DNA of 64,000 bases, taken from contig NZ_JACHLY010000001.1 of the NCBI RefSeq assembly GCF_014204715.1, forward strand, positions 1,302,001-1,366,000, in the 5' to 3' direction. Numbering within the stretch: the first letter of the stretch is position 1; every line of letters begins with the position of its first letter. The notes under the pieces were generated by a model that saw nothing but the letters and a program-made list of their open reading frames with translations, was not told the origin of the DNA and searched no databases. This DNA comes from Streptomonospora salina. Lineage in GTDB: Bacteria; Actinomycetota; Actinomycetes; Streptosporangiales; Streptosporangiaceae. Below are positions 1 through 64,000 of this stretch, in pieces. Made by a program: the position numbers and the translations under genes.

Positions 1-797
1 CCGGGAGCGGTGCCGGCCCCGCCGAGGCCGGTTTCGTCCTCGTGCACCCAGCGGCGCAGCGCACCCAGGGACGCCTCGGCGCTGAGACCGTTCATCTCCT
101 GGAACAGGTCGGTGGCGACCTGGCTGTCCTGCGGTCGGGCGACGGCGCCGGCCTCGTCGATCCACACCACGGTGGGCACGTTGACGACGTCGTAGAGCGC
201 GGCCGCCTCCCCCTCGGTGTCGACGAGGGCGGGGTGGTCGGGCGCGGCCTCGTCGATCCACGGGCGGGCGTCGCCGGCGTCGCGGTCCATGGCGACGGTG
301 ACGACGGTCAGTCCGTGCGGGGAGAGTTCGCTGTGGCGCTCCTGCCAGGCCGGAAGGTCGTAGCGGCAGCCGCACCAGGACGCCCACATCACCAGGGCGA
401 CCTTGCGGCCGCGGTAGTCGCTGAGGCGGTGGGCCCTGCCGTCGCGATCGCGGAGTTCGACGTCGGGTGCCGCACCCGCGTGCGCGGGGGTCCGGGGCAT
501 GGGCACCACGGCCAGCAGCCCGTGGTCGTGGTCGGCTACCGCGAGGCGCCCCTGCAGCTTCGCGAAGGCGCCGACGTCGACGCGGTCGGCGTGCTCGACG
601 CCGGCGGCCGCTGCGGCCGGGATGCAGGCGTCGCCGCGGCACCAGCCGCGGGGGCGGCGCTCCCAGCCGAGTACGGGCCGGTCCAGCGGTGCGAACAGGC
701 GCCGCTCGGCGCTCGGTGCCGTTCCGGCGGCTATCGGCTCCGGTTCGGCCTCCAGTACATCGGCGCTGTCGCCGCCGAGGACCGTGTAGTGCTGCAT
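1..797 (-). CDS. ResA-like thioredoxin-fold protein (partial, C-terminus beyond window)
   Basis: The reading frame begins at an ATG at 797 and runs off the window, giving at least 265 residues. After about 115 unrecognised N-terminal residues it shows a redoxin/TlpA-like domain: VELRDRDGRAHRLSDYRGRKV, then VMWASWCGCRYDLP, then VPTVVWIDEAG around the cis-proline site. The active-site segment fits the pattern WAxxCGxxxxxP, the Cys form of a family known from selenoproteins with Sec at that place. The second cysteine is one residue away (C-G-C), not two as in CxxC thioredoxins. No signal peptide is visible, so a cytoplasmic location is likely. The gene diverges from the MerR regulator at 898 and both face the palindrome at 833-850, which suggests joint control. 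The substrate is unknown. The domain call is firm, the function is inferred. Confidence 0.75.
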   Translation of the reverse strand, partial: MQHYTVLGGDSADVLEAEPEPIAAGTAPSAERRLFAPLDRPVLGWERRPRGWCRGDACIPAAAAAGVEHADRVDVGAFAKLQGRLAVADHDHGLLAVVPMPRTPAHAGAAPDVELRDRDGRAHRLSDYRGRKVALVMWASWCGCRYDLPAWQERHSELSPHGLTVVTVAMDRDAGDARPWIDEAAPDHPALVDTEGEAAALYDVVNVPTVVWIDEAGAVARPQDSQVATDLFQEMNGLSAEASLGALRRWVHEDETGLGGAGTAP

Positions 798-822
798 GCC
801 GCCTCCCGTGGGCCCGCATTCG

Positions 823-860
823 GATAGTGCAACTCTCCAATATTGGAGAGTAGTACTATC
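823..860. promoter_or_regulatory. Palindromic operator between the redoxin and merR genes
   Basis: An 18-bp perfect palindrome CTCTCCAATATTGGAGAG lies at 833-850. It extends imperfectly to 823-860 through outer GATAGT and ACTATC arms. It is AT-richer than the surroundings and sits between two divergent genes, 26 bp from the redoxin ATG and 48 bp from the merR ATG. Such a dyad is the usual target of a dimeric MerR regulator. That the neighbouring MerR protein binds it is inference from position. Confidence 0.7.
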
Positions 861-897
861 CAATGGAGTCGACAAGAGGCGGGAGAACACGGCAGGG

Positions 898-1596
898 ATG
901 CGGATCTCCGAGTTGAGCGAGCGCAGCGGCGTCCCCGTGGCGACGGTCAAGTACTACCTGCGCGAGGAGCTGCTACCCAAGGGCGAAGCGGTATCGGCCA
1001 CGCAGGCGCGCTACACCGAGGAGCACCTCAAGCGGCTGCGCCTGGTGCGGGCGCTGGCGGAGGTGGCCGAGATCCCGCTCGGACGCATCCGCGCCGTCCT
1101 CCAGGCGGTCGACGACCCCGAGCTGGACCTGCACACCTTGCTGGGCGTCGCCCAGTACGCCTTCACACGGCCGGCGGCGGAGCCCGCCGCCGACGACCCC
1201 GCCTGGCAGCGCGCCGAGCGCCGCACCGCCGAACTGCTGGCCGAGCTCGGATGGCAGGCCGGCGACGCTTCCCCCGCGCGCGGGCGCCTCGTCCGGGCCG
1301 TCGCGGCACTGGAGCGGCTGGACGCCCCGCCGTCCCCGGAGACGCTGCACGGCTACGCGGCCGCCGCGCACCGCACCGCCGAGCTGGACTTGGATCGCGT
1401 CGACCCGGTGATGCCGCGCGACGAGACCGTGCAGAGGGTGGTGACGACGTCGGCGCTGATGGAGCAGACCCTGTCCGCACTTCGCCTGCTCGCTCAGGAG
1501 GACGAGTCGGCACGCAGATTCGGCGGTACCCCGGGCCGCGGTTCCCGGCCGCAGGGCCGGGGCGCCCCCGACGACGGCGGCGCGGACGGGGACTGA
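898..1596 (+). CDS. MerR family transcriptional regulator
   Basis: A 232-residue protein beginning MRISELSERSGVPVATVKYY, which is a typical MerR winged-helix N-terminus (residues 1-70, including LREELLPKGE and the Y-E-HLKRLRLVRAL helix). A long helical region follows, and the C-terminus is Gly/Arg/Pro rich and probably disordered. The open frame extends upstream to 796, but the ATG at 898 is chosen because the MerR fold starts exactly there and because the operator lies just upstream. No cysteine cluster for metal sensing is seen, so the effector may be organic or redox-related. It is divergent from the thioredoxin-like gene and probably controls it and itself. Confidence 0.85.
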   Translation: MRISELSERSGVPVATVKYYLREELLPKGEAVSATQARYTEEHLKRLRLVRALAEVAEIPLGRIRAVLQAVDDPELDLHTLLGVAQYAFTRPAAEPAADDPAWQRAERRTAELLAELGWQAGDASPARGRLVRAVAALERLDAPPSPETLHGYAAAAHRTAELDLDRVDPVMPRDETVQRVVTTSALMEQTLSALRLLAQEDESARRFGGTPGRGSRPQGRGAPDDGGADGD

Positions 1597-1635
1597 AGGC
1601 GCCGGCTCGGCGGCGCGCGTCGGCCCGGAAACACA

Positions 1636-1665
1636 AAACGGCCCCCGCCCGCAGGCGGAGGCCGT
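1636..1665 (-). terminator. Terminator after tRNA-Glu (first in coordinate order)
   Basis: On the minus strand, ACGGCC-TCCGCC pairs with GGGCGGGGGCCGT around a short TGC loop and is followed by TTTTG. It lies about 10 nt past the 3' end of the tRNA-Glu gene at 1675 and is tail to tail with the merR gene. Confidence 0.65.
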
Positions 1666-1674
1666 TCCGATCTG

Positions 1675-1747
1675 TACCCCTGAGCGGATTCGAACCGCCG
1701 TTACCGCCTTGAGAGGGCGGCGTCCTAGGCCACTAGACGACAGGGGC
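1675..1747 (-). tRNA. tRNA-Glu (anticodon CTC)
   Basis: A 73-nt cloverleaf on the minus strand. The acceptor stem is GCCCCTG with CAGGGGT and discriminator A. The anticodon stem-loop is CCGCC-CTCTCAA-GGCGG, giving anticodon CTC (codon GAG), and the T-arm contains GGTTCGAATCC. CCA is not encoded. It is nearly identical to the second tRNA-Glu at 1825-1897, differing in the acceptor stem (T for C at one position, with its partner changed to match). Confidence 0.96.
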
Positions 1748-1786
1748 TCCGGTCGCACAGAACCGTGCAGTCCTGCTTTCCGCAGT

Positions 1787-1811
1787 AAAAAAGCCCCCGC
1801 ATAGCGGGAGC
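1787..1811 (-). terminator. Intrinsic terminator between the two tRNA-Glu genes
   Basis: On the minus strand, GCTCCCGC-TAT-GCGGGGGC forms a hairpin directly followed by six T residues (1787-1792). It lies 14 nt after the 3' end of the tRNA-Glu at 1825-1897. This is one of the few terminators in the window with a clear T tract, and it implies that the two tRNAs are transcribed mainly as separate units. Confidence 0.85.
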
Positions 1812-1824
1812 TTATCCCTCTGCG

Positions 1825-1897
1825 TACCCCCGAGCGGATTCGAACCGCCGTTACCGCCTTGAGAGGGCGGCGTCCTAGGCCACTAGACGACGGGGGC
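1825..1897 (-). tRNA. tRNA-Glu (anticodon CTC), second copy
   Basis: A 73-nt cloverleaf with acceptor stem GCCCCCG/CGGGGGT, discriminator A, anticodon loop CTCTCAA (anticodon CTC) and a standard T-arm. The D-, anticodon and T-arms are the same as those of the copy at 1675. The acceptor stem here is fully paired apart from the G-U at the end. It reads the same codon as its neighbour, and gltX, which charges it, is encoded just upstream on the same strand. Confidence 0.96.
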
Positions 1898-1964
1898 CTG
1901 GATCGCTCTATGGCGACCGGACCGAGAACGGTCCGTCACGGCGTCCGCTCAGCGGATGCCACTG

Positions 1965-2036
1965 CTGGGGTACCAGGACTCGAACCTAGACTAACTGAAC
2001 CAGAATCAGTCGTGCTGCCGATTACACCATACCCCA
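1965..2036 (-). tRNA. tRNA-Gln (anticodon CTG)
   Basis: A 72-nt cloverleaf with acceptor stem TGGGGTA/TACCCCA and discriminator G. The anticodon stem-loop is ACTGA-TTCTGGT-TCAGT, giving anticodon CTG (codon CAG), and the T-arm has GGTTCGAGTCC. In actinomycetes tRNA-Gln is normally mischarged with Glu by GltX and then amidated by GatCAB. Both enzymes are encoded in this window. Confidence 0.96.
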
Positions 2037-2093
2037 GTGCTTTCGGAGGCGGGGATCCGTTCGCCGGTCCCTTTCCCCCTCGGCGCAGGAAAT

Positions 2094-2099
2094 ACTCTA
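2094..2099 (-). promoter_or_regulatory. Possible -10 element for the tRNA-Gln gene
   Basis: TAGAGT on the minus strand (TANNNT type) lies 58 nt upstream of the tRNA-Gln 5' end in a short AT-richer stretch. No convincing -35 box is seen, so this is a weak call. Confidence 0.3.
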
Positions 2100-2211
2100 G
2101 CGGACATCGGGAGTGCTCGCGAATCGGTGGTCGAACCCGGGGGCCGCGGCACCACACACCCTGCGTCATCCCAGGTCATCGCATCACACGGAAACCGGTT
2201 CGACCCCGCGC

Positions 2212-2248
2212 GGGCCCGCACGCGCCGCCGAGGCGGCCGTGCGGGCCC
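2212..2248 (-). terminator. GC-rich hairpin after gltX
   Basis: GGGCCCGCACG (2212-2222) pairs with CGTGCGGGCCC (2238-2248), with an inner GCCGCC/GGCGGC pairing. It begins 62 nt past the gltX stop and has no T tract, as is common for high-GC actinomycete terminators. Confidence 0.5.
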
Positions 2249-2310
2249 GTGTGACCGTGCCCACGCTCGTGGTCGCAGCGCACGCCGGCGCGATCCGGGC
2301 GCCGCGGCGC

Positions 2311-3765
2311 TCACTCCGCCGCCGCAGCCGTCCCCGCCTCTTCGGCGCGCACGCGCTCCAGCGCCGCGTCGATGCGCACCAGAGTGCGCTCGCGGCCCAG
2401 CGCCTGCAGCGACTCGAACAGCGGCAGGCCCACGGTGCGCCCGGTGACCGCCACCCGCACCGGCGCCTGGGCCTTGCCGAGTTTGAGGCCCAGCTCGGTG
2501 CCCGCCGCCTCCAGTTCGGCGCGCAGCGCCTCGGGCTCCCAGGGCAGGGCCGGGTCGGCCAACCGCTCGCGGGCGGCGGCCAGCATCGGCGCCGCGGTCT
2601 CCGGCTTCATCGCCTTGGACCAGCTCTTGGCGTCCTCCACCGGCTCGTCCAGGAACAGGAAGTCGACGTTGGCCGTGATCTCGCCGAGCACGGCCACCCG
2701 GCTCTGGGCCAGCGGGGCGATGGCGCGGAAGGCGTCCTCGTCGTAGTTCTCCTGCGGCCACGGCGCCGCCTCGGGGTCCAGCCACGGCCGGCAGCGGTCG
2801 ACGAAGTCCTCGACCTCCAGCGCGCGGATGTATTCGCCGTTGAAGGCGCGCAGCTTCTTCTCGTCGAAGAACGCGCTCGCGCTGTTGACGTCGGAGACCG
2901 CGAACAGCGGCTCCATCTCGGACCACGGCATGATCTCGCGGTCCTCACCGGGCGACCACCCCAGCAGCATCAGGTAGTTGACCATCGCCTCGGGCAGGAA
3001 GCCTTCGTCCCGGTAGGTCTCCAGGGCCACCTTGTCGCGGCGCTTGGACAGCTTCTGGCGCTTCTCGTTCACGATCACCGGCAGGTGCGCCCACGCCGGC
3101 GCGGTGTGGCCCAGCGCCTGCCACAGCAACTGCTGCTTGGGGGTATTGGACAGGTGCTCCTCGCCCCGGATGACCCGGTTGATACCCATTTCGACGTCGT
3201 CGACGACGTTGGCCAGCACGAACAGCGGGGATCCGTCGGCACGCGCGACGACGAAGTCCTCGATCGAGGCGTGGTCGAACTCCACCCGGCCGCGGATCGC
3301 GTCATCGACCACCGTCGGCCCGCCCTCGGGCACCCGGAACCGCAGCGCCCGGCCCGGGCCGGGCTCCAGGGCGCGGTCGCGGCAGAAGCCGTCGTAGCCC
3401 AGGTTGGGGTTGTCGCGCCGGGCCTGCACCTGTTCGCGGGTGCAATCGCAGTAGTAGGCGCGCCCCTCCTGATAGAGCCGCTCGGCGGTCTCGCGGTGCT
3501 TTCCGGCGTAGTCCGACTGGAAGTAGGGGCCTTCGAAGTGCGGATCGGCGTCGCCGATACCCAGCCAGGCCAGCGCCTGGAGGATGCCCTCGGTCCATTC
3601 CGGCTTGTTGCGTGCGGCATCGGTGTCCTCGATGCGCAGCACGAACCTGCCCTCGTCCTGCTGCCGGGCCAGCGCCCAGTTGAACAGCGCAGACCGCGCC
3701 CCGCCGACGTGGAACATCCCCGTCGGCGACGGTGCGAAGCGCACGCGAATCGGATTCTCAGTCAC
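2311..3765 (-). CDS. gltX: Glutamyl-tRNA synthetase
   Basis: A 484-residue class I aminoacyl-tRNA synthetase. The N-terminal signature is [20 protein letters not shown], with HVGG as the HIGH equivalent, and KLSKRR is the KMSKS equivalent. The C-terminal anticodon-binding helical domain ends in [10 protein letters not shown]. The GTG at 3765 is chosen because conserved sequence begins at once ([10 protein letters not shown]). The frame stays open for 84 more codons, but these have no family likeness. Length is normal for bacterial GltX. It charges tRNA-Glu and, as a non-discriminating enzyme, probably also tRNA-Gln. tRNA-Glu and tRNA-Gln genes lie immediately downstream on the same strand. 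Confidence 0.95.
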
Positions 3766-4195
3766 ACGTCCCAGCGTATCGGGGACGCCGGTGAGCCGCG
3801 GCGGCGTGCAGGATCGGGGGCGGGGTCCGGGAACCACGCCTCGGATGCGGTCGGCAGAACCCGGCGTCGAAGACGCATCCGGCCGGTCCTCGTCGACCGG
3901 TAGGGGCGGCCGAGGCCACGCGTCGGAATCCGGTGAAGAAACTCGGCACCCGTTTCGGGCACGCACGCGCTTCATGGATTCCGGCAGCCACGATTCGGCA
4001 CGCCGCTCCTCCAGCATGACCGTTCACGGGTGTGTCTCGGATTCAGGAATAACAGGCGTGTCCACAGCATCCGGAAAACCCCAGCGGTCCCCTTTTCGGG
4101 CCGGGAACGGCAGGCTCCGGCGGCCTATCCCCGCGACCTCGCTCCCGACCGCCGGTGCCACCAGCATCCAGCCCTCATACGGTTAGGGTTCTTCC
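3766..4195. other. Divergent intergenic region gltX / membrane protein
   Basis: 430 bp between the gltX start and the divergent membrane-protein gene. The open frames here are low-complexity Arg/Pro/Ser shadows. Apart from the promoter-like element next to 4196, I see no supported feature. Confidence 0.5.
4184..4195 (+). promoter_or_regulatory. -10 element suggesting a leaderless transcript
   Basis: TAGGGT at 4184-4189 matches TANNNT and ends 6 nt before the ATG at 4196. There is no Shine-Dalgarno sequence between them. This spacing is the usual mark of leaderless mRNAs in actinobacteria. It is inferred from spacing only. Confidence 0.5.
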
Positions 4196-4849
4196 ATGGA
4201 GGAACCGACCCCCCATCCGCTCCACCGCAGACTCGTGCGGATGCAGCTTGGATTCCAGAGTCGGCCGCTGCGAACGGCCCTGGTCGCCGGCGTCCTCAGC
4301 GGAGTCCTGTTCGGTGCCGCCACCGGACTGCTCGAGGGAACCGGCCAGATGACACCGTCGGTCGAGGGTGGGGCTGAGCTCGCCTGGTCGGCGTGGGCCG
4401 TGGGCACGGTCGGCGGGGTGTGCTTCGGCGTGTTGATGACCGTCTTCTACTGGCGGTCCGCCCGCCGGCTCGACGCCGCACCCTTGCCGCCGGAGACCGA
4501 CCCCGACGCACTCATCGCTGCGCGCCGGCGGCTGCGCCAAGGGCGTCGTAGCCACGCCCCGGAGGTCGACGGGCTCGTCGTCCATCTGGCCGCGCAGATG
4601 AGCGCGGCCAAACGCTGGTCCGATCCGCGGTGGCTCGCCTGGTTCTGCGGCGTCACCTTCACCCTCGGGCTCGGCTCCAACATCGCCGCGATCCTGCTCG
4701 CTCCGCAGGACGTGCAATGGGTGCATGTTGTCGGCGCAATCCTGTTCGGATCGCATTTGTGCGCCCTGCCGTGGGCGGTGCGCTCGGCACGGCGAGCGCG
4801 CTCGCTCGCTGAGAGCATCGGGGGATCCGAACGCACCGACGAGCGGTGA
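4196..4849 (+). CDS. Four-helix membrane protein of unknown function
   Basis: A 217-residue protein that I do not recognise. It shows two pairs of hydrophobic helices. The first pair is at about residues 27-46 (TALVAGVLSGVLFGAATGLL) and 64-84 (WAVGTVGGVCFGVLMTVFYW). The second is at about 150-170 (WFCGVTFTLGLGSNIAAILL) and 176-196. A charged cytoplasmic loop rich in Arg/Asp (ARRRLRQGRRSH) separates the pairs. The start is the ATG at 4196, with no ribosome-binding site but a TANNNT box 6 nt upstream. It is divergent from gltX and convergent with the FAH-family gene. No catalytic motif is seen. Confidence 0.75.
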   Translation: MEEPTPHPLHRRLVRMQLGFQSRPLRTALVAGVLSGVLFGAATGLLEGTGQMTPSVEGGAELAWSAWAVGTVGGVCFGVLMTVFYWRSARRLDAAPLPPETDPDALIAARRRLRQGRRSHAPEVDGLVVHLAAQMSAAKRWSDPRWLAWFCGVTFTLGLGSNIAAILLAPQDVQWVHVVGAILFGSHLCALPWAVRSARRARSLAESIGGSERTDER

Positions 4850-5063
4850 GGGCCTGTCGGAGCGACAACGCGCACCGGCGGGCCGCCCCTTGGACAGGTA
4901 CGCGGTGTAGGAGCCGTCAGTCAGCCGCCTGCGTGCCGGTCACGTCCGGGCGACTGCCGTCAATCGCACTGCGGCGGTAGCCGCCCCCACGCCCCAGGGC
5001 CCCGACCGGCGGTGCAGCCGTCGGCCAGGCAGCCCCGGATCGAGAACACCGGGCCACTGCCGA

Positions 5064-5864
5064 TCACTCCCGGGTGATCACCCGGTTGGACAGCTCGCCG
5101 ACGCGCTCGACCGCGACGCTCATCTCGGAACCGACCTCCACCGGACCGACGCCGGCGGGGGTGCCGGTGAGCAGGACGTCGCCCGGCAGCAGGGTCATGA
5201 ACGAGCTGACGTAGGAGATCACCGCGGGGATGTCGTGGATGAACCGCGAGGTGCGGCCGTCCTGGCGGACCTCCCCGTCGACGGTAGTGGTCACCCGCAG
5301 GTCGCTCGCCTCTTCCAGGGAGAGTCCGGTCTCGATCCACGGGCCGATCGGGCAGAACGAGTCGAAGCCCTTGCCGCGGGTCCACTGCTTGTCGGACTTC
5401 TGCAGATCGCGCGCCGTGACGTCGTTGGCCACGGTGTAGCCGAAGACGACCTCCGCGGCACGCTCGCGCGGAACCTCGCGGCACGGGCGGGAGATCACCA
5501 CGGCGAGCTCGCCTTCGAAGTCCACCCGCTGGGAGATCGGCGGGTAGAACACCGGGTCGCCCGGACCGGTGACCGCCGTCGAGGGCTTGAGGAAGACCAC
5601 CGGCTCCTCGGTGCTCTCACCGGTGATGTCGCTCATCTCGGCGACGTGGTCGGCGTAGTTCTTGCCGATGCACACCACCTTGCTCGGCAGCACCGGCGAC
5701 AGCAGCCGCACGTCCTCGACCTTGGCGCGTTCCCCCGTGAGCTGGATCTGCCCCATCAGCGGATGCCCGCTGATCCGCGACACGTACTCCTGGCCGTTCT
5801 CCTCGTCGGTGTCGATCAAGCCGTACCCGACATCGTCGCTCACGGAGAATCTTGCGATGCGCAC
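5064..5864 (-). CDS. Fumarylacetoacetate hydrolase (FAH) family protein
   Basis: A 266-residue protein of the FAH / 2-hydroxyhepta-2,4-diene-1,7-dioate isomerase family. Key segments are VCIGKNYADHVAEM, VVFLKPSTAVTGPGDPV, DFEGELAVVISRPCR (metal-binding E-x-E type glutamates), GYTVANDVTARDLQ, GKGFDSFCPIGPW and GDVLLTGTPAGVGPVEVG. All are typical of the C-C bond hydrolase/decarboxylase fold. The GTG at 5864 starts the conserved N-terminus (VRIARFSVSDDVGYGL). The 36 codons upstream in the same frame are basic and not family-like. It probably acts on acylpyruvates or an aromatic-catabolism intermediate in the cytoplasm, but no pathway genes adjoin it. The gene lies upstream of gltX on the same strand, with the membrane-protein gene (opposite strand) between them. 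Confidence 0.88.
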   Translation of the reverse strand: MRIARFSVSDDVGYGLIDTDEENGQEYVSRISGHPLMGQIQLTGERAKVEDVRLLSPVLPSKVVCIGKNYADHVAEMSDITGESTEEPVVFLKPSTAVTGPGDPVFYPPISQRVDFEGELAVVISRPCREVPRERAAEVVFGYTVANDVTARDLQKSDKQWTRGKGFDSFCPIGPWIETGLSLEEASDLRVTTTVDGEVRQDGRTSRFIHDIPAVISYVSSFMTLLPGDVLLTGTPAGVGPVEVGSEMSVAVERVGELSNRVITRE

Positions 5865-6001
5865 GTCTGCTGCCTGCCTGTTCTTGCCGATTCGACAGTC
5901 CTTCGTCCGCGACCAGCGTACCCAGGTGCGCGGCGGGCGGCGGCGTATCCGGACCCCGGAGGGACTCCGCAAGACGGGACGGCACGCGCTTTTCAGTCAC
6001 A

Positions 6002-7072
6002 ATGGACACGACATGGTTTCCTCGCCGCTTCTGCGATCCTGGAACCGCTTCCGGAAGCCGCCGCCGCGCCGCCCGGAGCCGCCTCGGTCTACCGCCGTCC
6101 ACCCGCAGAAAGGCCCACCGCTTGTCCCCGTCCTCTGGGAACTCCGACCGCAGCCTCCGCGAATCGCGTAGCCGGCGGCGCACCGGACTCGCGCTGCTGC
6201 TCGGCCTGGTCGTGCTCGCCGCCGGAACCGGCCTGCTCGTCGTGGACCGGCAGGCGCCGCAGGTGCTGACGGGAGACGATGCCGGCAGCGCCACCGGCGG
6301 CGCGCAATCCGGCGGCTCCGGTTCCGGCTCCGCATCGGCCACCGCCACGGCGCCGCAGCCGTCCGGGGACGGCGACGCGCCGGATTCCGGTGGCACCGGC
6401 GGCGGATCCGGCGGCGGCGACGCGTCGACCGCCACGCCGGCCGAGGAGCGGACCGGCGGGCAGCCGGAGGAAGAGGGAACGGATACGCCCGCACCGCAGG
6501 ACCGCCCCTCCGACGAGGAGCTTCCCGCGGTGATGGGCTCGGTCGAGGACGAAGTCGACGAAGCCGGCGGCGAACTGGAAGTCGTCCCCGGCGAAAGCGA
6601 CCCCGCCGGCGAGGGGCCGCGGACGCGCTACACCGTCGAGGTCGAGGAGGGCCTGCCCGGCGACGCGGCCGACTTCGCCGCCGCCGTCGAGCAGATCCTG
6701 GCCGACGAGCGCGGCTGGCGCGGCGAGGACGGGATCTCGATGCAGCGCGTGGACGGGGAGCACCCCGACTTCCGGGTGGCGCTGGCCGCCCCCGAGACCG
6801 TCGACCGGATGTGCGCCCCGCTGCAGACCATGGGCCGTGTCTCCTGCACCACGAACGACCGGGCGATCATCAACCAGAACCGGTGGGTCTCGGGCGTGGA
6901 GCACTTCGACGGCGACCTGCGCACCTACCGGATCTACGTGATCAACCACGAGGTCGGCCACGCACTGGGCCGCGGCCACGTCTCCTGCCCCGGGCCGGGT
7001 GAACCGGCGCCGGTCATGCAGCAGCAGACCTTCGGCCTGCAGGGCTGCGAGCCCAACGGCTGGGTGCAGTGA
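6002..7072 (+). CDS. Secreted or membrane-anchored DUF3152 protein with a zinc-protease motif
   Basis: A 356-residue protein. After a basic N-terminus (RRKAH...RESRSRRRTG) there is a single hydrophobic helix, GLALLLGLVVLAAGTGLLVV. About 100 residues of Gly/Ser/Glu/Pro-rich linker follow. The C-terminal domain (from about residue 205, RYTVEVEEGLPGDAADF) matches DUF3152 and contains INHEVGHALGRGH, the HExxHxxGxxH zinc-metalloprotease pattern. The paired cysteines CAPLQTMGRVSC and HVSCPG...GC suggest disulfides, so an extracellular location. The start is uncertain: the ATG at 6002 is used, but the TTG at about 6122 would put the start closer to the anchor helix. The substrate is unknown. It is tail to tail with cimA. 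Confidence 0.75.
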   Translation: MDTTWFPRRFCDPGTASGSRRRAARSRLGLPPSTRRKAHRLSPSSGNSDRSLRESRSRRRTGLALLLGLVVLAAGTGLLVVDRQAPQVLTGDDAGSATGGAQSGGSGSGSASATATAPQPSGDGDAPDSGGTGGGSGGGDASTATPAEERTGGQPEEEGTDTPAPQDRPSDEELPAVMGSVEDEVDEAGGELEVVPGESDPAGEGPRTRYTVEVEEGLPGDAADFAAAVEQILADERGWRGEDGISMQRVDGEHPDFRVALAAPETVDRMCAPLQTMGRVSCTTNDRAIINQNRWVSGVEHFDGDLRTYRIYVINHEVGHALGRGHVSCPGPGEPAPVMQQQTFGLQGCEPNGWVQ

Positions 7073-7123
7073 AGCCCCGGTCCCGCGCCGGGCCTGCGGC
7101 CGCCGGTCGAAGCCGCGCCGGGG

Positions 7124-8716
7124 TCAGTCCTGCGGGTAGCCCTGGCGCAGCAGGCCGTAGGACATCGCGTCCTTGAGCGCGATCCAGGAGGCGTCGATGA
7201 CGTTCTCCCCGACCCCGACCGTGGTCCACTCGCCGCGGCCGTCGCCGAAGGTCACCAGGATGCGGGTGACCGCGCCGGTACCGGAGTTGCCTTCGAGGAT
7301 GCGCACCTTGTAATCGGTCAGCTCCAACCCCGCCAGCGCCGTGTAGACGCCTTCCATCGCGCTGCGCAGCGCCCGGTCCAGCGCGTTGACCGGACCGTTG
7401 CCTTCGGCGGTGGCGATCACGCGCTCGCCCTTGACCTGCAGCTTCACGGTGGCTTCGCTGACCGCCTCGCCGGCGCGGTCGCCGCCGCGGCGCTCAGAGA
7501 TCACCCGCCAGGACTCGGCCTCGAAGTAGCGCACCGGGCTGTCCAGCTCCTCGCGCAGCAGCAGCTCCAGGGACGCGTCGGCCGCCTCGAAGCTGTAGCC
7601 GCTCTGCTCCAGCTCCTTGATCCGGTCCACCAGCCGCCCCAGCAGTTCGCGGTCGCCGGACAGGTCGAAGCCCAGTTCCCGGGCCTTGAGCTCGATGGAG
7701 GCGCGCCCGGCCATGTCCGAGACCAGCATCCGCATGTCGTTGCCCACCAGCGCCGGGTCGGTGTGCTGGTAGAGGTCGGGGTCGACCTTGATGGCCGAGG
7801 CGTGCAGCCCGGCCTTGTGCGCGAAGGCCGAGATCCCCACGTAGGGCTGGTGGGTCGACGGCGAGATGTTGACGATCTCGGCGACGGCCTGGGAAACGCG
7901 GGTCATCCGCGCCAGGCAGCCTTCCGGGAGGACGTCGCGGCCCTGCTTCAGCGCCAGCGCCCCCACGACCGAGAACAGGTTGGCGTTGCCCACCCGCTCG
8001 CCGTAGCCGTTGGCGGTGCACTGCACGTGCGTGGCGCCGGCTTCGACGGCGGCCAGCGTGTTGGCCACGGCGCAGCCGGTGTCGTCCTGAGCGTGGATGC
8101 CCAGCCGCGCGCCGGAGGCCGCGGCGACCTCGCCGACGATGCGGGTGATGTCGGCGGGCAGCATCCCGCCGTTGGTGTCGCAGAGCACGACGACGTCGAC
8201 GCCGGCCTCGGCGGCGGCGCGCACGACGCTGACGGCGTAGTCGGGGTCGTAGAGGTAGCCGTCGAAGAAGTGCTCGCAGTCGAGGAAGACGCGCCTTCCG
8301 TGCTCGCGCAGATGGCCGACGGTGTCGGCGATCATCGCGAGGTTCTCCTCACCGGTGGTGCGCAGCGCGCGCTCCACGTGGCGGATGTCGCTTTTGGCGA
8401 CCAGGGTGACCACGGGAGCGCCCGAGTCGCGCAGCGCGGCGACCTGAGGGTCGTCGGCCGCCTGCACGCCCGCCCGGCGGGTCGCGCCGAACGCGCACAG
8501 CTGCGCGTGCTCCAGGTCGAGCTCGTGTGAAGCCCGCTGGAAGAACTCGGTGTCCTTGGGGTTCGCCCCCGGCCATCCGCCTTCGATGAAGCGCACGCCG
8601 AACTCGTCGAGCAGCGAGGCGATGGCGAGCTTGTCGGCGACGGTCAGGTTGACGCCCTCGCGCTGGGCCCCGTCGCGCAGCGTCGTGTCGAAGACGTGGA
8701 AACTGTCGTCAGGCAT
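7124..8716 (-). CDS. cimA: Citramalate synthase
   Basis: A 530-residue DRE-TIM metallolyase of the LeuA/CimA class. It begins FHVFDTTLRDGAQREGVNLT, with the metal-binding DTTLRDG, and contains GGWPGANPKD, FLDCEHFFDGYLYDP, LCDTNGGMLP and GIHAQDDTGCAVAN (the H-x-(H/Q)-D-D loop). The C-terminal part (from about 390) is the regulatory dimerisation domain. GGWPGANPKD and the HAQDD loop separate the CimA group from LeuA. The enzyme condenses acetyl-CoA with pyruvate to (R)-citramalate, giving a threonine-independent route to 2-oxobutyrate and isoleucine. Upstream lie an Ile-codon leader peptide, a terminator hairpin and a palindromic operator (8771-8934), so attenuation by isoleucine is predicted. 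Downstream in pathway order are ilvB/N/C, leuB and ilvE, all in this window. Confidence 0.93.
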   Translation of the reverse strand: MPDDSFHVFDTTLRDGAQREGVNLTVADKLAIASLLDEFGVRFIEGGWPGANPKDTEFFQRASHELDLEHAQLCAFGATRRAGVQAADDPQVAALRDSGAPVVTLVAKSDIRHVERALRTTGEENLAMIADTVGHLREHGRRVFLDCEHFFDGYLYDPDYAVSVVRAAAEAGVDVVVLCDTNGGMLPADITRIVGEVAAASGARLGIHAQDDTGCAVANTLAAVEAGATHVQCTANGYGERVGNANLFSVVGALALKQGRDVLPEGCLARMTRVSQAVAEIVNISPSTHQPYVGISAFAHKAGLHASAIKVDPDLYQHTDPALVGNDMRMLVSDMAGRASIELKARELGFDLSGDRELLGRLVDRIKELEQSGYSFEAADASLELLLREELDSPVRYFEAESWRVISERRGGDRAGEAVSEATVKLQVKGERVIATAEGNGPVNALDRALRSAMEGVYTALAGLELTDYKVRILEGNSGTGAVTRILVTFGDGRGEWTTVGVGENVIDASWIALKDAMSYGLLRQGYPQD

Positions 8717-8770
8717 GGGTGCGAACTCCCGGGTGTGTGCTGTCGTTGTCGCGGCCCCGCCGGCGGCAAT

Positions 8771-8800
8771 AAAAAAGACCCCTCGTGGACACGAGAGGTC
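8771..8800 (-). terminator. Attenuator terminator in the cimA leader
   Basis: On the minus strand, GACCTCTCGT and ACGAGGGGTC form a 10-bp stem with a GTCC loop (8777-8800), followed by six T (8771-8776). It lies 54 nt upstream of the cimA ATG, so it would stop transcription before the gene. An upstream 11-bp hairpin pairs 8827-8837 with 8801-8811. A GACCCC stretch in the loop of that hairpin could instead pair with GGGGTC of the terminator and act as antiterminator. Confidence 0.85.
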
Positions 8801-8823
8801 GGCGCGCTGGCGGGGGTCCGTTT

Positions 8824-8865
8824 TCAGCCAGCGCGCCTCACGATAATGATCACCTGAGACGGCAC
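8824..8865 (-). CDS. cimA leader peptide (Ile-rich)
   Basis: A very short frame upstream of the cimA attenuator. From the GTG at 8853 it reads MIIIVRRAG and stops. From an in-frame GTG at 8865 it reads MPSQVIIIVRRAG. Three consecutive Ile codons (ATC ATT ATC) and a Val codon are the control codons expected for branched-chain attenuation. The following codons, from AGG through GGC, form the first arm of an 11-bp hairpin (8827-8837 with 8801-8811), and the stop codon lies in its loop. Ribosomes stalled at Ile codons would block that hairpin. Neither start has a strong Shine-Dalgarno sequence, so the exact start is open. It is analogous to the ilvB leader at 17724. Confidence 0.75.
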   Translation of the reverse strand: MPSQVIIIVRRAG

Positions 8866-8917
8866 GTTCGCCAGTCTGCCACAGGTGCGCGCCGGAGTCC
8901 GAATAATCGACAGATAC

Positions 8918-8934
8918 GTCTCAGGGAATGAGAC
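8918..8934. promoter_or_regulatory. Palindromic operator upstream of cimA
   Basis: A perfect 6-5-6 inverted repeat, GTCTCA-GGGAA-TGAGAC. It lies 53-65 bp upstream of the leader-peptide start, where an operator would overlap the cimA promoter. The same dyad with one or two changes occurs upstream of leuB (11601-11617) and ilvB (17830-17846). An IclR-type branched-chain regulator (LtbR/NdgR class) would be the first candidate to bind it, by inference. Confidence 0.6.
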
Positions 8935-9048
8935 ATCGCGGTGTCGTAGCCGGTATGCGGCGGGATGTCTGCGTGAGCGGAATCCGTATGCGTAGGGGCA
9001 GCGGCCTCCGGGGCGGGCCGACTCGTGCGCCCGCCCCGGGGCGGCGCG

Positions 9049-10167
9049 CTATGCGAACGTGCGGACCCAGCCGTGGGTGTCGGCGCGCGTCCCGTACTGC
9101 AGGGCGACGAGTTCCTCGCGCAGGCCCATGGTGACCGGGCCCGCCTGGCCGTCGCCGACGGTGAACTCGGTTCCGCGGCCCTTGACGTGGCCGACGGGGG
9201 TGATCACCGCGGCCGTTCCGCACGCGAAGACCTCGGTGAGCTCGCCGCTCAGGGCGGCCCGGCGCCACTCGTCGGTGGAGACGGCGCCCTCCTCGGCGGG
9301 GAAGCCCAGTTCGGGGCCGAGAGTCAGCAGCGAGTCGCGGGTGATGCCCGGCAGCAGCGTCCCGGTCAGCGCGGGTGTCACCATCCGCGCCTCGTCGCCC
9401 GACCCGAAGACGAAGAACAGGTTCATCCCGCCCATCTCCTCGACCCAGCGGTGCTCCTTGGCGTCGAGCCACACCACCTGGTCGCAGCCCTGCTGCACGG
9501 CCTGGGACTGGGCCACGAAGCTGGAGGCGTAGTTGCCGGCGAACTTGGCCTCGCCGGTTCCGCCGGGCGCCGCGCGGGTGTAGTCGTCGCTCAGCCACAC
9601 CGAGACCGGCTTGATGCCGCCGCTGAAGTAGGGCCCCGAAGGCGAGGCGATGAGCACGAACCGGTAGCTGCGCGAAGGGTGGTTGACCCCGAGGCCGACG
9701 TCGGTGGCGAACATGAACGGCCGCAGGTACAGGCTGCTGTTGGGCTGGGAGGGGATCCACTCGGAGTCGTGGCGCAGCAGGGTCTCGATCGCGCCGAGGA
9801 ACAGTTCCTCGGGCAGTTCGGGCATCGCCATGCGGCGCGCGCTGCGGTTGAGCCGCGCGGCGTTGGCCTCCGGGCGGAAGCAGGCGACCTCGCCGCCGGG
9901 GTGGCGGTAGGCCTTCAGGCCTTCGAAGATCTCCTGGGCGTAGTGCAGGGAAGCGGTGGCCGGATCGAGCGTCAGCGGACCGTAGGGCTCCAGACGCGGG
10001 GCGTACCAGCCGTTGCCCTCCATGTAGTCGATGGTGACCATGTGATCGGTGAACACGGTCCCGAACCCGGGATCGCCCAGCAGTCGCTCGCGCTCCTGCG
10101 GGGTCTTCCGCTGGGCCGAGAGCCGGACGTCGAACGTCAACCCGCTTGTGGTGGTGCTGCTGTTCAT
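9049..10167 (-). CDS. ilvE: Branched-chain amino acid aminotransferase
   Basis: A 372-residue class IV PLP aminotransferase. Landmarks are [69 protein letters not shown] (PLP lysine), [22 protein letters not shown] and [13 protein letters not shown]. It transfers amino groups between Glu and the 2-oxo acids of Ile, Leu and Val, the last step for all three. The ATG at 10167 ([16 protein letters not shown]) has AGAGGACC upstream as ribosome-binding site. The 66 codons upstream in frame are low complexity. The gene lies between leuB and cimA on the same strand but is separated from leuB by about 280 bp, so it probably has its own promoter. Confidence 0.95.
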
Positions 10168-10447
10168 TGGGTCAGGTCCTCTCCGTACATCGGGGCGGCC
10201 GCACTGCCGCCCCGGATTCCAGTGTGACGGAAACGACGCACCCGCGGCCATAGGACCCCGCAGGCCGCCGCGCGGCCGGGGGCCGGCCCAGGCGGGGCCG
10301 GCGGGCATCCGGCGGTGCGGCGGAGCGGACGAACGGCGACGGCGGGCGCGCCGGTCGATCGGCACGCCCGCCGCGTGGAACCCTTCCGGGGCCTGCGCAC
10401 CCGGCCGTGCCGATCGCCGAATCAGCAGGGCCGAGGCGCGGCGCGGC

Positions 10448-11515
10448 TCAGCCCTGCCCGGCTACTCGCTTGGCGATGTCATCGCCGACGGCCGACGTGG
10501 AGCGCTCGTCGGCGGCTCCCTCGGCGCGCACACGCAGGTCCGCGGACACGGCCTCCTCGACCTTGCGGGCGGCGGCGTCCAGGCCGAGGTGGTCGAGCAT
10601 GATGACCGCCGACAGCACGGTGGCGGTGGGGTCGGCCTTGCCCTGCCCCGCGATGTCCGGCGCCGAGCCGTGCACGGGCTCGAACATGCTCGGGAAGTCG
10701 TCCTCGGGGTTGATGTTGCCGCTGGCGGCCATCCCGATGCCGCCGGCCACGGCCGCCCCGAGGTCGGTGATGATGTCGCCGAAGAGATTGTCGGTGACCA
10801 CCACGTCGAAGCGCTGCGGCTGGGAGACGAAGAACATCGCGGCGGCGTCGACGTGGGTGTAGTCGACCGAGACCGCGGGGAAGTCCGGGGCGACCTCGCG
10901 CACGACGCGCTGCCACAGTTCGCCGGCGTAGGTCAGCACGTTGTCCTTGTGCACCAGTGTGAGCTTCTTGCGCGGGCGCTGGGCGGCCTTGGCGAAGGCG
11001 TAGCGCACCACTCGCTCCACTCCCAGGCGGGTGTTGACGCTGTCCTGGGTGGCGATCTCGTCGGGCGTGCCCTTGCGCAGGACGCCGCCCATGCCGGCGT
11101 AGGGGCCCTCGGTGCCTTCGCGCACGACGAGCATGTCCATGTCTTCGGGGCGCACGCCCGCCAGCGGGGTATCCACGCCGGGGTACAGCCGCACCGGCCG
11201 CAGGTTGACGTAGTGCGAGAAAGCGAAGCGCAGCCGCAGCAGCAGGCCGCGCTCCAGCACGCCGCTGGGCACACTGGGGTCGCCCACCGCGCCCAGGAGG
11301 ACGGCGTCGTGGCCGCGCAGTTCCTCTTCGACCGAGTCGGGCAGCGTCTCGCCGGTCGCGTGCCACCGGCGGGCGCCGAGCTCGTACTCGGTGGTTTCGA
11401 CGGCGATGTCGTGCTCGGAAGCGGCGGCGGTGAGGACCTTGAGTCCCTCCGCCACCACCTCGGGGCCGATCCCGTCGCCGGGGATGACGGCCAGATTCAC
11501 GGTGCGCGCAGCCAT
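10448..11515 (-). CDS. leuB: 3-Isopropylmalate dehydrogenase
   Basis: A 355-residue beta-decarboxylating dehydrogenase that oxidises 3-isopropylmalate to 2-oxoisocaproate with NAD in leucine synthesis. Visible family segments are [108 protein letters not shown] and [21 protein letters not shown]. The ATG at 11515 gives the conserved start. About 86-120 bp upstream lie the shared branched-chain palindrome and a second dyad (CCAGAC-AAC-GTCTGG), consistent with operator control. No leader peptide or attenuator is seen here, unlike cimA and ilvB. Confidence 0.95.
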
Positions 11516-11600
11516 TAGCAGCCCAGCCCCTACTCAGCTCTTCGGTCTCGTCGGAACGGTCCCGGCACGGGGCGGCCCGGGTCGGCGCGAACCCGAGCTC

Positions 11601-11633
11601 CTCTCACATGCTGAGACCCCAGACAACGTCTGG
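11601..11633. promoter_or_regulatory. Double dyad upstream of leuB
   Basis: Two overlapping dyads sit about 86-118 bp upstream of leuB. The first is CTCTCA-CATGC-TGAGAC (11601-11617), one change from the cimA operator at its first base. The second is CCAGAC-AAC-GTCTGG (11619-11633), a perfect 6-3-6 dyad. They probably form a repressor or activator site for leuB. Confidence 0.55.
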
Positions 11634-11643
11634 TGAGACAAGA

Positions 11644-11751
11644 CTAGCGCCCCGAGGGACCTCCGTTGTCGCGGCGGTCCAATGCGACCTGGACCGCCTC
11701 GGCGGCGTCGGCGGAATCGGTGTCGGCGGGTGCGGGCGTGGTGTCGTACAC
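11644..11751 (-). CDS. Possible 35-residue protein upstream of leuB
   Basis: A short acidic frame (MYDTTPAPADTDSADAAEAV, then QVALDRRDNGG and PSGR) starts at a GTG at 11751 with a strong GGAGGAGAG ribosome-binding site 5 nt upstream. It ends at a TAG at 11644, just before the leuB operator. Third codon positions are mostly G/C, as in real genes here. It resembles no family that I recognise and has no Ile/Leu/Val codon run, so it is not a leucine leader peptide. It could equally be a chance frame, but the start site is unusually good. Confidence 0.4.
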   Translation of the reverse strand: MYDTTPAPADTDSADAAEAVQVALDRRDNGGPSGR

Positions 11752-12148
11752 GGCTCTCCTCCACACGGATGCGTCCGCGGCCCGGCGGGACCGCGGTACA
11801 GAGCTGGTCCCGATCACCGGCGGATCCGGCGCGGGACCCGGGGCGCCGGTGCGCACGGCACGGGCGGCGGATCACCGAACGGGTGGATCGGTCGGTCCGG
11901 GACCGCAGACTTCCGCGGCGGGCGTCGGCGCGGACAGCGGACGAGGAGCGCACATGTCCCCGGCGCGGGTGGTGCCGAGCGGCCGCGGTCCCCGGTGTCG
12001 TGGGCCGGCCGTGCGCGGGGCGTCGGCGGCGATCTCGCCGCGCGCCCATCTCTTAGGACGACAGACTATCGGACGTCCGAACAACCCGCCAGCCCGCATC
12101 GGCCGGGCACGGACCGGCGGAGAGTCCGCGGCACCGGACCGGGGCCCG
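11752..12148. other. Intergenic region with no supported gene
   Basis: About 400 bp between the small frame and the serA terminator. The long open frames here are Arg/Pro/Gly shadows on both strands with no start-site support. Confidence 0.5.
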
Positions 12149-12193
12149 AAAAACGCTGAGGGCCGTCCGCGCACGCGCGGACGGCCCTCAGCG
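12149..12193 (-). terminator. serA terminator
   Basis: A perfect 18-bp stem (CGCTGAGGGCCGTCCGCG, 12154-12171, with its complement ending at 12193) with a CACG loop. On the minus strand it is followed by five T (12149-12153). It begins 46 nt past the serA stop. Confidence 0.9.
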
Positions 12194-12238
12194 CACTCGC
12201 GGCGCCCCCGGCTCAATCGGGGCGCCGCGGGGCCGGTA

Positions 12239-13831
12239 TCAGTCCTCCAGGTTGACCTGGCGGGTCTGCGACGCCTGGATCTCGCCGGAGATCTCCTCCA
12301 GGATCGGGCCGGGGACCTCGGAGTCGACGGTCAGCGTAATCAGCGCCGTCCCTCCCTCGGTGTCCCGGCTGACCTGCATGCCGGCGATGTTGACCTGAGC
12401 CTCGCCCAGCAGCGCGCCGACCTTGCCGACGATGCCGGGGCGATCGTGGTAGGAGAGGAACGCCATGTGCTCGTTGACGGGGATCTCCATGCTGTAACCG
12501 TTGATCTCCACGAGCTTCTCGTGGTGGCGCGGACCGGTCAGCGTGCCCGAGGCCGACACCTTCTGGCCGTCGGGCAGCACCCCGCGCACGGTGATCAGGT
12601 TGCGCCAGTCGGAGTTGTCGTCGCTGGTGACCAGGTTCACCTCGACGCCGCGCTCCTTGGCCAGCAGCGGCGCGTTGACGAAGGTCACCGATTCCTCGAC
12701 CACGTCGCCGAAGACGCCCTTGAGGGCCGCGAGCTCCAGCACCTTGACGTCGTGGGCGGCGATCTCGCCGCGGACCTCGATGTCGATGCGGTCGGCGACC
12801 CCGCGGGCCAGCGACGTGAAGATGCGGCCGAGCTTCTCGGTCAGCGGCAGGCCCGGCTTGACGTCCTCGGCAACAGCGCCGCCCTGCACGTTGACGGCGT
12901 CGGGCACGAACTCGCCGGACAGCGCCAGCTTCACCGAGCGGACGACCTGGGTGCCCGCCTTCTCCTGGGCCTCGGCGGTGCTGGCACCCAGGTGGGGCGC
13001 CACCACGACGTCGTCCTCGAACTCGAACAACGGACTGTCGGTGCAGGGCTCGGAGGCCCACACGTCGATGCCGGCGCCGGCTACGCGGCCTTCCTTGAGG
13101 GCGCGGTAGAGCGCGTCCTCGTTCAGGATGCCGCCGCGCGCGGCGTTGATGATGCGCACGTCCGGCTTGACCTTGGCCAGCGCCTCGTCGCCGATGAGAC
13201 CGATGGTCTCCTTGTTCTTGGGCAGGTGGATCGTGATGTAGTCGCTGCGCCGCAGCAGTTCGTCGAGGCTGACGAGCTCGACGCCCATCTGCGCGGCGCG
13301 GGAGGGCTGCACGAACGGGTCGTAGGCGACGATGTGGGTGCCGAAGGCCGCGAGCCGCTGGGCGACCAGCTGGCCGATACGGCCCAGGCCGACCACGCCC
13401 ACGGTCTTGTCGTAGACCTCGACGCCGGTGTATTTGGAACGCTTCCACTCGCCGTTGATCAGCGCGTTGTGCGCGGGCGCGGTGTTGCGCGACGTCGCCA
13501 GCAGCAGGTTGATGGCCTGCTCGGCGGCGCTGATGATGTTGGACGTGGGGGCGTTGACGACGAGGACTCCGGCCTTGGTCGCCGCGTCGACGTCGACGTT
13601 GTCCAGCCCCACCCCGGCGCGCGCCACGACCTTGAGCCGGGGGGCGGCGGCCAGCGCCTCGGCGTCGACCTGCGTCGCGCTGCGGACGATCAGAGCGTCG
13701 ACGTCTTCGAGGGCGGGCAGCAGCTCGGACCGGTCGGCGCCGTTGGCGTGGCGGACCTCGAAGTCGCCTTCCAGCAGCGCGAGACCGGCGGGGGAGAGTT
13801 CTTCCGCGACGAGAACGGAGGGCTTAGACAC
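12239..13831 (-). CDS. serA: D-3-phosphoglycerate dehydrogenase
   Basis: A 530-residue enzyme for the first step of serine synthesis, oxidising 3-phosphoglycerate with NAD. Segments seen are LIVRSATQVDAEALAAA, ARAGVGLDNVDVDAATKAGV, VGVVGLGRIGQLVAQRL (NAD site), NAARGGILNEDAL, VVAPHLGASTAEAQEKAG (active His), then the ASB domain and a C-terminal ACT domain (LSYHDRPGIVGKVGALL) for serine feedback. Length matches the long actinobacterial type. The GTG at 13831 (VSKPSVLVAEELSP) is preferred, because AAGGA lies 8 nt upstream. The ATG at 13840 is an alternative but sits right on the Shine-Dalgarno sequence. It stands between leuB and ilvC on the same strand with its own terminator. Confidence 0.95.
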   Translation of the reverse strand: MSKPSVLVAEELSPAGLALLEGDFEVRHANGADRSELLPALEDVDALIVRSATQVDAEALAAAPRLKVVARAGVGLDNVDVDAATKAGVLVVNAPTSNIISAAEQAINLLLATSRNTAPAHNALINGEWKRSKYTGVEVYDKTVGVVGLGRIGQLVAQRLAAFGTHIVAYDPFVQPSRAAQMGVELVSLDELLRRSDYITIHLPKNKETIGLIGDEALAKVKPDVRIINAARGGILNEDALYRALKEGRVAGAGIDVWASEPCTDSPLFEFEDDVVVAPHLGASTAEAQEKAGTQVVRSVKLALSGEFVPDAVNVQGGAVAEDVKPGLPLTEKLGRIFTSLARGVADRIDIEVRGEIAAHDVKVLELAALKGVFGDVVEESVTFVNAPLLAKERGVEVNLVTSDDNSDWRNLITVRGVLPDGQKVSASGTLTGPRHHEKLVEINGYSMEIPVNEHMAFLSYHDRPGIVGKVGALLGEAQVNIAGMQVSRDTEGGTALITLTVDSEVPGPILEEISGEIQASQTRQVNLED

Positions 13832-14153
13832 AGCTTGCATCCTTATTCGGGTTGCGGCGTGGCCGCGTTTTCGCGGCTGGTCCTTTCCCACTTCGGTGGG
13901 CTCGTTCGGTTGTGACGGCCACGAAAAGTCTAGTGCGCCGGTGGGTTTCGCTCGGGAAAGGGGGTACCGCAACGCCCCGGAAAAGCGCCGTGACCAGGGA
14001 TGGCGAGCGGCCCTGAGGCGGCCGCGCGGCGCCGGGGCCGCCGTAGCGGGCCACCCGGTGGCGGCCCGTCCTCCGCACGGGCGGGCCGCTCCCGCGCCCC
14101 GCCCGTGCGGAGGCGGGGCGGCGGGAGCGGCCGGTCGTCGAGGCGGCCCGGGA

Positions 14154-15149
14154 TCAGCCCTGCAGCCAGCTCATCAGCGGGCGCAGTTCGGCGCCGACCT
14201 TCTCGATCGGCTCGCTCTGCTCGGCCTCGCGGCGCTTGAGGAACGCGGGCCGGCCGGCGTCGAACTCGGCGACCATCTCCCGGGCGTAGCTGCCGTCCTG
14301 GATCTCCGAGAGCACGCGGCGCATCTCTTCGCGGGTCTGCTCGGTGACGATGCGCGGGCCGCGGGTGTAGCCGCCGTACTCGGCGTTGTCGGAGACCGAC
14401 CAGTTCATCTTGGAGATGCCGCCCTCGTACATGAGGTCGACGATGAGCTTGACCTCGTGCAGGCACTCGAAGTACGCGACCTCGGGCTGGTACCCGGCCT
14501 CGGTCAGCGTGGAGAATCCGGCCTTGATCAGCTCGGACAGGCCGCCGCAGAGCACGGTCTGCTCGCCGAAGAGGTCGGTTTCGGTCTCCTCGGTGAAGGT
14601 GGTCTTCAGCGCGCCGGCGCGGGTGCCGCCGATGCCCTTGGCGTAGGACAGCGCCAGGTCCCAGGCCGAACCGGTGGAGTCCTGCTCCACCGCCACCAGC
14701 ACCGGCACGCCGCGCCCTTCCTCGAACTGGCGGCGCACCAGGTGCCCGGGGCCCTTGGGGGCGATCATGGCGACGTCGACGTCGGAGGGCGGCTGGACGA
14801 GGCCGTAGCGGATGCTGAAGCCGTGGCCGAAGAACAGCGCGTCGCCGGCCGTGAGGTGGGGCGCGATCTCGTCGTTGTAGAGGTCGCGGTGGATGTGGTC
14901 GGGCACCAGCACCACGATGAGGTCGGCTTCCTCGGCGGCCTGGGCCGGAGTCACCACGCGCAGGCCGGCCTCTTCGGCCTTCTGGCGGCTCTGGGAGCCT
15001 TCGGCGAGGCCGATGCGCACGTCCACGCCGGAGTCCCGCAGCGACAGCGCATGCGCGTGCCCCTGGCTGCCGTACCCGATCACGGCGACGGTGCGCCCTT
15101 GGATGACGCTGAGATCGGCGGCGTCGTCGTAGTACATCTCTGCTGCCAC
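14154..15149 (-). CDS. ilvC: Ketol-acid reductoisomerase (class I)
   Basis: A 331-residue enzyme that isomerises and reduces 2-acetolactate and 2-aceto-2-hydroxybutyrate with NADPH and Mg. Motifs are [21 protein letters not shown] (nucleotide site), [47 protein letters not shown] (Mg-binding Asp/Glu) and [18 protein letters not shown]-like ECLHEVK. Its short length marks class I. The GTG at 15149 ([14 protein letters not shown]) has AAGGAG upstream. It is the third gene of the ilvB-ilvN-ilvC run, with a 136-bp gap to ilvN, and is probably transcribed from the ilvB leader. Confidence 0.96.
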
Positions 15150-15285
15150 TTCGGCCTACTCCTTGTGTGTATGGAAAACGTGTGTCGTGCGGTTTCGGGC
15201 GGGATCCGCCGCGCACCGGGACGCGCGGCGGGTGCGGAACCACGTCCGGCGGGCCGCGCCTTGTGGGTGCGGGCCGTGCCGGGGC

Positions 15286-15810
15286 TCACGCGCTGCGTTC
15301 TACCGCGCGCAGCGAGCGGTCGGTGATGGACCGGGGGCCGCGGCCCAGCGCGACCAGACCCGATTTCACCAGTTCCTTGATGCCGAACGGTTCGAGGTTG
15401 CGCACCAGCGCGTCGAGCTTCTCCGGTTTGCCGGTCGCCTCAAGCACCACGACGTCGGGTCCGACGTCGACGATGTTGGCGCGGAACAGCTCTGCCGTCT
15501 GGATGACGGCGGTACGGTTGGCGGCGTCGGCCTTGACCTTGGCCAGCAGGAGCTCCCTGCGGACCGAGGCGTCGTTGTCCATCTCGACGATCTTGATGAC
15601 GTTGACCAGCTTGTTGAGCTGCTTGGTCACCTGCTCCAAGGGGTGGTGGTCGCAGTTGACCACGATCGTCATGCGGGACAGGCCCTCGTATTCGGTGGTG
15701 CTGACGCTGAGCGAGTCGATGTTGAACCCGCGCCGCGAGAACAGCGCCGAAGTCCGGGCGAGTATGCCGGGGGTGTCTTCCACGAGGACGGAAAGGGTGT
15801 GCTGGCTCAT
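15286..15810 (-). CDS. ilvN: Acetolactate synthase small (regulatory) subunit
   Basis: A 174-residue regulatory subunit. It opens MSQHTLSVLVEDTPGILART, an ACT domain that binds valine (residues 4-78). The C-terminal domain includes ELLLAKVKADAANRTAV, FRANIVDVGPD, LEATGKPEKLDALVRNLEPF and GIKELVKSGLVALGRG, all standard. It activates IlvB and confers feedback inhibition. The gene starts 47 bp after the ilvB stop, so they form one operon. Confidence 0.96.
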   Translation of the reverse strand: MSQHTLSVLVEDTPGILARTSALFSRRGFNIDSLSVSTTEYEGLSRMTIVVNCDHHPLEQVTKQLNKLVNVIKIVEMDNDASVRRELLLAKVKADAANRTAVIQTAELFRANIVDVGPDVVVLEATGKPEKLDALVRNLEPFGIKELVKSGLVALGRGPRSITDRSLRAVERSA

Positions 15811-15857
15811 GGTGAAATCGTCGCCTCTTTCGTGAACCTGACCGGTACCCGGTCCTT

Positions 15858-17621
15858 CTAGTCCTCGTCGTCGTCCCAGTCGGGCGCCATGTCGCGCGCG
15901 TACTGGATGTTGTCGTTGCTGGTTCCGGGACCGACCATGGGCCAGACCATCGCGTCGTGGTTGACGGAGAAGTCCACGACCGCCGGCGCGTCCTCGACGG
16001 CCATCGCCTTGTCGATCGCGGCGTCGACGTCCTCGGCCCGCTCGCAGCGCAGCCCGACACAACCGTACGCTTCGGCCAGGCGCACGAAGTCGGGAACGCG
16101 GACCTTCTCGTCGCGCGGCGCGGTCTGCAGGTCGGTGTTGGAGTAGCGGCTCTCGTAGTAGAGGGTCTGCCACTGGCGGACCATGCCGAGATTGCCGTTG
16201 TTGACGACGGCGACCTTGATCGGGATCTGCTCGATAGCGGCGGTGGCCAGCTCCTGACTGGTCATCTGGAAGCAGCCGTCGCCGTCGACGGCCCACACGG
16301 TGCGGTCGGGGTCGCCGACCTTGGCGCCGATCGCGGCGGGCACGGAGAAGCCCATGGTGCCCAGGCCGCCGGAGTTGACGAATGTGCCGGGCTTCTCGTA
16401 GCCGATGAACTGGGCGGCCCACATCTGGTGCTGGCCGACGCCGGCGACGTAGGTCGCGTCGGAGCCGACGTTCGCGCCGAGGCGCTCGATGACCTGCTGC
16501 GGGGAGAGGGTGCCGTCGTCGGGCGCGTCGTAGCCCAGCGGGTAGACCTCGCGCAGCCGGTCCAGCTGCGACCACCAGGCCTCGTACTCGCCCTGGAGGC
16601 CGGAGGCCTGGTCGTTGCGCACCGCCACGACCAGGTCGGCGATGACCTCGCGGCAGTCGCCGACGATGGGCACGTCGGCGTGGCGGTTCTTGGAGATCTC
16701 GGCGGGGTCGATGTCGGCGTGGACGATCTTGGCGTCGGGGGCGAAACTGTCGAGCCGCCCGGTGACGCGGTCGTCGAAGCGGGCTCCCAGAGCGACGATC
16801 AGGTCGGCCCTCTGCAGCGCCCCCACGCCCGCGACGGTGCCGTGCATCCCCGGCATGCCGACGTTCTGCGGATGGCTGTCGGGGAAGACGCCGCGCGCCA
16901 TGAGCGTGGTGGTGACCGGAGCCCCGGTCAGCTCGGCCAGCACGCGCAGCTCCTGTGCGGCGCCCGACCGCACCACGCCGCCGCCGACGTAGAAGACGGG
17001 CCGGTGTGCCTCGGCGATCATCCGGGCGGCTTCGCGCACCTGCTTTCCGTGCGGCTTGGTGACCGGCCGGTACCCGGGCATGTCCAGCTTCTGCGGCCAG
17101 GCGAACCCGGTGGTGGCCTGCAGCGCGTCCTTGGCGATGTCGACGAGGACGGGTCCGGGGCGCCCGGAGGAGGCGATGTGGAAGGCCTCGGCGATGGTGC
17201 GCGGTATGTCCTCGGCGCGCTTGACCAGGAAGTTGTGCTTGGTGATGGGCATCGTGATGCCGCAGATGTCGGCTTCCTGGAATCCGTCGGTGCCGATCAT
17301 CGGGGTAGCCACCTGCCCGGTGATGGCGACCATGGGCACCGAGTCCATGTGGGCGTCGGCGAGAGGGGTCACGAGGTTGGTCGCACCGGGGCCGCTGGTG
17401 GCCATGCAGACACCGGGGCGCCCGGTGGCGTAGGCGTAGCCCTCGGCTGCGTGGCCGGCCCCCTGCTCATGGCGCATGAGGATGTGCCGCACGTTGGCCG
17501 AGTCGTAAAGGGGGTCGTAGGCGGGGAGGATCGCCCCGCCGGGGATCCCGAAAACCACGTCGACACCGGCATGCTCCAGTGACCTGATGAGCGATTGCGC
17601 TCCGGTCATCTGCTCGGTCAT
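15858..17621 (-). CDS. ilvB: Acetolactate synthase large (catalytic) subunit
   Basis: A 587-residue ThDP enzyme that makes 2-acetolactate from pyruvate, or 2-aceto-2-hydroxybutyrate from pyruvate and 2-oxobutyrate. Seen are [32 protein letters not shown] (catalytic Glu), [68 protein letters not shown] and VDGDGCFQM...NNGNLGMV (the ThDP-binding GDG...NN). The ATG at 17621 lies 7 nt from AAGGA. A GTG one codon upstream (17624) is the alternative. Upstream is a leader peptide with Ile, Leu and Val codons and a terminator, so branched-chain attenuation is expected. Confidence 0.96.
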
Positions 17622-17669
17622 CACAAGATCCTTCGGAGAGGGCTCGTCGTCGGGAGGTGCTTGAGCAAC

Positions 17670-17702
17670 AAAAAACCCCCCACCGCCAGTGCGGTTGGAG
17701 GG
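17670..17702 (-). terminator. Attenuator terminator in the ilvB leader
   Basis: On the minus strand, CCTCCAACCGC and GCGGTGGGGGG form a stem with one mismatch and an ACTG loop, followed by six T (17670-17675). It lies 48 nt before the ilvB start. A preceding hairpin pairs 17731-17739 with 17704-17712, and its first arm overlaps the end of the leader peptide. Confidence 0.85.
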
Positions 17703-17723
17703 CGCGCGCAGCAGGAGACTCGG

Positions 17724-17777
17724 TCAGCTGGCTGCGCGCCGACCAAGTACGAGAATGAAGAAGAAGTCGCTCTGCAC
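17724..17777 (-). CDS. ilvB leader peptide
   Basis: A 17-residue frame, MQSDFFFILVLGRRAAS, starts at a GTG at 17777 and stops at 17724. The run Ile-Leu-Val-Leu (ATT CTC GTA CTT) supplies all three branched-chain control codons. The codons for RRA form the first arm of a 9-bp hairpin, as in the cimA leader. Ribosome stalling under branched-chain starvation should block that arm and favour read-through into ilvBNC. Leaders of this kind are known upstream of ilvB in actinobacteria. The assignment here is from sequence alone. Confidence 0.85.
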   Translation of the reverse strand: MQSDFFFILVLGRRAAS

Positions 17778-17829
17778 GGTCACAACAATGGCCGAGCGGA
17801 CATACGCCCGTCAACTGAAACGCAAACTT

Positions 17830-17846
17830 ATCTCACCATACGAGAC
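17830..17846. promoter_or_regulatory. Palindromic operator upstream of ilvB
   Basis: ATCTCA-CCATA-CGAGAC is the same 6-5-6 dyad as upstream of cimA, with two changes. It lies about 55-70 bp before the ilvB leader peptide. Downstream of it on the minus strand, TTGACG (about 17807-17812) and CATTGT about 18 bp further on could be the promoter. Confidence 0.5.
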
Positions 17847-18000
17847 ATCCGGATCATCATACGAGTGCGACCCAGGTCACAGGCATGCCTGTGCGCAGCG
17901 GGAATCGATCCGGGGGCATCGGAATTCCACTATTCGGCACCCCGCGGGCATTGTGCATGATTCTTCGGGATCGCCCGAAGGTTCCCCGCGGGCCCCGCCG

Positions 18001-18033
18001 CCGGTGTCCGCCGCCACGCGCGGCGGACACCGG
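18001..18033. terminator. Perfect hairpin after the GGDEF/EAL gene
   Basis: CCGGTGTCCGCCG (18001-18013) and its exact complement (18021-18033) flank a 7-nt loop. It is 50 nt past the stop of the minus-strand gene at 18083 and upstream of the ilvB promoter region. There is no T tract. It is probably a GC-type terminator that keeps transcription out of the ilvB regulatory region. Confidence 0.55.
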
Positions 18034-18082
18034 CGGCGGTACGCGCCGCACGGAACCGCACAGCGCCGCACCGGCGGAAGCC

Positions 18083-20785
18083 CTACAGCGGTATACCCGC
18101 CTCGCCGCCCACGAGAGCCTCCACGCCCTCGGCCACCATGGGGCGGGCCACCAGGAAGCCCTGACCGTACCCGCAGCCCATCGTGCGCAGCTGCTCCAGC
18201 TGCTCGCTGCGTTCGATGCCCTCGGCGACCACCTGGACGCCCAGGTCCTGGCCGAGCCGGATGATGGTGTGGGTCAGCAGGGTGACGGTGCCGTCGTCGC
18301 CCAAGTCCCGGATGAACGACGGGTCGATCTTGATGGTGTCCACCCGCAGCTCGCGCAGATGCGCCAGCGACGCGTACCCCATCCCGAAGTCGTCGATGGC
18401 CAGGCGCACGCCCAGCCGCCGCAGCTCGGCAAGCCGCTCCACGGCCTCGCCCTGGCCCTCCAGCACGACCTCCTCGTCGACCTCCATGGTCAGCACCTCG
18501 GCGGGCAGCCCGCTGTCGGCGAGCACCCCGGCGACCGTCTCGACGAACCGCGGCGCCAGGACCTGCTTCACCGACAGGTTCACCGACAGCGTGATGTCCC
18601 ACTCCGAGGCGCGCCACAGCGCGACCTTCGCGCAGGCCTCACGCAGGATCCACTCCCCCAGCGGCGCTATCAGCCCCGATTCCTCGGCCGGACCGATGAA
18701 CCCCTCCGGAAGCACCCGCTCGCCGCCGTGCTGCCAGCGCACCAGCGCCTCCACGCCGGTCACCTGGGAACTCTCCAGATCCACCACCGGCTGGTACTCC
18801 AGCAGGAACTCCCCGTTGGCCAGCGCCTGGCGCAGCTGCGTCTGCAGCTCCAGCCGGCCCACCACCTTGGCGTGCATGTCGGCGGCGTAGATCTCCAAAC
18901 GGCCGCCGCCGCCCAGCTCCTTGGCCCGGGCCAGCGCCATGTCGGCGTTGCGCAGCAGCTCGCCGCTCTCCGTACCCGGCTCGGCGAACGCCACCCCCGC
19001 GCTCGCCGACAGCACCACCTCGCGGTCGGCCACCTGGAACGGGTCGGCGCTGATCGCCCGCACCAGCCGCTCGGCGAAATCCACGATGTGCTGTGCGGTG
19101 GAGCTGTGCTCGATCAGCACGGCGAACTCGTCGCCGCCCCACCGCGCCAGAGTGAACCCGGAGTCGGTGGTGGCGCGCAGCCGCCGCCCCGCCTGGGCGA
19201 GCAGGTAGTCGCCGAACGTGTGCCCGGCGGAGTCGTTGACCGCGGTGAACCCGTCCAGGTCGAGGAAAACCGCCGCGATCTCCCCGCCGCCCTGGCCGCG
19301 CTCGCGGCGCACCAGCACCTCGCGCGCACGCTCCTCCAGGTAGGCGCGGTTGGGCAGGCCGGTGATCCCGTCGTGGAAGGTGAGGTGGTTGACCTGGTCC
19401 TCCAGCGCCACCTGGGTGCTGATGTCGCGCGTGGTCACCAGCAGCCGGTCGGGCTCGCCGGGCTGCTCGTACAGCGAGGCGGTGGACTCGGTGTGCCGCC
19501 AGGTGCCGTCGCCGGCGCGCACCCGCAGCCGCAGGTGGATGCCCTCGCCGCCGCTGCGGTCGAACGACGCCATCGTCCGCTCGACCCGCGGCAGGTCCTC
19601 CGGGTGCACGATCGACGTGACGGGGTCGGTGAGCACGTCGTCGAGCCGATAACCGAACGCCTCGGCCGCCCCCGGGCTCACGTAGAAGATCCGGCCGTCG
19701 AAGTCGAGGATCAGGATGACGTCGCCGCTGTTCTTGGCGAGCTCGTGGAAGTGCTGTTCGCGAGTGTGCACCATCCGCGACAGCGTCGCGTTCTCCTCCA
19801 GCAGCCCGCTCATCCGCACCAGCAGCACCACCACCGCCGAACCGGCAGCCAGCGGCAGCACCGCCGCCAATCCGTCGACGCGCAGCGCCCCGATGGTCAG
19901 CACCACCGCGGCCACGAACAGCGCGCCGAACGCGGCGATCTCGGGGGCGAAGCGGTAGAGCCCGCGCCCGGTGATCGTGCGCGGGCGGGCTCCGGCGCGA
20001 TCACGGACCAGCCACGGCAGGCTGCCCAGCAGGGCGAAGCCCAGGAACCGCACCGGGTACTCGATGCCGCCCGCGGGCAGCATCCCGGTCAGCCGCGTCA
20101 CCGCGCCGATGAGGTCGGCGCCGCAGATGATCACGAACGCGCCGATCGCCAGCAGTACCGCGCGGCGGGTGCTGTGCGGCGACGTGAACACCAGCGGAGC
20201 CAGCAGGCACAGCACGACGATGTCGGCCACCGGGTAGACCAGCGCGAAGGCGAGGAACCCCCCGCTTTGACCCAGCTCGCTGTACAGGGGCGCGAACAGC
20301 AGCAGCCACACGATCGAGAACAGGGCCGCGGCGCACACGTAGCTGTCGGTGACGTGGCGGATGACCGGCCGGAAACCGCGCGGCAGCGGCGCGAAGCGGG
20401 TGAACCCCGCGACGAACAGCGGCAGGGCGACCAGCGAGAACAGGTCGCCCAAGCTCAGCGAGACCGCCGCGTCGGTACTCAGCAGGCCGGTGACGGCGTA
20501 GACGAGCGCGCCGGCGCTCCAGGCCGCCGCGGCGAACCCGAGCAGGCGCAGCGCCCCCGCGCCGTCGGCGCCCTCGGAGTCGGCCTCGCTGTCGGCATCC
20601 GTGATCGTCCTGCGGCGCGACGCGTACAGCAGTGAAACGGCGGCGCCCGCCGCCGCGACGGCGGGGGGCCACGACCCCAGCCATGCGGTCAGTGTGGTCT
20701 CGCCGACGCCGACGAGCGCGCCCAGCGCGTAGACGAGCGCGAGGACGACGATGGCTCCCAGCCAGATGCGCGAATCGGCCTTCAT
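18083..20785 (-). CDS. Membrane PAS-GGDEF-EAL cyclic-di-GMP protein
   Basis: A 900-residue protein. The first about 330 residues hold roughly ten hydrophobic helices (from WLGAIVVLALVYALGALVGVG to AAVLPLAAGSAVVVLLVRMSG). A PAS sensor domain follows (HFHELAKNSGDVILILD, GYRLDDVLTD, RVRAGDGTWRHTEST). The diguanylate cyclase domain is intact ([27 protein letters not shown]) but has no RxxD inhibitory site five residues before GGDEF. The EAL domain has VEALVRW, SVNLSVKQ, TMEVDEEV (usual E-I-T-E), DDFGMGYASL, IKIDPSFI, VAEGIE and GYGQGF, so phosphodiesterase activity is plausible. It may make or degrade c-di-GMP in response to a signal at the PAS or membrane domain. The ATG at 20785 has GGGAG 7 nt upstream. 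Confidence 0.92.
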   Translation of the reverse strand: MKADSRIWLGAIVVLALVYALGALVGVGETTLTAWLGSWPPAVAAAGAAVSLLYASRRRTITDADSEADSEGADGAGALRLLGFAAAAWSAGALVYAVTGLLSTDAAVSLSLGDLFSLVALPLFVAGFTRFAPLPRGFRPVIRHVTDSYVCAAALFSIVWLLLFAPLYSELGQSGGFLAFALVYPVADIVVLCLLAPLVFTSPHSTRRAVLLAIGAFVIICGADLIGAVTRLTGMLPAGGIEYPVRFLGFALLGSLPWLVRDRAGARPRTITGRGLYRFAPEIAAFGALFVAAVVLTIGALRVDGLAAVLPLAAGSAVVVLLVRMSGLLEENATLSRMVHTREQHFHELAKNSGDVILILDFDGRIFYVSPGAAEAFGYRLDDVLTDPVTSIVHPEDLPRVERTMASFDRSGGEGIHLRLRVRAGDGTWRHTESTASLYEQPGEPDRLLVTTRDISTQVALEDQVNHLTFHDGITGLPNRAYLEERAREVLVRRERGQGGGEIAAVFLDLDGFTAVNDSAGHTFGDYLLAQAGRRLRATTDSGFTLARWGGDEFAVLIEHSSTAQHIVDFAERLVRAISADPFQVADREVVLSASAGVAFAEPGTESGELLRNADMALARAKELGGGGRLEIYAADMHAKVVGRLELQTQLRQALANGEFLLEYQPVVDLESSQVTGVEALVRWQHGGERVLPEGFIGPAEESGLIAPLGEWILREACAKVALWRASEWDITLSVNLSVKQVLAPRFVETVAGVLADSGLPAEVLTMEVDEEVVLEGQGEAVERLAELRRLGVRLAIDDFGMGYASLAHLRELRVDTIKIDPSFIRDLGDDGTVTLLTHTIIRLGQDLGVQVVAEGIERSEQLEQLRTMGCGYGQGFLVARPMVAEGVEALVGGEAGIPL

Positions 20786-21832
20786 CGCAGCGCTCCCGAA
20801 CATGCGCTGAAGGCCGGGTGGGCGGCGGGTCCCACCGCGGCAACCGTGATCATCACTGGTAGGGCGCCTCGTTCGCGGCTTGCGGGCCGCGGCGAAGGCA
20901 CCCGCCTCCTTCCGGAATGCGTGCCCTGTACGAGTCGTGCGGACCGTCTCGGCCCTGCAGGGCGGATCTGGGGGATGACCGGGGGCGCACCCCCGGAGGA
21001 CGCCGCAGCGGCCTGCGCGTGCGGCCGGTCGTGTGCCGCCGCGCACCGGGCCCGTGCCCGGCCCGCCCCGCAGGGCAGGAGGTGCGGTAAGGGCGCCCGG
21101 ATGCCGGCGCGTTCGGCGAAGCGGTCAACGAAGGGCTCCTCCTCCCGCACGGCCGGCGCGCGACAGCCGGGTCCGGCCCGCGGGGCCGGGCCGCGGTCTC
21201 GGGGCCCGCCCTGTCCGGCGCCGGGGCGTCGACGGCGGGAACCGGCGATGTCGCCCCGGGCCGCCCGCTCCGCGACGGGGAGCGGCTCGGGCACGCCGCC
21301 GGGACGCCGAATCGCCGACCGCGCGACCGCCGGTGCCTCCGGTTCCCGCGCAGTCAGGCTAGTCACCCAAGGTCACGATGAGGTAGAGATGCAGCAGAGA
21401 CACGGCGACAACCCGGTCACCGTCCGTGATACACCCACGTCGCGCGGCAGACACGCGCCCACCGCCGCGGCACTCCCCGTGTTCAACGGCTCCCCCTGGT
21501 TTCCCGCAACCGTGCACAGCTCGGCGGCTCCCCCGAACCGGTCGTCCTACCGCGTCCGCCGCGTAGCGGGCTCGCGTGAAACCGGCACGCCGCCGACGCG
21601 GTCGGCCGTCCGGCCCCGCCCGGGCGGACGCTACCGCTCCCGCGACGCGGATGCGACTTCCGCCACCGGCCCCGGGCGGACGGACACACCCCCGGCCTCT
21701 CTAGGACGCGGACACGGCCGCCGGCATCCCCCACCCGCGGCCCCGGAGACGAGGCCGTGTCGACCGCGTGCCGCGGACGTGCAGCCGAACCTGGGCGCCC
21801 ACCTCCGCCGCCGCTCCCGGAAGGCCGGGCAA
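20786..21832. other. Long intergenic region with no supported gene
   Basis: Just over 1 kb between the GGDEF/EAL start and the palindrome after gatB. Every long frame is a Gly/Arg/Pro/Ala low-complexity shadow with no clear ribosome-binding site or family likeness. Around 21360-21450 the DNA is less GC-rich and has a short plus-strand frame from an ATG at about 21391 (MQQRHGDNPVTVRDTPTSRG), but it does not look coding further on. The promoter of the minus-strand gene should lie near 20790-20900. Confidence 0.45.
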
Positions 21833-21866
21833 CGGCGGCGTGCACCGCATGCGGTGCACGCCGCCG
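21833..21866. terminator. Perfect 34-bp palindrome after gatB
   Basis: CGGCGGCGTGCACCGC and its exact complement flank a central AT, so the whole 34 bp is its own reverse complement. It begins 13 nt past the gatB stop. A cruciform or RNA hairpin with a tiny loop would form. It is probably the gatB terminator, without a T tract. Confidence 0.6.
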
Positions 21867-21878
21867 GGTTCGGCACCG

Positions 21879-23429
21879 TCACTGGGCGCCGAGGCGCTCC
21901 AGGATCAGTTCACGGGCGCGACCGGCGTCGGCCTGCCCCTTCGTCGCCTTCATCACCGCGCCGACGAGCGCGCCGGCCGCCGCGACCTTCCCACCGCGGA
22001 CCTTGTCGGCGGCGTCGGGGTTGTCGGCGACGGCCTGGTCGACGGCGGCCCCCAGCGCGGAATCGTCGCTGACGACCTTCAGACCGCGCGCCTCGACCAC
22101 CGCGTCGGGATCACCCTCGCCGGCGAGCACACCTTCGACCACCTGGCGGGCGAGCTTGTCGTTGAGCGCGCCCTCAGCCACCAGAGCCGCCACACGGGCC
22201 ACCTGGCCGGGCGTGATCGCCAGCGCCGCCAACTCGACCTCGGCCTCCGTGGCACGGCGGGACAGCTCGTTGAGCCACCACTTGCGTGCCTCGTCCGGGG
22301 TGGCCCCGGCATCGACCGTGGCGGCGACGAGGTCGATCGCCCCGGCGTTGACCAGGTCGCGCAGCTCCTCGTCGGCGAGGCTCCACTCGGCCTTGACCCG
22401 GGCGCGCTTGGCGGCGGGCAGCTCGGGCAGCCCCGCGCGCAGCCGCTCGATCCACTCGCCACCGGGGGCGACCGGCACGAGGTCGGGATCGGGGAAGTAG
22501 CGGTAGTCCTGAGCCTCCTCCTTGCTTCGGCCCGATACGGAGCCTCCGGTGTTCTCCTGGAAGTGCCGGGTCTCCTGCACGACCCGCTCGCCCGCACCGA
22601 GGACGCCCGCCTGGCGCTCGATCTCCGAGCGCACCGCGCGCTCCACCGAGCGCAGCGAGTTGACGTTCTTGGTCTCGCTGCGCGTGCCCCACGCGTCGGC
22701 GCCGCGCGGCATCAGCGAGACGTTGACGTCGCAGCGCAGGGACCCCTCCTCCATGCGCACGTCGGAGATGCCCAGCGAGCGCACCAGGTCGCGCAACTCG
22801 GTGGCGTAAGCGCGGGCCGCCTCCGGGGCGAGGTCGCCGGTGTCCTCGATCGGCTTGGTGACGATCTCCAGCAGCGGGATGCCCGCACGGTTGTAATCGA
22901 CGATGGAGTAGTCGGCACCGTGGATGCGGCCGGTCGCGCCGCCCATGTGGGCGGTCTTGCCGGTGTCCTCCTCCATGTGCACACGCTCGATCTCCACCCG
23001 GATCTCGCGCGGGCCGTCGGGCGTGTCGACGGTGACGTCGAGGTAGCCGTCGGTGCACAGCGGCTCGTCGTACTGGGAGATCTGGTAGTTCTTCGGCATG
23101 TCGGGGTAGTAATAGTTCTTCCGCGCGAAGCGGCACCACGACGCCACCGAGCAGTTCAGCGCCAACCCCAGCCGGATCGCGCTCTCCACCGCGGTCCCGT
23201 TGACCACCGGCAGCGCCCCGGGCAACGCCAGGCACACCGGGCAGACCTGGGTATTGGGTTCGGCGCCGAAGGTCGTGGAGCAGGAGCAGAACATCTTCGA
23301 GGCCGTGCCCAGCTCGACATGGGTCTCCAGCCCCAACACCGGCTCATAGGAGCGCATCGCGTCGTCGAAGGCCACGGGGGCCGGACCGGCACCGCTCGTG
23401 GCAGGGCTACTCGTTACCGCGCCAACCAT
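21879..23429 (-). CDS. gatB: Aspartyl/glutamyl-tRNA amidotransferase subunit B
   Basis: A 516-residue subunit of GatCAB, which amidates Glu-tRNA-Gln (and Asp-tRNA-Asn). Conserved segments are [40 protein letters not shown] (the cysteine cluster), [71 protein letters not shown]-like [11 protein letters not shown], and [12 protein letters not shown]. The C-terminal YqeY-like tail ends [12 protein letters not shown]. The ATG at 23429 is chosen because homologues start about 25 residues before YEPVLGLE. gatA and gatC are about 4 kb upstream on the same strand. Two plus-strand surface-protein genes and a repeat array lie in between, so gatB must have its own promoter. Confidence 0.95.
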
Positions 23430-23633
23430 CGCCGCAACCCGTTTCCTTATCCGAAATCCGTATCCGTAGGGGTCCGCACCGGCGGCCCCGGACGGGACCG
23501 CCCCGCAACCCGCGCGTCGCGGTCCCGCGGCGGCACAACCGCCGAGAGGTGCGCCGTGCCCGCCTGCGAGCAGGCCGCGGACCGCCCCTTGCAGCCTACC
23601 GATGCACGCGGAGGAGCGGGGACACGCCCGCCC

Positions 23634-23976
23634 GTCACCCACCACCACCCTTCGCACGAGACGCTCCGCGCCACCCCCACACCGGTCACCCACCACCACC
23701 CTTCGCAGGAGACGCTCCGCGCCACCCCCACACCGGTCACCCACCACCACCCTTCGCAGGAGACGCTCCGCGCCACCCCCACACCGGTCACCCACCACCA
23801 CCCTTCGCAGGAGACGCTCCGCGCCACCCCCACACCGGTCACCCACCACCACCCTTCGCACGAGACGCTCCGCGCCACCCCCACACCGGTCACCCACCAC
23901 CACCCTTCGCACGAGACGCTCCGCGCCACCCCCACACCGGTCACCCACCACCACCCTTCGCACGAGACGCTCCGCG
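23634..23976. repeat. 51-bp tandem repeat array, 6.7 copies
   Basis: Seven tandem units begin at 23634, 23685, 23736, 23787, 23838, 23889 and 23940, the last one 37 bp long. The units are almost identical. The only clear variant is one base (GCACGAG in units 1, 5, 6 and 7, GCAGGAG in units 2, 3 and 4), a grouping that points to recent expansion by slippage or unequal exchange. The period is a multiple of three, so five of the six frames stay open. On the minus strand one of them would repeat [17 protein letters not shown], but no start site supports it. The minus strand has clustered G runs (GGGTGGTGGTGGG and GTGGGGGTGG per unit) and could form G-quadruplexes. It lies 205 bp upstream of gatB and 226 bp upstream of the TQXA gene. 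Confidence 0.95.
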
Positions 23977-24201
23977 GTCCGCCCGTTCCCGCTGAGCGAT
24001 CGGCCGGACACGCACACGGGCCGCGATGTCACGGCCTGCGCACGATTCGACGTCACCTCGTCGCACATCCCCGGGCCGAGAGCCGGGACGCGGTTAATCT
24101 GAATGCGCTCGCGCAGGTCCGCCGGTATCCGGCGGCGCTCTGCACGCCCGTGCCCGCCCCGGTCCCGCACCGGCCCGCTCCTCGGGGAGGGATCGCGCCC
24201 C

Positions 24202-25425
24202 ATGCCCGGACTCGTGCGGCGATTCCTCGCCGCGGCCACCGCGGCGCTCGCCGTCGCGGCAGGCGTGCCCGCTCCGGCCACGGCCCAGGACCTGTCGCGT
24301 GTGGCGCCCGAGACCGAAAAGGGCGCCACACTCCGGCTCGACGGAGGCGAAGCCGCCACGACGTCGCTGTACCGGCTGACCGTGGACGGCGACGGCTCGG
24401 TCCAGGCCTACTGCGCCGACATCAGCACCAGCGTGAACAGCCAGGCGGCCTATGCCGAGGCCGAATGGGGCTCCGGCACGGCGCCGCAGGCCGACTCCTC
24501 CACACCGGGAGCGGTCGCCTGGATCACCGAGAACTCCTACCCGAACGTGGGGATGGAGCGGCTGCGCGAGGAGAGCGGTGTACGCGGCATCGGCCGGCGC
24601 CAGGCGATCGCCGCGACCCAAGCCGCGATCTGGCACCGCACGAACGGCGTCGAGCTCAAGCGCGGCTCCGAACGCGGGCCCGGAAACGCCGCGCAGATCA
24701 CCGGGCTCTACGACTACCTGGTGCGGGGGGCGCGGGCGCACACCGGCGAGGTACCGGCGTCCGCGCTGGAACTCGCGCCCGGCCGGATCGAGGGCGCCGA
24801 CCCGGACGCGCCGATCGGGCCGCTGACCGTGCACACCACCTCGCCCGGCCCGGTGGCGGTATGGGTGCAGGGCGCCGACGACGGACAGCTCACCGGCGCC
24901 GGGGGCCGCGCCCTCGACCTCGTCCAGGACGGCGAGGAGTTCTTCCTGGCGCTTCCCTCGGAGGCGCCGGCGGGCGTGGCCACCGTCTACGCGAAAGTGA
25001 CCGACGCCCGGATTCGGCCGGGCCGGCTGTTCGGCGGCAAGGACGGGGTCGAGACCCAGCCGCTGGTGACCGCCGGCTCCGCCGTATCCACGGCCACGGC
25101 CGCGGTCAAGGTCGACTGGGCGGCCCACACCGGCGCGACCGACGCGCAACCGGATCCCGCTCCCTCCGCGTCGGTACCCGCCACCGCCGCTGCGCCCGGT
25201 GTCGGCGGGTCCGCCTCGGCCGCGCCTTCGGCTCCGCCGACGCCGACGCCGACACCGCAGGCGTCGGCGTCGCCCAGCGGGGTGGTCGTCGCCGAGGACC
25301 GCCGCCCCGACGGACACCTCGCGCATACGGGCACGTGGCTGGGGCCCGTGATCGCCGCCGGGCTGATCCTCGTGGCCGCCGGCGCCGCGGGGCTGTATCT
25401 GGCTCGGCGGCGCCGCACGATGTGA
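24202..25425 (+). CDS. TQXA-domain surface protein with LAHTG sortase signal
   Basis: A 407-residue secreted protein. Residues 1-29 are a signal peptide ([20 protein letters not shown], then APATAQ). The next domain is a class I thioester domain: YCADIST supplies the cysteine and [13 protein letters not shown] the TQxA glutamine, which in this family form an internal Cys-Gln thioester that can bind host or surface amines. A second beta-rich domain follows (about 200-320), then a Ser/Pro/Thr/Ala linker. The C-terminus is LAHTG, a hydrophobic helix and RRRR, the form recognised by class E sortases. The ATG at 24202 follows GGGGAGG by 11 nt. A paralogue lies just downstream at 25905. Confidence 0.88.
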
Positions 25426-25904
25426 CGTTCGGCGTCGTTCCGGGAGTGGTTTCGGATGACAGAGTGGCCACCTGCGGCCAATGTTTCTCCGATTCCCGAC
25501 GGTCGGATGGCCGGTCGTCCTACCTGTTCCGCGCTCCGGCGGACCGGCGCCGAACACGAACACACAGGTCCCGGGCGGTACACGGGCCCTCGACGACCTC
25601 CGATACCCACGAACGCCCGGATAACGGACAGGGCAAAACAACTCCACTATCCCTGACGGAACGGGTTGGAAGACCCGAACCGGGTCGCTAGGATCAGCCC
25701 TGCGGTAGACGAGAAATCGCCGTCGCGGCCCCCGCTACCGTCCTCGGCGATCGACGCACCACGCCCCACGGCGTCCGATCCACGTCGGCCGAACACCGCA
25801 CCAGCCGTCGGCGTCGACGCGCCCCTGGTCGGCCGAACACCGTTCGCATCGCGAAGCGCGAACGCCGCATAGTCCGGTTTCCCCTATATCCACCGGGACA
25901 CGAT
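25426..25904. other. Intergenic region between the two TQXA genes
   Basis: 479 bp between codirectional paralogues, long enough for a separate promoter for the second gene. A 15-bp direct repeat GTCGGCCGAACACCG occurs at about 25784 and 25828. There is no hairpin with a T tract and no supported gene. Confidence 0.45.
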
Positions 25905-27119
25905 TTGAGCGTAACGAGTCACCTCCTGCCCGACACGCGCAGCAGCCGCGCGGTCACCAAAGCCGCCGCCACCGTCGCGGCCGCCACCCTCGCCCTCGGC
26001 CTCACCGCCGCCCCGGCCGCCGCTGAAGGCGTCGAGGGTGAATACGTCGGCAACGCCGAAGGTGGCCACAACGTGGCGACCAAGGGCGGCGCCGAGATCG
26101 GCACCAAACTCTTCAAGCTGGAGCTCGACGACGGCACGGTCCTGCGGACCTACTGCATCGACTTCGAGACCGGGATCGTCGGCGGTGCCAAGTACGAAGA
26201 GGACGCCTGGGACAACTACCCCGGCAAGGGCGACTTCGCCGCGCCGGCCAAGGTCCACTGGGTGCTGCAGAACAGTTTCCCGAAGGTCGACGTGGCCACT
26301 CTGGCAGACGAGTCCGAGGTCGACGGGCTCACCGAGAAGGACGCCGTGGCCGGCACTCAGGCCGCCATCTGGCACTTCAGCAACGACGTCGACTTCGGCG
26401 ACAAGGGCAACGACCCCGAGGTCAAGGCGCTCTACGACTACCTCGTCGGCGACGCCCAGGACGAGGCCCAGAGCCAAGAGCCCGAGATGTCGCTGAGCAT
26501 CACGCCGCAGCAGGCCGAGGGCACGGCCGGCGAAACCGTCGGCGAGTTCCTGCTGGAGACCAGCGCCGACGGCGTCCAGGTCGACCTGGACAGCCCTGAG
26601 GACGTCGCATTGGTCGACCTCGACAACGGCGAGCCGATCGAGGGTGCCTTCACCGACGGCACCGAGTTCGGTGTGCAGGTTCCCGAGGACGCCGATGCCG
26701 GCGCCGCTGAGCTTTCCGCCTCGATCTCCACCGAGCTGCACATGGGGCGCCTGTTCAAGGGGTCCGAGCAGGAGACCCAGACCCTCATCTCGGCCGAGCA
26801 GAAGACCGTCTCCGCCGACACCGCGGCGGCGGCCAGCTGGAGCGCAGCCAGCGAGCCCAGCCCGAGCCCGTCGCCCAGCGAGAGCACCGAGCCGCCCTCG
26901 AGCCCGTCGCCCTCGGAGACCCCGGACGACAAGCCCACCCCGTCGGAGTCCGCCGAGGCCCCGCCTGAGGACGACGAGGACGACGACGAGGCGGACGGCG
27001 GCCTGCCGGTCACCGGTGCCGCGCTCGGCGGCCTGGTCGCCGCAGCCGTCGCCGCTCTGGGTGCCGGTGCCGCGGTCATGTACCTGAGCCGCAAGCGCCG
27101 CACCTCCTCCATCGGCTAA
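25905..27119 (+). CDS. TQXA-domain surface protein with LPVTG sortase signal
   Basis: A 404-residue paralogue of the preceding gene. A signal peptide (RAVTKAAATVAAATLALGLT, then AAPAAA) leads into a thioester domain with TYCIDFETG (Cys) and VAGTQAAIWHFSN (TQxA Gln). A beta domain and a long acidic Ser/Pro/Glu linker (PSPSPSESTEPPSSPSPSE) follow, then LPVTG, a hydrophobic helix and RKRR. The mature protein is strongly acidic, unlike its paralogue. The TTG at 25905 is the only start that gives a full signal peptide, and the ribosome-binding site is weak (GGGA). Anchoring to the cell wall by a sortase is expected, but no sortase gene is in the window. Confidence 0.88.
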   Translation: MSVTSHLLPDTRSSRAVTKAAATVAAATLALGLTAAPAAAEGVEGEYVGNAEGGHNVATKGGAEIGTKLFKLELDDGTVLRTYCIDFETGIVGGAKYEEDAWDNYPGKGDFAAPAKVHWVLQNSFPKVDVATLADESEVDGLTEKDAVAGTQAAIWHFSNDVDFGDKGNDPEVKALYDYLVGDAQDEAQSQEPEMSLSITPQQAEGTAGETVGEFLLETSADGVQVDLDSPEDVALVDLDNGEPIEGAFTDGTEFGVQVPEDADAGAAELSASISTELHMGRLFKGSEQETQTLISAEQKTVSADTAAAASWSAASEPSPSPSPSESTEPPSSPSPSETPDDKPTPSESAEAPPEDDEDDDEADGGLPVTGAALGGLVAAAVAALGAGAAVMYLSRKRRTSSIG

Positions 27120-27146
27120 GACCGGCCCCGACCGGTTCCGACGGAT

Positions 27147-27182
27147 CCGGCCCCGTCCCCGGAGTCCCGGGGTCGGGGCCGG
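27147..27182 (+). terminator. Hairpin after the second TQXA gene
   Basis: A 16-bp stem with one mismatch (27147-27162 with 27167-27182) and an AGTC loop. It starts 27 nt past the stop of the plus-strand gene and has no T tract. Confidence 0.6.
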
Positions 27183-27264
27183 AGGCGCCCGTCGCCGCGA
27201 CCACGCGGCGGCGGGCGCTTCGCATGGGCGGGACCGGGCCCCGCCCCGGTCCCGCCGCCGCACG

Positions 27265-27306
27265 GCGAAGGGCGCCCGGTTCCTGCGGGAACCGGGCGCC
27301 CTTCGC
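27265..27306 (-). terminator. Hairpin after gatA
   Basis: A perfect 19-bp stem (27265-27283 with 27288-27306) and a 4-nt loop. It begins 27 nt past the gatA stop. With the hairpin at 27147 it separates two convergent transcription units. Confidence 0.65.
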
Positions 27307-27333
27307 GCCACGAGCCGGGACGGGCTCCGGCGG

Positions 27334-28836
27334 CTACACCGCCAGCGCGTCCTGCGACAGCAGCGGGCCGCCGCGCCGCTCGCCGAGGGCCGCCTCGACC
27401 GCCGCACCCACGCGGTAGGTGCGGTCGTCGGCCAGAGCGGGAGCCATGATCTGCAGCCCGACCGGAAGGCCGTCCTCCGGCGCGAGGCCGCAGGGCACCG
27501 ACAGCGCGGCGTTGCCCGCCAGGTTCGTCGGGATGGTGCACAGGTCGGCCAGGTACATCGCCATCGGGTCGTCGGCGCGCTCGCCGATGGGGAAGGCCGT
27601 GGTGGGCGCCGTGGGCGAGACCAGCACGTCGACGTTGTCGAACGCGGCGTCGAAGTCGCGCTTGATCAGGGTGCGCACCTGCTGGGCGGAGCCGTAGTAG
27701 GCGTCGTAGTAACCGCTGGACAGCGCGTAGGTGCCCAGCATGATACGCCGCTTGACCTCGGGGCCGAACCCTTCGGCGCGGGTCAGCGACATGACCTCTT
27801 CGGCGCTGCGGTTGCCGTCGTCGCCCACGCGCAGGCCGTAGCGCATGGCGTCGAAGCGGGCCAGGTTGGAGGAGCACTCGCTGGGCGCGATCAGGTAGTA
27901 GGCCGAAAGCGCTGCGTCGAAACTCGGGCAGGAGACGTCGACGACCTTGGCGCCCAGCGACTCCAGCAGCTCCACCGACTCCTGGAAGCGCTGCCGGACG
28001 CCCGCCTGGTAGCCCTCGCCGCCCAGCTCCCGGACCACGCCCACCCGCAGGCCGTCCACGTCGGCCCGGCGGGCCGCCTCGACCACGGGCGGCACGGGGG
28101 CGTCGACCGAGGTGGAGTCGTGCGGGTCGTGTCCGGAGAACGCCTCGTGCAGCAGCGCGGCGTCCAGCACGGTACGGGCGATCGGGCCCGGCGTGTCCAG
28201 GGACGACGCGAAAGCGATCAGCCCGTGGCGCGACGAGCCGCCGTAGGTCGGCTTGGCGCCGACCAGGCCGCACACCGCCGCCGGCTGGCGGATGGATCCG
28301 CCCGTGTCGGTCCCGGTGGCGAAGGGCGCCTCGTAGGCGGCGACCGCCGCCGAAGAGCCGCCCGAGGAGCCGCCGGGGATGCGGTCGAGGTCCCAGGGGT
28401 TCCGGGTGGCGCCGAACGCGGAGTTCTCCGTGGAGGAACCCATGGCGAACTCGTCCATGTTGGTTTTGCCCAGGATCACCATGCCGGCCTCCCGCAGGCG
28501 CGCGGTGACCGTGGCGTCGTAGGGCGGGTGCCAGTCTTCGAGGATCCGGGAGGCCGCCGTGGTGGGCATGTCCACGGTGGTGAAGACGTCCTTGTGGGCC
28601 ACCGGCACGCCCGCCAGGGGGCCGGGGTCCTCGCCGGCCGCGATCCGCTCGTCGACGTCGCGGGCCCGGTCCAGCGCGGCCTCGCGGTCCAGGTGGAGGT
28701 AGGCGTGCACGTCGCCCTCGACGTCGGCGATGCGGTCGAGGTAGGCGGTCGCGGCCTCGACCGCGGTGGTCGCACCGGAGCGGACGGCCTCACCCAGCTC
28801 CGCGGCGCTCTTGTGCAGCAGGTCGGTGGCGCTCAC
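27334..28836 (-). CDS. gatA: Aspartyl/glutamyl-tRNA amidotransferase subunit A
   Basis: A 500-residue amidase-signature protein that supplies ammonia from glutamine to GatB. The Ser-cisSer-Lys triad is visible: [11 protein letters not shown] (Lys), then the glycine/serine-rich signature [20 protein letters not shown] followed by [27 protein letters not shown] also fits. The start is a GTG at 28836 that overlaps the gatC stop by four bases (GTGA), so translation is probably coupled to gatC. Downstream is a terminator and then two opposite-strand TQXA genes before gatB. Confidence 0.96.
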
Positions 28837-29132
28837 TGCTCCTCCCCCAGGATCTGCGGAACGCGGAAGCGCTGGTCCTCCACCGCGGGCGCACCCGCCA
28901 GCGCCTGGTCGGGCGTGAGCCCGGGGAGGTCCTCGTCGGGGCGGTAGACGTTGGTCAGCGGCAGGGCGTGCGAGGTCGGCGGGATGTCGCCCTGGGCGAC
29001 CTCCTGCACCTTGGCCACGGACGAGATGATCTCGTCGAGCTGGGCGGCGAGCTGGTCCAGCTCGTCCTCGCGCAGCGCCAGCCGCGACAACCGGGCGAGG
29101 TGCGCGACCTCATCGCGGGTGATGGCGGACAT
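28833..29132 (-). CDS. gatC: Aspartyl/glutamyl-tRNA amidotransferase subunit C
   Basis: A 99-residue subunit, [20 protein letters not shown] at the start and [10 protein letters not shown] at the end. It wraps around and stabilises GatA and GatB. Length and the ending VPQIL are standard for the family. It overlaps gatA by four bases. The 230 bp upstream separate it from the GGDEF/EAL gene and should hold its promoter. Confidence 0.96.
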
Positions 29133-29362
29133 GTAGGCAAACCGTTTCTTCGGCGGAATCGGACGTGTCGGCTCCGCAGAGCCGCCGGGTGGGGCCGCGC
29201 ACCGCGGCGCGGACCGGTGGCCGGGCGGCTCGGTGGATTCGGACAGCTCAATCCTATTGCCGCTGGAACGGCGCCGGGCGCGCTCCGGGCCACGCGCCTC
29301 ATCCGGCGCGGGACGCCCCGGAGGCTGCGGCGACCGGATTCGGATGGTTCCCGGAGGACGCC

Positions 29363-31444
29363 TCACGCCGAGCGGGTGTGCTCTTCGCTGGAGGCGGGGG
29401 CGATGTAGCTCGCGGGCGGTTCCAGACCGCCGTGTTCGACCAGCCAGCCGACCACGTCGCCGGCCTGCAGCGGAGCGGCGAAGTAGCGGCCCTGAGCGGC
29501 GTAGCAGCCCATGGAGCGCATGTCGTCGACCACACCCTGGGACTCGACCCCCTCGGCGACGGCGCGCATGCCGAGGGTGCCCACCAGGTCCACCGCCGAC
29601 TGCACGATCAGGTGGCCGTCGGGGTCGGCGAGGCTGCGCCGGACGAAGGACTCGTCCATCTTGATCTCGTCGACGGGCAGGCCGTTGAGGCGCGCGAGGG
29701 TGAAGTAGCCGGTGCCGAAGTCGTCCAGCACCAGCGCGACGCCCAAGTCGGCCAGCGCCAGCATGGTGGGCGTGATCGCGTCGGCTTCGGCGACCATCAC
29801 GCGTTCGCTGATCTCCAGGCGCAGGGCCCGAGGGGCCACGCCGTGCCGGCGCAGGGCGGCGGCGACGATGTCGGGCAGGGTGGGGTCGAGCAGTTCGCGC
29901 GCGGACAGGTTCACCGCCACGGGCAGCCGCACGCCCTCGTCCCACCAGCGGGCGATCTGGGGCAGCGTGCGTTCCAGGACCTCGTGGGTGAAGCTGCGCA
30001 TCAGGTAGGACTGCTCGACCAGTGGGACGAAGTCCTCGGGATTCAGCACGCCGCGCTGGGGGTGGTTCCAGCGCACCAGCGCCTCCAGCCCGACGGCGCG
30101 CTGATCGGCCAGTCCCATCTTGGGCTGGTAGTGCATCAGCAGCTCGTCGTCGACCAGGGCGCGGCGCAGCTCGCCGAAGAGGCTGAGACGGGCCGTGGAG
30201 TTGCGGTCCTTATCGGGCTCGTACAGCTCGACGCCGGTGCGGCGCTCCTTGGCGACGTACATCGCGACGTCGGCCCGCTGCATCAGCAACTCGAAGTCGG
30301 GTGCGTGGTTGGGGTAGAGGGCGATGCCGACGCTGGCTTCGAGGTCGAAGTCCATTCCGTCCAGGCGCATGGGCTCGGCCAGTGAGACCCGCAGGCGCGC
30401 GGCGACCTCGCGGGCGGAGGCGGCGTCGCGCACCTGCGGCAGCAGCACCGCGAACTCGTCGCCGCCCAACCGGGCCACCAGATCGCCGGGCCGCACGCTG
30501 TGCGTGAGCCGGCGCGCCACCGTCTGCAGCAACCGGTCGCCGGTGGGGTGGCCCAGCGTGTCGTTGACCTCCTTGAAGCGGTCGAGGTCCAGCAGCAGCA
30601 GGCCCACGCGGTTGCGCCGCTGCTGGGCCTCGGTGAGCGCCTCCTGGGTGCGCAGGATGAGCAGCTTGCGGTTGGCCAGACCGGTCAGTTCGTCGTGGTT
30701 GGCCTGGTGCTCGCGCTTCACCGACAGGGTGGCGCTGGTGTAGAGGGCGGCCAGCGGGAAGAAGAACAGCGGCACGAGCCAGATCTCGTGGGTCATCGAC
30801 ACCGACACGAGCGGGGCGAGGCTGAGCAGTACCCCGTGGACGAACAGGCGCTGGGTGAGGTCCTTGCGCAGGGTCGCCGCCATGGGGACGCGCTCGTGGA
30901 CGGCCACGGCGGAGTCGACCAGTGCGAGGTTGCACACGAAGTAGACGGCACCGGCGAGGCCGACACCGGCCAGATCGGCGCCCGAAACCGGGCGGGGCGC
31001 GGCGGCCTCCTGCGACACCAGCAGGCTCAGCACCGCTTGGGCGACGCCGAAGCTGAGGACGTACTGGGCGATGTTGAACGCGACGCGGTGCGGGGCCTGG
31101 CCCCGGGCGACCCCGGCGATGACCGAAGCCACGGCCTGCACGAGGGCGGCGACGGGCAGGCCGAAGGAGACCAGCAGCGCGAACGAGAACGGCAGCGAGG
31201 TCGGGGCGCCCTGGTCGGGTGTACGGCGCGGCGACGCGATGGGGCGCAGCTCGCCGATCACCACCATGCACAGCATCAGCCAGACCAGCGGCATGGTGCT
31301 CAACTGCTGCAGCCGGTCCAGCCCGTAGAGGTAGAGCGAGGCACCCAGGAGCCCGCCTCCCGCCGTGGTGACGACGGCGAGGTAGAGCCACAGCGGCGTC
31401 CCGGTCCGGGGTCCGACGTCCCGGGTGCTGTTGGGATCCAACAT
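29363..31444 (-). CDS. Membrane GGDEF-EAL cyclic-di-GMP protein
   Basis: A 693-residue protein. About 240 N-terminal residues form six or seven hydrophobic helices (from [20 protein letters not shown] to [19 protein letters not shown]), a membrane sensor I do not assign. The GGDEF domain has [28 protein letters not shown] and [11 protein letters not shown], with the inhibitory RxxD (RPGD) exactly five residues upstream. The EAL domain has [51 protein letters not shown] and AAQGRYF. It may therefore be a product-inhibited cyclase, a phosphodiesterase or both. No PAS domain is seen, unlike the protein at 18083. The ATG at 31444 gives MLDPNSTRD. Confidence 0.92.
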
Positions 31445-31808
31445 AGACGTCCTCAGGGGGATTCACGGTGCCCGGCGCCGAGCTTGATCCCCCCGCGGCG
31501 CCGCGGCTTTCGGGTCGAAATCTGTCAACTCCTCCGGAGGGCGGTCCCCCATGACCGACCCGGTCGTTGCGTCTGCGATGCACAGTTACACCCGATCGAT
31601 TCCGTTTTCAGCTTACGACCTTTCATAACCAGGTGTCGCCGACCGGGAACTTTCGGTAAAACGGGCGCCGCCTGGGACGATCGCCCGATTCACCCCGAAA
31701 TACTGCGACACGTAGCCTAATGACAACGGATCGTAGACGCCACTACCTGCACGAACGCCGCCTACCGGCACAGGCGCGCGGACGCGCCGGACAGCGCTCT
31801 GCGTACGC
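31445..31808. other. Intergenic region ligA / GGDEF-EAL gene
   Basis: 364 bp, AT-richer around 31560-31730, which fits a promoter region for the minus-strand GGDEF/EAL gene. No gene and no T-tract terminator are seen. Confidence 0.45.
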
Positions 31809-34007
<2,199 letters not shown>

Positions 34008-35030
34008 TCACTGGCGCCGCGGCTCTTCGCGCAGCACTCGGGCCCCCTGGCGGCACGCCGCGAGCGCGGCGCGCGCGTAGTCGGGCGCGGCCCGACCCAG
34101 CCCGCAGGCGGGCGTGGCGACCACGGCGCGGGAGAGCGACTCGGGCGCGAACCCGATGCGGCTCCACAGGTCACGTACAGGGTCGACGTTAGCGCCCGGG
34201 TCGGACACATCACCGTCGGCACTCGCCACGACCCCCGCGAAAAGTCCCACACCGCTCTCGACCGCCGTGCCCACGTCGTCGTCGAGCGAGCGGCCGATCG
34301 CCGCGGTGTCCAGGCCCACGAAGCGGGCGCCCGAGCGCCGCAGGAGATCCACGGGCACGTCGGGGGCGCAGCAGTGGGCGCCGGGAACGGCGCCGGCCCC
34401 GGTCAGGGCGCCGAACAGCTCGCGCAGCCGCGCCTCGACGGTGACGCGGTCGGGCGCGGGCAACCGCCCGTAACCGCTGGCGGTGGGCACCGAGCCCGCC
34501 AGGACAGCGGGCAGTGACGGCTCGTCGACCTGGACGATCAGCTCGGCGCCGGGCACCCGCTTGCCCACTTCGCCGACGTGGGCGAGCACGCCCTCCAGGT
34601 GGGAGGCGGCAAGGTCGGCGACGGCGCCGGAGTCGGCCAGCAGCTTCTCGCCCGAGCGCAGCTCCACGGAAGCGGCCAGCGTCCACAGTCCGGCGGCCTG
34701 GATCTTCAACGGCCCCTCGAACCCCTGGGAGCACTCCTCCAGCGCGTCCAGGTCGCGGGAGAGGAGGCTGCGCGCCCGCTGCACGTCCCGGCCGGGCCGC
34801 TGGACCGCCCGCCATCCGGAAGGCCGGACCTCCAGCGGCAGATCCACCAGCATCCCGCCGGTGCGGCCGACCGTCTCCGCGCCGACGCCCCGCTCGGGCA
34901 GTTCGGGCAGGTGCGGCAGGTCGGGCAGCTCGCCGAACACGGTCCGCGCCGCCTCGTCGGGATCGGTGCCCGGGACGGACCCGACACCGGTGTAGCTCGC
35001 CTCCGGCCAGGGGTATCGCTGCTCAGTCAC
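34008..35030 (-). CDS. MetE C-terminal-like (vitamin B12-independent methionine synthase family) protein
   Basis: A 340-residue protein with the single catalytic barrel of the cobalamin-independent methionine synthase family: [67 protein letters not shown] and VVATPACGLGRAAPDYA. The H-x-C and late cysteine positions of the zinc site appear kept (HCC, ACGLG). It is half the length of full MetE and lacks the N-terminal barrel, so it is unlikely to be the main methionine synthase. A methyltransferase with another thiol substrate is possible. The GTG at 35030 gives VTEQRYPWPEASYTG. It is probably cotranscribed with ligA. Confidence 0.8.
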   Translation of the reverse strand: MTEQRYPWPEASYTGVGSVPGTDPDEAARTVFGELPDLPHLPELPERGVGAETVGRTGGMLVDLPLEVRPSGWRAVQRPGRDVQRARSLLSRDLDALEECSQGFEGPLKIQAAGLWTLAASVELRSGEKLLADSGAVADLAASHLEGVLAHVGEVGKRVPGAELIVQVDEPSLPAVLAGSVPTASGYGRLPAPDRVTVEARLRELFGALTGAGAVPGAHCCAPDVPVDLLRRSGARFVGLDTAAIGRSLDDDVGTAVESGVGLFAGVVASADGDVSDPGANVDPVRDLWSRIGFAPESLSRAVVATPACGLGRAAPDYARAALAACRQGARVLREEPRRQ

Positions 35031-35179
35031 GCCCCCAGGCTACGGGGAACAGCGCGGGCGGCGGGCGGCCGCGCCGCCCCGGGCCCGCCCGGCCCGGTCG
35101 CCGCGGCCCGGGCGGCGGGTGTGCGGACGGTTCCCGGCGGGTGGTGCCGGCCGGAGCGGGAGCCGGCGGGCCGACGGGC

Positions 35180-35728
35180 TCAGGCCGATGCGTCGGGCGC
35201 GGTCGGGGCCGGAGCGGAATTCCCGGGGGCGTCGGCTGCGTCGGCACCGGCCGCGGGACTCCGCCGGCGCCGTCGGCGGACCAAGGCGGCGGAGGAGGCC
35301 GCCGTTGCGGCGGCGAGGACGACGGCGGCCGCAGCGAGGAAGGGCGAGCGCAGGAAGAGCTCCCACCACACGGCGATCACGGCGAGGCCGCCGAAGCTGT
35401 AGATGGCCGCCCATCCCGCGCAGCCGGGCAGCATGGCGGCCAGGTAGCGCCAGTAGGACATGCGCATGGCCCCGGCGGCCAGGTGGATGGCCGACTGGAC
35501 GCCCACGGTGGCGTAGGAGGCGGTGACCACGGGCGGGCCGAAGCGGTTGATCATGCGCTCGGCGCGCGTGAGGCGGTCGCCGATGCGGTCGGCCGTCCGG
35601 GACCGGTGCAGGCCCGCCCCCACCCCGCGGCCGATCCAGTAGATGGTCTGCGTGCGCGCGAAGGCGATGGCGAACAGCGCGGCGTAGACGATCCAGAAGG
35701 GGCGGCCGTCCAGGAACCCGTAGTCCAT
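35180..35728 (-). CDS. DedA/VTT-domain membrane protein
   Basis: A 182-residue membrane protein of the SNARE-associated (DedA, VTT) group. It has WIVYAALFAIAFARTQTIYW at the N-terminus, an amphipathic segment with RAERMINRFGPPVVTAS, then GVQSAIHLAAGAMRMSYWRY and the helix AAMLPGCAGWAAIYSFGGLA. The G-P-P and G-A-x-R-M-x-x-W-R-Y features fit DedA re-entrant loops. Family members help in envelope homeostasis and may move lipids. The role here is unknown. An iron-box-like site lies 40 bp upstream of the ATG at 35728, so iron or DtxR/IdeR control is possible. Confidence 0.78.
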   Translation of the reverse strand: MDYGFLDGRPFWIVYAALFAIAFARTQTIYWIGRGVGAGLHRSRTADRIGDRLTRAERMINRFGPPVVTASYATVGVQSAIHLAAGAMRMSYWRYLAAMLPGCAGWAAIYSFGGLAVIAVWWELFLRSPFLAAAAVVLAAATAASSAALVRRRRRRSPAAGADAADAPGNSAPAPTAPDASA

Positions 35729-35767
35729 CGCATCCCTCCGTCGCCTCGCCGTACCGACGCACGGAAC

Positions 35768-35786
35768 TATGCTATGCCTAACCTAA
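35768..35786 (-). promoter_or_regulatory. Iron-box-like (DtxR/IdeR) site
   Basis: The minus strand reads TTAGGTTAGGCATAGCATA, which agrees at 14 of 19 positions with the actinobacterial iron box TTAGGTTAGSCTAACCTAA. The first 11 bases are a perfect match and the second half is degenerate. It is 40 bp upstream of the DedA-like start. Confidence 0.5.
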
Positions 35787-35880
35787 CTTCCGACGACAGG
35801 GCCGGGGAGGCGGTGTGGCCGAGGCCGCCCTCGGCGCGGGCGCCGGGCGGTGCCCGGGGCCGGGCCGAGGGCGCGGGTCC

Positions 35881-36966
35881 TCAGGAGGCCGGGACGGGCT
35901 CGCCGCTGTGCGCAGTGGCCGCGATGGTGCCCGAACCCAGGACGGTGTCGCCGTCGTAGAGCACCGCCGCCTGGCCCGCGGCCACGCCCGTGGCGGGCTC
36001 GTCGAGGCGGACCGCGAGCTCGCCGTCGCGCTGCACCGCGGTACAGGAGTACACCTCGCCGTGGGCACGCAGCTGCACCGTGCAGGCCGTGGGCTCGGCG
36101 AAGGGCTCACTGCCGCTCCACACCGGGCGTTCGGCGGTGATCTCGTCGACCTGCAGCGCATCGCGCGGACCCACCGTGACCGTGTTCTCCACCGGCTCGA
36201 TGGACAGCACGTAGCGGCGCTCGGCGGCCCCGCCGAGGTTGAGCCCCTTGCGCTGGCCGACCGTGTAGGTGTGCGCACCCTGGTGCGTGCCCAGCACCTC
36301 GCCGGACTCGTCCTTGATCGGGCCGGGCTCCCCGCCCAGCCGGTCGTTGAGGAACCCCGCGGTGTCGCCGTCGGCGATGAAGCAGATGTCGTGGCTGTCG
36401 GGCTTGTCGGCCACCGCCAGCCCGCGGTCGTCGGCCTCGGCGCGGACCTCGTCCTTGGTGCAGTCGCCCAGCGGGAACATGGCGTGGGACACCTGCTCGC
36501 GGTCGAGCACGCCCAGCACGTAGGACTGGTCCTTGTCGGGGTCGACGCTGCGGCGCAGGCGTCCGTCGGCCTTGCGCACGTGGTGGCCGGTGCACACGGC
36601 GTCGAAGCCCAGCGCGACCGCGCGGTCCAGCACCGCCTCGAACTTGATCTTCTCGTTGCAGCGCAAGCACGGGTTGGGGGTGCGCCCCGCCGCGTACTCC
36701 GCCACGAAGTCCTGCACGACGTCGCGGTCGAACTCCTCGGCCATATCCCACACGTAGAACGGGATGCCGATGATGTCGGCGGCCCGCCGGGCGTCGCGGG
36801 AGTCCTCGGCCGTGCAGCAGCCGCGCGCGCCGGTGCGGTAGGACTGGGGATTCTTGGAGAGGGCCAGGTGCACGCCGGTGACGTCGTGGCCGGCCTCGGC
36901 GGCCCTGGCCGCGGCGACCGCGGAGTCGACGCCGCCGGACATGGCGGCCAGTACACGCAAAGTCAT
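35881..36966 (-). CDS. mnmA: tRNA 2-thiouridine(34) synthase
   Basis: A 361-residue tRNA thiolase for s2U34 in tRNA-Glu, -Gln and -Lys. Seen are the PP-loop [16 protein letters not shown], the first catalytic cysteine in [23 protein letters not shown], the second cysteine in [12 protein letters not shown], and [21 protein letters not shown]. The ATG at 36966 starts the conserved [12 protein letters not shown]. The extra upstream frame is not family-like. The cysteine desulfurase that could supply sulfur is encoded nearby (38307), with a DUF695-type gene between. The enzyme modifies the tRNA species encoded at the left of the window. Confidence 0.96.
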
Positions 36967-37095
36967 AGCGCCTCCCAGACTATGCGCCCGCACGCCCTCG
37001 TCTCGACCAGCGTTCCCGCGGCCCGGCGCGCGCACCCGGGCGGCACACCCGGCTGAGTGGCGCGGCACCCCTCGGGCTCTGCGAAAATCACTGCC

Positions 37096-38280
37096 ATGGC
37101 TCTGTTCCGTCGCCGCCGCTCAACGCAGTCCGACTCCGCCGTCGCCGTCGACGGTTTCTGGCATCAGTGGCCCGAGTTCCGGGCGCCCTTGGCCGCTCTC
37201 GTCGACAACGGCGTTCCGCTGCCCGAAGACGTCGCCGAGCGGATCGGCGAGGCCGTCCGGCGTATCCACTCCGGCCTTACGTGGGAAGTGGGCCGGGCAC
37301 CGCAGGAAGGCGGCAGCGGCCTGGGCGACACGGGCGACCTCGACCTGGACGAGGAGAGCGACCCCGGACAGCTGCTGGAGCGCCTGGCGGCGCTGGACGA
37401 CCCGCTGGCCTCGCTGGAAGGCGGGGGCGACTACGCGCTCACGCTCAGCGCCGGCCCCGACGACCAGGCGCGGGTGCTGACCGAGCGCTGGGCCCGCGCG
37501 GCGCCGCAGGAGCCGGGCTGGCGGTTCTTCCCCGCCTTCCCCCGCGACCACGACCGGCTGGGCCGGCCGGTCGAATGGGAAGGCCACGAGCTGGACCTGT
37601 CCCACTGCACCGTCGCGATGCGCGTCGACCAGCAGCGCAGCAAGATGGAGATCGGCGTCTACCACCCCGATTTCATGTTCCTGTCCGACGAGGTCCGCAA
37701 CGGCGTCAGCGACCACGTGGCGATGCTCGCCCTGGGCGAGGACGACTACGTGCGCTGGATCTCCAAGGTCGAGCCGCTGGTGGAGAAGCCGCTGGACCCG
37801 CTTCCTCCCGCATCCATGCCCTCGGTCGTGGAGCAGCTCGCGAGCACGATGGGAAGCGGCGGCTGGGTGACCTTGCAGGGCCGGGTACCGCTGCGCGGCA
37901 TCATCGAGATCGCGGCGCGCCACCCCCTGCACCGGCGCGCCTTTCCCGCGCTGACCCTGTACGTGCACGTCGCACTGCCCTATGCCAACAGCGACAGCGA
38001 CCGGCTGCCGGCCGAGCCCTCGACCACGGCGCTGGACGAGTTCGCCGCCGGCCTGCGCGCCCTGCTGGGCGACAACGGCGCACTGCTGGCCCAGCAGACC
38101 GCGGGCGGACAGCGCCAGTTCTACTTCTACCTCGACCCCGACTCGGGCGTGCTGAGCGACTTCGAGGCCGCGGTACGCGAGTGGAGCGAGGGCCAGCCCA
38201 CGCTGCAGAGCCGACTGGACCCCGACTGGCAGACCATCGACCAGCTGATGCGCCCGATCCGCCGCCAAATGGGCGGCTGA
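37096..38280 (+). CDS. DUF695-like protein of unknown function
   Basis: A 394-residue soluble protein with no signal peptide. It opens [20 protein letters not shown] and [15 protein letters not shown], then [19 protein letters not shown] and a first domain to about residue 230 ([40 protein letters not shown]). A second domain, from about 250, has [15 protein letters not shown] and the repeated layout [20 protein letters not shown]. This arrangement resembles actinobacterial proteins with a DUF695 domain, but I cannot confirm it. There are no catalytic motifs. It is divergent from mnmA (129-bp gap) and convergent with the cysteine desulfurase. Confidence 0.65.
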
Positions 38281-38306
38281 GCGGGCGCACCGGCGGTGAC
38301 CGGTGT

Positions 38307-39482
38307 TCAGGCCGCGCGGCGTTTGCGGCGGGCGGCGCGGGCGCGTTCGACGACGGGCCCGATGGCGTCGGCCAGCGCGTCGACGTCGGCGCGGGTGGAT
38401 CCGCGGCCCAGCGAGAACCGCAGGGAGCTGCGCGCGGTCTCGGAGTCGGCGCCCATGGCCAGCAGGACGTGGCTCGCCTGGGACACCCCCGCCGAGCACG
38501 CCGAACCGGTGGAGCACTCGATGCCGCGGGCGTCCAGCAGCATCAGCAGCGCGTCTCCTTCGCAGCCGGGGAAGGACAGGTGGGCGTTGCCGGGCAGGCG
38601 CAGCTCGGGGTGGCCGTTGAGGACGGCGTCGGGGACGCGCTCGCGCACAGCGGCTACCAGGTCGTCGCGCAGCCCGGCGAGCCGGCGGACGTGCTCCTCG
38701 CGCTCCTCCGACGCCAGGCGCAGCGCCGTGGCGAAGCCGCGCAGCAGCGGAGTCATCAGCGTGCCCGAGCGCACTTCGCGCTCCTGGCCGCCGCCGTGCA
38801 GCACGGGCACCGGGTCGGTACCGCGGGCCAGCAGCAGCGCGCCCACCCCCACGGGACCGCCGATCTTGTGCCCGGTCAGCGTCAGCGCCGAGGCGCCGCT
38901 GGCGGAGAAGTCCACGGGTTCGCTGCCCACCGCCTGCACGGCGTCGGTGTGGAACGGCACACCGTATTCCCGGGCCACGTCGGCGAGATCGCCGACGGGC
39001 TGCACGGTGCCGACCTCGTTGTTGGCCCACATCACCGAGACCAGTGCGACGTCGGCGGGGTCGCGGGCGATGGCGGCGCTCAGGTCGGCGGGCGAGACGC
39101 GGCCGTGGGCGTCGACGGGGAGCTCCTCGCAGACCGCGCCCTGGGACCCGGCCAGCCAGTGCACCGGGTCGAGTACGGCGTGGTGCTCGGCCGCGCCGAC
39201 GAGGATGCGCCGGCGGACGGGATCGGCGCGGGTGCGCGACCAGAACAGGCCTTTGAGCGCGAGGTTGTCGGATTCGGTTCCGCCCCCGGTGAACACCACC
39301 TCGTTGGGGGTGCAGCCGAGCGACTCGGCGATGCTTTCGCGCGCCTCCTCGACGGCGCGGCGGGCGCGGCGGCCGGCCCCGTGCAGGGAGGAGGGGTTTC
39401 CGAGGCGCCCGAACTCCTCGGTCATGTCCGCGACCGCTTCGGGCCGGACGGCGGTCGTGGCGGCGTGATCCAGGTACACCAT
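38307..39482 (-). CDS. Cysteine desulfurase (NifS/IscS type)
   Basis: A 391-residue class V PLP enzyme that releases sulfur from cysteine to a persulfide. It begins [16 protein letters not shown]. It has [75 protein letters not shown] (PLP Lys), and the mobile loop [19 protein letters not shown] with the active cysteine. The ATG at 39482 starts [10 protein letters not shown]. With mnmA close by, a role in tRNA thiolation is likely. It is the last gene after etfB-etfA on the minus strand. Confidence 0.95.
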
Positions 39483-39558
39483 GGCGCTTTCCAGGATACG
39501 GCGGCGCTGCGGTCCGCCGTGCCGGGCCCCGGGCTCTCGGGCGCGGAACGGCACGCGT

Positions 39559-39586
39559 GCGGCCCCGGGCGGGCGCCCGGGGCCGC
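39559..39586 (-). terminator. Hairpin after etfA
   Basis: A 12-bp GC stem, GCGGCCCCGGGC (39559-39570) with its complement (39575-39586), and a GGGC loop. It lies 28 nt past the etfA stop, before the cysteine desulfurase gene. Confidence 0.55.
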
Positions 39587-39614
39587 GTCGCCGGTCCGCC
39601 TCGGCGGCGGTCGG

Positions 39615-40559
39615 CTACTTGCGCTTGTCGACCTCGTCGGTGAGCTGCGGCGCAACCGTGTGCAGGTCGCCGACCACGCCGAAGTCCGACAGCTCGAAGA
39701 TCGGCGCCTCGGGGTCCTTGTTGACCGCGACGATGTTCTTCGAGGTCTGCATACCGGCCCGGTGCTGGATCGCGCCGGAGATGCCCAGGGCGACGTAGAG
39801 GTTGGGGCTGACCGTCTTGCCGGTCTGGCCCACCTGGAACTGGTTGGGGTACCAGCCGGAGTCGACCGCGGCGCGGGATGCGCCGACGGCGGCACCCAGC
39901 GAGTCGGCCAAGGCCTCGACGGCCGAGAAGTCGTCGGAGCCGACGCCGCGGCCGCCGGAGACCACGATCGCGGCCTCGGTCAGCTCGGGGCGGGCGCCCT
40001 TCTCCTCCACGACGCGCTCGACGACCTTGGCGCCCGTCGCGGCCTCGGACAGCTCGACCGCGGCCTCCTCCAGCTCGGCGGAGCCCGGGGCGGGCTCGGC
40101 CGGAACGGAGTTGGGCCGCACGGCCACCACCGGCACACCCGAGCGCACCCGGGAGTGGGTCACGGTGGCGCCGCCGAAGACGCTGTGCTCGGCGACCGCC
40201 TCACCGGTGATGTCGACCACGTCGGTGAGCACGCCCGAGCCCAGCTTGGCGGCGGTCCGCCCGGCGATCTCCTTGTTCTCGGGGGTCGCCGAGACGAGCA
40301 CGGCCGCGGCCGACTTCTCGCCGGCCAGCTTGGCCAGCAGCTCGGCCTTGGGCGCGACCACGTAGTCGTTCAGCTCGGCCGGGGCCGAGTACACCTTCCG
40401 GGCGCCGTACTCGGCCAGCTTCTCCGTGCCGGACTCGGCGCCGTCGCCGACCCACACGGCCGCGGGCTCGCCGATGCGGCGAGCGGCGGTCAGCAGCTCG
40501 GTGGTGACCTTCTTGACCTCTCCGTCGACCTGGTCGACGAGGACGAGGACCTCAGCCAT
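39615..40559 (-). CDS. etfA: Electron transfer flavoprotein subunit alpha
   Basis: A 314-residue ETF alpha subunit. The N-terminal half is the adenine-nucleotide-like fold ([20 protein letters not shown]). The FAD domain shows [80 protein letters not shown] and [15 protein letters not shown]. With EtfB it carries electrons from acyl-CoA and related dehydrogenases to the membrane. It begins 30 bp after the etfB stop, in the same operon. Confidence 0.97.
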
Positions 40560-40589
40560 CTGTCAATCCTTCCTTCGTCTCCGCCGGAC

Positions 40590-41369
40590 CTAAACGAACT
40601 TCTTCTCGGCGAGGAACTCCGCGGCCTTGCTGCCGCCGTCGCCCTCGTCCTTGACGACGGTGCCGGCGGCCCGCGGCGGAGCCGGCGCGAAGTCGGAGGT
40701 CTCGGTGGCGGCATCGGACAGCCCGACCTGCGCGGCGTCGATACCGGCGTCGGCGATCGACAGCTTCTCCACCGGCTTCTTCTTCGCCTGCATGATCAGC
40801 TTGAACGAGGGGTAGCGCGGTTCGTTGATCTTCTCGACGACCGAGACGACCGCGGGCAGCTGCGCATCGACGACGTCGTAGCCGTAGTCGGTGGCGCGCT
40901 GGATGCGGATGGCCGAGCCGTCGACGTCGACCTTGCCGGCGAGGGTGAGCTGCGGCAGGCCGAGGTACTCGGCCAGCGCCGCGCCGACCACGCCGGTACG
41001 GGCGTCGGTGGATTCCGAACCGAGCACGACGAGGTCGAATTCGACCGTGCCCAGCGCCTTCGACAGCGCGTAGGCGGTCTGCAGCGCGTCGGAGCCGTGC
41101 AGCTCGTCGTCGACGAGGTGCACGGCCTTGTCGGCGCCCATGGACAGCGCCTTGCGGATCGAGTCGGTGGCCTGGTCGGGTCCCATCGTCAGGACGGTGA
41201 CCTCGCCGCCGTGCTTCTCCTTGAGGAGCAGCGCCTCCTCGATGGCGTACTCGTCGAGTTCGTTGATGACGCCGTCCGACGCCGCGCGGTCCAGCGTGTT
41301 GTCGTCGGACGAGAGTTTGCGCTCGGTCGCCGTGTCGGGGACCTGCTTGACCAATACGACAATATTCAT
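40590..41369 (-). CDS. etfB: Electron transfer flavoprotein subunit beta
   Basis: A 259-residue ETF beta subunit: MNIVVLVKQVPDTATERKLS, ELDEYAIEEALLLKEKHGG, LTMGPDQATDSIRKALSMGA, DLVVLGSESTDARTGVVGAA and VEKINEPRYPSFKLIMQAKK, the recognition loop in the family. The ATG at 41369 is the conserved start. It is the first gene of etfB-etfA. The 240 bp upstream should carry the promoter. The enoyl-CoA hydratase at 44652 may work in the same fatty-acid catabolism. Confidence 0.97.
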   Translation of the reverse strand: MNIVVLVKQVPDTATERKLSSDDNTLDRAASDGVINELDEYAIEEALLLKEKHGGEVTVLTMGPDQATDSIRKALSMGADKAVHLVDDELHGSDALQTAYALSKALGTVEFDLVVLGSESTDARTGVVGAALAEYLGLPQLTLAGKVDVDGSAIRIQRATDYGYDVVDAQLPAVVSVVEKINEPRYPSFKLIMQAKKKPVEKLSIADAGIDAAQVGLSDAATETSDFAPAPPRAAGTVVKDEGDGGSKAAEFLAEKKFV

Positions 41370-41610
41370 GGCCGGTGGCCGACCTCCCTGCACTCCCATG
41401 CGTCGCCCACTCGGACGGCGCGGACGCCTGGCGCGCCCGTGGCCCCTTGACGGTGCCAGATGCACTGTTGCCATCGGGTGGCGGGCCGCGTTCCCGTCAC
41501 GCTTCCCGCCTGCGGATATCGCTCTACCACTCCGATGTTACTGGCTAGTAGCCCCTGCGGCGAACGCGCCCCCGGTCCGACCGGACCGGGCTGCCGGCGA
41601 CGCCGGCGGC

Positions 41611-43635
41611 TCAGCCGCCGAAGAGCGCCCAGCCGGAGGGCCCGCTGCCCATCAGCCACCACGACGGCGCCGATCCGATGCCGTACGAGAGCACCAGCAT
41701 CGCCAGCAGGACCGACGCCACGATCACACCCCAGTAGACATAGGGGTTGCGGATCGTGGCGGAGTCGACGGCGGCGCGCGCCTGGCGCACCGCCCCGCGC
41801 CCGTTGGGCCCCAGGAAGCTCAGCACCACGACCAGGGTGAAGGCGTAGGAGCCCACGAAGTTGGGGGTGTTGGTGCCGTCGCCGGTCAGCATCGTGATCG
41901 CGATGCCGACCACGATCCCCACCAGCAGATAGCCCAACCCGTAGAGCACGTGCGTGCCCAGCGTGCGCACCAGCGCCCAGGGCATGCTCAGCGCGACGAC
42001 CATCGTGTCGGAGCTGCGCGGCCCCCGGGTCTGCAGCCGCCGGGCGTGCTCCGCCTTGACCGTGTCGAGCGCCCCCAGCAGGCTCGCTGTGAACAGTCCC
42101 ACGATCAGGCCCAGCGGCGGCACGGCCAAGCAGATGCCGGCGAGGAACACCAGAACCGGGATGAGCACCAGCCACGGCAGCGGGCGGCCCTCGGGCTCGG
42201 CGTCGTAATAGCCGCCGTCGTGGTCCCCCTTGCCCTGGGAGTCGAAGTAGTCGTCGAGGCGGTCGCCGCCCGACCCGCGGAACCGGTCGAACAGACCGCC
42301 GCCGGATTCCTCGGCCTGGCCCGAGCCCCGCCCGGCGGGCCGCTCGTCGACCGGGGTGAGGATGTCCCGGAAATCCTCGGGCCGCAGCGTGGAGTTGAAG
42401 TACCGGGTGGAGGGGCCCGCGCTCTCGTCTGCCTCGTAGCTGCCGAGCATGCCGGTCTGCTGCGGGTCCCGGGCCTCAGGGCTCGCGCTCTGCTCGGCAC
42501 CGCCGACCCGGGTCCGGTCGGCACCCGACTCCGCCCCGGCCACGTAGGTCTGATCGGCACCGCCGCCGACCCGGGTCCGGTCGGCACCCGGCTCCGCCCC
42601 GGCCGCGAAAGTGCGGTCCGCGCCCGAATCGGCGCCGGGGCCGTCGCCGCTCGCGGCCGCAGCGCCCGCCGCGCCCGCGGCCACGGCTCCCGGGGCGCCG
42701 CCGGAGGCCGCGCGGTCCTCCCGGCCGGACTCGGCGGTGGGTGCCTGCACCGTGTGGTTGCCGGTCAGTCCGCTGCTGACGTAGGTGGCGACGTCCTCGT
42801 CCAGCGGCAGGTCCAGGTTGAGCCGGCTGGTCTGGGCGACGAGGTCGGCGGCCGAGGGGCGCGCGGACATGTCGCGCGAAACCGCGGCCTGGACCAGCGG
42901 CTTGAGCCGGTCGGGCATCCCGTCGAGGGCGATCTCGCCGTTGAGGATGCGGAAGAAGATGACCTCGAAGGACCCCGCGCCGTAGGGCGGGTTTCCCGTC
43001 GAGGCGAAGGCGACCGTGCCGCCCCAGGCGTGGACGTCGGTGGCCGGGCCGAGGTCGGTGCCCTCGATGACCTCCGGGGACAGGTAGCTGGGAGTGCCGA
43101 CGAACGTGCCGGTCTGGGTGAGCTTGGCGCCGTCGACGGCGTGGGCGATACCGAAGTCGATGACGATCGGCTCGCCGTTGGAGATGATGACGTTTCCGGG
43201 CTTGAGGTCGCGGTGGACGACGTCGGCGGCGTGGATGTCCTCGATCGCGCGCGCCAGGCCCGCCACGTACCGGCTCAGCGCCCGGCCGCGCAGCGGGCCG
43301 TGGTCGGTGACGGTGGAGTCGAGCGTGGGGCCGGGGATGTACTCGGTGACCACCCAGGGAAGCTCGGCGTCGGTGTCGGCGTCGATGACTTCGGCGACGT
43401 TGGTGCTGTGCACCCGGCGCATGGTCGCGACCTCGCGCGCCAGCCGCGCGCGGGCGATGTGGTCGCCGGCGACCTCGGAGCGCAGCACCTTGATCGCGAC
43501 GAGCCGGTCCTGCCGGGGGTCGACGGCTTGATACACGACGCCCATCCCGCCCTGGCCGATCCGGCGGCGGATCACGTACGGGCCGACGCGCTCCGGCAGC
43601 TCCTCTCCCTCGGGGAAACCTGCCGACATTGCCAT
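41611..43635 (-). CDS. Membrane serine/threonine protein kinase
   Basis: A 674-residue Hanks-type kinase. Residues 18-280 hold the kinase fold: RIGQGGMGVVY (G loop), VAIKVLRSE (ATP Lys), DVVHRDLKPGNVIIS (catalytic Asp), IVIDFGIAH (DFG), GTPSYLSPE (P+1 loop). A long Ala/Gly linker (about 300-410) repeats GADRTRVGG and close variants (GADRTFAAG, GADQTYVAG), which offer Thr sites. The C-terminal about 190 residues form four to five hydrophobic helices (LPWLVLIPVLVFLAGICLAV, LGYLLVGIVVGIAITML), with no PASTA domain. So it is not a PknB-type muropeptide sensor. The ATG at 43635 has GAGGGG upstream, and an ATG two codons later is an alternative. The targets are unknown. Confidence 0.93.
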   Translation of the reverse strand: MAMSAGFPEGEELPERVGPYVIRRRIGQGGMGVVYQAVDPRQDRLVAIKVLRSEVAGDHIARARLAREVATMRRVHSTNVAEVIDADTDAELPWVVTEYIPGPTLDSTVTDHGPLRGRALSRYVAGLARAIEDIHAADVVHRDLKPGNVIISNGEPIVIDFGIAHAVDGAKLTQTGTFVGTPSYLSPEVIEGTDLGPATDVHAWGGTVAFASTGNPPYGAGSFEVIFFRILNGEIALDGMPDRLKPLVQAAVSRDMSARPSAADLVAQTSRLNLDLPLDEDVATYVSSGLTGNHTVQAPTAESGREDRAASGGAPGAVAAGAAGAAAASGDGPGADSGADRTFAAGAEPGADRTRVGGGADQTYVAGAESGADRTRVGGAEQSASPEARDPQQTGMLGSYEADESAGPSTRYFNSTLRPEDFRDILTPVDERPAGRGSGQAEESGGGLFDRFRGSGGDRLDDYFDSQGKGDHDGGYYDAEPEGRPLPWLVLIPVLVFLAGICLAVPPLGLIVGLFTASLLGALDTVKAEHARRLQTRGPRSSDTMVVALSMPWALVRTLGTHVLYGLGYLLVGIVVGIAITMLTGDGTNTPNFVGSYAFTLVVVLSFLGPNGRGAVRQARAAVDSATIRNPYVYWGVIVASVLLAMLVLSYGIGSAPSWWLMGSGPSGWALFGG

Positions 43636-44034
43636 TGCGAATTCATCCCCTCAAACCTGGCACACCACGACATCAAGCCTATCCGCTGGGAATGGCCGGA
43701 CCGGCAGGGCGGGACCCGCCCGGCGGGCCGAACAGCCGCCTTCCCCGCCGCACGACGGTCACGTCCCCCGGCGCCGCGGCGGAAGGCTCCGATCCGCGGG
43801 CGGCTCCCCGAAGAAAAGCCGACCGGGCCGGGCCGGCGCGGGAGGACCGCGGCGGCGACGGGGCCGCACAGGTCCCGAACGTCCAAGCGACCACACGAGT
43901 ATGACGCACGTTTCGCGCGCGTGGTTCCCCTGCGGCGCACCGGCTCCGGCAACCGGCCGGAGCCGGTCGGGTGGCGGGTTCCGGGTGCGGCGATCCGGCG
44001 TGCGCCGGCGGACCGCGAACCCGGATCATTCGGC
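43636..44034. other. Intergenic region upstream of the kinase gene
   Basis: 399 bp between the YbaK-family stop and the kinase start, both minus strand. The frames here are low-complexity shadows. A promoter for the kinase is expected, but no clear -10/-35 pair is seen. Confidence 0.45.
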
Positions 44035-44571
44035 TCAGTCCGTGGGCACCCCCAGGCCCGCGATCGGCTCGGCGCCGGGCAGCTCACCCAGATCGGCGCC
44101 GGGCAGCACCAGCTTGGCGGACCGCAGCCCGCTGCCGATCACCACGGGGCCCGCCTCCAGCACCGCCGGGTCGACCAGGACCGGCCAGTCCTCCGGCAGG
44201 CCGAGCGGGGTGATCCCGCCGTACTCCATCCCCGTAGCGGCGACCGCCTCGCCCTGGGGCGCGAAGGACGCCTTGCGCGCCCCCAGATGGCGCCGCACGA
44301 CGCCGTTGACGTCGGCGCGGGCGGTGGCCGGCACCATGCACGCCGCCATACGCACCTGCCCCGCCCGTTTAGCCGCGATCACCACGCAGTTGGCCGAGCT
44401 GCCCAGCGGGATGCCGTAGGCGGCGGCGCACTCGGCGGTATCGGCGAAGTCGGGGTCGATGGGCGCCGCCAGCACCCGCTCGGCCGGCTCCCAGCCTTCG
44501 AGCCCGGCGGCGACCGGGGCCGCCAGCAGGTCGGGTCGCTCCCGGGCCGGTTCCGTCGTCAATCCCCACAT
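44035..44571 (-). CDS. YbaK/EbsC-type aminoacyl-tRNA editing-domain protein
   Basis: A 178-residue stand-alone editing domain of the YbaK/ProX class. It shows EPAERVLAAPIDPDFADTAE, CAAAYGIPLGSSANCVVIAA with the usual lysine after (AAKRAG), VVRRHLGARKASFAPQGEAV, TGMEYGGITPLGLPEDWPVL and VVIGSGLRSAKLVLPGADL. The G-x-x-x-G-G-I-x-P and I-G-S-G loops are typical. Proteins of this family hydrolyse mischarged tRNAs such as Cys-tRNA-Pro, but the exact substrate cannot be read from sequence. The ATG at 44571 has GGAGGAGA 8 nt upstream. It follows the enoyl-CoA hydratase by 80 bp. Confidence 0.85.
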   Translation of the reverse strand: MWGLTTEPARERPDLLAAPVAAGLEGWEPAERVLAAPIDPDFADTAECAAAYGIPLGSSANCVVIAAKRAGQVRMAACMVPATARADVNGVVRRHLGARKASFAPQGEAVAATGMEYGGITPLGLPEDWPVLVDPAVLEAGPVVIGSGLRSAKLVLPGADLGELPGAEPIAGLGVPTD

Positions 44572-44651
44572 GTGCCTGTCTCTCCTCCTGCGCGTACGTG
44601 GCGGGCCCGCCGCGGGGCCGGCGGGTCCCGCGGCGGCGGAGCCGGGAAGGC

Positions 44652-45461
44652 CTAGCGGCCCGAGAAGCGGGCTTTGCCGGGGCCCTCCTCGACGAAACTG
44701 CGCATGCCCGCCTTCTGGTCCTCGGTGGCGAACAGCCCGGCGAAGTGCATCCGCTCGATCTCCAACCCGGTGGCCAGGTCGGTCTCCAGACCGCCGTCGA
44801 TCGCCTGCTTGGCGGCCCGAAGGGCGAGCGCGGGGCCGCCTGCGTAGCTGGCGGCCATGGCGATCGCCCGGTCGTAGACCTCCGACGGTGCGACGACGGC
44901 GTCGACGAGACCGATGGACAGCGCCTCCTCGGCCGCGGCGTGGCGCCCGGTGTAGATCAGATCCTTGGCCCGGGACGGGCCGACCAGCCGCGCGAGGCGC
45001 TGGGTGCCGCCCGCGCCGGGGATCACGCCCAGGCGGATCTCGGGCTGGCCGAGCCGGGCGTCCTCGGCGGCCACCCGGAAATCGGCGCACAGCGCCAGCT
45101 CGCAGCCGCCGCCGAGCGCGAACCCGGTGATGGCGGCGATGACCGGCTTGGGGATGCCCGCCACAGCTGTCATCGCTTCCTGCAGGCCGCGCGCGTGGTC
45201 CGAGATCTCGGCGAAGCCCATCTCCGCCATCTCCGTGACGTCGGCGCCGGCGGCGAAGACCCGTTCCCCGCCGTAGACGACCACCGCCCGCACGTCGTCG
45301 TCGGCGCCGACGCGCTCGGCCGCGGCTCTGATCTCCCGCTGCATCCGCGCGTCGAGGGCGTTCATCTTCGGCCGGTCCAACCGGAGCACGGCCACCGCCG
45401 GGTGCTCGGCGTCGCGCTCCACCCGCACGGACCCGCCCGTGCCCTCGTCCAGCGTCGTCAT
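44652..45461 (-). CDS. Enoyl-CoA hydratase/isomerase family protein
   Basis: A 269-residue crotonase-fold protein: VAVLRLDRPKMNALDARMQR, VYGGERVFAAGADVTEMAEM (oxyanion A-G-A-D), TGFALGGGCELALCADFRVA with GGG, RLGQPEIRLGVIPGAGGTQR (second catalytic Glu in QPEI), LVGPSRAKDLIYTGR and the trimerisation tail EEGPGKARFSGR. It probably hydrates trans-2-enoyl-CoA in beta-oxidation. The ATG at 45461 has GAGAGGGG upstream. etfA/etfB nearby would accept electrons from the matching acyl-CoA dehydrogenase, which is not in the window. Confidence 0.92.
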   Translation of the reverse strand: MTTLDEGTGGSVRVERDAEHPAVAVLRLDRPKMNALDARMQREIRAAAERVGADDDVRAVVVYGGERVFAAGADVTEMAEMGFAEISDHARGLQEAMTAVAGIPKPVIAAITGFALGGGCELALCADFRVAAEDARLGQPEIRLGVIPGAGGTQRLARLVGPSRAKDLIYTGRHAAAEEALSIGLVDAVVAPSEVYDRAIAMAASYAGGPALALRAAKQAIDGGLETDLATGLEIERMHFAGLFATEDQKAGMRSFVEEGPGKARFSGR

Positions 45462-45636
45462 AGGCCCCTCTCCCGCCATCGGCTGCCCCGCCGCGGTCCG
45501 GCCGGACCGGCTGCGCCGTCCGGCGCCCGCGCCCGGCCGCGCGACGCTCGCCCACCAATACCTACCACTGCCCACCCGGCGGACCGCCACCCCGGCGAGG
45601 CCGTCGTCGGCGCGGCCTCCCGGGATCCGGACGGCG

Positions 45637-46482
45637 TCAGAAGGTGAGGGGAGTCCAGGTGCCGGCGGCGAGGGAGACGGCGTGGGCGGCGGCGACCAGG
45701 ACGACGGTGCCGGCGACGAGCGCGGTGTCGGTCCCGCGCCAGACGCTCACGCGGGCGTGGCTGCGCGGACCGCCCGCGAATCCCCGGGCGTCCATCGCCA
45801 TGGCCAGCAGCGTCCCGGTACGGATGGCGCGCACCAGTAGCGCGAAGATCTTGCCTGTGAAGATCGCGACCGCGCGCGCCGGGTTTCCGCCGGCGTCCAG
45901 GCCGCGGGCGCGGCGGGCGCGGCCCAGCGTGCGCCACTGCTCCACCAGCAGCGGTACCAGGCGCAGCGCGGCGAGCACCGCGATGGCCGGGCGCTCCGGT
46001 ACCCGCAGCCGCTGCACGAGGGAGTCGGCCATGTCGGTGGGGTCGCTGGTGATCGCCGCGAGCAGGCTCGGCAGCGCGATCGCCAGCAGCCGCACCGCGG
46101 CACCGAGCGCCCCCATCGGCCCCTCTTCCCCGAAGACCAGGTTGACCAAGCCGATCGAGGCGCCCATCAGCAGCAGCGGCACGCTCAGGGTGAGCAGCCG
46201 CGCCCGGTCCAGCCCGGCGAAGGCGACCAGCACCAGCCCGGCGGCCAGAACGATCCCGGGGGTCACCGGGTCGACGACGGGTACCAGCCCCGCCACGATG
46301 AGCACGGCGGCCAGCAGTTTGCCCGCGGGGTCGGCCCGCGGCAGCCACGCCCGCCGCGCGGGCCGGGTCGCGCCGGTGGCGGCGGCACCGGCGGCACCGG
46401 CGGCACCGGCGGCACCGGCGGCACCCGGACGGTCGGGCCCGGGTACGGGCTGCGCACCCCGGCGGGTCCCGGCGGCGCTCAT
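45637..46482 (-). CDS. ykoC: ECF transporter transmembrane (T) component, YkoC-like
   Basis: A 281-residue EcfT/CbiQ-family membrane protein. After an Ala/Gly N-terminal stretch come hydrophobic helices (LLAAVLIVAGLVPVV, IVLAAGLVLVAFAGL, LTLSVPLLLMGASIGLV) and the two EcfT coupling helices with A-R-G motifs (RARRARGLDAGG and AMAMDARGFAGG), which bind the ATPases. The N-terminal GAAGAAGAAGAAGAA comes from a 9-bp DNA repeat at about 46376-46428. It overlaps the ATPase gene by four bases (ATGA). It is the last gene of the riboswitch-controlled operon. The substrate is probably hydroxymethylpyrimidine or thiamine. Confidence 0.88.
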   Translation of the reverse strand: MSAAGTRRGAQPVPGPDRPGAAGAAGAAGAAGAAATGATRPARRAWLPRADPAGKLLAAVLIVAGLVPVVDPVTPGIVLAAGLVLVAFAGLDRARLLTLSVPLLLMGASIGLVNLVFGEEGPMGALGAAVRLLAIALPSLLAAITSDPTDMADSLVQRLRVPERPAIAVLAALRLVPLLVEQWRTLGRARRARGLDAGGNPARAVAIFTGKIFALLVRAIRTGTLLAMAMDARGFAGGPRSHARVSVWRGTDTALVAGTVVLVAAAHAVSLAAGTWTPLTF

Positions 46483-48152
46483 CGGGTCCCCCTCTGCCCG
46501 CGGTGACGGTCGTTCCCCTCGGCGTCTGCGGGGCCGCCACCCGCGTCGCCGCCCGGAGCACCGTCGGCGACCGCCTCCGCGCCCGCGTCGGTGCGGGCCT
46601 CCGGCGCACGGGTGCAACCGCCGATCAGAGGTATCTCGACATCGGCGAAGCGGTCCAGCAACACGGCGTCGTGGGTGGCGGCGACGACGGCGCGGCCCTC
46701 GGCCCGCAGGTCCGACAGCAGCTCCACCAGCTCCTGCCAGGTGCGCATGTCCTGGCCGAACGTCGGCTCGTCCAGCAGCAGCGCATCGGGGGCGTGGGAG
46801 GCGCCTGAGCTCAGCGCCGTCGCCACCGAGAGCCGCCGCTTCTCCCCGCCCGACAGGGTGAAAGGGTGCACGTCGGCGAGGTCGGCCAGCCGCAACCGCT
46901 CCAGGAGTTCGCCGACCCGGCTGCGGATCTCGCGCGGCCCCATCCCGGCCCGGCGCGGTGCGAATGCGAGCTCGTCGCGGACGCTGCCGGTGACGAACTG
47001 GTCCTCGGCGTGCTGGAACACGGTGCCGACATGGCGCGCCAACCGGCGGGCCGGCCACGCCGCCAACGGGCGCGTGCTGACCTCGGCCAGGCGGCCGTGC
47101 GGCGCGACGGTTCCGGACTCGGGCGCGTCCAGCCCGGCGAGCAGGCCCAGCAGCGTCGACTTGCCCGCACCGTTGGGCCCGGTCAGGGCGGTCGCGGTAC
47201 CCGAGCGCACCACGGCGTCGGCCCCGTGCAGCACCCGGCCGCCCGCGGAATCCAGCAGCCCGATCCCGCCGGGTGCCCGGGCCGTGCAGCCGGCGGCCTC
47301 GATCACGGCCGGACCCGGAACACCCGGCCGCACCCGCGGGCACGGCTCGCGGCCCGGCACCCATACGCCCCGCTCGGCCAGACGGCGGCCGTGGTCGGCG
47401 AAAACCGCACCGGGCGCACCGTCGGCGACCACCCCTCCCCCGGGTTCGACCACCACGACCCGGTCGACCAGCTCGGCCACCGCGTCCTCGGCTTCACCCG
47501 CGCTCGCGGCGTCGCCGACGACCTCGGCCACGCGGTGCTCGACGAGGACCATGGTGGCTTCGCTCCTGCGCAGCAGCCTCTCCAGCACACGCCGGACGCG
47601 GGCGGCGCCGGCGCGGTCGAGGTTGGCGGTGGGTTCGTCGAGCAGCAGCAGGCGCGGGCGCATCGCCAGCGCCCCCGCCAGTACCAGCCGCTGCTTCTCC
47701 CCACCCGACAGCGCCGCTGTCGGCCGTTCGGGCCCGTAACCGAAGCCGACCTCGTCCAGAGCGCCGCGCACGCGCTCCCGGATCTGCGCGCGCTCCAGTC
47801 CGAGGTTCTCCGGGCCGAAGGCGACGTCGTCGCCGGAGCGGGCCATGACGAGCTGGGTATCGGGGTCTTGGCTGACCAGGGACAGGGACCCGCGCGTCGC
47901 CTCGGCGGGGCCGCCGTCGACGCGCAGCCGCCCCTCCTCGTCGCCGGAGACGGCGCCGGAGGGGCCGGTCAGCCCGGCCATGGCGTGCAGCAGCGTGCTC
48001 TTTCCCGCCCCGGAGGCGCCGAGCAGCAGGACCCGCTCGCCCGGCTCGACGGCGAGGTCGACGCCGCGCAGCGACCATCCGCTGCGGCCGGAGTGGCGCC
48101 AGCCCCAGCCGGCCAGCTCGACCCGCGCCCCGCCGGTGCCGGCGGTGCTCAT
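46479..48152 (-). CDS. ykoD: ECF transporter double ATPase (A) component, YkoD-like
   Basis: A 557-residue protein with two fused ABC ATPase domains. Domain 1 has LLLGASGAGKSTLLHAMAGL (Walker A), SQDPDTQLVMA, ALSGGEKQRLVLAGALAM (signature) and LLLLDEPTANLDRAG (Walker B). Domain 2 has LTGPNGAGKSTLLGLLAGL, FQHAEDQFVTGSV, TLSGGEKRRLSVATAL and LLLDEPTFGQDMRTW. The C-terminus is an acidic Gly/Ala tail. It powers vitamin uptake with YkoE and YkoC. The ATG at 48152 overlaps the ykoE stop by four bases, and the stop overlaps ykoC in the same way, so the three are translationally coupled. Confidence 0.93.
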   Translation of the reverse strand: MSTAGTGGARVELAGWGWRHSGRSGWSLRGVDLAVEPGERVLLLGASGAGKSTLLHAMAGLTGPSGAVSGDEEGRLRVDGGPAEATRGSLSLVSQDPDTQLVMARSGDDVAFGPENLGLERAQIRERVRGALDEVGFGYGPERPTAALSGGEKQRLVLAGALAMRPRLLLLDEPTANLDRAGAARVRRVLERLLRRSEATMVLVEHRVAEVVGDAASAGEAEDAVAELVDRVVVVEPGGGVVADGAPGAVFADHGRRLAERGVWVPGREPCPRVRPGVPGPAVIEAAGCTARAPGGIGLLDSAGGRVLHGADAVVRSGTATALTGPNGAGKSTLLGLLAGLDAPESGTVAPHGRLAEVSTRPLAAWPARRLARHVGTVFQHAEDQFVTGSVRDELAFAPRRAGMGPREIRSRVGELLERLRLADLADVHPFTLSGGEKRRLSVATALSSGASHAPDALLLDEPTFGQDMRTWQELVELLSDLRAEGRAVVAATHDAVLLDRFADVEIPLIGGCTRAPEARTDAGAEAVADGAPGGDAGGGPADAEGNDRHRGQRGTR

Positions 48153-48772
48153 CCGCGTGCCGAGGGGAACGCCGAGAGCGCACCGGCGCGGGCCAGGGCC
48201 GAAGTCAGCAGCCGGGCGCCCGCGCCGGCGACGACAGCGGCGCTGACCACGACGAGGACCCCGAAGGTGAGCTGGAAGGACAGCGGCCAGGTGGGGTAAT
48301 ACCGGACGTTGTCCCATACGGCGGGGGCGATACCGGCGGCCGCTCCGGCCAGGACCGAGACCGCCGCGCCCCAGCGGCGGTAGCGTCCGGCGGCGAAGAC
48401 CAGCTCGGGCAGCAGGCCTTGGACGAACCCGGCCAGGACGGCCTCCACGCCCCAGGGGGTGCCCAGCATCATGGACACGAACGCCGCAGCGGTGGAGGTC
48501 AGTACGGCGGCGCCGGGTTTGCGGACGACGAGTGCACCCAGGACTCCGGGCAGCAGCCACACGCCGTAGATGAGGGCTTGGGCGGGCGGGAAGAAGGCGA
48601 ACAGCGGGGCGGACACCTGCCACAGCAGGTTCCACGCCCAGAAGACGACGCCGAAGGCCACACCCAGTACCGCGGGCACGACGATGTCCACGGTGCGGTA
48701 GCGCGCGGGTCCGCCGGCGGCCGCGGTCGACGCGGCGCTCATGTCGTGGATCGGCCGCTTCTGTTCACTCAC
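48149..48772 (-). CDS. ykoE: ECF transporter substrate-binding (S) component, YkoE family
   Basis: A 207-residue integral membrane protein with about six helices: VDIVVPAVLGVAFGVVFWAW, LIYGVWLLPGVLGALVVRKP, AAAFVSMMLGTPWGVEAVLA, GFVQGLLPELVFAAGRYRRW and LTFGVLVVVSAAVVAGAGAR. The pattern WNLLWQVSAPLFAFFPPAQA and the position behind a TPP riboswitch identify the YkoE group, which takes up the thiamine precursor HMP or thiamine itself. The GTG at 48772 is the start, with GGGACG upstream in a small palindrome that could be masked by the riboswitch platform. Confidence 0.9.
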   Translation of the reverse strand: MSEQKRPIHDMSAASTAAAGGPARYRTVDIVVPAVLGVAFGVVFWAWNLLWQVSAPLFAFFPPAQALIYGVWLLPGVLGALVVRKPGAAVLTSTAAAFVSMMLGTPWGVEAVLAGFVQGLLPELVFAAGRYRRWGAAVSVLAGAAAGIAPAVWDNVRYYPTWPLSFQLTFGVLVVVSAAVVAGAGARLLTSALARAGALSAFPSARG

Positions 48773-48887
48773 AGGACGTCCCTTCGCAGTCGGCGCGAGG
48801 GAGACCAGGCCAAGAGCGCCGGCCCGGCTCCGCGTGCCCCGCGTCGAACGGGATACACGGCCGCGCCGAACCGGCGGACGGGTTCAC

Positions 48888-48974
48888 GACTCCCTGCGCT
48901 GGCATTACCCAGATCAGGTGTGTGAGGGTCTGCGGTCGCGGCCGCACTCTCAGCGCCTCAGCGCTCCCCTGTCG
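48888..48974 (-). promoter_or_regulatory. TPP riboswitch (thi box)
   Basis: On the minus strand the conserved thi-box parts appear in order: ACAGGGGAGC, GCTGAGAGTGCGG, GCAGACCCTCA, CACCTGATCTGGGTAATGCC and AGCGCAGGGAG. CTGAGAG and CTGATCTGGGTAAT are the pyrimidine-sensor and pyrophosphate-sensor cores. It ends about 115 nt before ykoE. When TPP binds, expression of ykoEDC should fall. The expression platform is not resolved. Confidence 0.95.
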
Positions 48975-49086
48975 GTTTCGCCTCCATTATGGGGACCGGT
49001 GCATGCCGGGGGTCAAGGCGGGCCGGGCCCGCGCAGCCCGCACGGCCGCCGGACCCGCCGGACCCGCCGCTGCCGCCGCCGGTTCC

Positions 49087-49153
49087 CGCGTCGATCTTGT
49101 AGCTACGGTGAGTGAAAGCGATTTCCCGTAACGTTAGCTACAAGATCGACGCG
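49087..49153. repeat. 19-bp perfect inverted repeat with 29-bp loop
   Basis: CGCGTCGATCTTGTAGCTA (49087-49105) recurs as its exact complement at 49135-49153. The 29-bp loop is AT-richer than the surrounding DNA and holds ACGG and CCGT near its ends. The element ends 11 bp from the glgP stop and about 110 bp upstream of the TPP riboswitch. It has no T tract. It may be a terminator for glgP or a small mobile palindromic element. Confidence 0.8.
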
Positions 49154-49163
49154 GCTTCGGGGG

Positions 49164-51818
<2,655 letters not shown>

Positions 51819-52394
51819 GCGGGGTGAGGCTACTCAATCCGCGGCCCGCGGCGCGACCTGCGACTCCCGTTTTACGGCAGATCGCGGAAACTCTTCGTTG
51901 CCCCCCGGTTTCGGGCCTCCACATCTCCGATAGAACCGGCGGAAAAAGGATTGCAGTCACCTTCTGGGGCAATCTTTGACACCCGCCCCTGCAGCAGCAC
52001 TGTCGGACTTGTGTAACCCGTTCTCCCACACCCGAAACCCCTGGTGCGCGAGTTGCGCCACCCCGAAAGATACCCTTTGCCCGGTTTGCCGACGCCGTGG
52101 TGCCACGGAATCCCCGCAGGTCAGGGGAACATCAACAGAGTGTGATGACAATCACAAAAAATGCCCGCCTCGGGTTGTCGGCGCAGCCCGTGTTCCGGGC
52201 TGACGATAGACAGAGGAGCAGGACCGGACCGAAATCCCCGATGCCGATCGAACGGCCATTCGGGAGAACCGGGCTCCCGAAACGGGCTCGGGCGTGTCGC
52301 GCGGACACCGCGGCACCCGCGACCCGCACGATCTACGCGGAAAATCCGACAAACCCGACTGAAGCTCGGGCATGACGACAATGATGGTGCATCT
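51819..52394. other. Divergent control region glgP / glgE
   Basis: 576 bp, clearly AT-richer than the genes on each side, as expected for two divergent promoters. It holds the CRP-type dyad at 52141-52156. No gene is supported, although the glgE frame stays open upstream to 52161. Confidence 0.6.
52141..52156. promoter_or_regulatory. CRP/GlxR-type binding site
   Basis: TGTGATGACAATCACA is an exact match to the CRP-family consensus TGTGA-N6-TCACA. It lies about 240 bp before glgE and 320 bp before glgP. Actinobacterial CRP homologues (GlxR, Mtb CRP) use the same consensus. Control of glucan metabolism by cAMP would make sense, but binding is inferred. Confidence 0.65.
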
Positions 52395-54368
52395 GTGATT
52401 GGACGTATTCCCGTTCTCGGCGTCTCCCCGGTCCTGGACTACGGCACCGCCAAGGCGGCCGCCGGCGAGACCCTTCCCGTCCGGGCCACGGTGATCCGCG
52501 AGGGCCACGCCGCCCTGGGCGCCGCCGTGGTCCTCTACGACCCGCGCGGCCGCCGGCACTCGCTGACCCCGATGCGCGAAACCGAACCCGGGACCGACCG
52601 CTACGGCGCCGACGTCACCGTCGGCCACGAAGGCCGGTGGAGCTTCAGCGTCGAGTCCTGGTGCGACCCCATCGCCACCTGGTGCCGCGATGCCGCCGTC
52701 AAGGTCCCCCTGGGCCAGGACGTCGAACCGGTTCTGGAGGAGGGCGCCCGCCTGTTCGACCGCGCCGCCCGCCGCGTACCGCGCCGCCCCGAGCCGGCCC
52801 GCGCCGCGGCCCTGCTGCGCGATACGGCGCGCACCCCCGAGCAGCGCCTGGCCGCCGCCTGGTCCCCCGAGATCACCGCCCGGCTGGAGGCCGCGCCGCT
52901 GCGCGACCAGGTCACCCGGACCCGCCGCTTCCCTCTGGCCGTGCACCGCCGCCGCGCACTGGTCGGCTCCTGGTACGAGTTCTTCCCGCGCTCGGAGGGC
53001 GCGGTCATGGACGGCGAGGACGGCTCCTGGCGCTCGGGGACCTTCGCCACCGCCGCCAAGCGGCTTCCGGCCATCGCGGAGATGGGCTTCGACGTCGTCT
53101 ACCTGCCGCCGATCCACCCGGTCGGCCGCTCCCACCGCAAAGGGCCCGACAACACGCTCGGTGCCGGTCCGGGCGATCCCGGCTCGGTCTGGGCGATCGG
53201 CTCCGACGCGGGCGGGCACGACGCCGTCCACCCCGACCTGGGCACCGTCTCCGACTTCGAGGAGTTCGTGTCCGAAGCCGCCGAACACGGAATGGAGATC
53301 GCGCTGGACCTGGCGCTGCAGTGCTCGCCCGACCACCCCTGGGTACGCGAGCACCCCGAGTGGTTCACCCGCCGCCCCGACGGCTCCATCGCCTACGCCG
53401 AGAACCCGCCCAAGAAGTACCAGGACATCTACCCGCTGAACTTCGACGGCGACCCCGAGGGGATCTACGCCGCGGTACTGGGGGTGGTGCGGTTCTGGAT
53501 GGAGCGCGGTGTGCGGATCTTCCGCGTGGACAACCCGCACACCAAGCCCGTGGCCTTCTGGGAGCGGCTGCTGGGCGAGATCGCCGCCACCGACCCCGAC
53601 GTCGTCTTCCTCGCGGAGGCCTTCACCCGCCCGGCGATGATGGCGGCGCTGGCCAGAGCCGGCTTCCACCAGTCCTACACCTATTTCACCTGGCGCAATT
53701 CCAAAGACGAGCTGGAGGACTACCTCACCGAGCTCTCCCGGGACTCCGCGCCCTACATGCGCCCGAACCTCTTCACCAACACCCCCGACATCCTCTCGGG
53801 CTACCTCCAGCAGGGCGGGCGGCCCGCCTTCGAGGTTCGGGCGGTGATCGCCGCACTCGCGTCCCCGGCGTGGGGCGTCTACTCCGGATACGAACTCTGC
53901 GAGAATACCCCTCTAAAGCCCGGCAGCGAGGAATACCTCGCTTCGGAGAAATTCCAGTACCGACCCCGCGACTGGGCCGCGGCCGAATCGGCTGGAAATA
54001 CCATCGCGCCCCTGCTGCGCAAGCTAAACTCGCTCAGGCGCGAACACCCTGCCCTTCAGGAACTGCGCAACCTGCGGTTCCACCATGCCGACCGGCCGGA
54101 GCTCATCTGCTTTTCGAAACGGCTGGCGGGGGCAGGCGACTGCGGGCGCGACGACATCGTGATCGCCGTCGTAAACCTCGACCCGCACCACGCGCATGAG
54201 GCTACGGTGCGGCTCGACCTGCCCGCTCTCGGGTTCGAACCCGACTCCCGGATCACCGTCACCGACCAGATCTCGGGCGATTCATACACCTGGGGAGAGG
54301 CGAATTATGTCCGCCTTGACCCGCGTTTTCAGTCCGCACACATATTCACAGCAGGCCCCGCCGAATAA
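52395..54368 (+). CDS. glgE: Alpha-1,4-glucan:maltose-1-phosphate maltosyltransferase
   Basis: A 657-residue GH13_3 enzyme that extends alpha-glucan with maltosyl units from maltose 1-phosphate. The N-terminal beta domains (RIPVLGVSPVLDYGTAKAAA) precede the barrel: EFFPRSEGAV, VYLPPIHPVGRSHRKGPDN, GVRIFRVDNPHTKPVAFWER (nucleophile Asp), VFLAEAFTRPAMM (acid Glu) and FTNTPDILSGYLQQGGRPAF (third Asp). HRKGPDN and PHTKP are GlgE hallmarks. The GTG at 52395 (VIGRIPVLGV) is chosen by family start. Upstream codons in frame are not family-like. It heads the glgE-treS-mak-glgB run. Confidence 0.96.
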   Translation: MIGRIPVLGVSPVLDYGTAKAAAGETLPVRATVIREGHAALGAAVVLYDPRGRRHSLTPMRETEPGTDRYGADVTVGHEGRWSFSVESWCDPIATWCRDAAVKVPLGQDVEPVLEEGARLFDRAARRVPRRPEPARAAALLRDTARTPEQRLAAAWSPEITARLEAAPLRDQVTRTRRFPLAVHRRRALVGSWYEFFPRSEGAVMDGEDGSWRSGTFATAAKRLPAIAEMGFDVVYLPPIHPVGRSHRKGPDNTLGAGPGDPGSVWAIGSDAGGHDAVHPDLGTVSDFEEFVSEAAEHGMEIALDLALQCSPDHPWVREHPEWFTRRPDGSIAYAENPPKKYQDIYPLNFDGDPEGIYAAVLGVVRFWMERGVRIFRVDNPHTKPVAFWERLLGEIAATDPDVVFLAEAFTRPAMMAALARAGFHQSYTYFTWRNSKDELEDYLTELSRDSAPYMRPNLFTNTPDILSGYLQQGGRPAFEVRAVIAALASPAWGVYSGYELCENTPLKPGSEEYLASEKFQYRPRDWAAAESAGNTIAPLLRKLNSLRREHPALQELRNLRFHHADRPELICFSKRLAGAGDCGRDDIVIAVVNLDPHHAHEATVRLDLPALGFEPDSRITVTDQISGDSYTWGEANYVRLDPRFQSAHIFTAGPAE

Positions 54369-54469
54369 GGCTCGTACAAAAGGGCTCAGCCTTCCTTGGG
54401 CGCACCGCTCTTCGCGTACCGGGCCGTTGACGCGGCAGGCGCTGGAAAGCCAACTCGTGGAGTAGCCTC

Positions 54470-56371
<1,902 letters not shown>

Positions 56372-56391
56372 GCGGAAGAGGACTCTCGCAG

Positions 56392-57819
56392 ATGACTCAG
56401 CTTGAGGAGCTCCTGGCCGACTGGATCCCCCAACAGCGGTGGTTCGCCGGAAAGGGAGCGCCGATCGATACCGTCACGGTCCACGCCCAGCATCCGCTGG
56501 TCTGCGGCGACCCGGGCCTGCGCGTCCTGATCGTCGAAGTCGCCCAGCGGGACGGTGTTTCCCGGTACCAGGTGCTCCTCGGGCTCCGCCCGGCGGGGAC
56601 GCTGCGCGCGGAGCTGGCACACGCCGCCATCGGAGTGTGCCGCATCGACGGCGTCACCCGCACGGTCTACGACGCCTCGCACGACCCCGAACTGACCGCA
56701 CTGCTGCTGGAGCGCCTCGCCGCCGCCGACGGATCCGGGCCCGACGCCGTCGGCGGTCCCGCCCGGGGCGGGACCGCCGACGGCGCACCTCCGGCACCCG
56801 TGCGGTTCCGCCGCCTGGACGACGCCGACGTGCACTCCGGGCACCGCCGCAGCCTGGTGCTCAGCGGGGAGCAGTCCAACACCTCCCTGGTCTACGGCGA
56901 GGACTACGTACTGAAGTTCTTCCGCCGGCTGTGGCCCGGCCTCAACCCCGACCTGGAACTGACCGCCGCCCTGGCCGACTCCGACTATGTGGCCCGCCCC
57001 CACGCCTGGATCGAAACCGACGTGCGCCAGGACGGCCGGCCCGTTCCCACCACCCTGGCGATGCTGCAGGAGTTCATGCGCAGCGCCACCGACGGCTGGG
57101 TGCTGGCCGCCACCAGCGTGCGCGACCTCTACGACGCCCCCGGCCTCGCTCCCGGCGACGCCGGCGGCGACTTCGCCGGCGAAGCCGAGCGGCTGGGGGC
57201 GGCCACCGCGGCCGTGCACCGCGCGCTCGCCCGCGAACTTCCCACCGACGTGCTCTCCTCCCACGCGCTGCAGGATCTCGCCCGGTCGATGCTGGACCGG
57301 TTGCACCGGGCCGCCACCGAGGTGCCCGAACTGCAGCCCTACGCCGGCGTGCTGCGCAGCGCCTACGAGGACCTGGCCCGGGTGGACGAGCCGCTGCCGA
57401 TACAGCGCGTGCACGGCGACTTCCACCTGGGCCAGGTGGTGCGCACCGACGGCGGGTGGGTGCTGCTCGACTTCGAGGGCGAGCCCGCCGCACCCGTCGA
57501 GGAGCGCCGGCGCCCCTCCAGCCCGCTGCGCGACGTGGCCGGGATGCTGCGCTCGTTCGACTACGCCGCCCGCTACCAACTCGTGGGCTCCGCCGACGCC
57601 GCGGACCTGGCCCCCGCCGCCCACGCCTGGGCCCAGCGCAACCGGGACGCCTTCTGCGCGGGCTACGCCTACGGCGGCGGCGTCGACCCCGAGAAGCACC
57701 AGACCGTGCTGCGCGCCTTCGAATACGACAAAGCCGTCTACGAGGTGCTCTACGAAGCGCACAACCGCCCTTCGTGGCTGCGCATCCCGCTGGACTCCAT
57801 CGCGGCGCTGGCCGCGTGA
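56392..57819 (+). CDS. mak: Maltokinase
   Basis: A 475-residue kinase (Pep2/Mak) that phosphorylates maltose to maltose 1-phosphate with ATP. The N-terminal cap has LLADWIPQQRWFAGKGAPID, and the lobe linker contains LVLSGEQSNTSLVYGEDYVL and KFFRRLWPGLNPDLEL. The phosphotransferase core has RVHGDFHLGQVV (catalytic Asp) and VLLDFEGEPAAPVEERRRPS (metal Asp). Eukaryotic-type kinase fold. It starts 20 bp after treS at the ATG 56392 with GGAAGAGGA upstream, so it is in the same operon. Its product is the GlgE donor. Confidence 0.94.
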   Translation: MTQLEELLADWIPQQRWFAGKGAPIDTVTVHAQHPLVCGDPGLRVLIVEVAQRDGVSRYQVLLGLRPAGTLRAELAHAAIGVCRIDGVTRTVYDASHDPELTALLLERLAAADGSGPDAVGGPARGGTADGAPPAPVRFRRLDDADVHSGHRRSLVLSGEQSNTSLVYGEDYVLKFFRRLWPGLNPDLELTAALADSDYVARPHAWIETDVRQDGRPVPTTLAMLQEFMRSATDGWVLAATSVRDLYDAPGLAPGDAGGDFAGEAERLGAATAAVHRALARELPTDVLSSHALQDLARSMLDRLHRAATEVPELQPYAGVLRSAYEDLARVDEPLPIQRVHGDFHLGQVVRTDGGWVLLDFEGEPAAPVEERRRPSSPLRDVAGMLRSFDYAARYQLVGSADAADLAPAAHAWAQRNRDAFCAGYAYGGGVDPEKHQTVLRAFEYDKAVYEVLYEAHNRPSWLRIPLDSIAALAA

Positions 57820-58126
57820 ACCGACCGACCCGCCCCGACAGGAACGGGCTCCCCGCCTGCGCACGCCCCGCACCGAGGCGTTCGCCGGGGCCGCCGCAGG
57901 CGACCCCCGCCGCGCCGCCGCGCCCGCGGACGGGAACGCCGGTCCCCGCACCGGCCGGGCCGCGGTGCGGTCCGGCGGCGTTCACCACCACCGCCGCGGC
58001 ACCGTGAACGACATCCGCCGCCACGTCCGCCTCCTCCGACGGGGAGGCGGTTACGGCTACACCAACCGAGAGGAGGGAGCGGCTTCCTCCCCGGCCTGAC
58101 GACCGGGGTGTCGCCGCAGAACCCTG
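57820..58126. other. Gap between mak and glgB with a TnpB-end-like hairpin
   Basis: 307 bp interrupt the otherwise tight plus-strand cluster. On the minus strand, CCCCGGTCGTCAGGCCGGGG (58089-58108) plus GAGGAAGCC resembles the hairpin at the 3' end of tnpB-type insertion sequences, and it reads as ...[15 protein letters not shown] before a stop. The same kind of hairpin occurs at 61206 next to a clear TnpB tail. No tnpB coding sequence is present here, so this may be an element scar. The rest of the gap shows nothing. Confidence 0.4.
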
Positions 58127-60319
58127 ATGAACGTCCCCACGGCAGAACTGACAGCAGAGATCGACCGGCTGGTGGCCGGCCGGCACCACAACCCGCACGG
58201 CCTCCTCGGCGCCCACCCCGCCGCCGGCGGCACCGCCCTACGCACACTGCGCCCCTTCGCGCTGTCGGTGCACGCGGTACTGACCGACGGCACCCGCGTG
58301 GAACTGCCGCACGTCCACCAGGGCCTGTTCGCCGCGACCCTGCCCGGCACCGAACCCGGCGACTACCGGCTGGCCGTGGCCTACGGCGACGGCGACGGCG
58401 GCGCCACCGAAACGGTCGCCGACGACCCCTACCGCTACCTGCCCACGCTCGGCGACCTCGACCTGCACCTGATCCGCGAAGGCCGCCACGAGGAGCTGTG
58501 GCGGGCGCTGGGCGCCCACGTGCACACCTACCGCACCTCCATGGGCGAGGTCGGCGGGACCGGCTTCGCCGTGTGGGCGCCCGGCGCCCAGGGCGTACAG
58601 GTGATCGGCGACTTCAACCACTGGGACGGCACCGCCCACCCCATGCGCTCCCTGGGCTCCAGCGGCGTGTGGGAGCTGTTCGTGCCCGGCACCGGCGACG
58701 GGACGCAGTACAAGTTCCGGATCCTGGGCCGCGACGGCGTGTGGCGCGACAAGGCCGACCCCATGGCCTTCGCCGCCCAGCGCCCGCCGGAGACCGCCTC
58801 GGTCGTGCACACCTCCGGCTACACCTGGCGCGACGACGCGTGGCTGGCCGAGCGCAAATCCCAGGAGTGGCAGCGCCGCCCGATGAGCGTGTACGAGGTG
58901 CACCTGGGATCGTGGCAGCCGGGGCTGTCCTACCTGGAACTGGCCACCCGGTTGGTGGCCCACGTCCGCGAGATGGGGTTCACCCACGTGGAGTTCCTGC
59001 CCGTGGCCGAACACCCCTTCGGCGGGTCCTGGGGCTACCAGGTGACCTCCTACTACGCGCCCACGGCGCGCTTCGGTTCGCCCGACGACTTCCGCGCGCT
59101 CGTCGACGAGCTGCACCGGGCCGGTGTGGGTGTGCTGGTGGACTGGGTTCCGGCGCACTTCCCCAAGGACGAGTGGGCGCTGGCGCGCTTCGACGGCTCG
59201 CCCACCTACGAGCACCCCGACCCGCGCCGCGGCGAGCACCCCGACTGGGACACGCTGATCTTCGACTACGGCCGCACCGAGGTGCGCAACTTCCTCATCG
59301 CCAACGCGCTGTACTGGCTGGAGGAGTTCCACATCGACGGCCTGCGGGTGGACGCGGTCGCATCGATGCTGTACCTGGACTACTCGCGCGAAGGCGGTGA
59401 CTGGGCCCCCAACGAGGACGGCGGCCGCGAGAACGGGGATGCGCTGGAGCTGCTCAAGGAGCTCAACGCGACCGCCTACCGCCGCAACCCCGGCATCATC
59501 ATGGTCGCCGAGGAGTCCACCGCCTGGCCGGGCGTCTCCCGCTCCGTCGACCACGGCGGGCTCGGGTTCGGGTTCAAGTGGAACATGGGCTGGATGCACG
59601 ACACCCTGGAATACGTCCAGCACGACCCCGTGCACCGGCAGTACCACCACGACGAGATCACGTTCTCGATGGTCTACGCCTACAGCGAGAACTACGTGCT
59701 GCCGCTGTCGCACGACGAAGTCGTCCACGGCAAGGGGTCGCTGCTGACCAAGCTTCCCGGCGACGAGTGGCAGCGCTTCGCCGGGCTGCGCGGGCTGCTG
59801 GGCTTCATGTGGTCGCACCCGGGCAAGCAGCTGCTGTTCATGGGCTCCGAGATCGGCCACGGCGACGAGTGGTCGCACGAAGACGGCGTGCAGTGGTGGC
59901 TACTCGACCACGCCTACCACCGCGGGGTGCGCTCGCTGGTGGCCGAGCTCAACCGGGTCTACCGCGACACTCCGGCGCTGTGGTCGCTGGACACCGAACC
60001 CGCCGGGTTCACCTGGCTGGAGGGCGGCGACGCCGCCGGCAACACCCTGGCCTACCTGCGCCACGGCGACGACGGGTCGCAGGTGGCGTGCCTGGTCAAC
60101 TTCTCGCCCGCGGTGCACGAATCCCGCCGCGTGGGCCTTCCCCGCACCGGAGCGTGGCGCGAGGTGCTCAACACCGACGCCGAGGACTACTGCGGCAGCG
60201 GCGTCGCCGCCGGCTCGGCGGGAACCGTGCGGGCCGAGGCCGTCGAGTGGAACGGCCAGCCCGCGTCGGCGCACGTGACCCTCCCGCCGCTGGCGACGGT
60301 CTGGATCGCGCCGGCCTGA
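58127..60319 (+). CDS. glgB: 1,4-alpha-glucan branching enzyme
   Basis: A 730-residue GH13_9 enzyme that makes alpha-1,6 branches in glucan. It has an N1 domain ([16 protein letters not shown]), a CBM48 domain ([20 protein letters not shown]) and the barrel: [50 protein letters not shown] (nucleophile Asp), [16 protein letters not shown] (Glu) and [17 protein letters not shown] (Asp). A C-terminal beta domain ends TVWIAPA. The start is the ATG at 58127. It completes the pathway from trehalose through maltose 1-phosphate to branched glucan. It is convergent with a lipoprotein gene across a strong hairpin. Confidence 0.97.
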
Positions 60320-60337
60320 CCGGCCCCGAAACGCTGC

Positions 60338-60372
60338 GGCGCGGCCGCCCCCGGGGCGGGGGCGGCCGCGCC
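60338..60372. terminator. Bidirectional hairpin between glgB and lipoprotein gene
   Basis: A 15-bp GC stem (60338-60352 with 60358-60372) and a GGGGC loop. It sits 18 nt after the glgB stop and 17 nt after the convergent lipoprotein stop. Confidence 0.65.
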
Positions 60373-60389
60373 TACGCCTACGACGGGCC

Positions 60390-61067
60390 TCAGTCGCGCT
60401 CGTAGTCGTCGGTGTTCATGGACTCCGCGATCTCGTCGTAGAGCGCGGCGTACTGGGCGTCGACCGACCACACGTACACGGCGATGTCGCTCTCCGGCAG
60501 GAACCACAGCCGGACCTCGAACGTGTCGCCGTTGTCGCAGGACACCTCCCACTCGCGGTGGTGGGACCGCAGACCGTCGGCGTGCTCGGTCAGCCCCTGG
60601 GGGTTGTCGACGTCGAGTTGCTCGGCGCCGGCGACGCCCGCTCCGCCCGACTCGGCGGTGCCCAGGCTGCGGCAGGCGGAGGGGTCCGAAGCCCAGCCGT
60701 CGGGGTCGTCGAACTGCTCCGCGGGCCAGGTGTTCGGGTCGTTCTCCGCCGCATGCGGGATCACCTGCACCGCGCCGTAGCCGCAGGCGTCCTGACCCGG
60801 CGGGCGCATGCACAGCAGCCCGCTGGCCTTGTCGATGCTCCAGTTCTTGGGAGCGCCGATCCTGATGCCCCCGATCTCGACCACGCTGAAGTCGTCGGTG
60901 GCCGCTGGCGGCTCGGCGGCGGCGACCACGGAACTGTAGGTCGACTGCGGGCTGGGCGCGGCGCCGGAGTCACCGGAACCGCCGCCTGCGCACCCCGACA
61001 CCAGCAGAGCCAAGGCCGCGCCTGCGGCCGCGGTCCGCGGCCGCGGTGAACCGGACGTGCCGGACAT
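60390..61067 (-). CDS. Putative lipoprotein of unknown function
   Basis: A 225-residue exported protein. The signal peptide PRPRTAAAGAALALLVSGCA ends in the lipobox LVSGC, so it should be lipid-anchored outside the membrane. A Gly/Ser linker is followed by a domain beginning DFSVVEIGGIRIGAPKNWSI and containing cysteines in LLCMRPPGQDACG, SACRS and EVSCDNGDTFEVRLWFLPES. They could form two disulfides. I do not recognise the domain. The ATG at 61067 has AAGGGAAG upstream. It is convergent with glgB, and a decayed TnpB tail lies just upstream. Confidence 0.75.
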   Translation of the reverse strand: MSGTSGSPRPRTAAAGAALALLVSGCAGGGSGDSGAAPSPQSTYSSVVAAAEPPAATDDFSVVEIGGIRIGAPKNWSIDKASGLLCMRPPGQDACGYGAVQVIPHAAENDPNTWPAEQFDDPDGWASDPSACRSLGTAESGGAGVAGAEQLDVDNPQGLTEHADGLRSHHREWEVSCDNGDTFEVRLWFLPESDIAVYVWSVDAQYAALYDEIAESMNTDDYERD

Positions 61068-61205
61068 GGGCTTCCCTTCTGCATCCACGCTTGACCCCAC
61101 GACGATAGCGGCCCCAACCGACCGCCGCGCCACCCGATGAGGCCGGGCGGGCGTTCCGGTCCTCAGGCCGGAGACGGGGTCCGGCTACCCCGCTTGACTT
61201 CCGCT

Positions 61206-61350
61206 CCCCGGCCTGAAAGCCGGGGATTCCTACCACGGTCGGCTGACCGTCTCGGTGGGTTCCTGCTTCACCGCGCTGCGCCCGAACGGGTTCGGGTCTT
61301 ACCTGCGCTCCCTCCCCTACTGTGCGAGCTCCGCGAACTCCGCATATTCG
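61206..61350 (-). pseudogene. TnpB (IS200/IS605 or IS607 type) 3' remnant
   Basis: On the minus strand the last 20 codons before a TAG at 61230 read NPFGRSAVKQEPTETVSRPW, the usual C-terminal tail of actinobacterial TnpB proteins. Upstream the same frame is broken by TAA and TAG within 20 codons, and no RuvC or zinc-finger part remains. The hairpin CCCCGGC-TTTCAG-GCCGGGG (61206-61225) follows the stop, as it does at the 3' end of tnpB elements, where the guide RNA scaffold ends. The element is decayed and cannot be active. Confidence 0.6.
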
Positions 61351-61526
61351 CCCAGCGGGGGCCCAGCGGGGGGGGCGAACCAAGTAAGCCCGAAAGGGGC
61401 AATGGCCTCGCTCACCGGTGATGTGAGCCCGTGTTGGGTTGCGGTTCGGTGAAGGCCCCGCGGCCCTGACCGGTCCCTGGCTACCGTGTCCGCGCCCCCC
61501 TACTCCCGTTCTGGAGAGGGCCGCCG

Positions 61527-62446
61527 GTGACCTCGATCGAGCGCACGGCCTACCCGCAGTTCAAGAAGCTGACCTCAGCGCGAATGCTGCACGGGCTCAG
61601 GCGAGTACGCCGACTGGACCGAGCACCTGCTGCCGTGGTCCGAGTGCGAGCAGAAGCTGGCCGCGTTCTGCGCCGAGGTCGGCCTGCCCGACGCCGCCGA
61701 AGGGTTCGTCGCCTACCTCAAGCACCAGCACCTGGACGCGGCCACCGCGCTGGAGGTCGGGTACGCCGACAACACCGACCTGTTCATCGACGACGGCGTG
61801 CCCCGGCTGCGCAGGCGCCGCGTCCCCGGTGCTCCGCAGGCGGTGGAGAAGCTGGCCGAGGCGATCGAGGTACGCATGCCCGAACGCTCCCTGCTGCAGA
61901 TCGTGGCGCGCACCGCCTACTGGCTGGGCTGGCACCACTGCTTCGGCCCCGCCTCGGGCTCGGACCCCAAGATCCCGGACATCCTGGGCCGCTACTCGCT
62001 GGCGGTGTTCACCGGCGGCATCAACATCGGCCCCTACGAGGCGGCCAAACACATCGCCGGGGTCTCGGCGAGGGAGCTGTCGATGGTGCGCAACCGCCAC
62101 ATCGACCTGGCCAAGCTCAACGCCGCGATCGCGGTGGTGGTCAAGGCCTGGGGCGATGGCACCTCGGTGGCCGCCGACGGGACGCAGGTGGAGACCTACA
62201 TCGACAACCTTCTCGCCGAGACCCCGATCCGCTACGGCGGGGCTGGACATCGCCGAGGTGGTGCGCGACCTGGTCAGGCAGGGGTGGACCATCACCGCCG
62301 AAGAGACCGCCGCCCTGTCCCCCTACATCCGCGCCCACATCACCCGGTTCGGCGCCTACGCCACCGACGTGCCGGGGATCGAACCGGAGGCGTTCGACCC
62401 CGCCCTGGACGAGATCGACTTCACCGTCCTGGACCTGGCCGCCTGA
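61527..62446 (+). pseudogene. Tn3-family transposase, broken by deletions and frameshifts
   Basis: Three pieces of a Tn3-type TnpA lie in three frames. The first (from a GTG at 61527) reads VTSIERTAYPQFKKLTSARM, a typical TnpA N-terminus. The second (about 61590-62230) reads EYADWTEHLLPWSECEQKLA on to INIGPYEAAKHIAGVSAREL, RNRHIDLAKLNAAIAVVV and GDGTSVAADGTQVETYIDNL, part of the DDE region including the D in AADGTQ. The third (about 62240-62446) reads LDIAEVVRDLVRQGWTITAE and RAHITRFGAYATDVPG to the stop, a C-terminal tail. An intact Tn3 transposase is about 1000 residues, so roughly 700 are missing. No resolvase or terminal 38-bp repeat was found. Confidence 0.8.
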
Positions 62447-62702
62447 AGGACGGACCAGTCCCGTCACCCCTTCGGGCTCCAGGACCGAGCCGCGCGCAAG
62501 GACCGTAACCCCGAGACCGGCGAGCCGATCGAGAACGCCGTGGCCTGGGCCCGCCTGCACCTCGGACAAGAACCTCCGCGAAATGGCGGGGCGTCCCTCC
62601 GGGGCGACCGGGACCCGTAGGCAACTCCGGCCACGCGGGGGGCCGGTGTTCCCCTGGCCGCACCGCTACACCCGTTCTCGAAGGCCGCAGAATCCGCTGT
62701 CG

Positions 62703-63731
62703 CTACTCACGGGTTACTTGTCCCGTCGCCGGGTGTGCAGGGAGACGCCCCTCCTTCGACGGCGGGGTGGACGGGTGCCTCGCGGAAGCGAACTGTCCCG
62801 TGGCGATCAGGACGACGACGAGCGCGAGCGGCACGATCCACCCGCTCCAGCCGAGGACCGTCGCCTGCGTGGTGTCGACGTGCTCTCCCGCCGCGGCGAA
62901 AAGGAGGTGGGTCCCGCCCGCCCCGTTGAACGCGGCATGTGCCAGGGCTGCGGGCCACACGGATCCCGATCGGAGCCTCAGCCAGCCGAAGACCGCCCCG
63001 ATCAGAACGCACATGGCCACCATCGCGGTCAAGCCGAGCCAGCCTGGTGCATCGGGGTAGTTGTACCCGAGGAGGATGAGCGGGGCGTGCCAAAGGCCCC
63101 AAATCACGCCAGAGACCAGGAGGGCCGGCAGAGTGCCGAGCGGCATCAGTTTCGGGAGCAGCCACCCGCGCCACCCGAGTTCCTCGCCCAGCGCCGGGAT
63201 GAGGTTGATGAACGCCGCCAAGGGGAGCAGGGCGATCTGGAGGGCGATGAGCGCGCCGATCGGTATCGGGATTTGGGCCGCTCCTGCGGTGTCCGCCTGC
63301 TCGTCGAGGGCCTGCTGGAAGGCGGAGAAGTTCGTGAAGTCGGCCGGATAGACCCCCAGCAGCGCGCCGACCGGGAGCGCCACCAGGACCAGCGCGATGG
63401 ACACGAAGATTCCCAGCGCCGAGTAGACGAGGAGTCTGCGCACCGGTCTCAGCGGCCACAGTCCGAGCGTCCACGCCTTCTGCTGCGGCCGCTCCACGAA
63501 GAACACGACGATGAGGGCGGCGATCGCGGGGGTCATCATCGTGGCGGTCGCCACGGGGGTGAACCAGGGGCTGGCGAGTCCGTCCCCGAACCAGAGAGGG
63601 AGCGCGAAGAGCCAGGCGAGCCCGAACGCCAGGGCGGTGAATACGCCGATGGGTCGCAGGTCTCGGCCGCTCATGCGGGGGCCGCTACGAGGCGTGGTCG
63701 TCTTCGATCCGCCCGGAGATTCGTTGGTCAC
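62703..63731 (-). CDS. CPBP-family intramembrane metalloprotease
   Basis: A 342-residue membrane protein with about eight helices. The CPBP (CAAX protease/bacteriocin-processing, ABI) motifs are present: IPALGEELGWRGWLLPKL (motif 1, EE..R), GVIWGLWHAPLILLGYN (motif 2, H) and AALAHAAFNGAGG (motif 3, H and N). Family members cleave within the membrane and often give bacteriocin immunity. The substrate here is unknown. The start is a GTG at 63731 that overlaps the stop of the DUF3887 gene by four bases, so the two are coupled. It stands next to transposon remnants and may be part of an accessory segment. Confidence 0.9.
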   Translation of the reverse strand: MTNESPGGSKTTTPRSGPRMSGRDLRPIGVFTALAFGLAWLFALPLWFGDGLASPWFTPVATATMMTPAIAALIVVFFVERPQQKAWTLGLWPLRPVRRLLVYSALGIFVSIALVLVALPVGALLGVYPADFTNFSAFQQALDEQADTAGAAQIPIPIGALIALQIALLPLAAFINLIPALGEELGWRGWLLPKLMPLGTLPALLVSGVIWGLWHAPLILLGYNYPDAPGWLGLTAMVAMCVLIGAVFGWLRLRSGSVWPAALAHAAFNGAGGTHLLFAAAGEHVDTTQATVLGWSGWIVPLALVVVLIATGQFASARHPSTPPSKEGRLPAHPATGQVTRE

Positions 63732-64000
63732 GACATCTGCCCTTCGAGGATGTGCAGACCGGCGATGGTGCGGTCGTCGCGGAACGCGATCCGTGCCGTG
63801 TAGTCGCCCGCCTCAAACGAGAGTGGCGTGTTCGTGATGGTCACGTCGCCGACCCGGGTGGCCTCCGGCTCTCCAGGCCCCTCGAAGGCTCCTGACAGGC
63901 CGACGACCTGTGCCCACGCGGCCGCGAGCGCGTCCTCCGACAGGGCATCGCGCATGGTCGGATCGAACTGTTCGGTGACACGCGTCCATTGCCCGGAAGC
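63728..64000 (-). CDS. DUF3887 domain protein (N-terminus beyond window)
   Basis: The last 90 residues of a protein cut by the window edge: QWTRVTEQFDPTMRDALSED, ALAAAWAQVVGLSGAFEGPG, then VTITNTPLSFEAGDYTARIA and DRTIAGLHILEG. The pattern F-D-x-x-M-R-x-A-L...L-x-x-x-W-x-x-V-V-x-x-x-G-x-F is that of DUF3887, a small SnoaL-like domain often fused or linked to hydrolases. It overlaps the CPBP protease by GTGA, so the two are in one operon. The function is unknown. Confidence 0.75.
   Translation of the reverse strand, partial: ASGQWTRVTEQFDPTMRDALSEDALAAAWAQVVGLSGAFEGPGEPEATRVGDVTITNTPLSFEAGDYTARIAFRDDRTIAGLHILEGQMS

Follow-up and report, generated by a model that had tools for sequence, protein, structure and literature searches.

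Which signal sets the expression of cimA, the gene for citramalate synthase, in Streptomonospora salina? The window, i.e., the whole 64,000-nt stretch of DNA that was analysed, carries a branched-chain locus on its minus strand comprising ilvB, ilvC, serA, leuB, ilvE, and cimA (ilvC and serA were named by eye, leuB and ilvE by NCBIfam). The cimA product contains the Pfam domains HMGL-like and LeuA_dimer. A leader and a candidate attenuator element lie in the 332-bp intergenic space between ilvE and cimA, with the T-run of the element ending 54 nt before the cimA start codon (Table 1).

Table 1. Features of the cimA and ilvB regions in window coordinates; here and in the text, leader peptides are written as far as their stop codon.
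Feature	Position	Strand	Basis or remark
cimA, citramalate synthase, 530 aa, putatively regulated gene	7124..8716	-	TIGR00977, 621.7 bits (cut-off 450)
Terminator U-tract, T6	8771..8776	-	
Intrinsic terminator hairpin P2, 10 bp, loop GTCC, adjoins P1 without a gap	8777..8800	-	Fold, terminator pattern scan, covariation; arm GACCTCTCGT (8800-8791) pairs with ACGAGGGGTC (8786-8777)
Hairpin P1, 11 bp, overlaps leader codons 10-13	8801..8837	-	Fold and covariation; arm GGCGCGCTGGC (8837-8827) pairs with GCCAGCGCGCC (8811-8801)
GACCCC in the P1 loop, candidate antiterminator strand	8813..8818	-	Partner GGGGTC 8777-8782; complementarity p 0.03
Leader peptide ORF MPSQVIIIVRRAG, 13 codons and stop	8824..8865	-	GTG 8865 to TGA 8824
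Regulatory Ile codons ATC ATT ATC (putative)	8842..8850	-	Distance to P1: first codon 13 nt, last codon 7 nt
Extended -10-like box TGTGGCAGACT	8873..8883	-	7 nt 5' of the leader start codon; predicts a leaderless leader transcript
ilvB	17624-15858	-	TIGR00118
ilvB leader and putative attenuator (VQSDFFFILVLGRRAAS, P1, abutting P2, T-run)	17669..17777	-	Covariance model R1, 29.5 bits, E 1.2e-5

A sequence-only reading of this space had described a short frame with Ile codons, an 11-bp hairpin on its 3' codons and a 10-bp terminator stem followed by six T, and all of these are present on the minus strand at the positions given in Table 1. From 8865 to 8824, the codons of the leader frame are GTG CCG TCT CAG GTG ATC ATT ATC GTG AGG CGC GCT GGC TGA. 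We took GTG 8865 as the start because the start codon of relatives keeps a fixed distance to an extended -10-like box. This box emerged from the comparison of relatives, a sigma-70 promoter scan of the window element having returned none; it reads TGTGnCAnACT, and 136 of 165 leaders have it (score ≥6) 6-9 nt upstream of their start codon. Its position is as expected for leaderless leaders, and the transcription start site is predicted accordingly from the sequence. The fold energy has a z-score of -4.13 against dinucleotide shuffles, 2 of 200 of which were equally good. None of 4227 Rfam models reached its gathering threshold upstream of cimA, the top score being 18.9 bits against a cut-off of 50. 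Elsewhere in the window, Rfam identified a TPP riboswitch (48874-48980, minus strand, 64.8 bits) and three tRNA genes clustered at 1675-2036 on the minus strand.

The comparison across genomes comprised 181 regions upstream of cimA. One is that of the window; 80 are named loci, which are the best of one genome scan and come mainly from Streptomyces and Nocardiopsis relatives; and 100 were fetched after being hand-picked for spread out of 222 other genomes with a cimA match. Four of the 181 duplicate another region, so that 177 are distinct. A leader with II or I.I and a downstream terminator was found in 165 of the 181 cimA upstreams (161 of the 177 distinct ones) and under 22 of 27 family labels. 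The same combination occurred in 0 of 4000 random genomic windows, drawn from the DNA of the window and of the named loci, in 0 of 905 mononucleotide shuffles and in 0 of 181 reverse complements. Since 165 of 181 cimA upstreams stand against 0 of 4000 random windows, its presence before cimA is beyond chance.

The 16 misses fall into three groups. Five named Streptomyces loci (L024, L035, L059, L062, and L073) have MIMG or MITG replacing MIIG, and four regions (L147, L168, L170, and L171) have a single-Ile leader with both P1 and P2 present. No such element was found in the remaining seven, namely L143, L164, L179, L150, L157, L160, and L173; the last four are cimA regions of family f19, where the element is missing in 4 of 4. 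Trained on 35 cimA elements, the covariance model R1 matched 93 of 100 sources (the window and L082-L180), and its misses are the seven regions without the element. In the genome of the window, R1 matched only cimA (80 bits) and, as second-best, the ilvB leader at E < 0.1. The element thus has the end-product codon run, and the terminator between leader ORF and gene, of ribosome-mediated attenuators in the broad sense. In aligning the cimA upstream regions, as the sequence-only reading had proposed, we found Ile codons conserved in most regions and compensatory changes in both stems; its view of cimA as an attenuator target gains from the conservation of leader and terminator with cimA in most of the class sampled.

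The leaders, as called, are 8 to 24 codons long (median 14), and their residues are mostly variable, the Ile run being the exception. There are 2.3 Ile codons per leader on average, in total 238 ATT and 139 ATC. Other branched-chain codons occur as well (0.94 Leu and 0.62 Val per leader), for example in the GLLIIG of part of family f1. The leader had been read as Ile-only; this holds for the run common to the families, and not for the leader as a whole, since Leu and Val codons also occur. Downstream of the Ile codon(s), the frame differs in 6 of the 80 named loci (L014, L028, L044, L062, L077, and L081), as in a tail ending GSSAPVRSGH that replaces one ending GSRRAGPQ. P2 is kept in all six of them and P1 was parsed in five, L062 lying outside that set. 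Because the frame changes while P2 and P1 stay, it is the codons and the RNA that are conserved, and the tail of the peptide is not.

Covariation supports both stems. Among 35 hand-picked sequences (43 listed minus L093, L104, L128, L146, L151, L153, L163, and L177, mostly with a long or bulged P1 or near duplicates), 94.9% of the pairs were formed and two-sided changes occupied 66 cells, compared with 20.5 in shuffles. With 92 distinct model-aligned rows, taken from 95 R1 matches including the window ilvB leader and a short antisense match in L165, the figures were 97.9% paired and 162 cells compared with 44.5, in an alignment that leans towards the model. Both-sided changes occur at 12 of the 20 P1 and P2 pairs, and sliding the partners by 1-3 columns reduced pairing from 97.9% to 38-56%. 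The four basal P1 pairs, GCGC:GCGC (window 8836-8833 with 8805-8802; columns 15-18 with 91-95 of alignment A2), show the same sequence in 91-92 of 92 rows, an invariance that, to judge from the alignment, goes beyond what pairing alone explains.

The position of the Ile codons relative to P1 is equally constrained. Geometry was determined for 149 of the 165 elements; the other 16 folds (14 named loci, L121, and L126) were not separable into P1 and P2. From the last Ile codon to P1 the distance is 4-11 nt, with 147 of 149 elements at 6-11 nt; counted from the first Ile codon of the run, it is 8-17 nt, and 10-15 nt in 147 elements. The stop codon, in contrast, varies from 23 nt inside P1 to 5 nt 5' of it. 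P1 and P2 are separated by 0 nt in 140 of the 149 and by ≤2 nt in all. Hairpins abut in 164 of 165 cimA elements; among unrelated terminators in this GC-rich DNA, 6 of 28 show the same arrangement. The cimA elements have the codon run about 8 nt 5' of P1 and the abutting P2 of actinobacterial ilvB-type P1/P2 attenuators.

The front edge of a ribosome lies about 12 nt past the first base of the A-site codon. With this front edge, a ribosome placed on the first Ile codon leaves P1 with ≥80% of its energy in 147 of 149 elements, and one on the last Ile codon in just 57; in the latter position of the ribosome, mean P1 energy changes from -27.7 to -20.2. A ribosome on the stop codon leaves ≥80% in 1 of 149 and <30% in 102, and weakens P1 in 148. 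For either placement of the stop codon, the position of the ribosome would thus decide P1 folding: a stall at the first Ile codon would leave P1 intact, whereas a ribosome at the stop codon would largely or wholly abolish it.

On this comparative evidence, isoleucine sensing and premature termination at the cimA leader are highly likely, and the element probably adjusts cimA expression to how much isoleucine tRNA is charged, as a transcription attenuator that works through the ribosome. RNA polymerase would begin at the leader start codon with a ribosome trailing behind. When isoleucine is ample, the ribosome would proceed to the stop codon and cover the 5' arm of P1, P2 would form, and transcription would end. 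When isoleucine is scarce, the ribosome would stall at the first Ile codon with its front edge just 5' of P1, P1 would fold, and polymerase would read through. We lean towards this polarity, in which a stall leads to P1 and P1 to read-through into cimA. It agrees with M. tuberculosis ilvB1, where, according to the available part of PMC13236596, the change of LVVI to AAAA gives low, uninduced expression. Against it stands the ribosome on the last rather than the first Ile codon, which keeps 80% of P1 in only the 57 of 149 elements counted above.

Textbook attenuators use an antiterminator helix that competes with the terminator, and we searched for one in representatives hand-picked as one or a few per family. 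In 31 cimA representatives, pairing to the P2 5' arm gained -2.8 kcal/mol when the ribosome stalled at the last Ile codon and -0.5 when it stalled at the first; the corresponding shuffles gave -3.1 (mean p 0.50) and -3.3 (mean p 0.94, 0 of 31 below 0.05). An antiterminator formed by freed RNA and the P2 5' arm was rejected, as it did not rise above shuffles at either Ile stall and cognate partners did no better than exchanged ones. E. coli K-12 thrL and leuL, which like cimA have an end-product codon run, a terminator, and control by ribosome position, served as controls. In the same test, with three stall codons for each, thrL gained -13.7 (p 0.01) at two of them; leuL gained -8.4 (p 0.04) at one and -6.2 (p 0.10) at another, although neither leader gave a signal at the stall codon nearest the terminator. 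The competing helix of thrL and leuL at some stall codons thus has no counterpart in these cimA representatives, and the sequence-sharing antiterminator exposed by a stall, which marks classical trp/thr/leu attenuators, was not found among them.

Classical attenuation could take another form, in which a stall frees the P1 loop so that GACCCC there binds the P2 3' arm at GGGGTC; this is the pairing that the sequence-only reading had put forward as antiterminator. The complementarity is real in the window, where it is stronger than in shuffles, and such pairing reached p < 0.1 in 13 of 38 sequences with the window's P2 type, 15 of which contain GACCCC. A pairing of the P1 loop with the right shoulder of P2 has moreover been proposed for Corynebacterium ilvB-II, which in the accessible text of PMC10272879 resembles the cimA element in having P1 and P2, a uORF over P1, a U-tract after P2, and covariation, and differs in its mixed I/L/V codons. 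Unlike in that proposal, the pairing is not conserved in the cimA set. Across 33 representatives it was no better than shuffles (mean p 0.49), GACCCC is present in just 17 of 65 family-f1/Nocardiopsaceae sequences, and none of the 26 sequences with the CTCACG P2 type reached p < 0.1. In several families (L145, L161, L172, and L176) P1 loops of 3-5 nt leave no room for it, and the 6-bp pairing would need to displace a local 10-bp stem. The GACCCC pairing may be a local variant in some Nocardiopsaceae. As a general antiterminator, P1 loop with P2 3' arm was rejected as lineage-restricted at best, and we consider classical attenuation of this form unlikely.

Another motif pair in these loops, GGAC in the P1 loop (window 8819-8816) and GTCC in the P2 loop (8790-8787), co-occurs in 60 of 65 f1/Nocardiopsaceae sequences as scored, the L134 row having used a shortened stretch with a later Ile codon taken as the last. 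A loop-loop contact is possible, and nothing is built on it here.

P1 might instead act as a pause or protector hairpin like trp 1:2, melted by the stall so that its freed 3' arm briefly occupies the P2 5' arm. P1 does lose energy under a ribosome at the last Ile codon, as described above, and the P1 3' end can often form a weak GCG..CGC mini-hairpin with the P2 5' arm (mean rank 0.38 against P2-arm shuffles, n = 38). However, the mini-hairpin averages -2.4 compared with -1.9 in shuffles, cognate pairs are not above exchanged partners, and P1 is masked far more by a ribosome at the stop codon than by one stalled at Ile. We therefore see little room for a protector function, and return to the attenuator in which P1 promotes read-through.

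How P1 might do so is considerably less certain than the polarity itself. Because P1 folding depends on the stall and P1 abuts P2, P1 could hinder P2. In the step that we tentatively favour, the closed base of P1 and the closed base of P2 would exclude each other, and a P1 without a linker would hinder completion of P2 at the RNA exit channel. Several results argue against the proposed attenuator, this step included. The folding tests yielded no antiterminator, and P2 was part of the minimum-energy fold in 39 of 39 sequences shown, even with the P1 base masked, with P1 and P2 coexisting. From equilibrium folding alone, termination would be expected in every state, since P2 is in all 39 folds. 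Abutting hairpins, finally, are also found at the 6 of 28 unrelated terminators. The missing textbook antiterminator may in turn explain why Streptomyces ilvB leaders misfit classical attenuation.

A constitutive terminator or 5' processing element that does not respond to isoleucine, with the Ile codons as a relic, is a less likely alternative still. In its favour, and against the attenuator reading, codon replacement in the S. coelicolor ilvB leader is reported to be without regulatory effect (as recounted in PMC1262725). The attenuator reading must also accommodate family f19, whose four cimA regions lack the element. A constitutive element is at odds with the conservation, in 22 families, of the Ile run and of its spacing from P1, in leaders whose other residues and stop position vary. 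Where the same design precedes other genes, its codons moreover match the gene (Ile/Leu/Val at ilvB, Leu at leuA and leuS). A T-box or another RNA that binds a ligand or tRNA would likewise be a conserved structure 5' of an amino-acid gene, as would an RNA bound by a protein; either is scarcely credible given just two simple hairpins with variable loops and the sub-threshold Rfam score. If the ribosome-mediated mechanism operates as we infer, the citramalate (threonine-independent) entry into isoleucine would be under direct isoleucine-tRNA control in a class that includes the main antibiotic producers.

Attenuators of this kind are known from ilvB. In the portions available of PMC8079986 (S. 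lividans ilvL), PMC13236596 (M. tuberculosis ilvB1), and PMC1262725, the actinobacterial ilvB attenuators likewise combine a leader ORF of branched-chain codons with a terminator; the cimA leaders differ in that the run they share is Ile, and in that cimA belongs to the citramalate route and ilvB to the common ilv pathway. For M. tuberculosis ilvB1, a terminated leader RNA of about 120 nt and ribosome occupancy of the uORF are reported, along with the proposal that the antiterminator is blocked when a ribosome sits at the stop codon (PMC13236596, in part). In S. lividans most leader peptides are reported to be leaderless, and the accessible table of eight leaders is without cimA (PMC8079986). 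In a comparative study of Actinobacteria, the attenuators treated are those of trp, cys, ilvB, leuA, leuS, and ileS, and cimA is not named in its accessible text (PMC1262725). That source also describes, as far as available, a leuA LEU element and ileS T-boxes, which like the cimA element are RNA control of branched-chain genes; they are described at the Shine-Dalgarno box without a terminator, whereas cimA has an intrinsic terminator.

The sequence-only reading had also stated that it knew of no description of an Ile-only leader as end-product sensor for cimA. Our search on citramalate synthase or cimA attenuation and leader peptides, which mostly did not extend to subscription papers, found no description, in keeping with that statement. 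The gene treated in the second of the two papers cited next is presumably S. coelicolor cimA. The available text of PMC12452182 contains nothing on such a cimA leader, and that of PMC13033682 nothing on such a leader.

The same architecture recurs before other genes. At E 0.01, R1 gave at least one match in 120 of 158 class genomes and 43 of 90 phylum genomes. We viewed 40 other R1 matches, 20 each from the class and the phylum search and among the better-scoring ones; many of them precede other branched-chain genes, with codons fitting the gene (no gene assignment was reached for some, among them L193, L221, L227, and L232). In the window itself, the ilvB leader, a match of the cimA model, resembles that of cimA in having a codon run followed by P1 and an abutting terminator. 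Elsewhere, ilvB leaders of this design read LVVG, ILVVMQRAG, and LLVVLGQRAG. Those before leuS are LLLTGPR and LLLGRPR (leuS by TIGR00396 in L202 and L204), those before leuA LLLT and MKHLLLIESARH (leuA by TIGR00973 in L206), and that before leuB is VVIIR (leuB by NF002898 in L228). In one genome outside the class, cimA itself has a leader of the same design, MSASIIIIA (TIGR00977 in L231).

In family f19, three genomes (L199, L200, and L205) carry MGIT or MAIT leaders with P1 and P2 before a threonine ammonia-lyase-like gene, a label based on best models below their cut-offs; the proteins of L199 and L205 are 90% and 71% identical to that of L200. In these three genomes an Ile-Thr leader thus stands at the threonine route, in a family where all four cimA regions are without the element. 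Family f13 supplied two of the leuA cases, and its three genomes that were listed gave no cimA match. Of the 33 non-cimA leaders, 19 were measurable for geometry: the last putative regulatory codon lies 6-9 nt 5' of P1 in 14, and the P1-P2 gap is 0-1 nt in 16.

These leaders could, as a still speculative generalization, belong to one Actinomycetota-wide class, in which P1 would act as an antiterminator that has no sequence in common with the terminator, would fold only when the ribosome is stalled or absent and, with no linker in between, would keep the abutting terminator stem from closing at the RNA exit channel, with the codons exchanged per gene. Read in this way, the codons would be Ile for cimA, Ile/Leu/Val for ilvB, Leu for leuA and leuS, Val-Ile for leuB, and Ile(-Thr) for the threonine ammonia-lyase-like gene. 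If the mechanism is as inferred, one compact leader design has been reused, with its codons swapped, for at least six kinds of gene.

Two further observations were made among the viewed matches. Genome G206 (L193, oriented 150-227) has a second Ile leader, MFTPRIII, with P1 and P2 before an orphan 103-aa ORF, for which no Pfam match was found. Unlike the LEU element described for leuA, the Leu-run leaders before leuA in L196, L206, L215, and L233 (LLLT, HLLLIE.., and LLLL) come with an intrinsic terminator, in the same P1 and P2 design.
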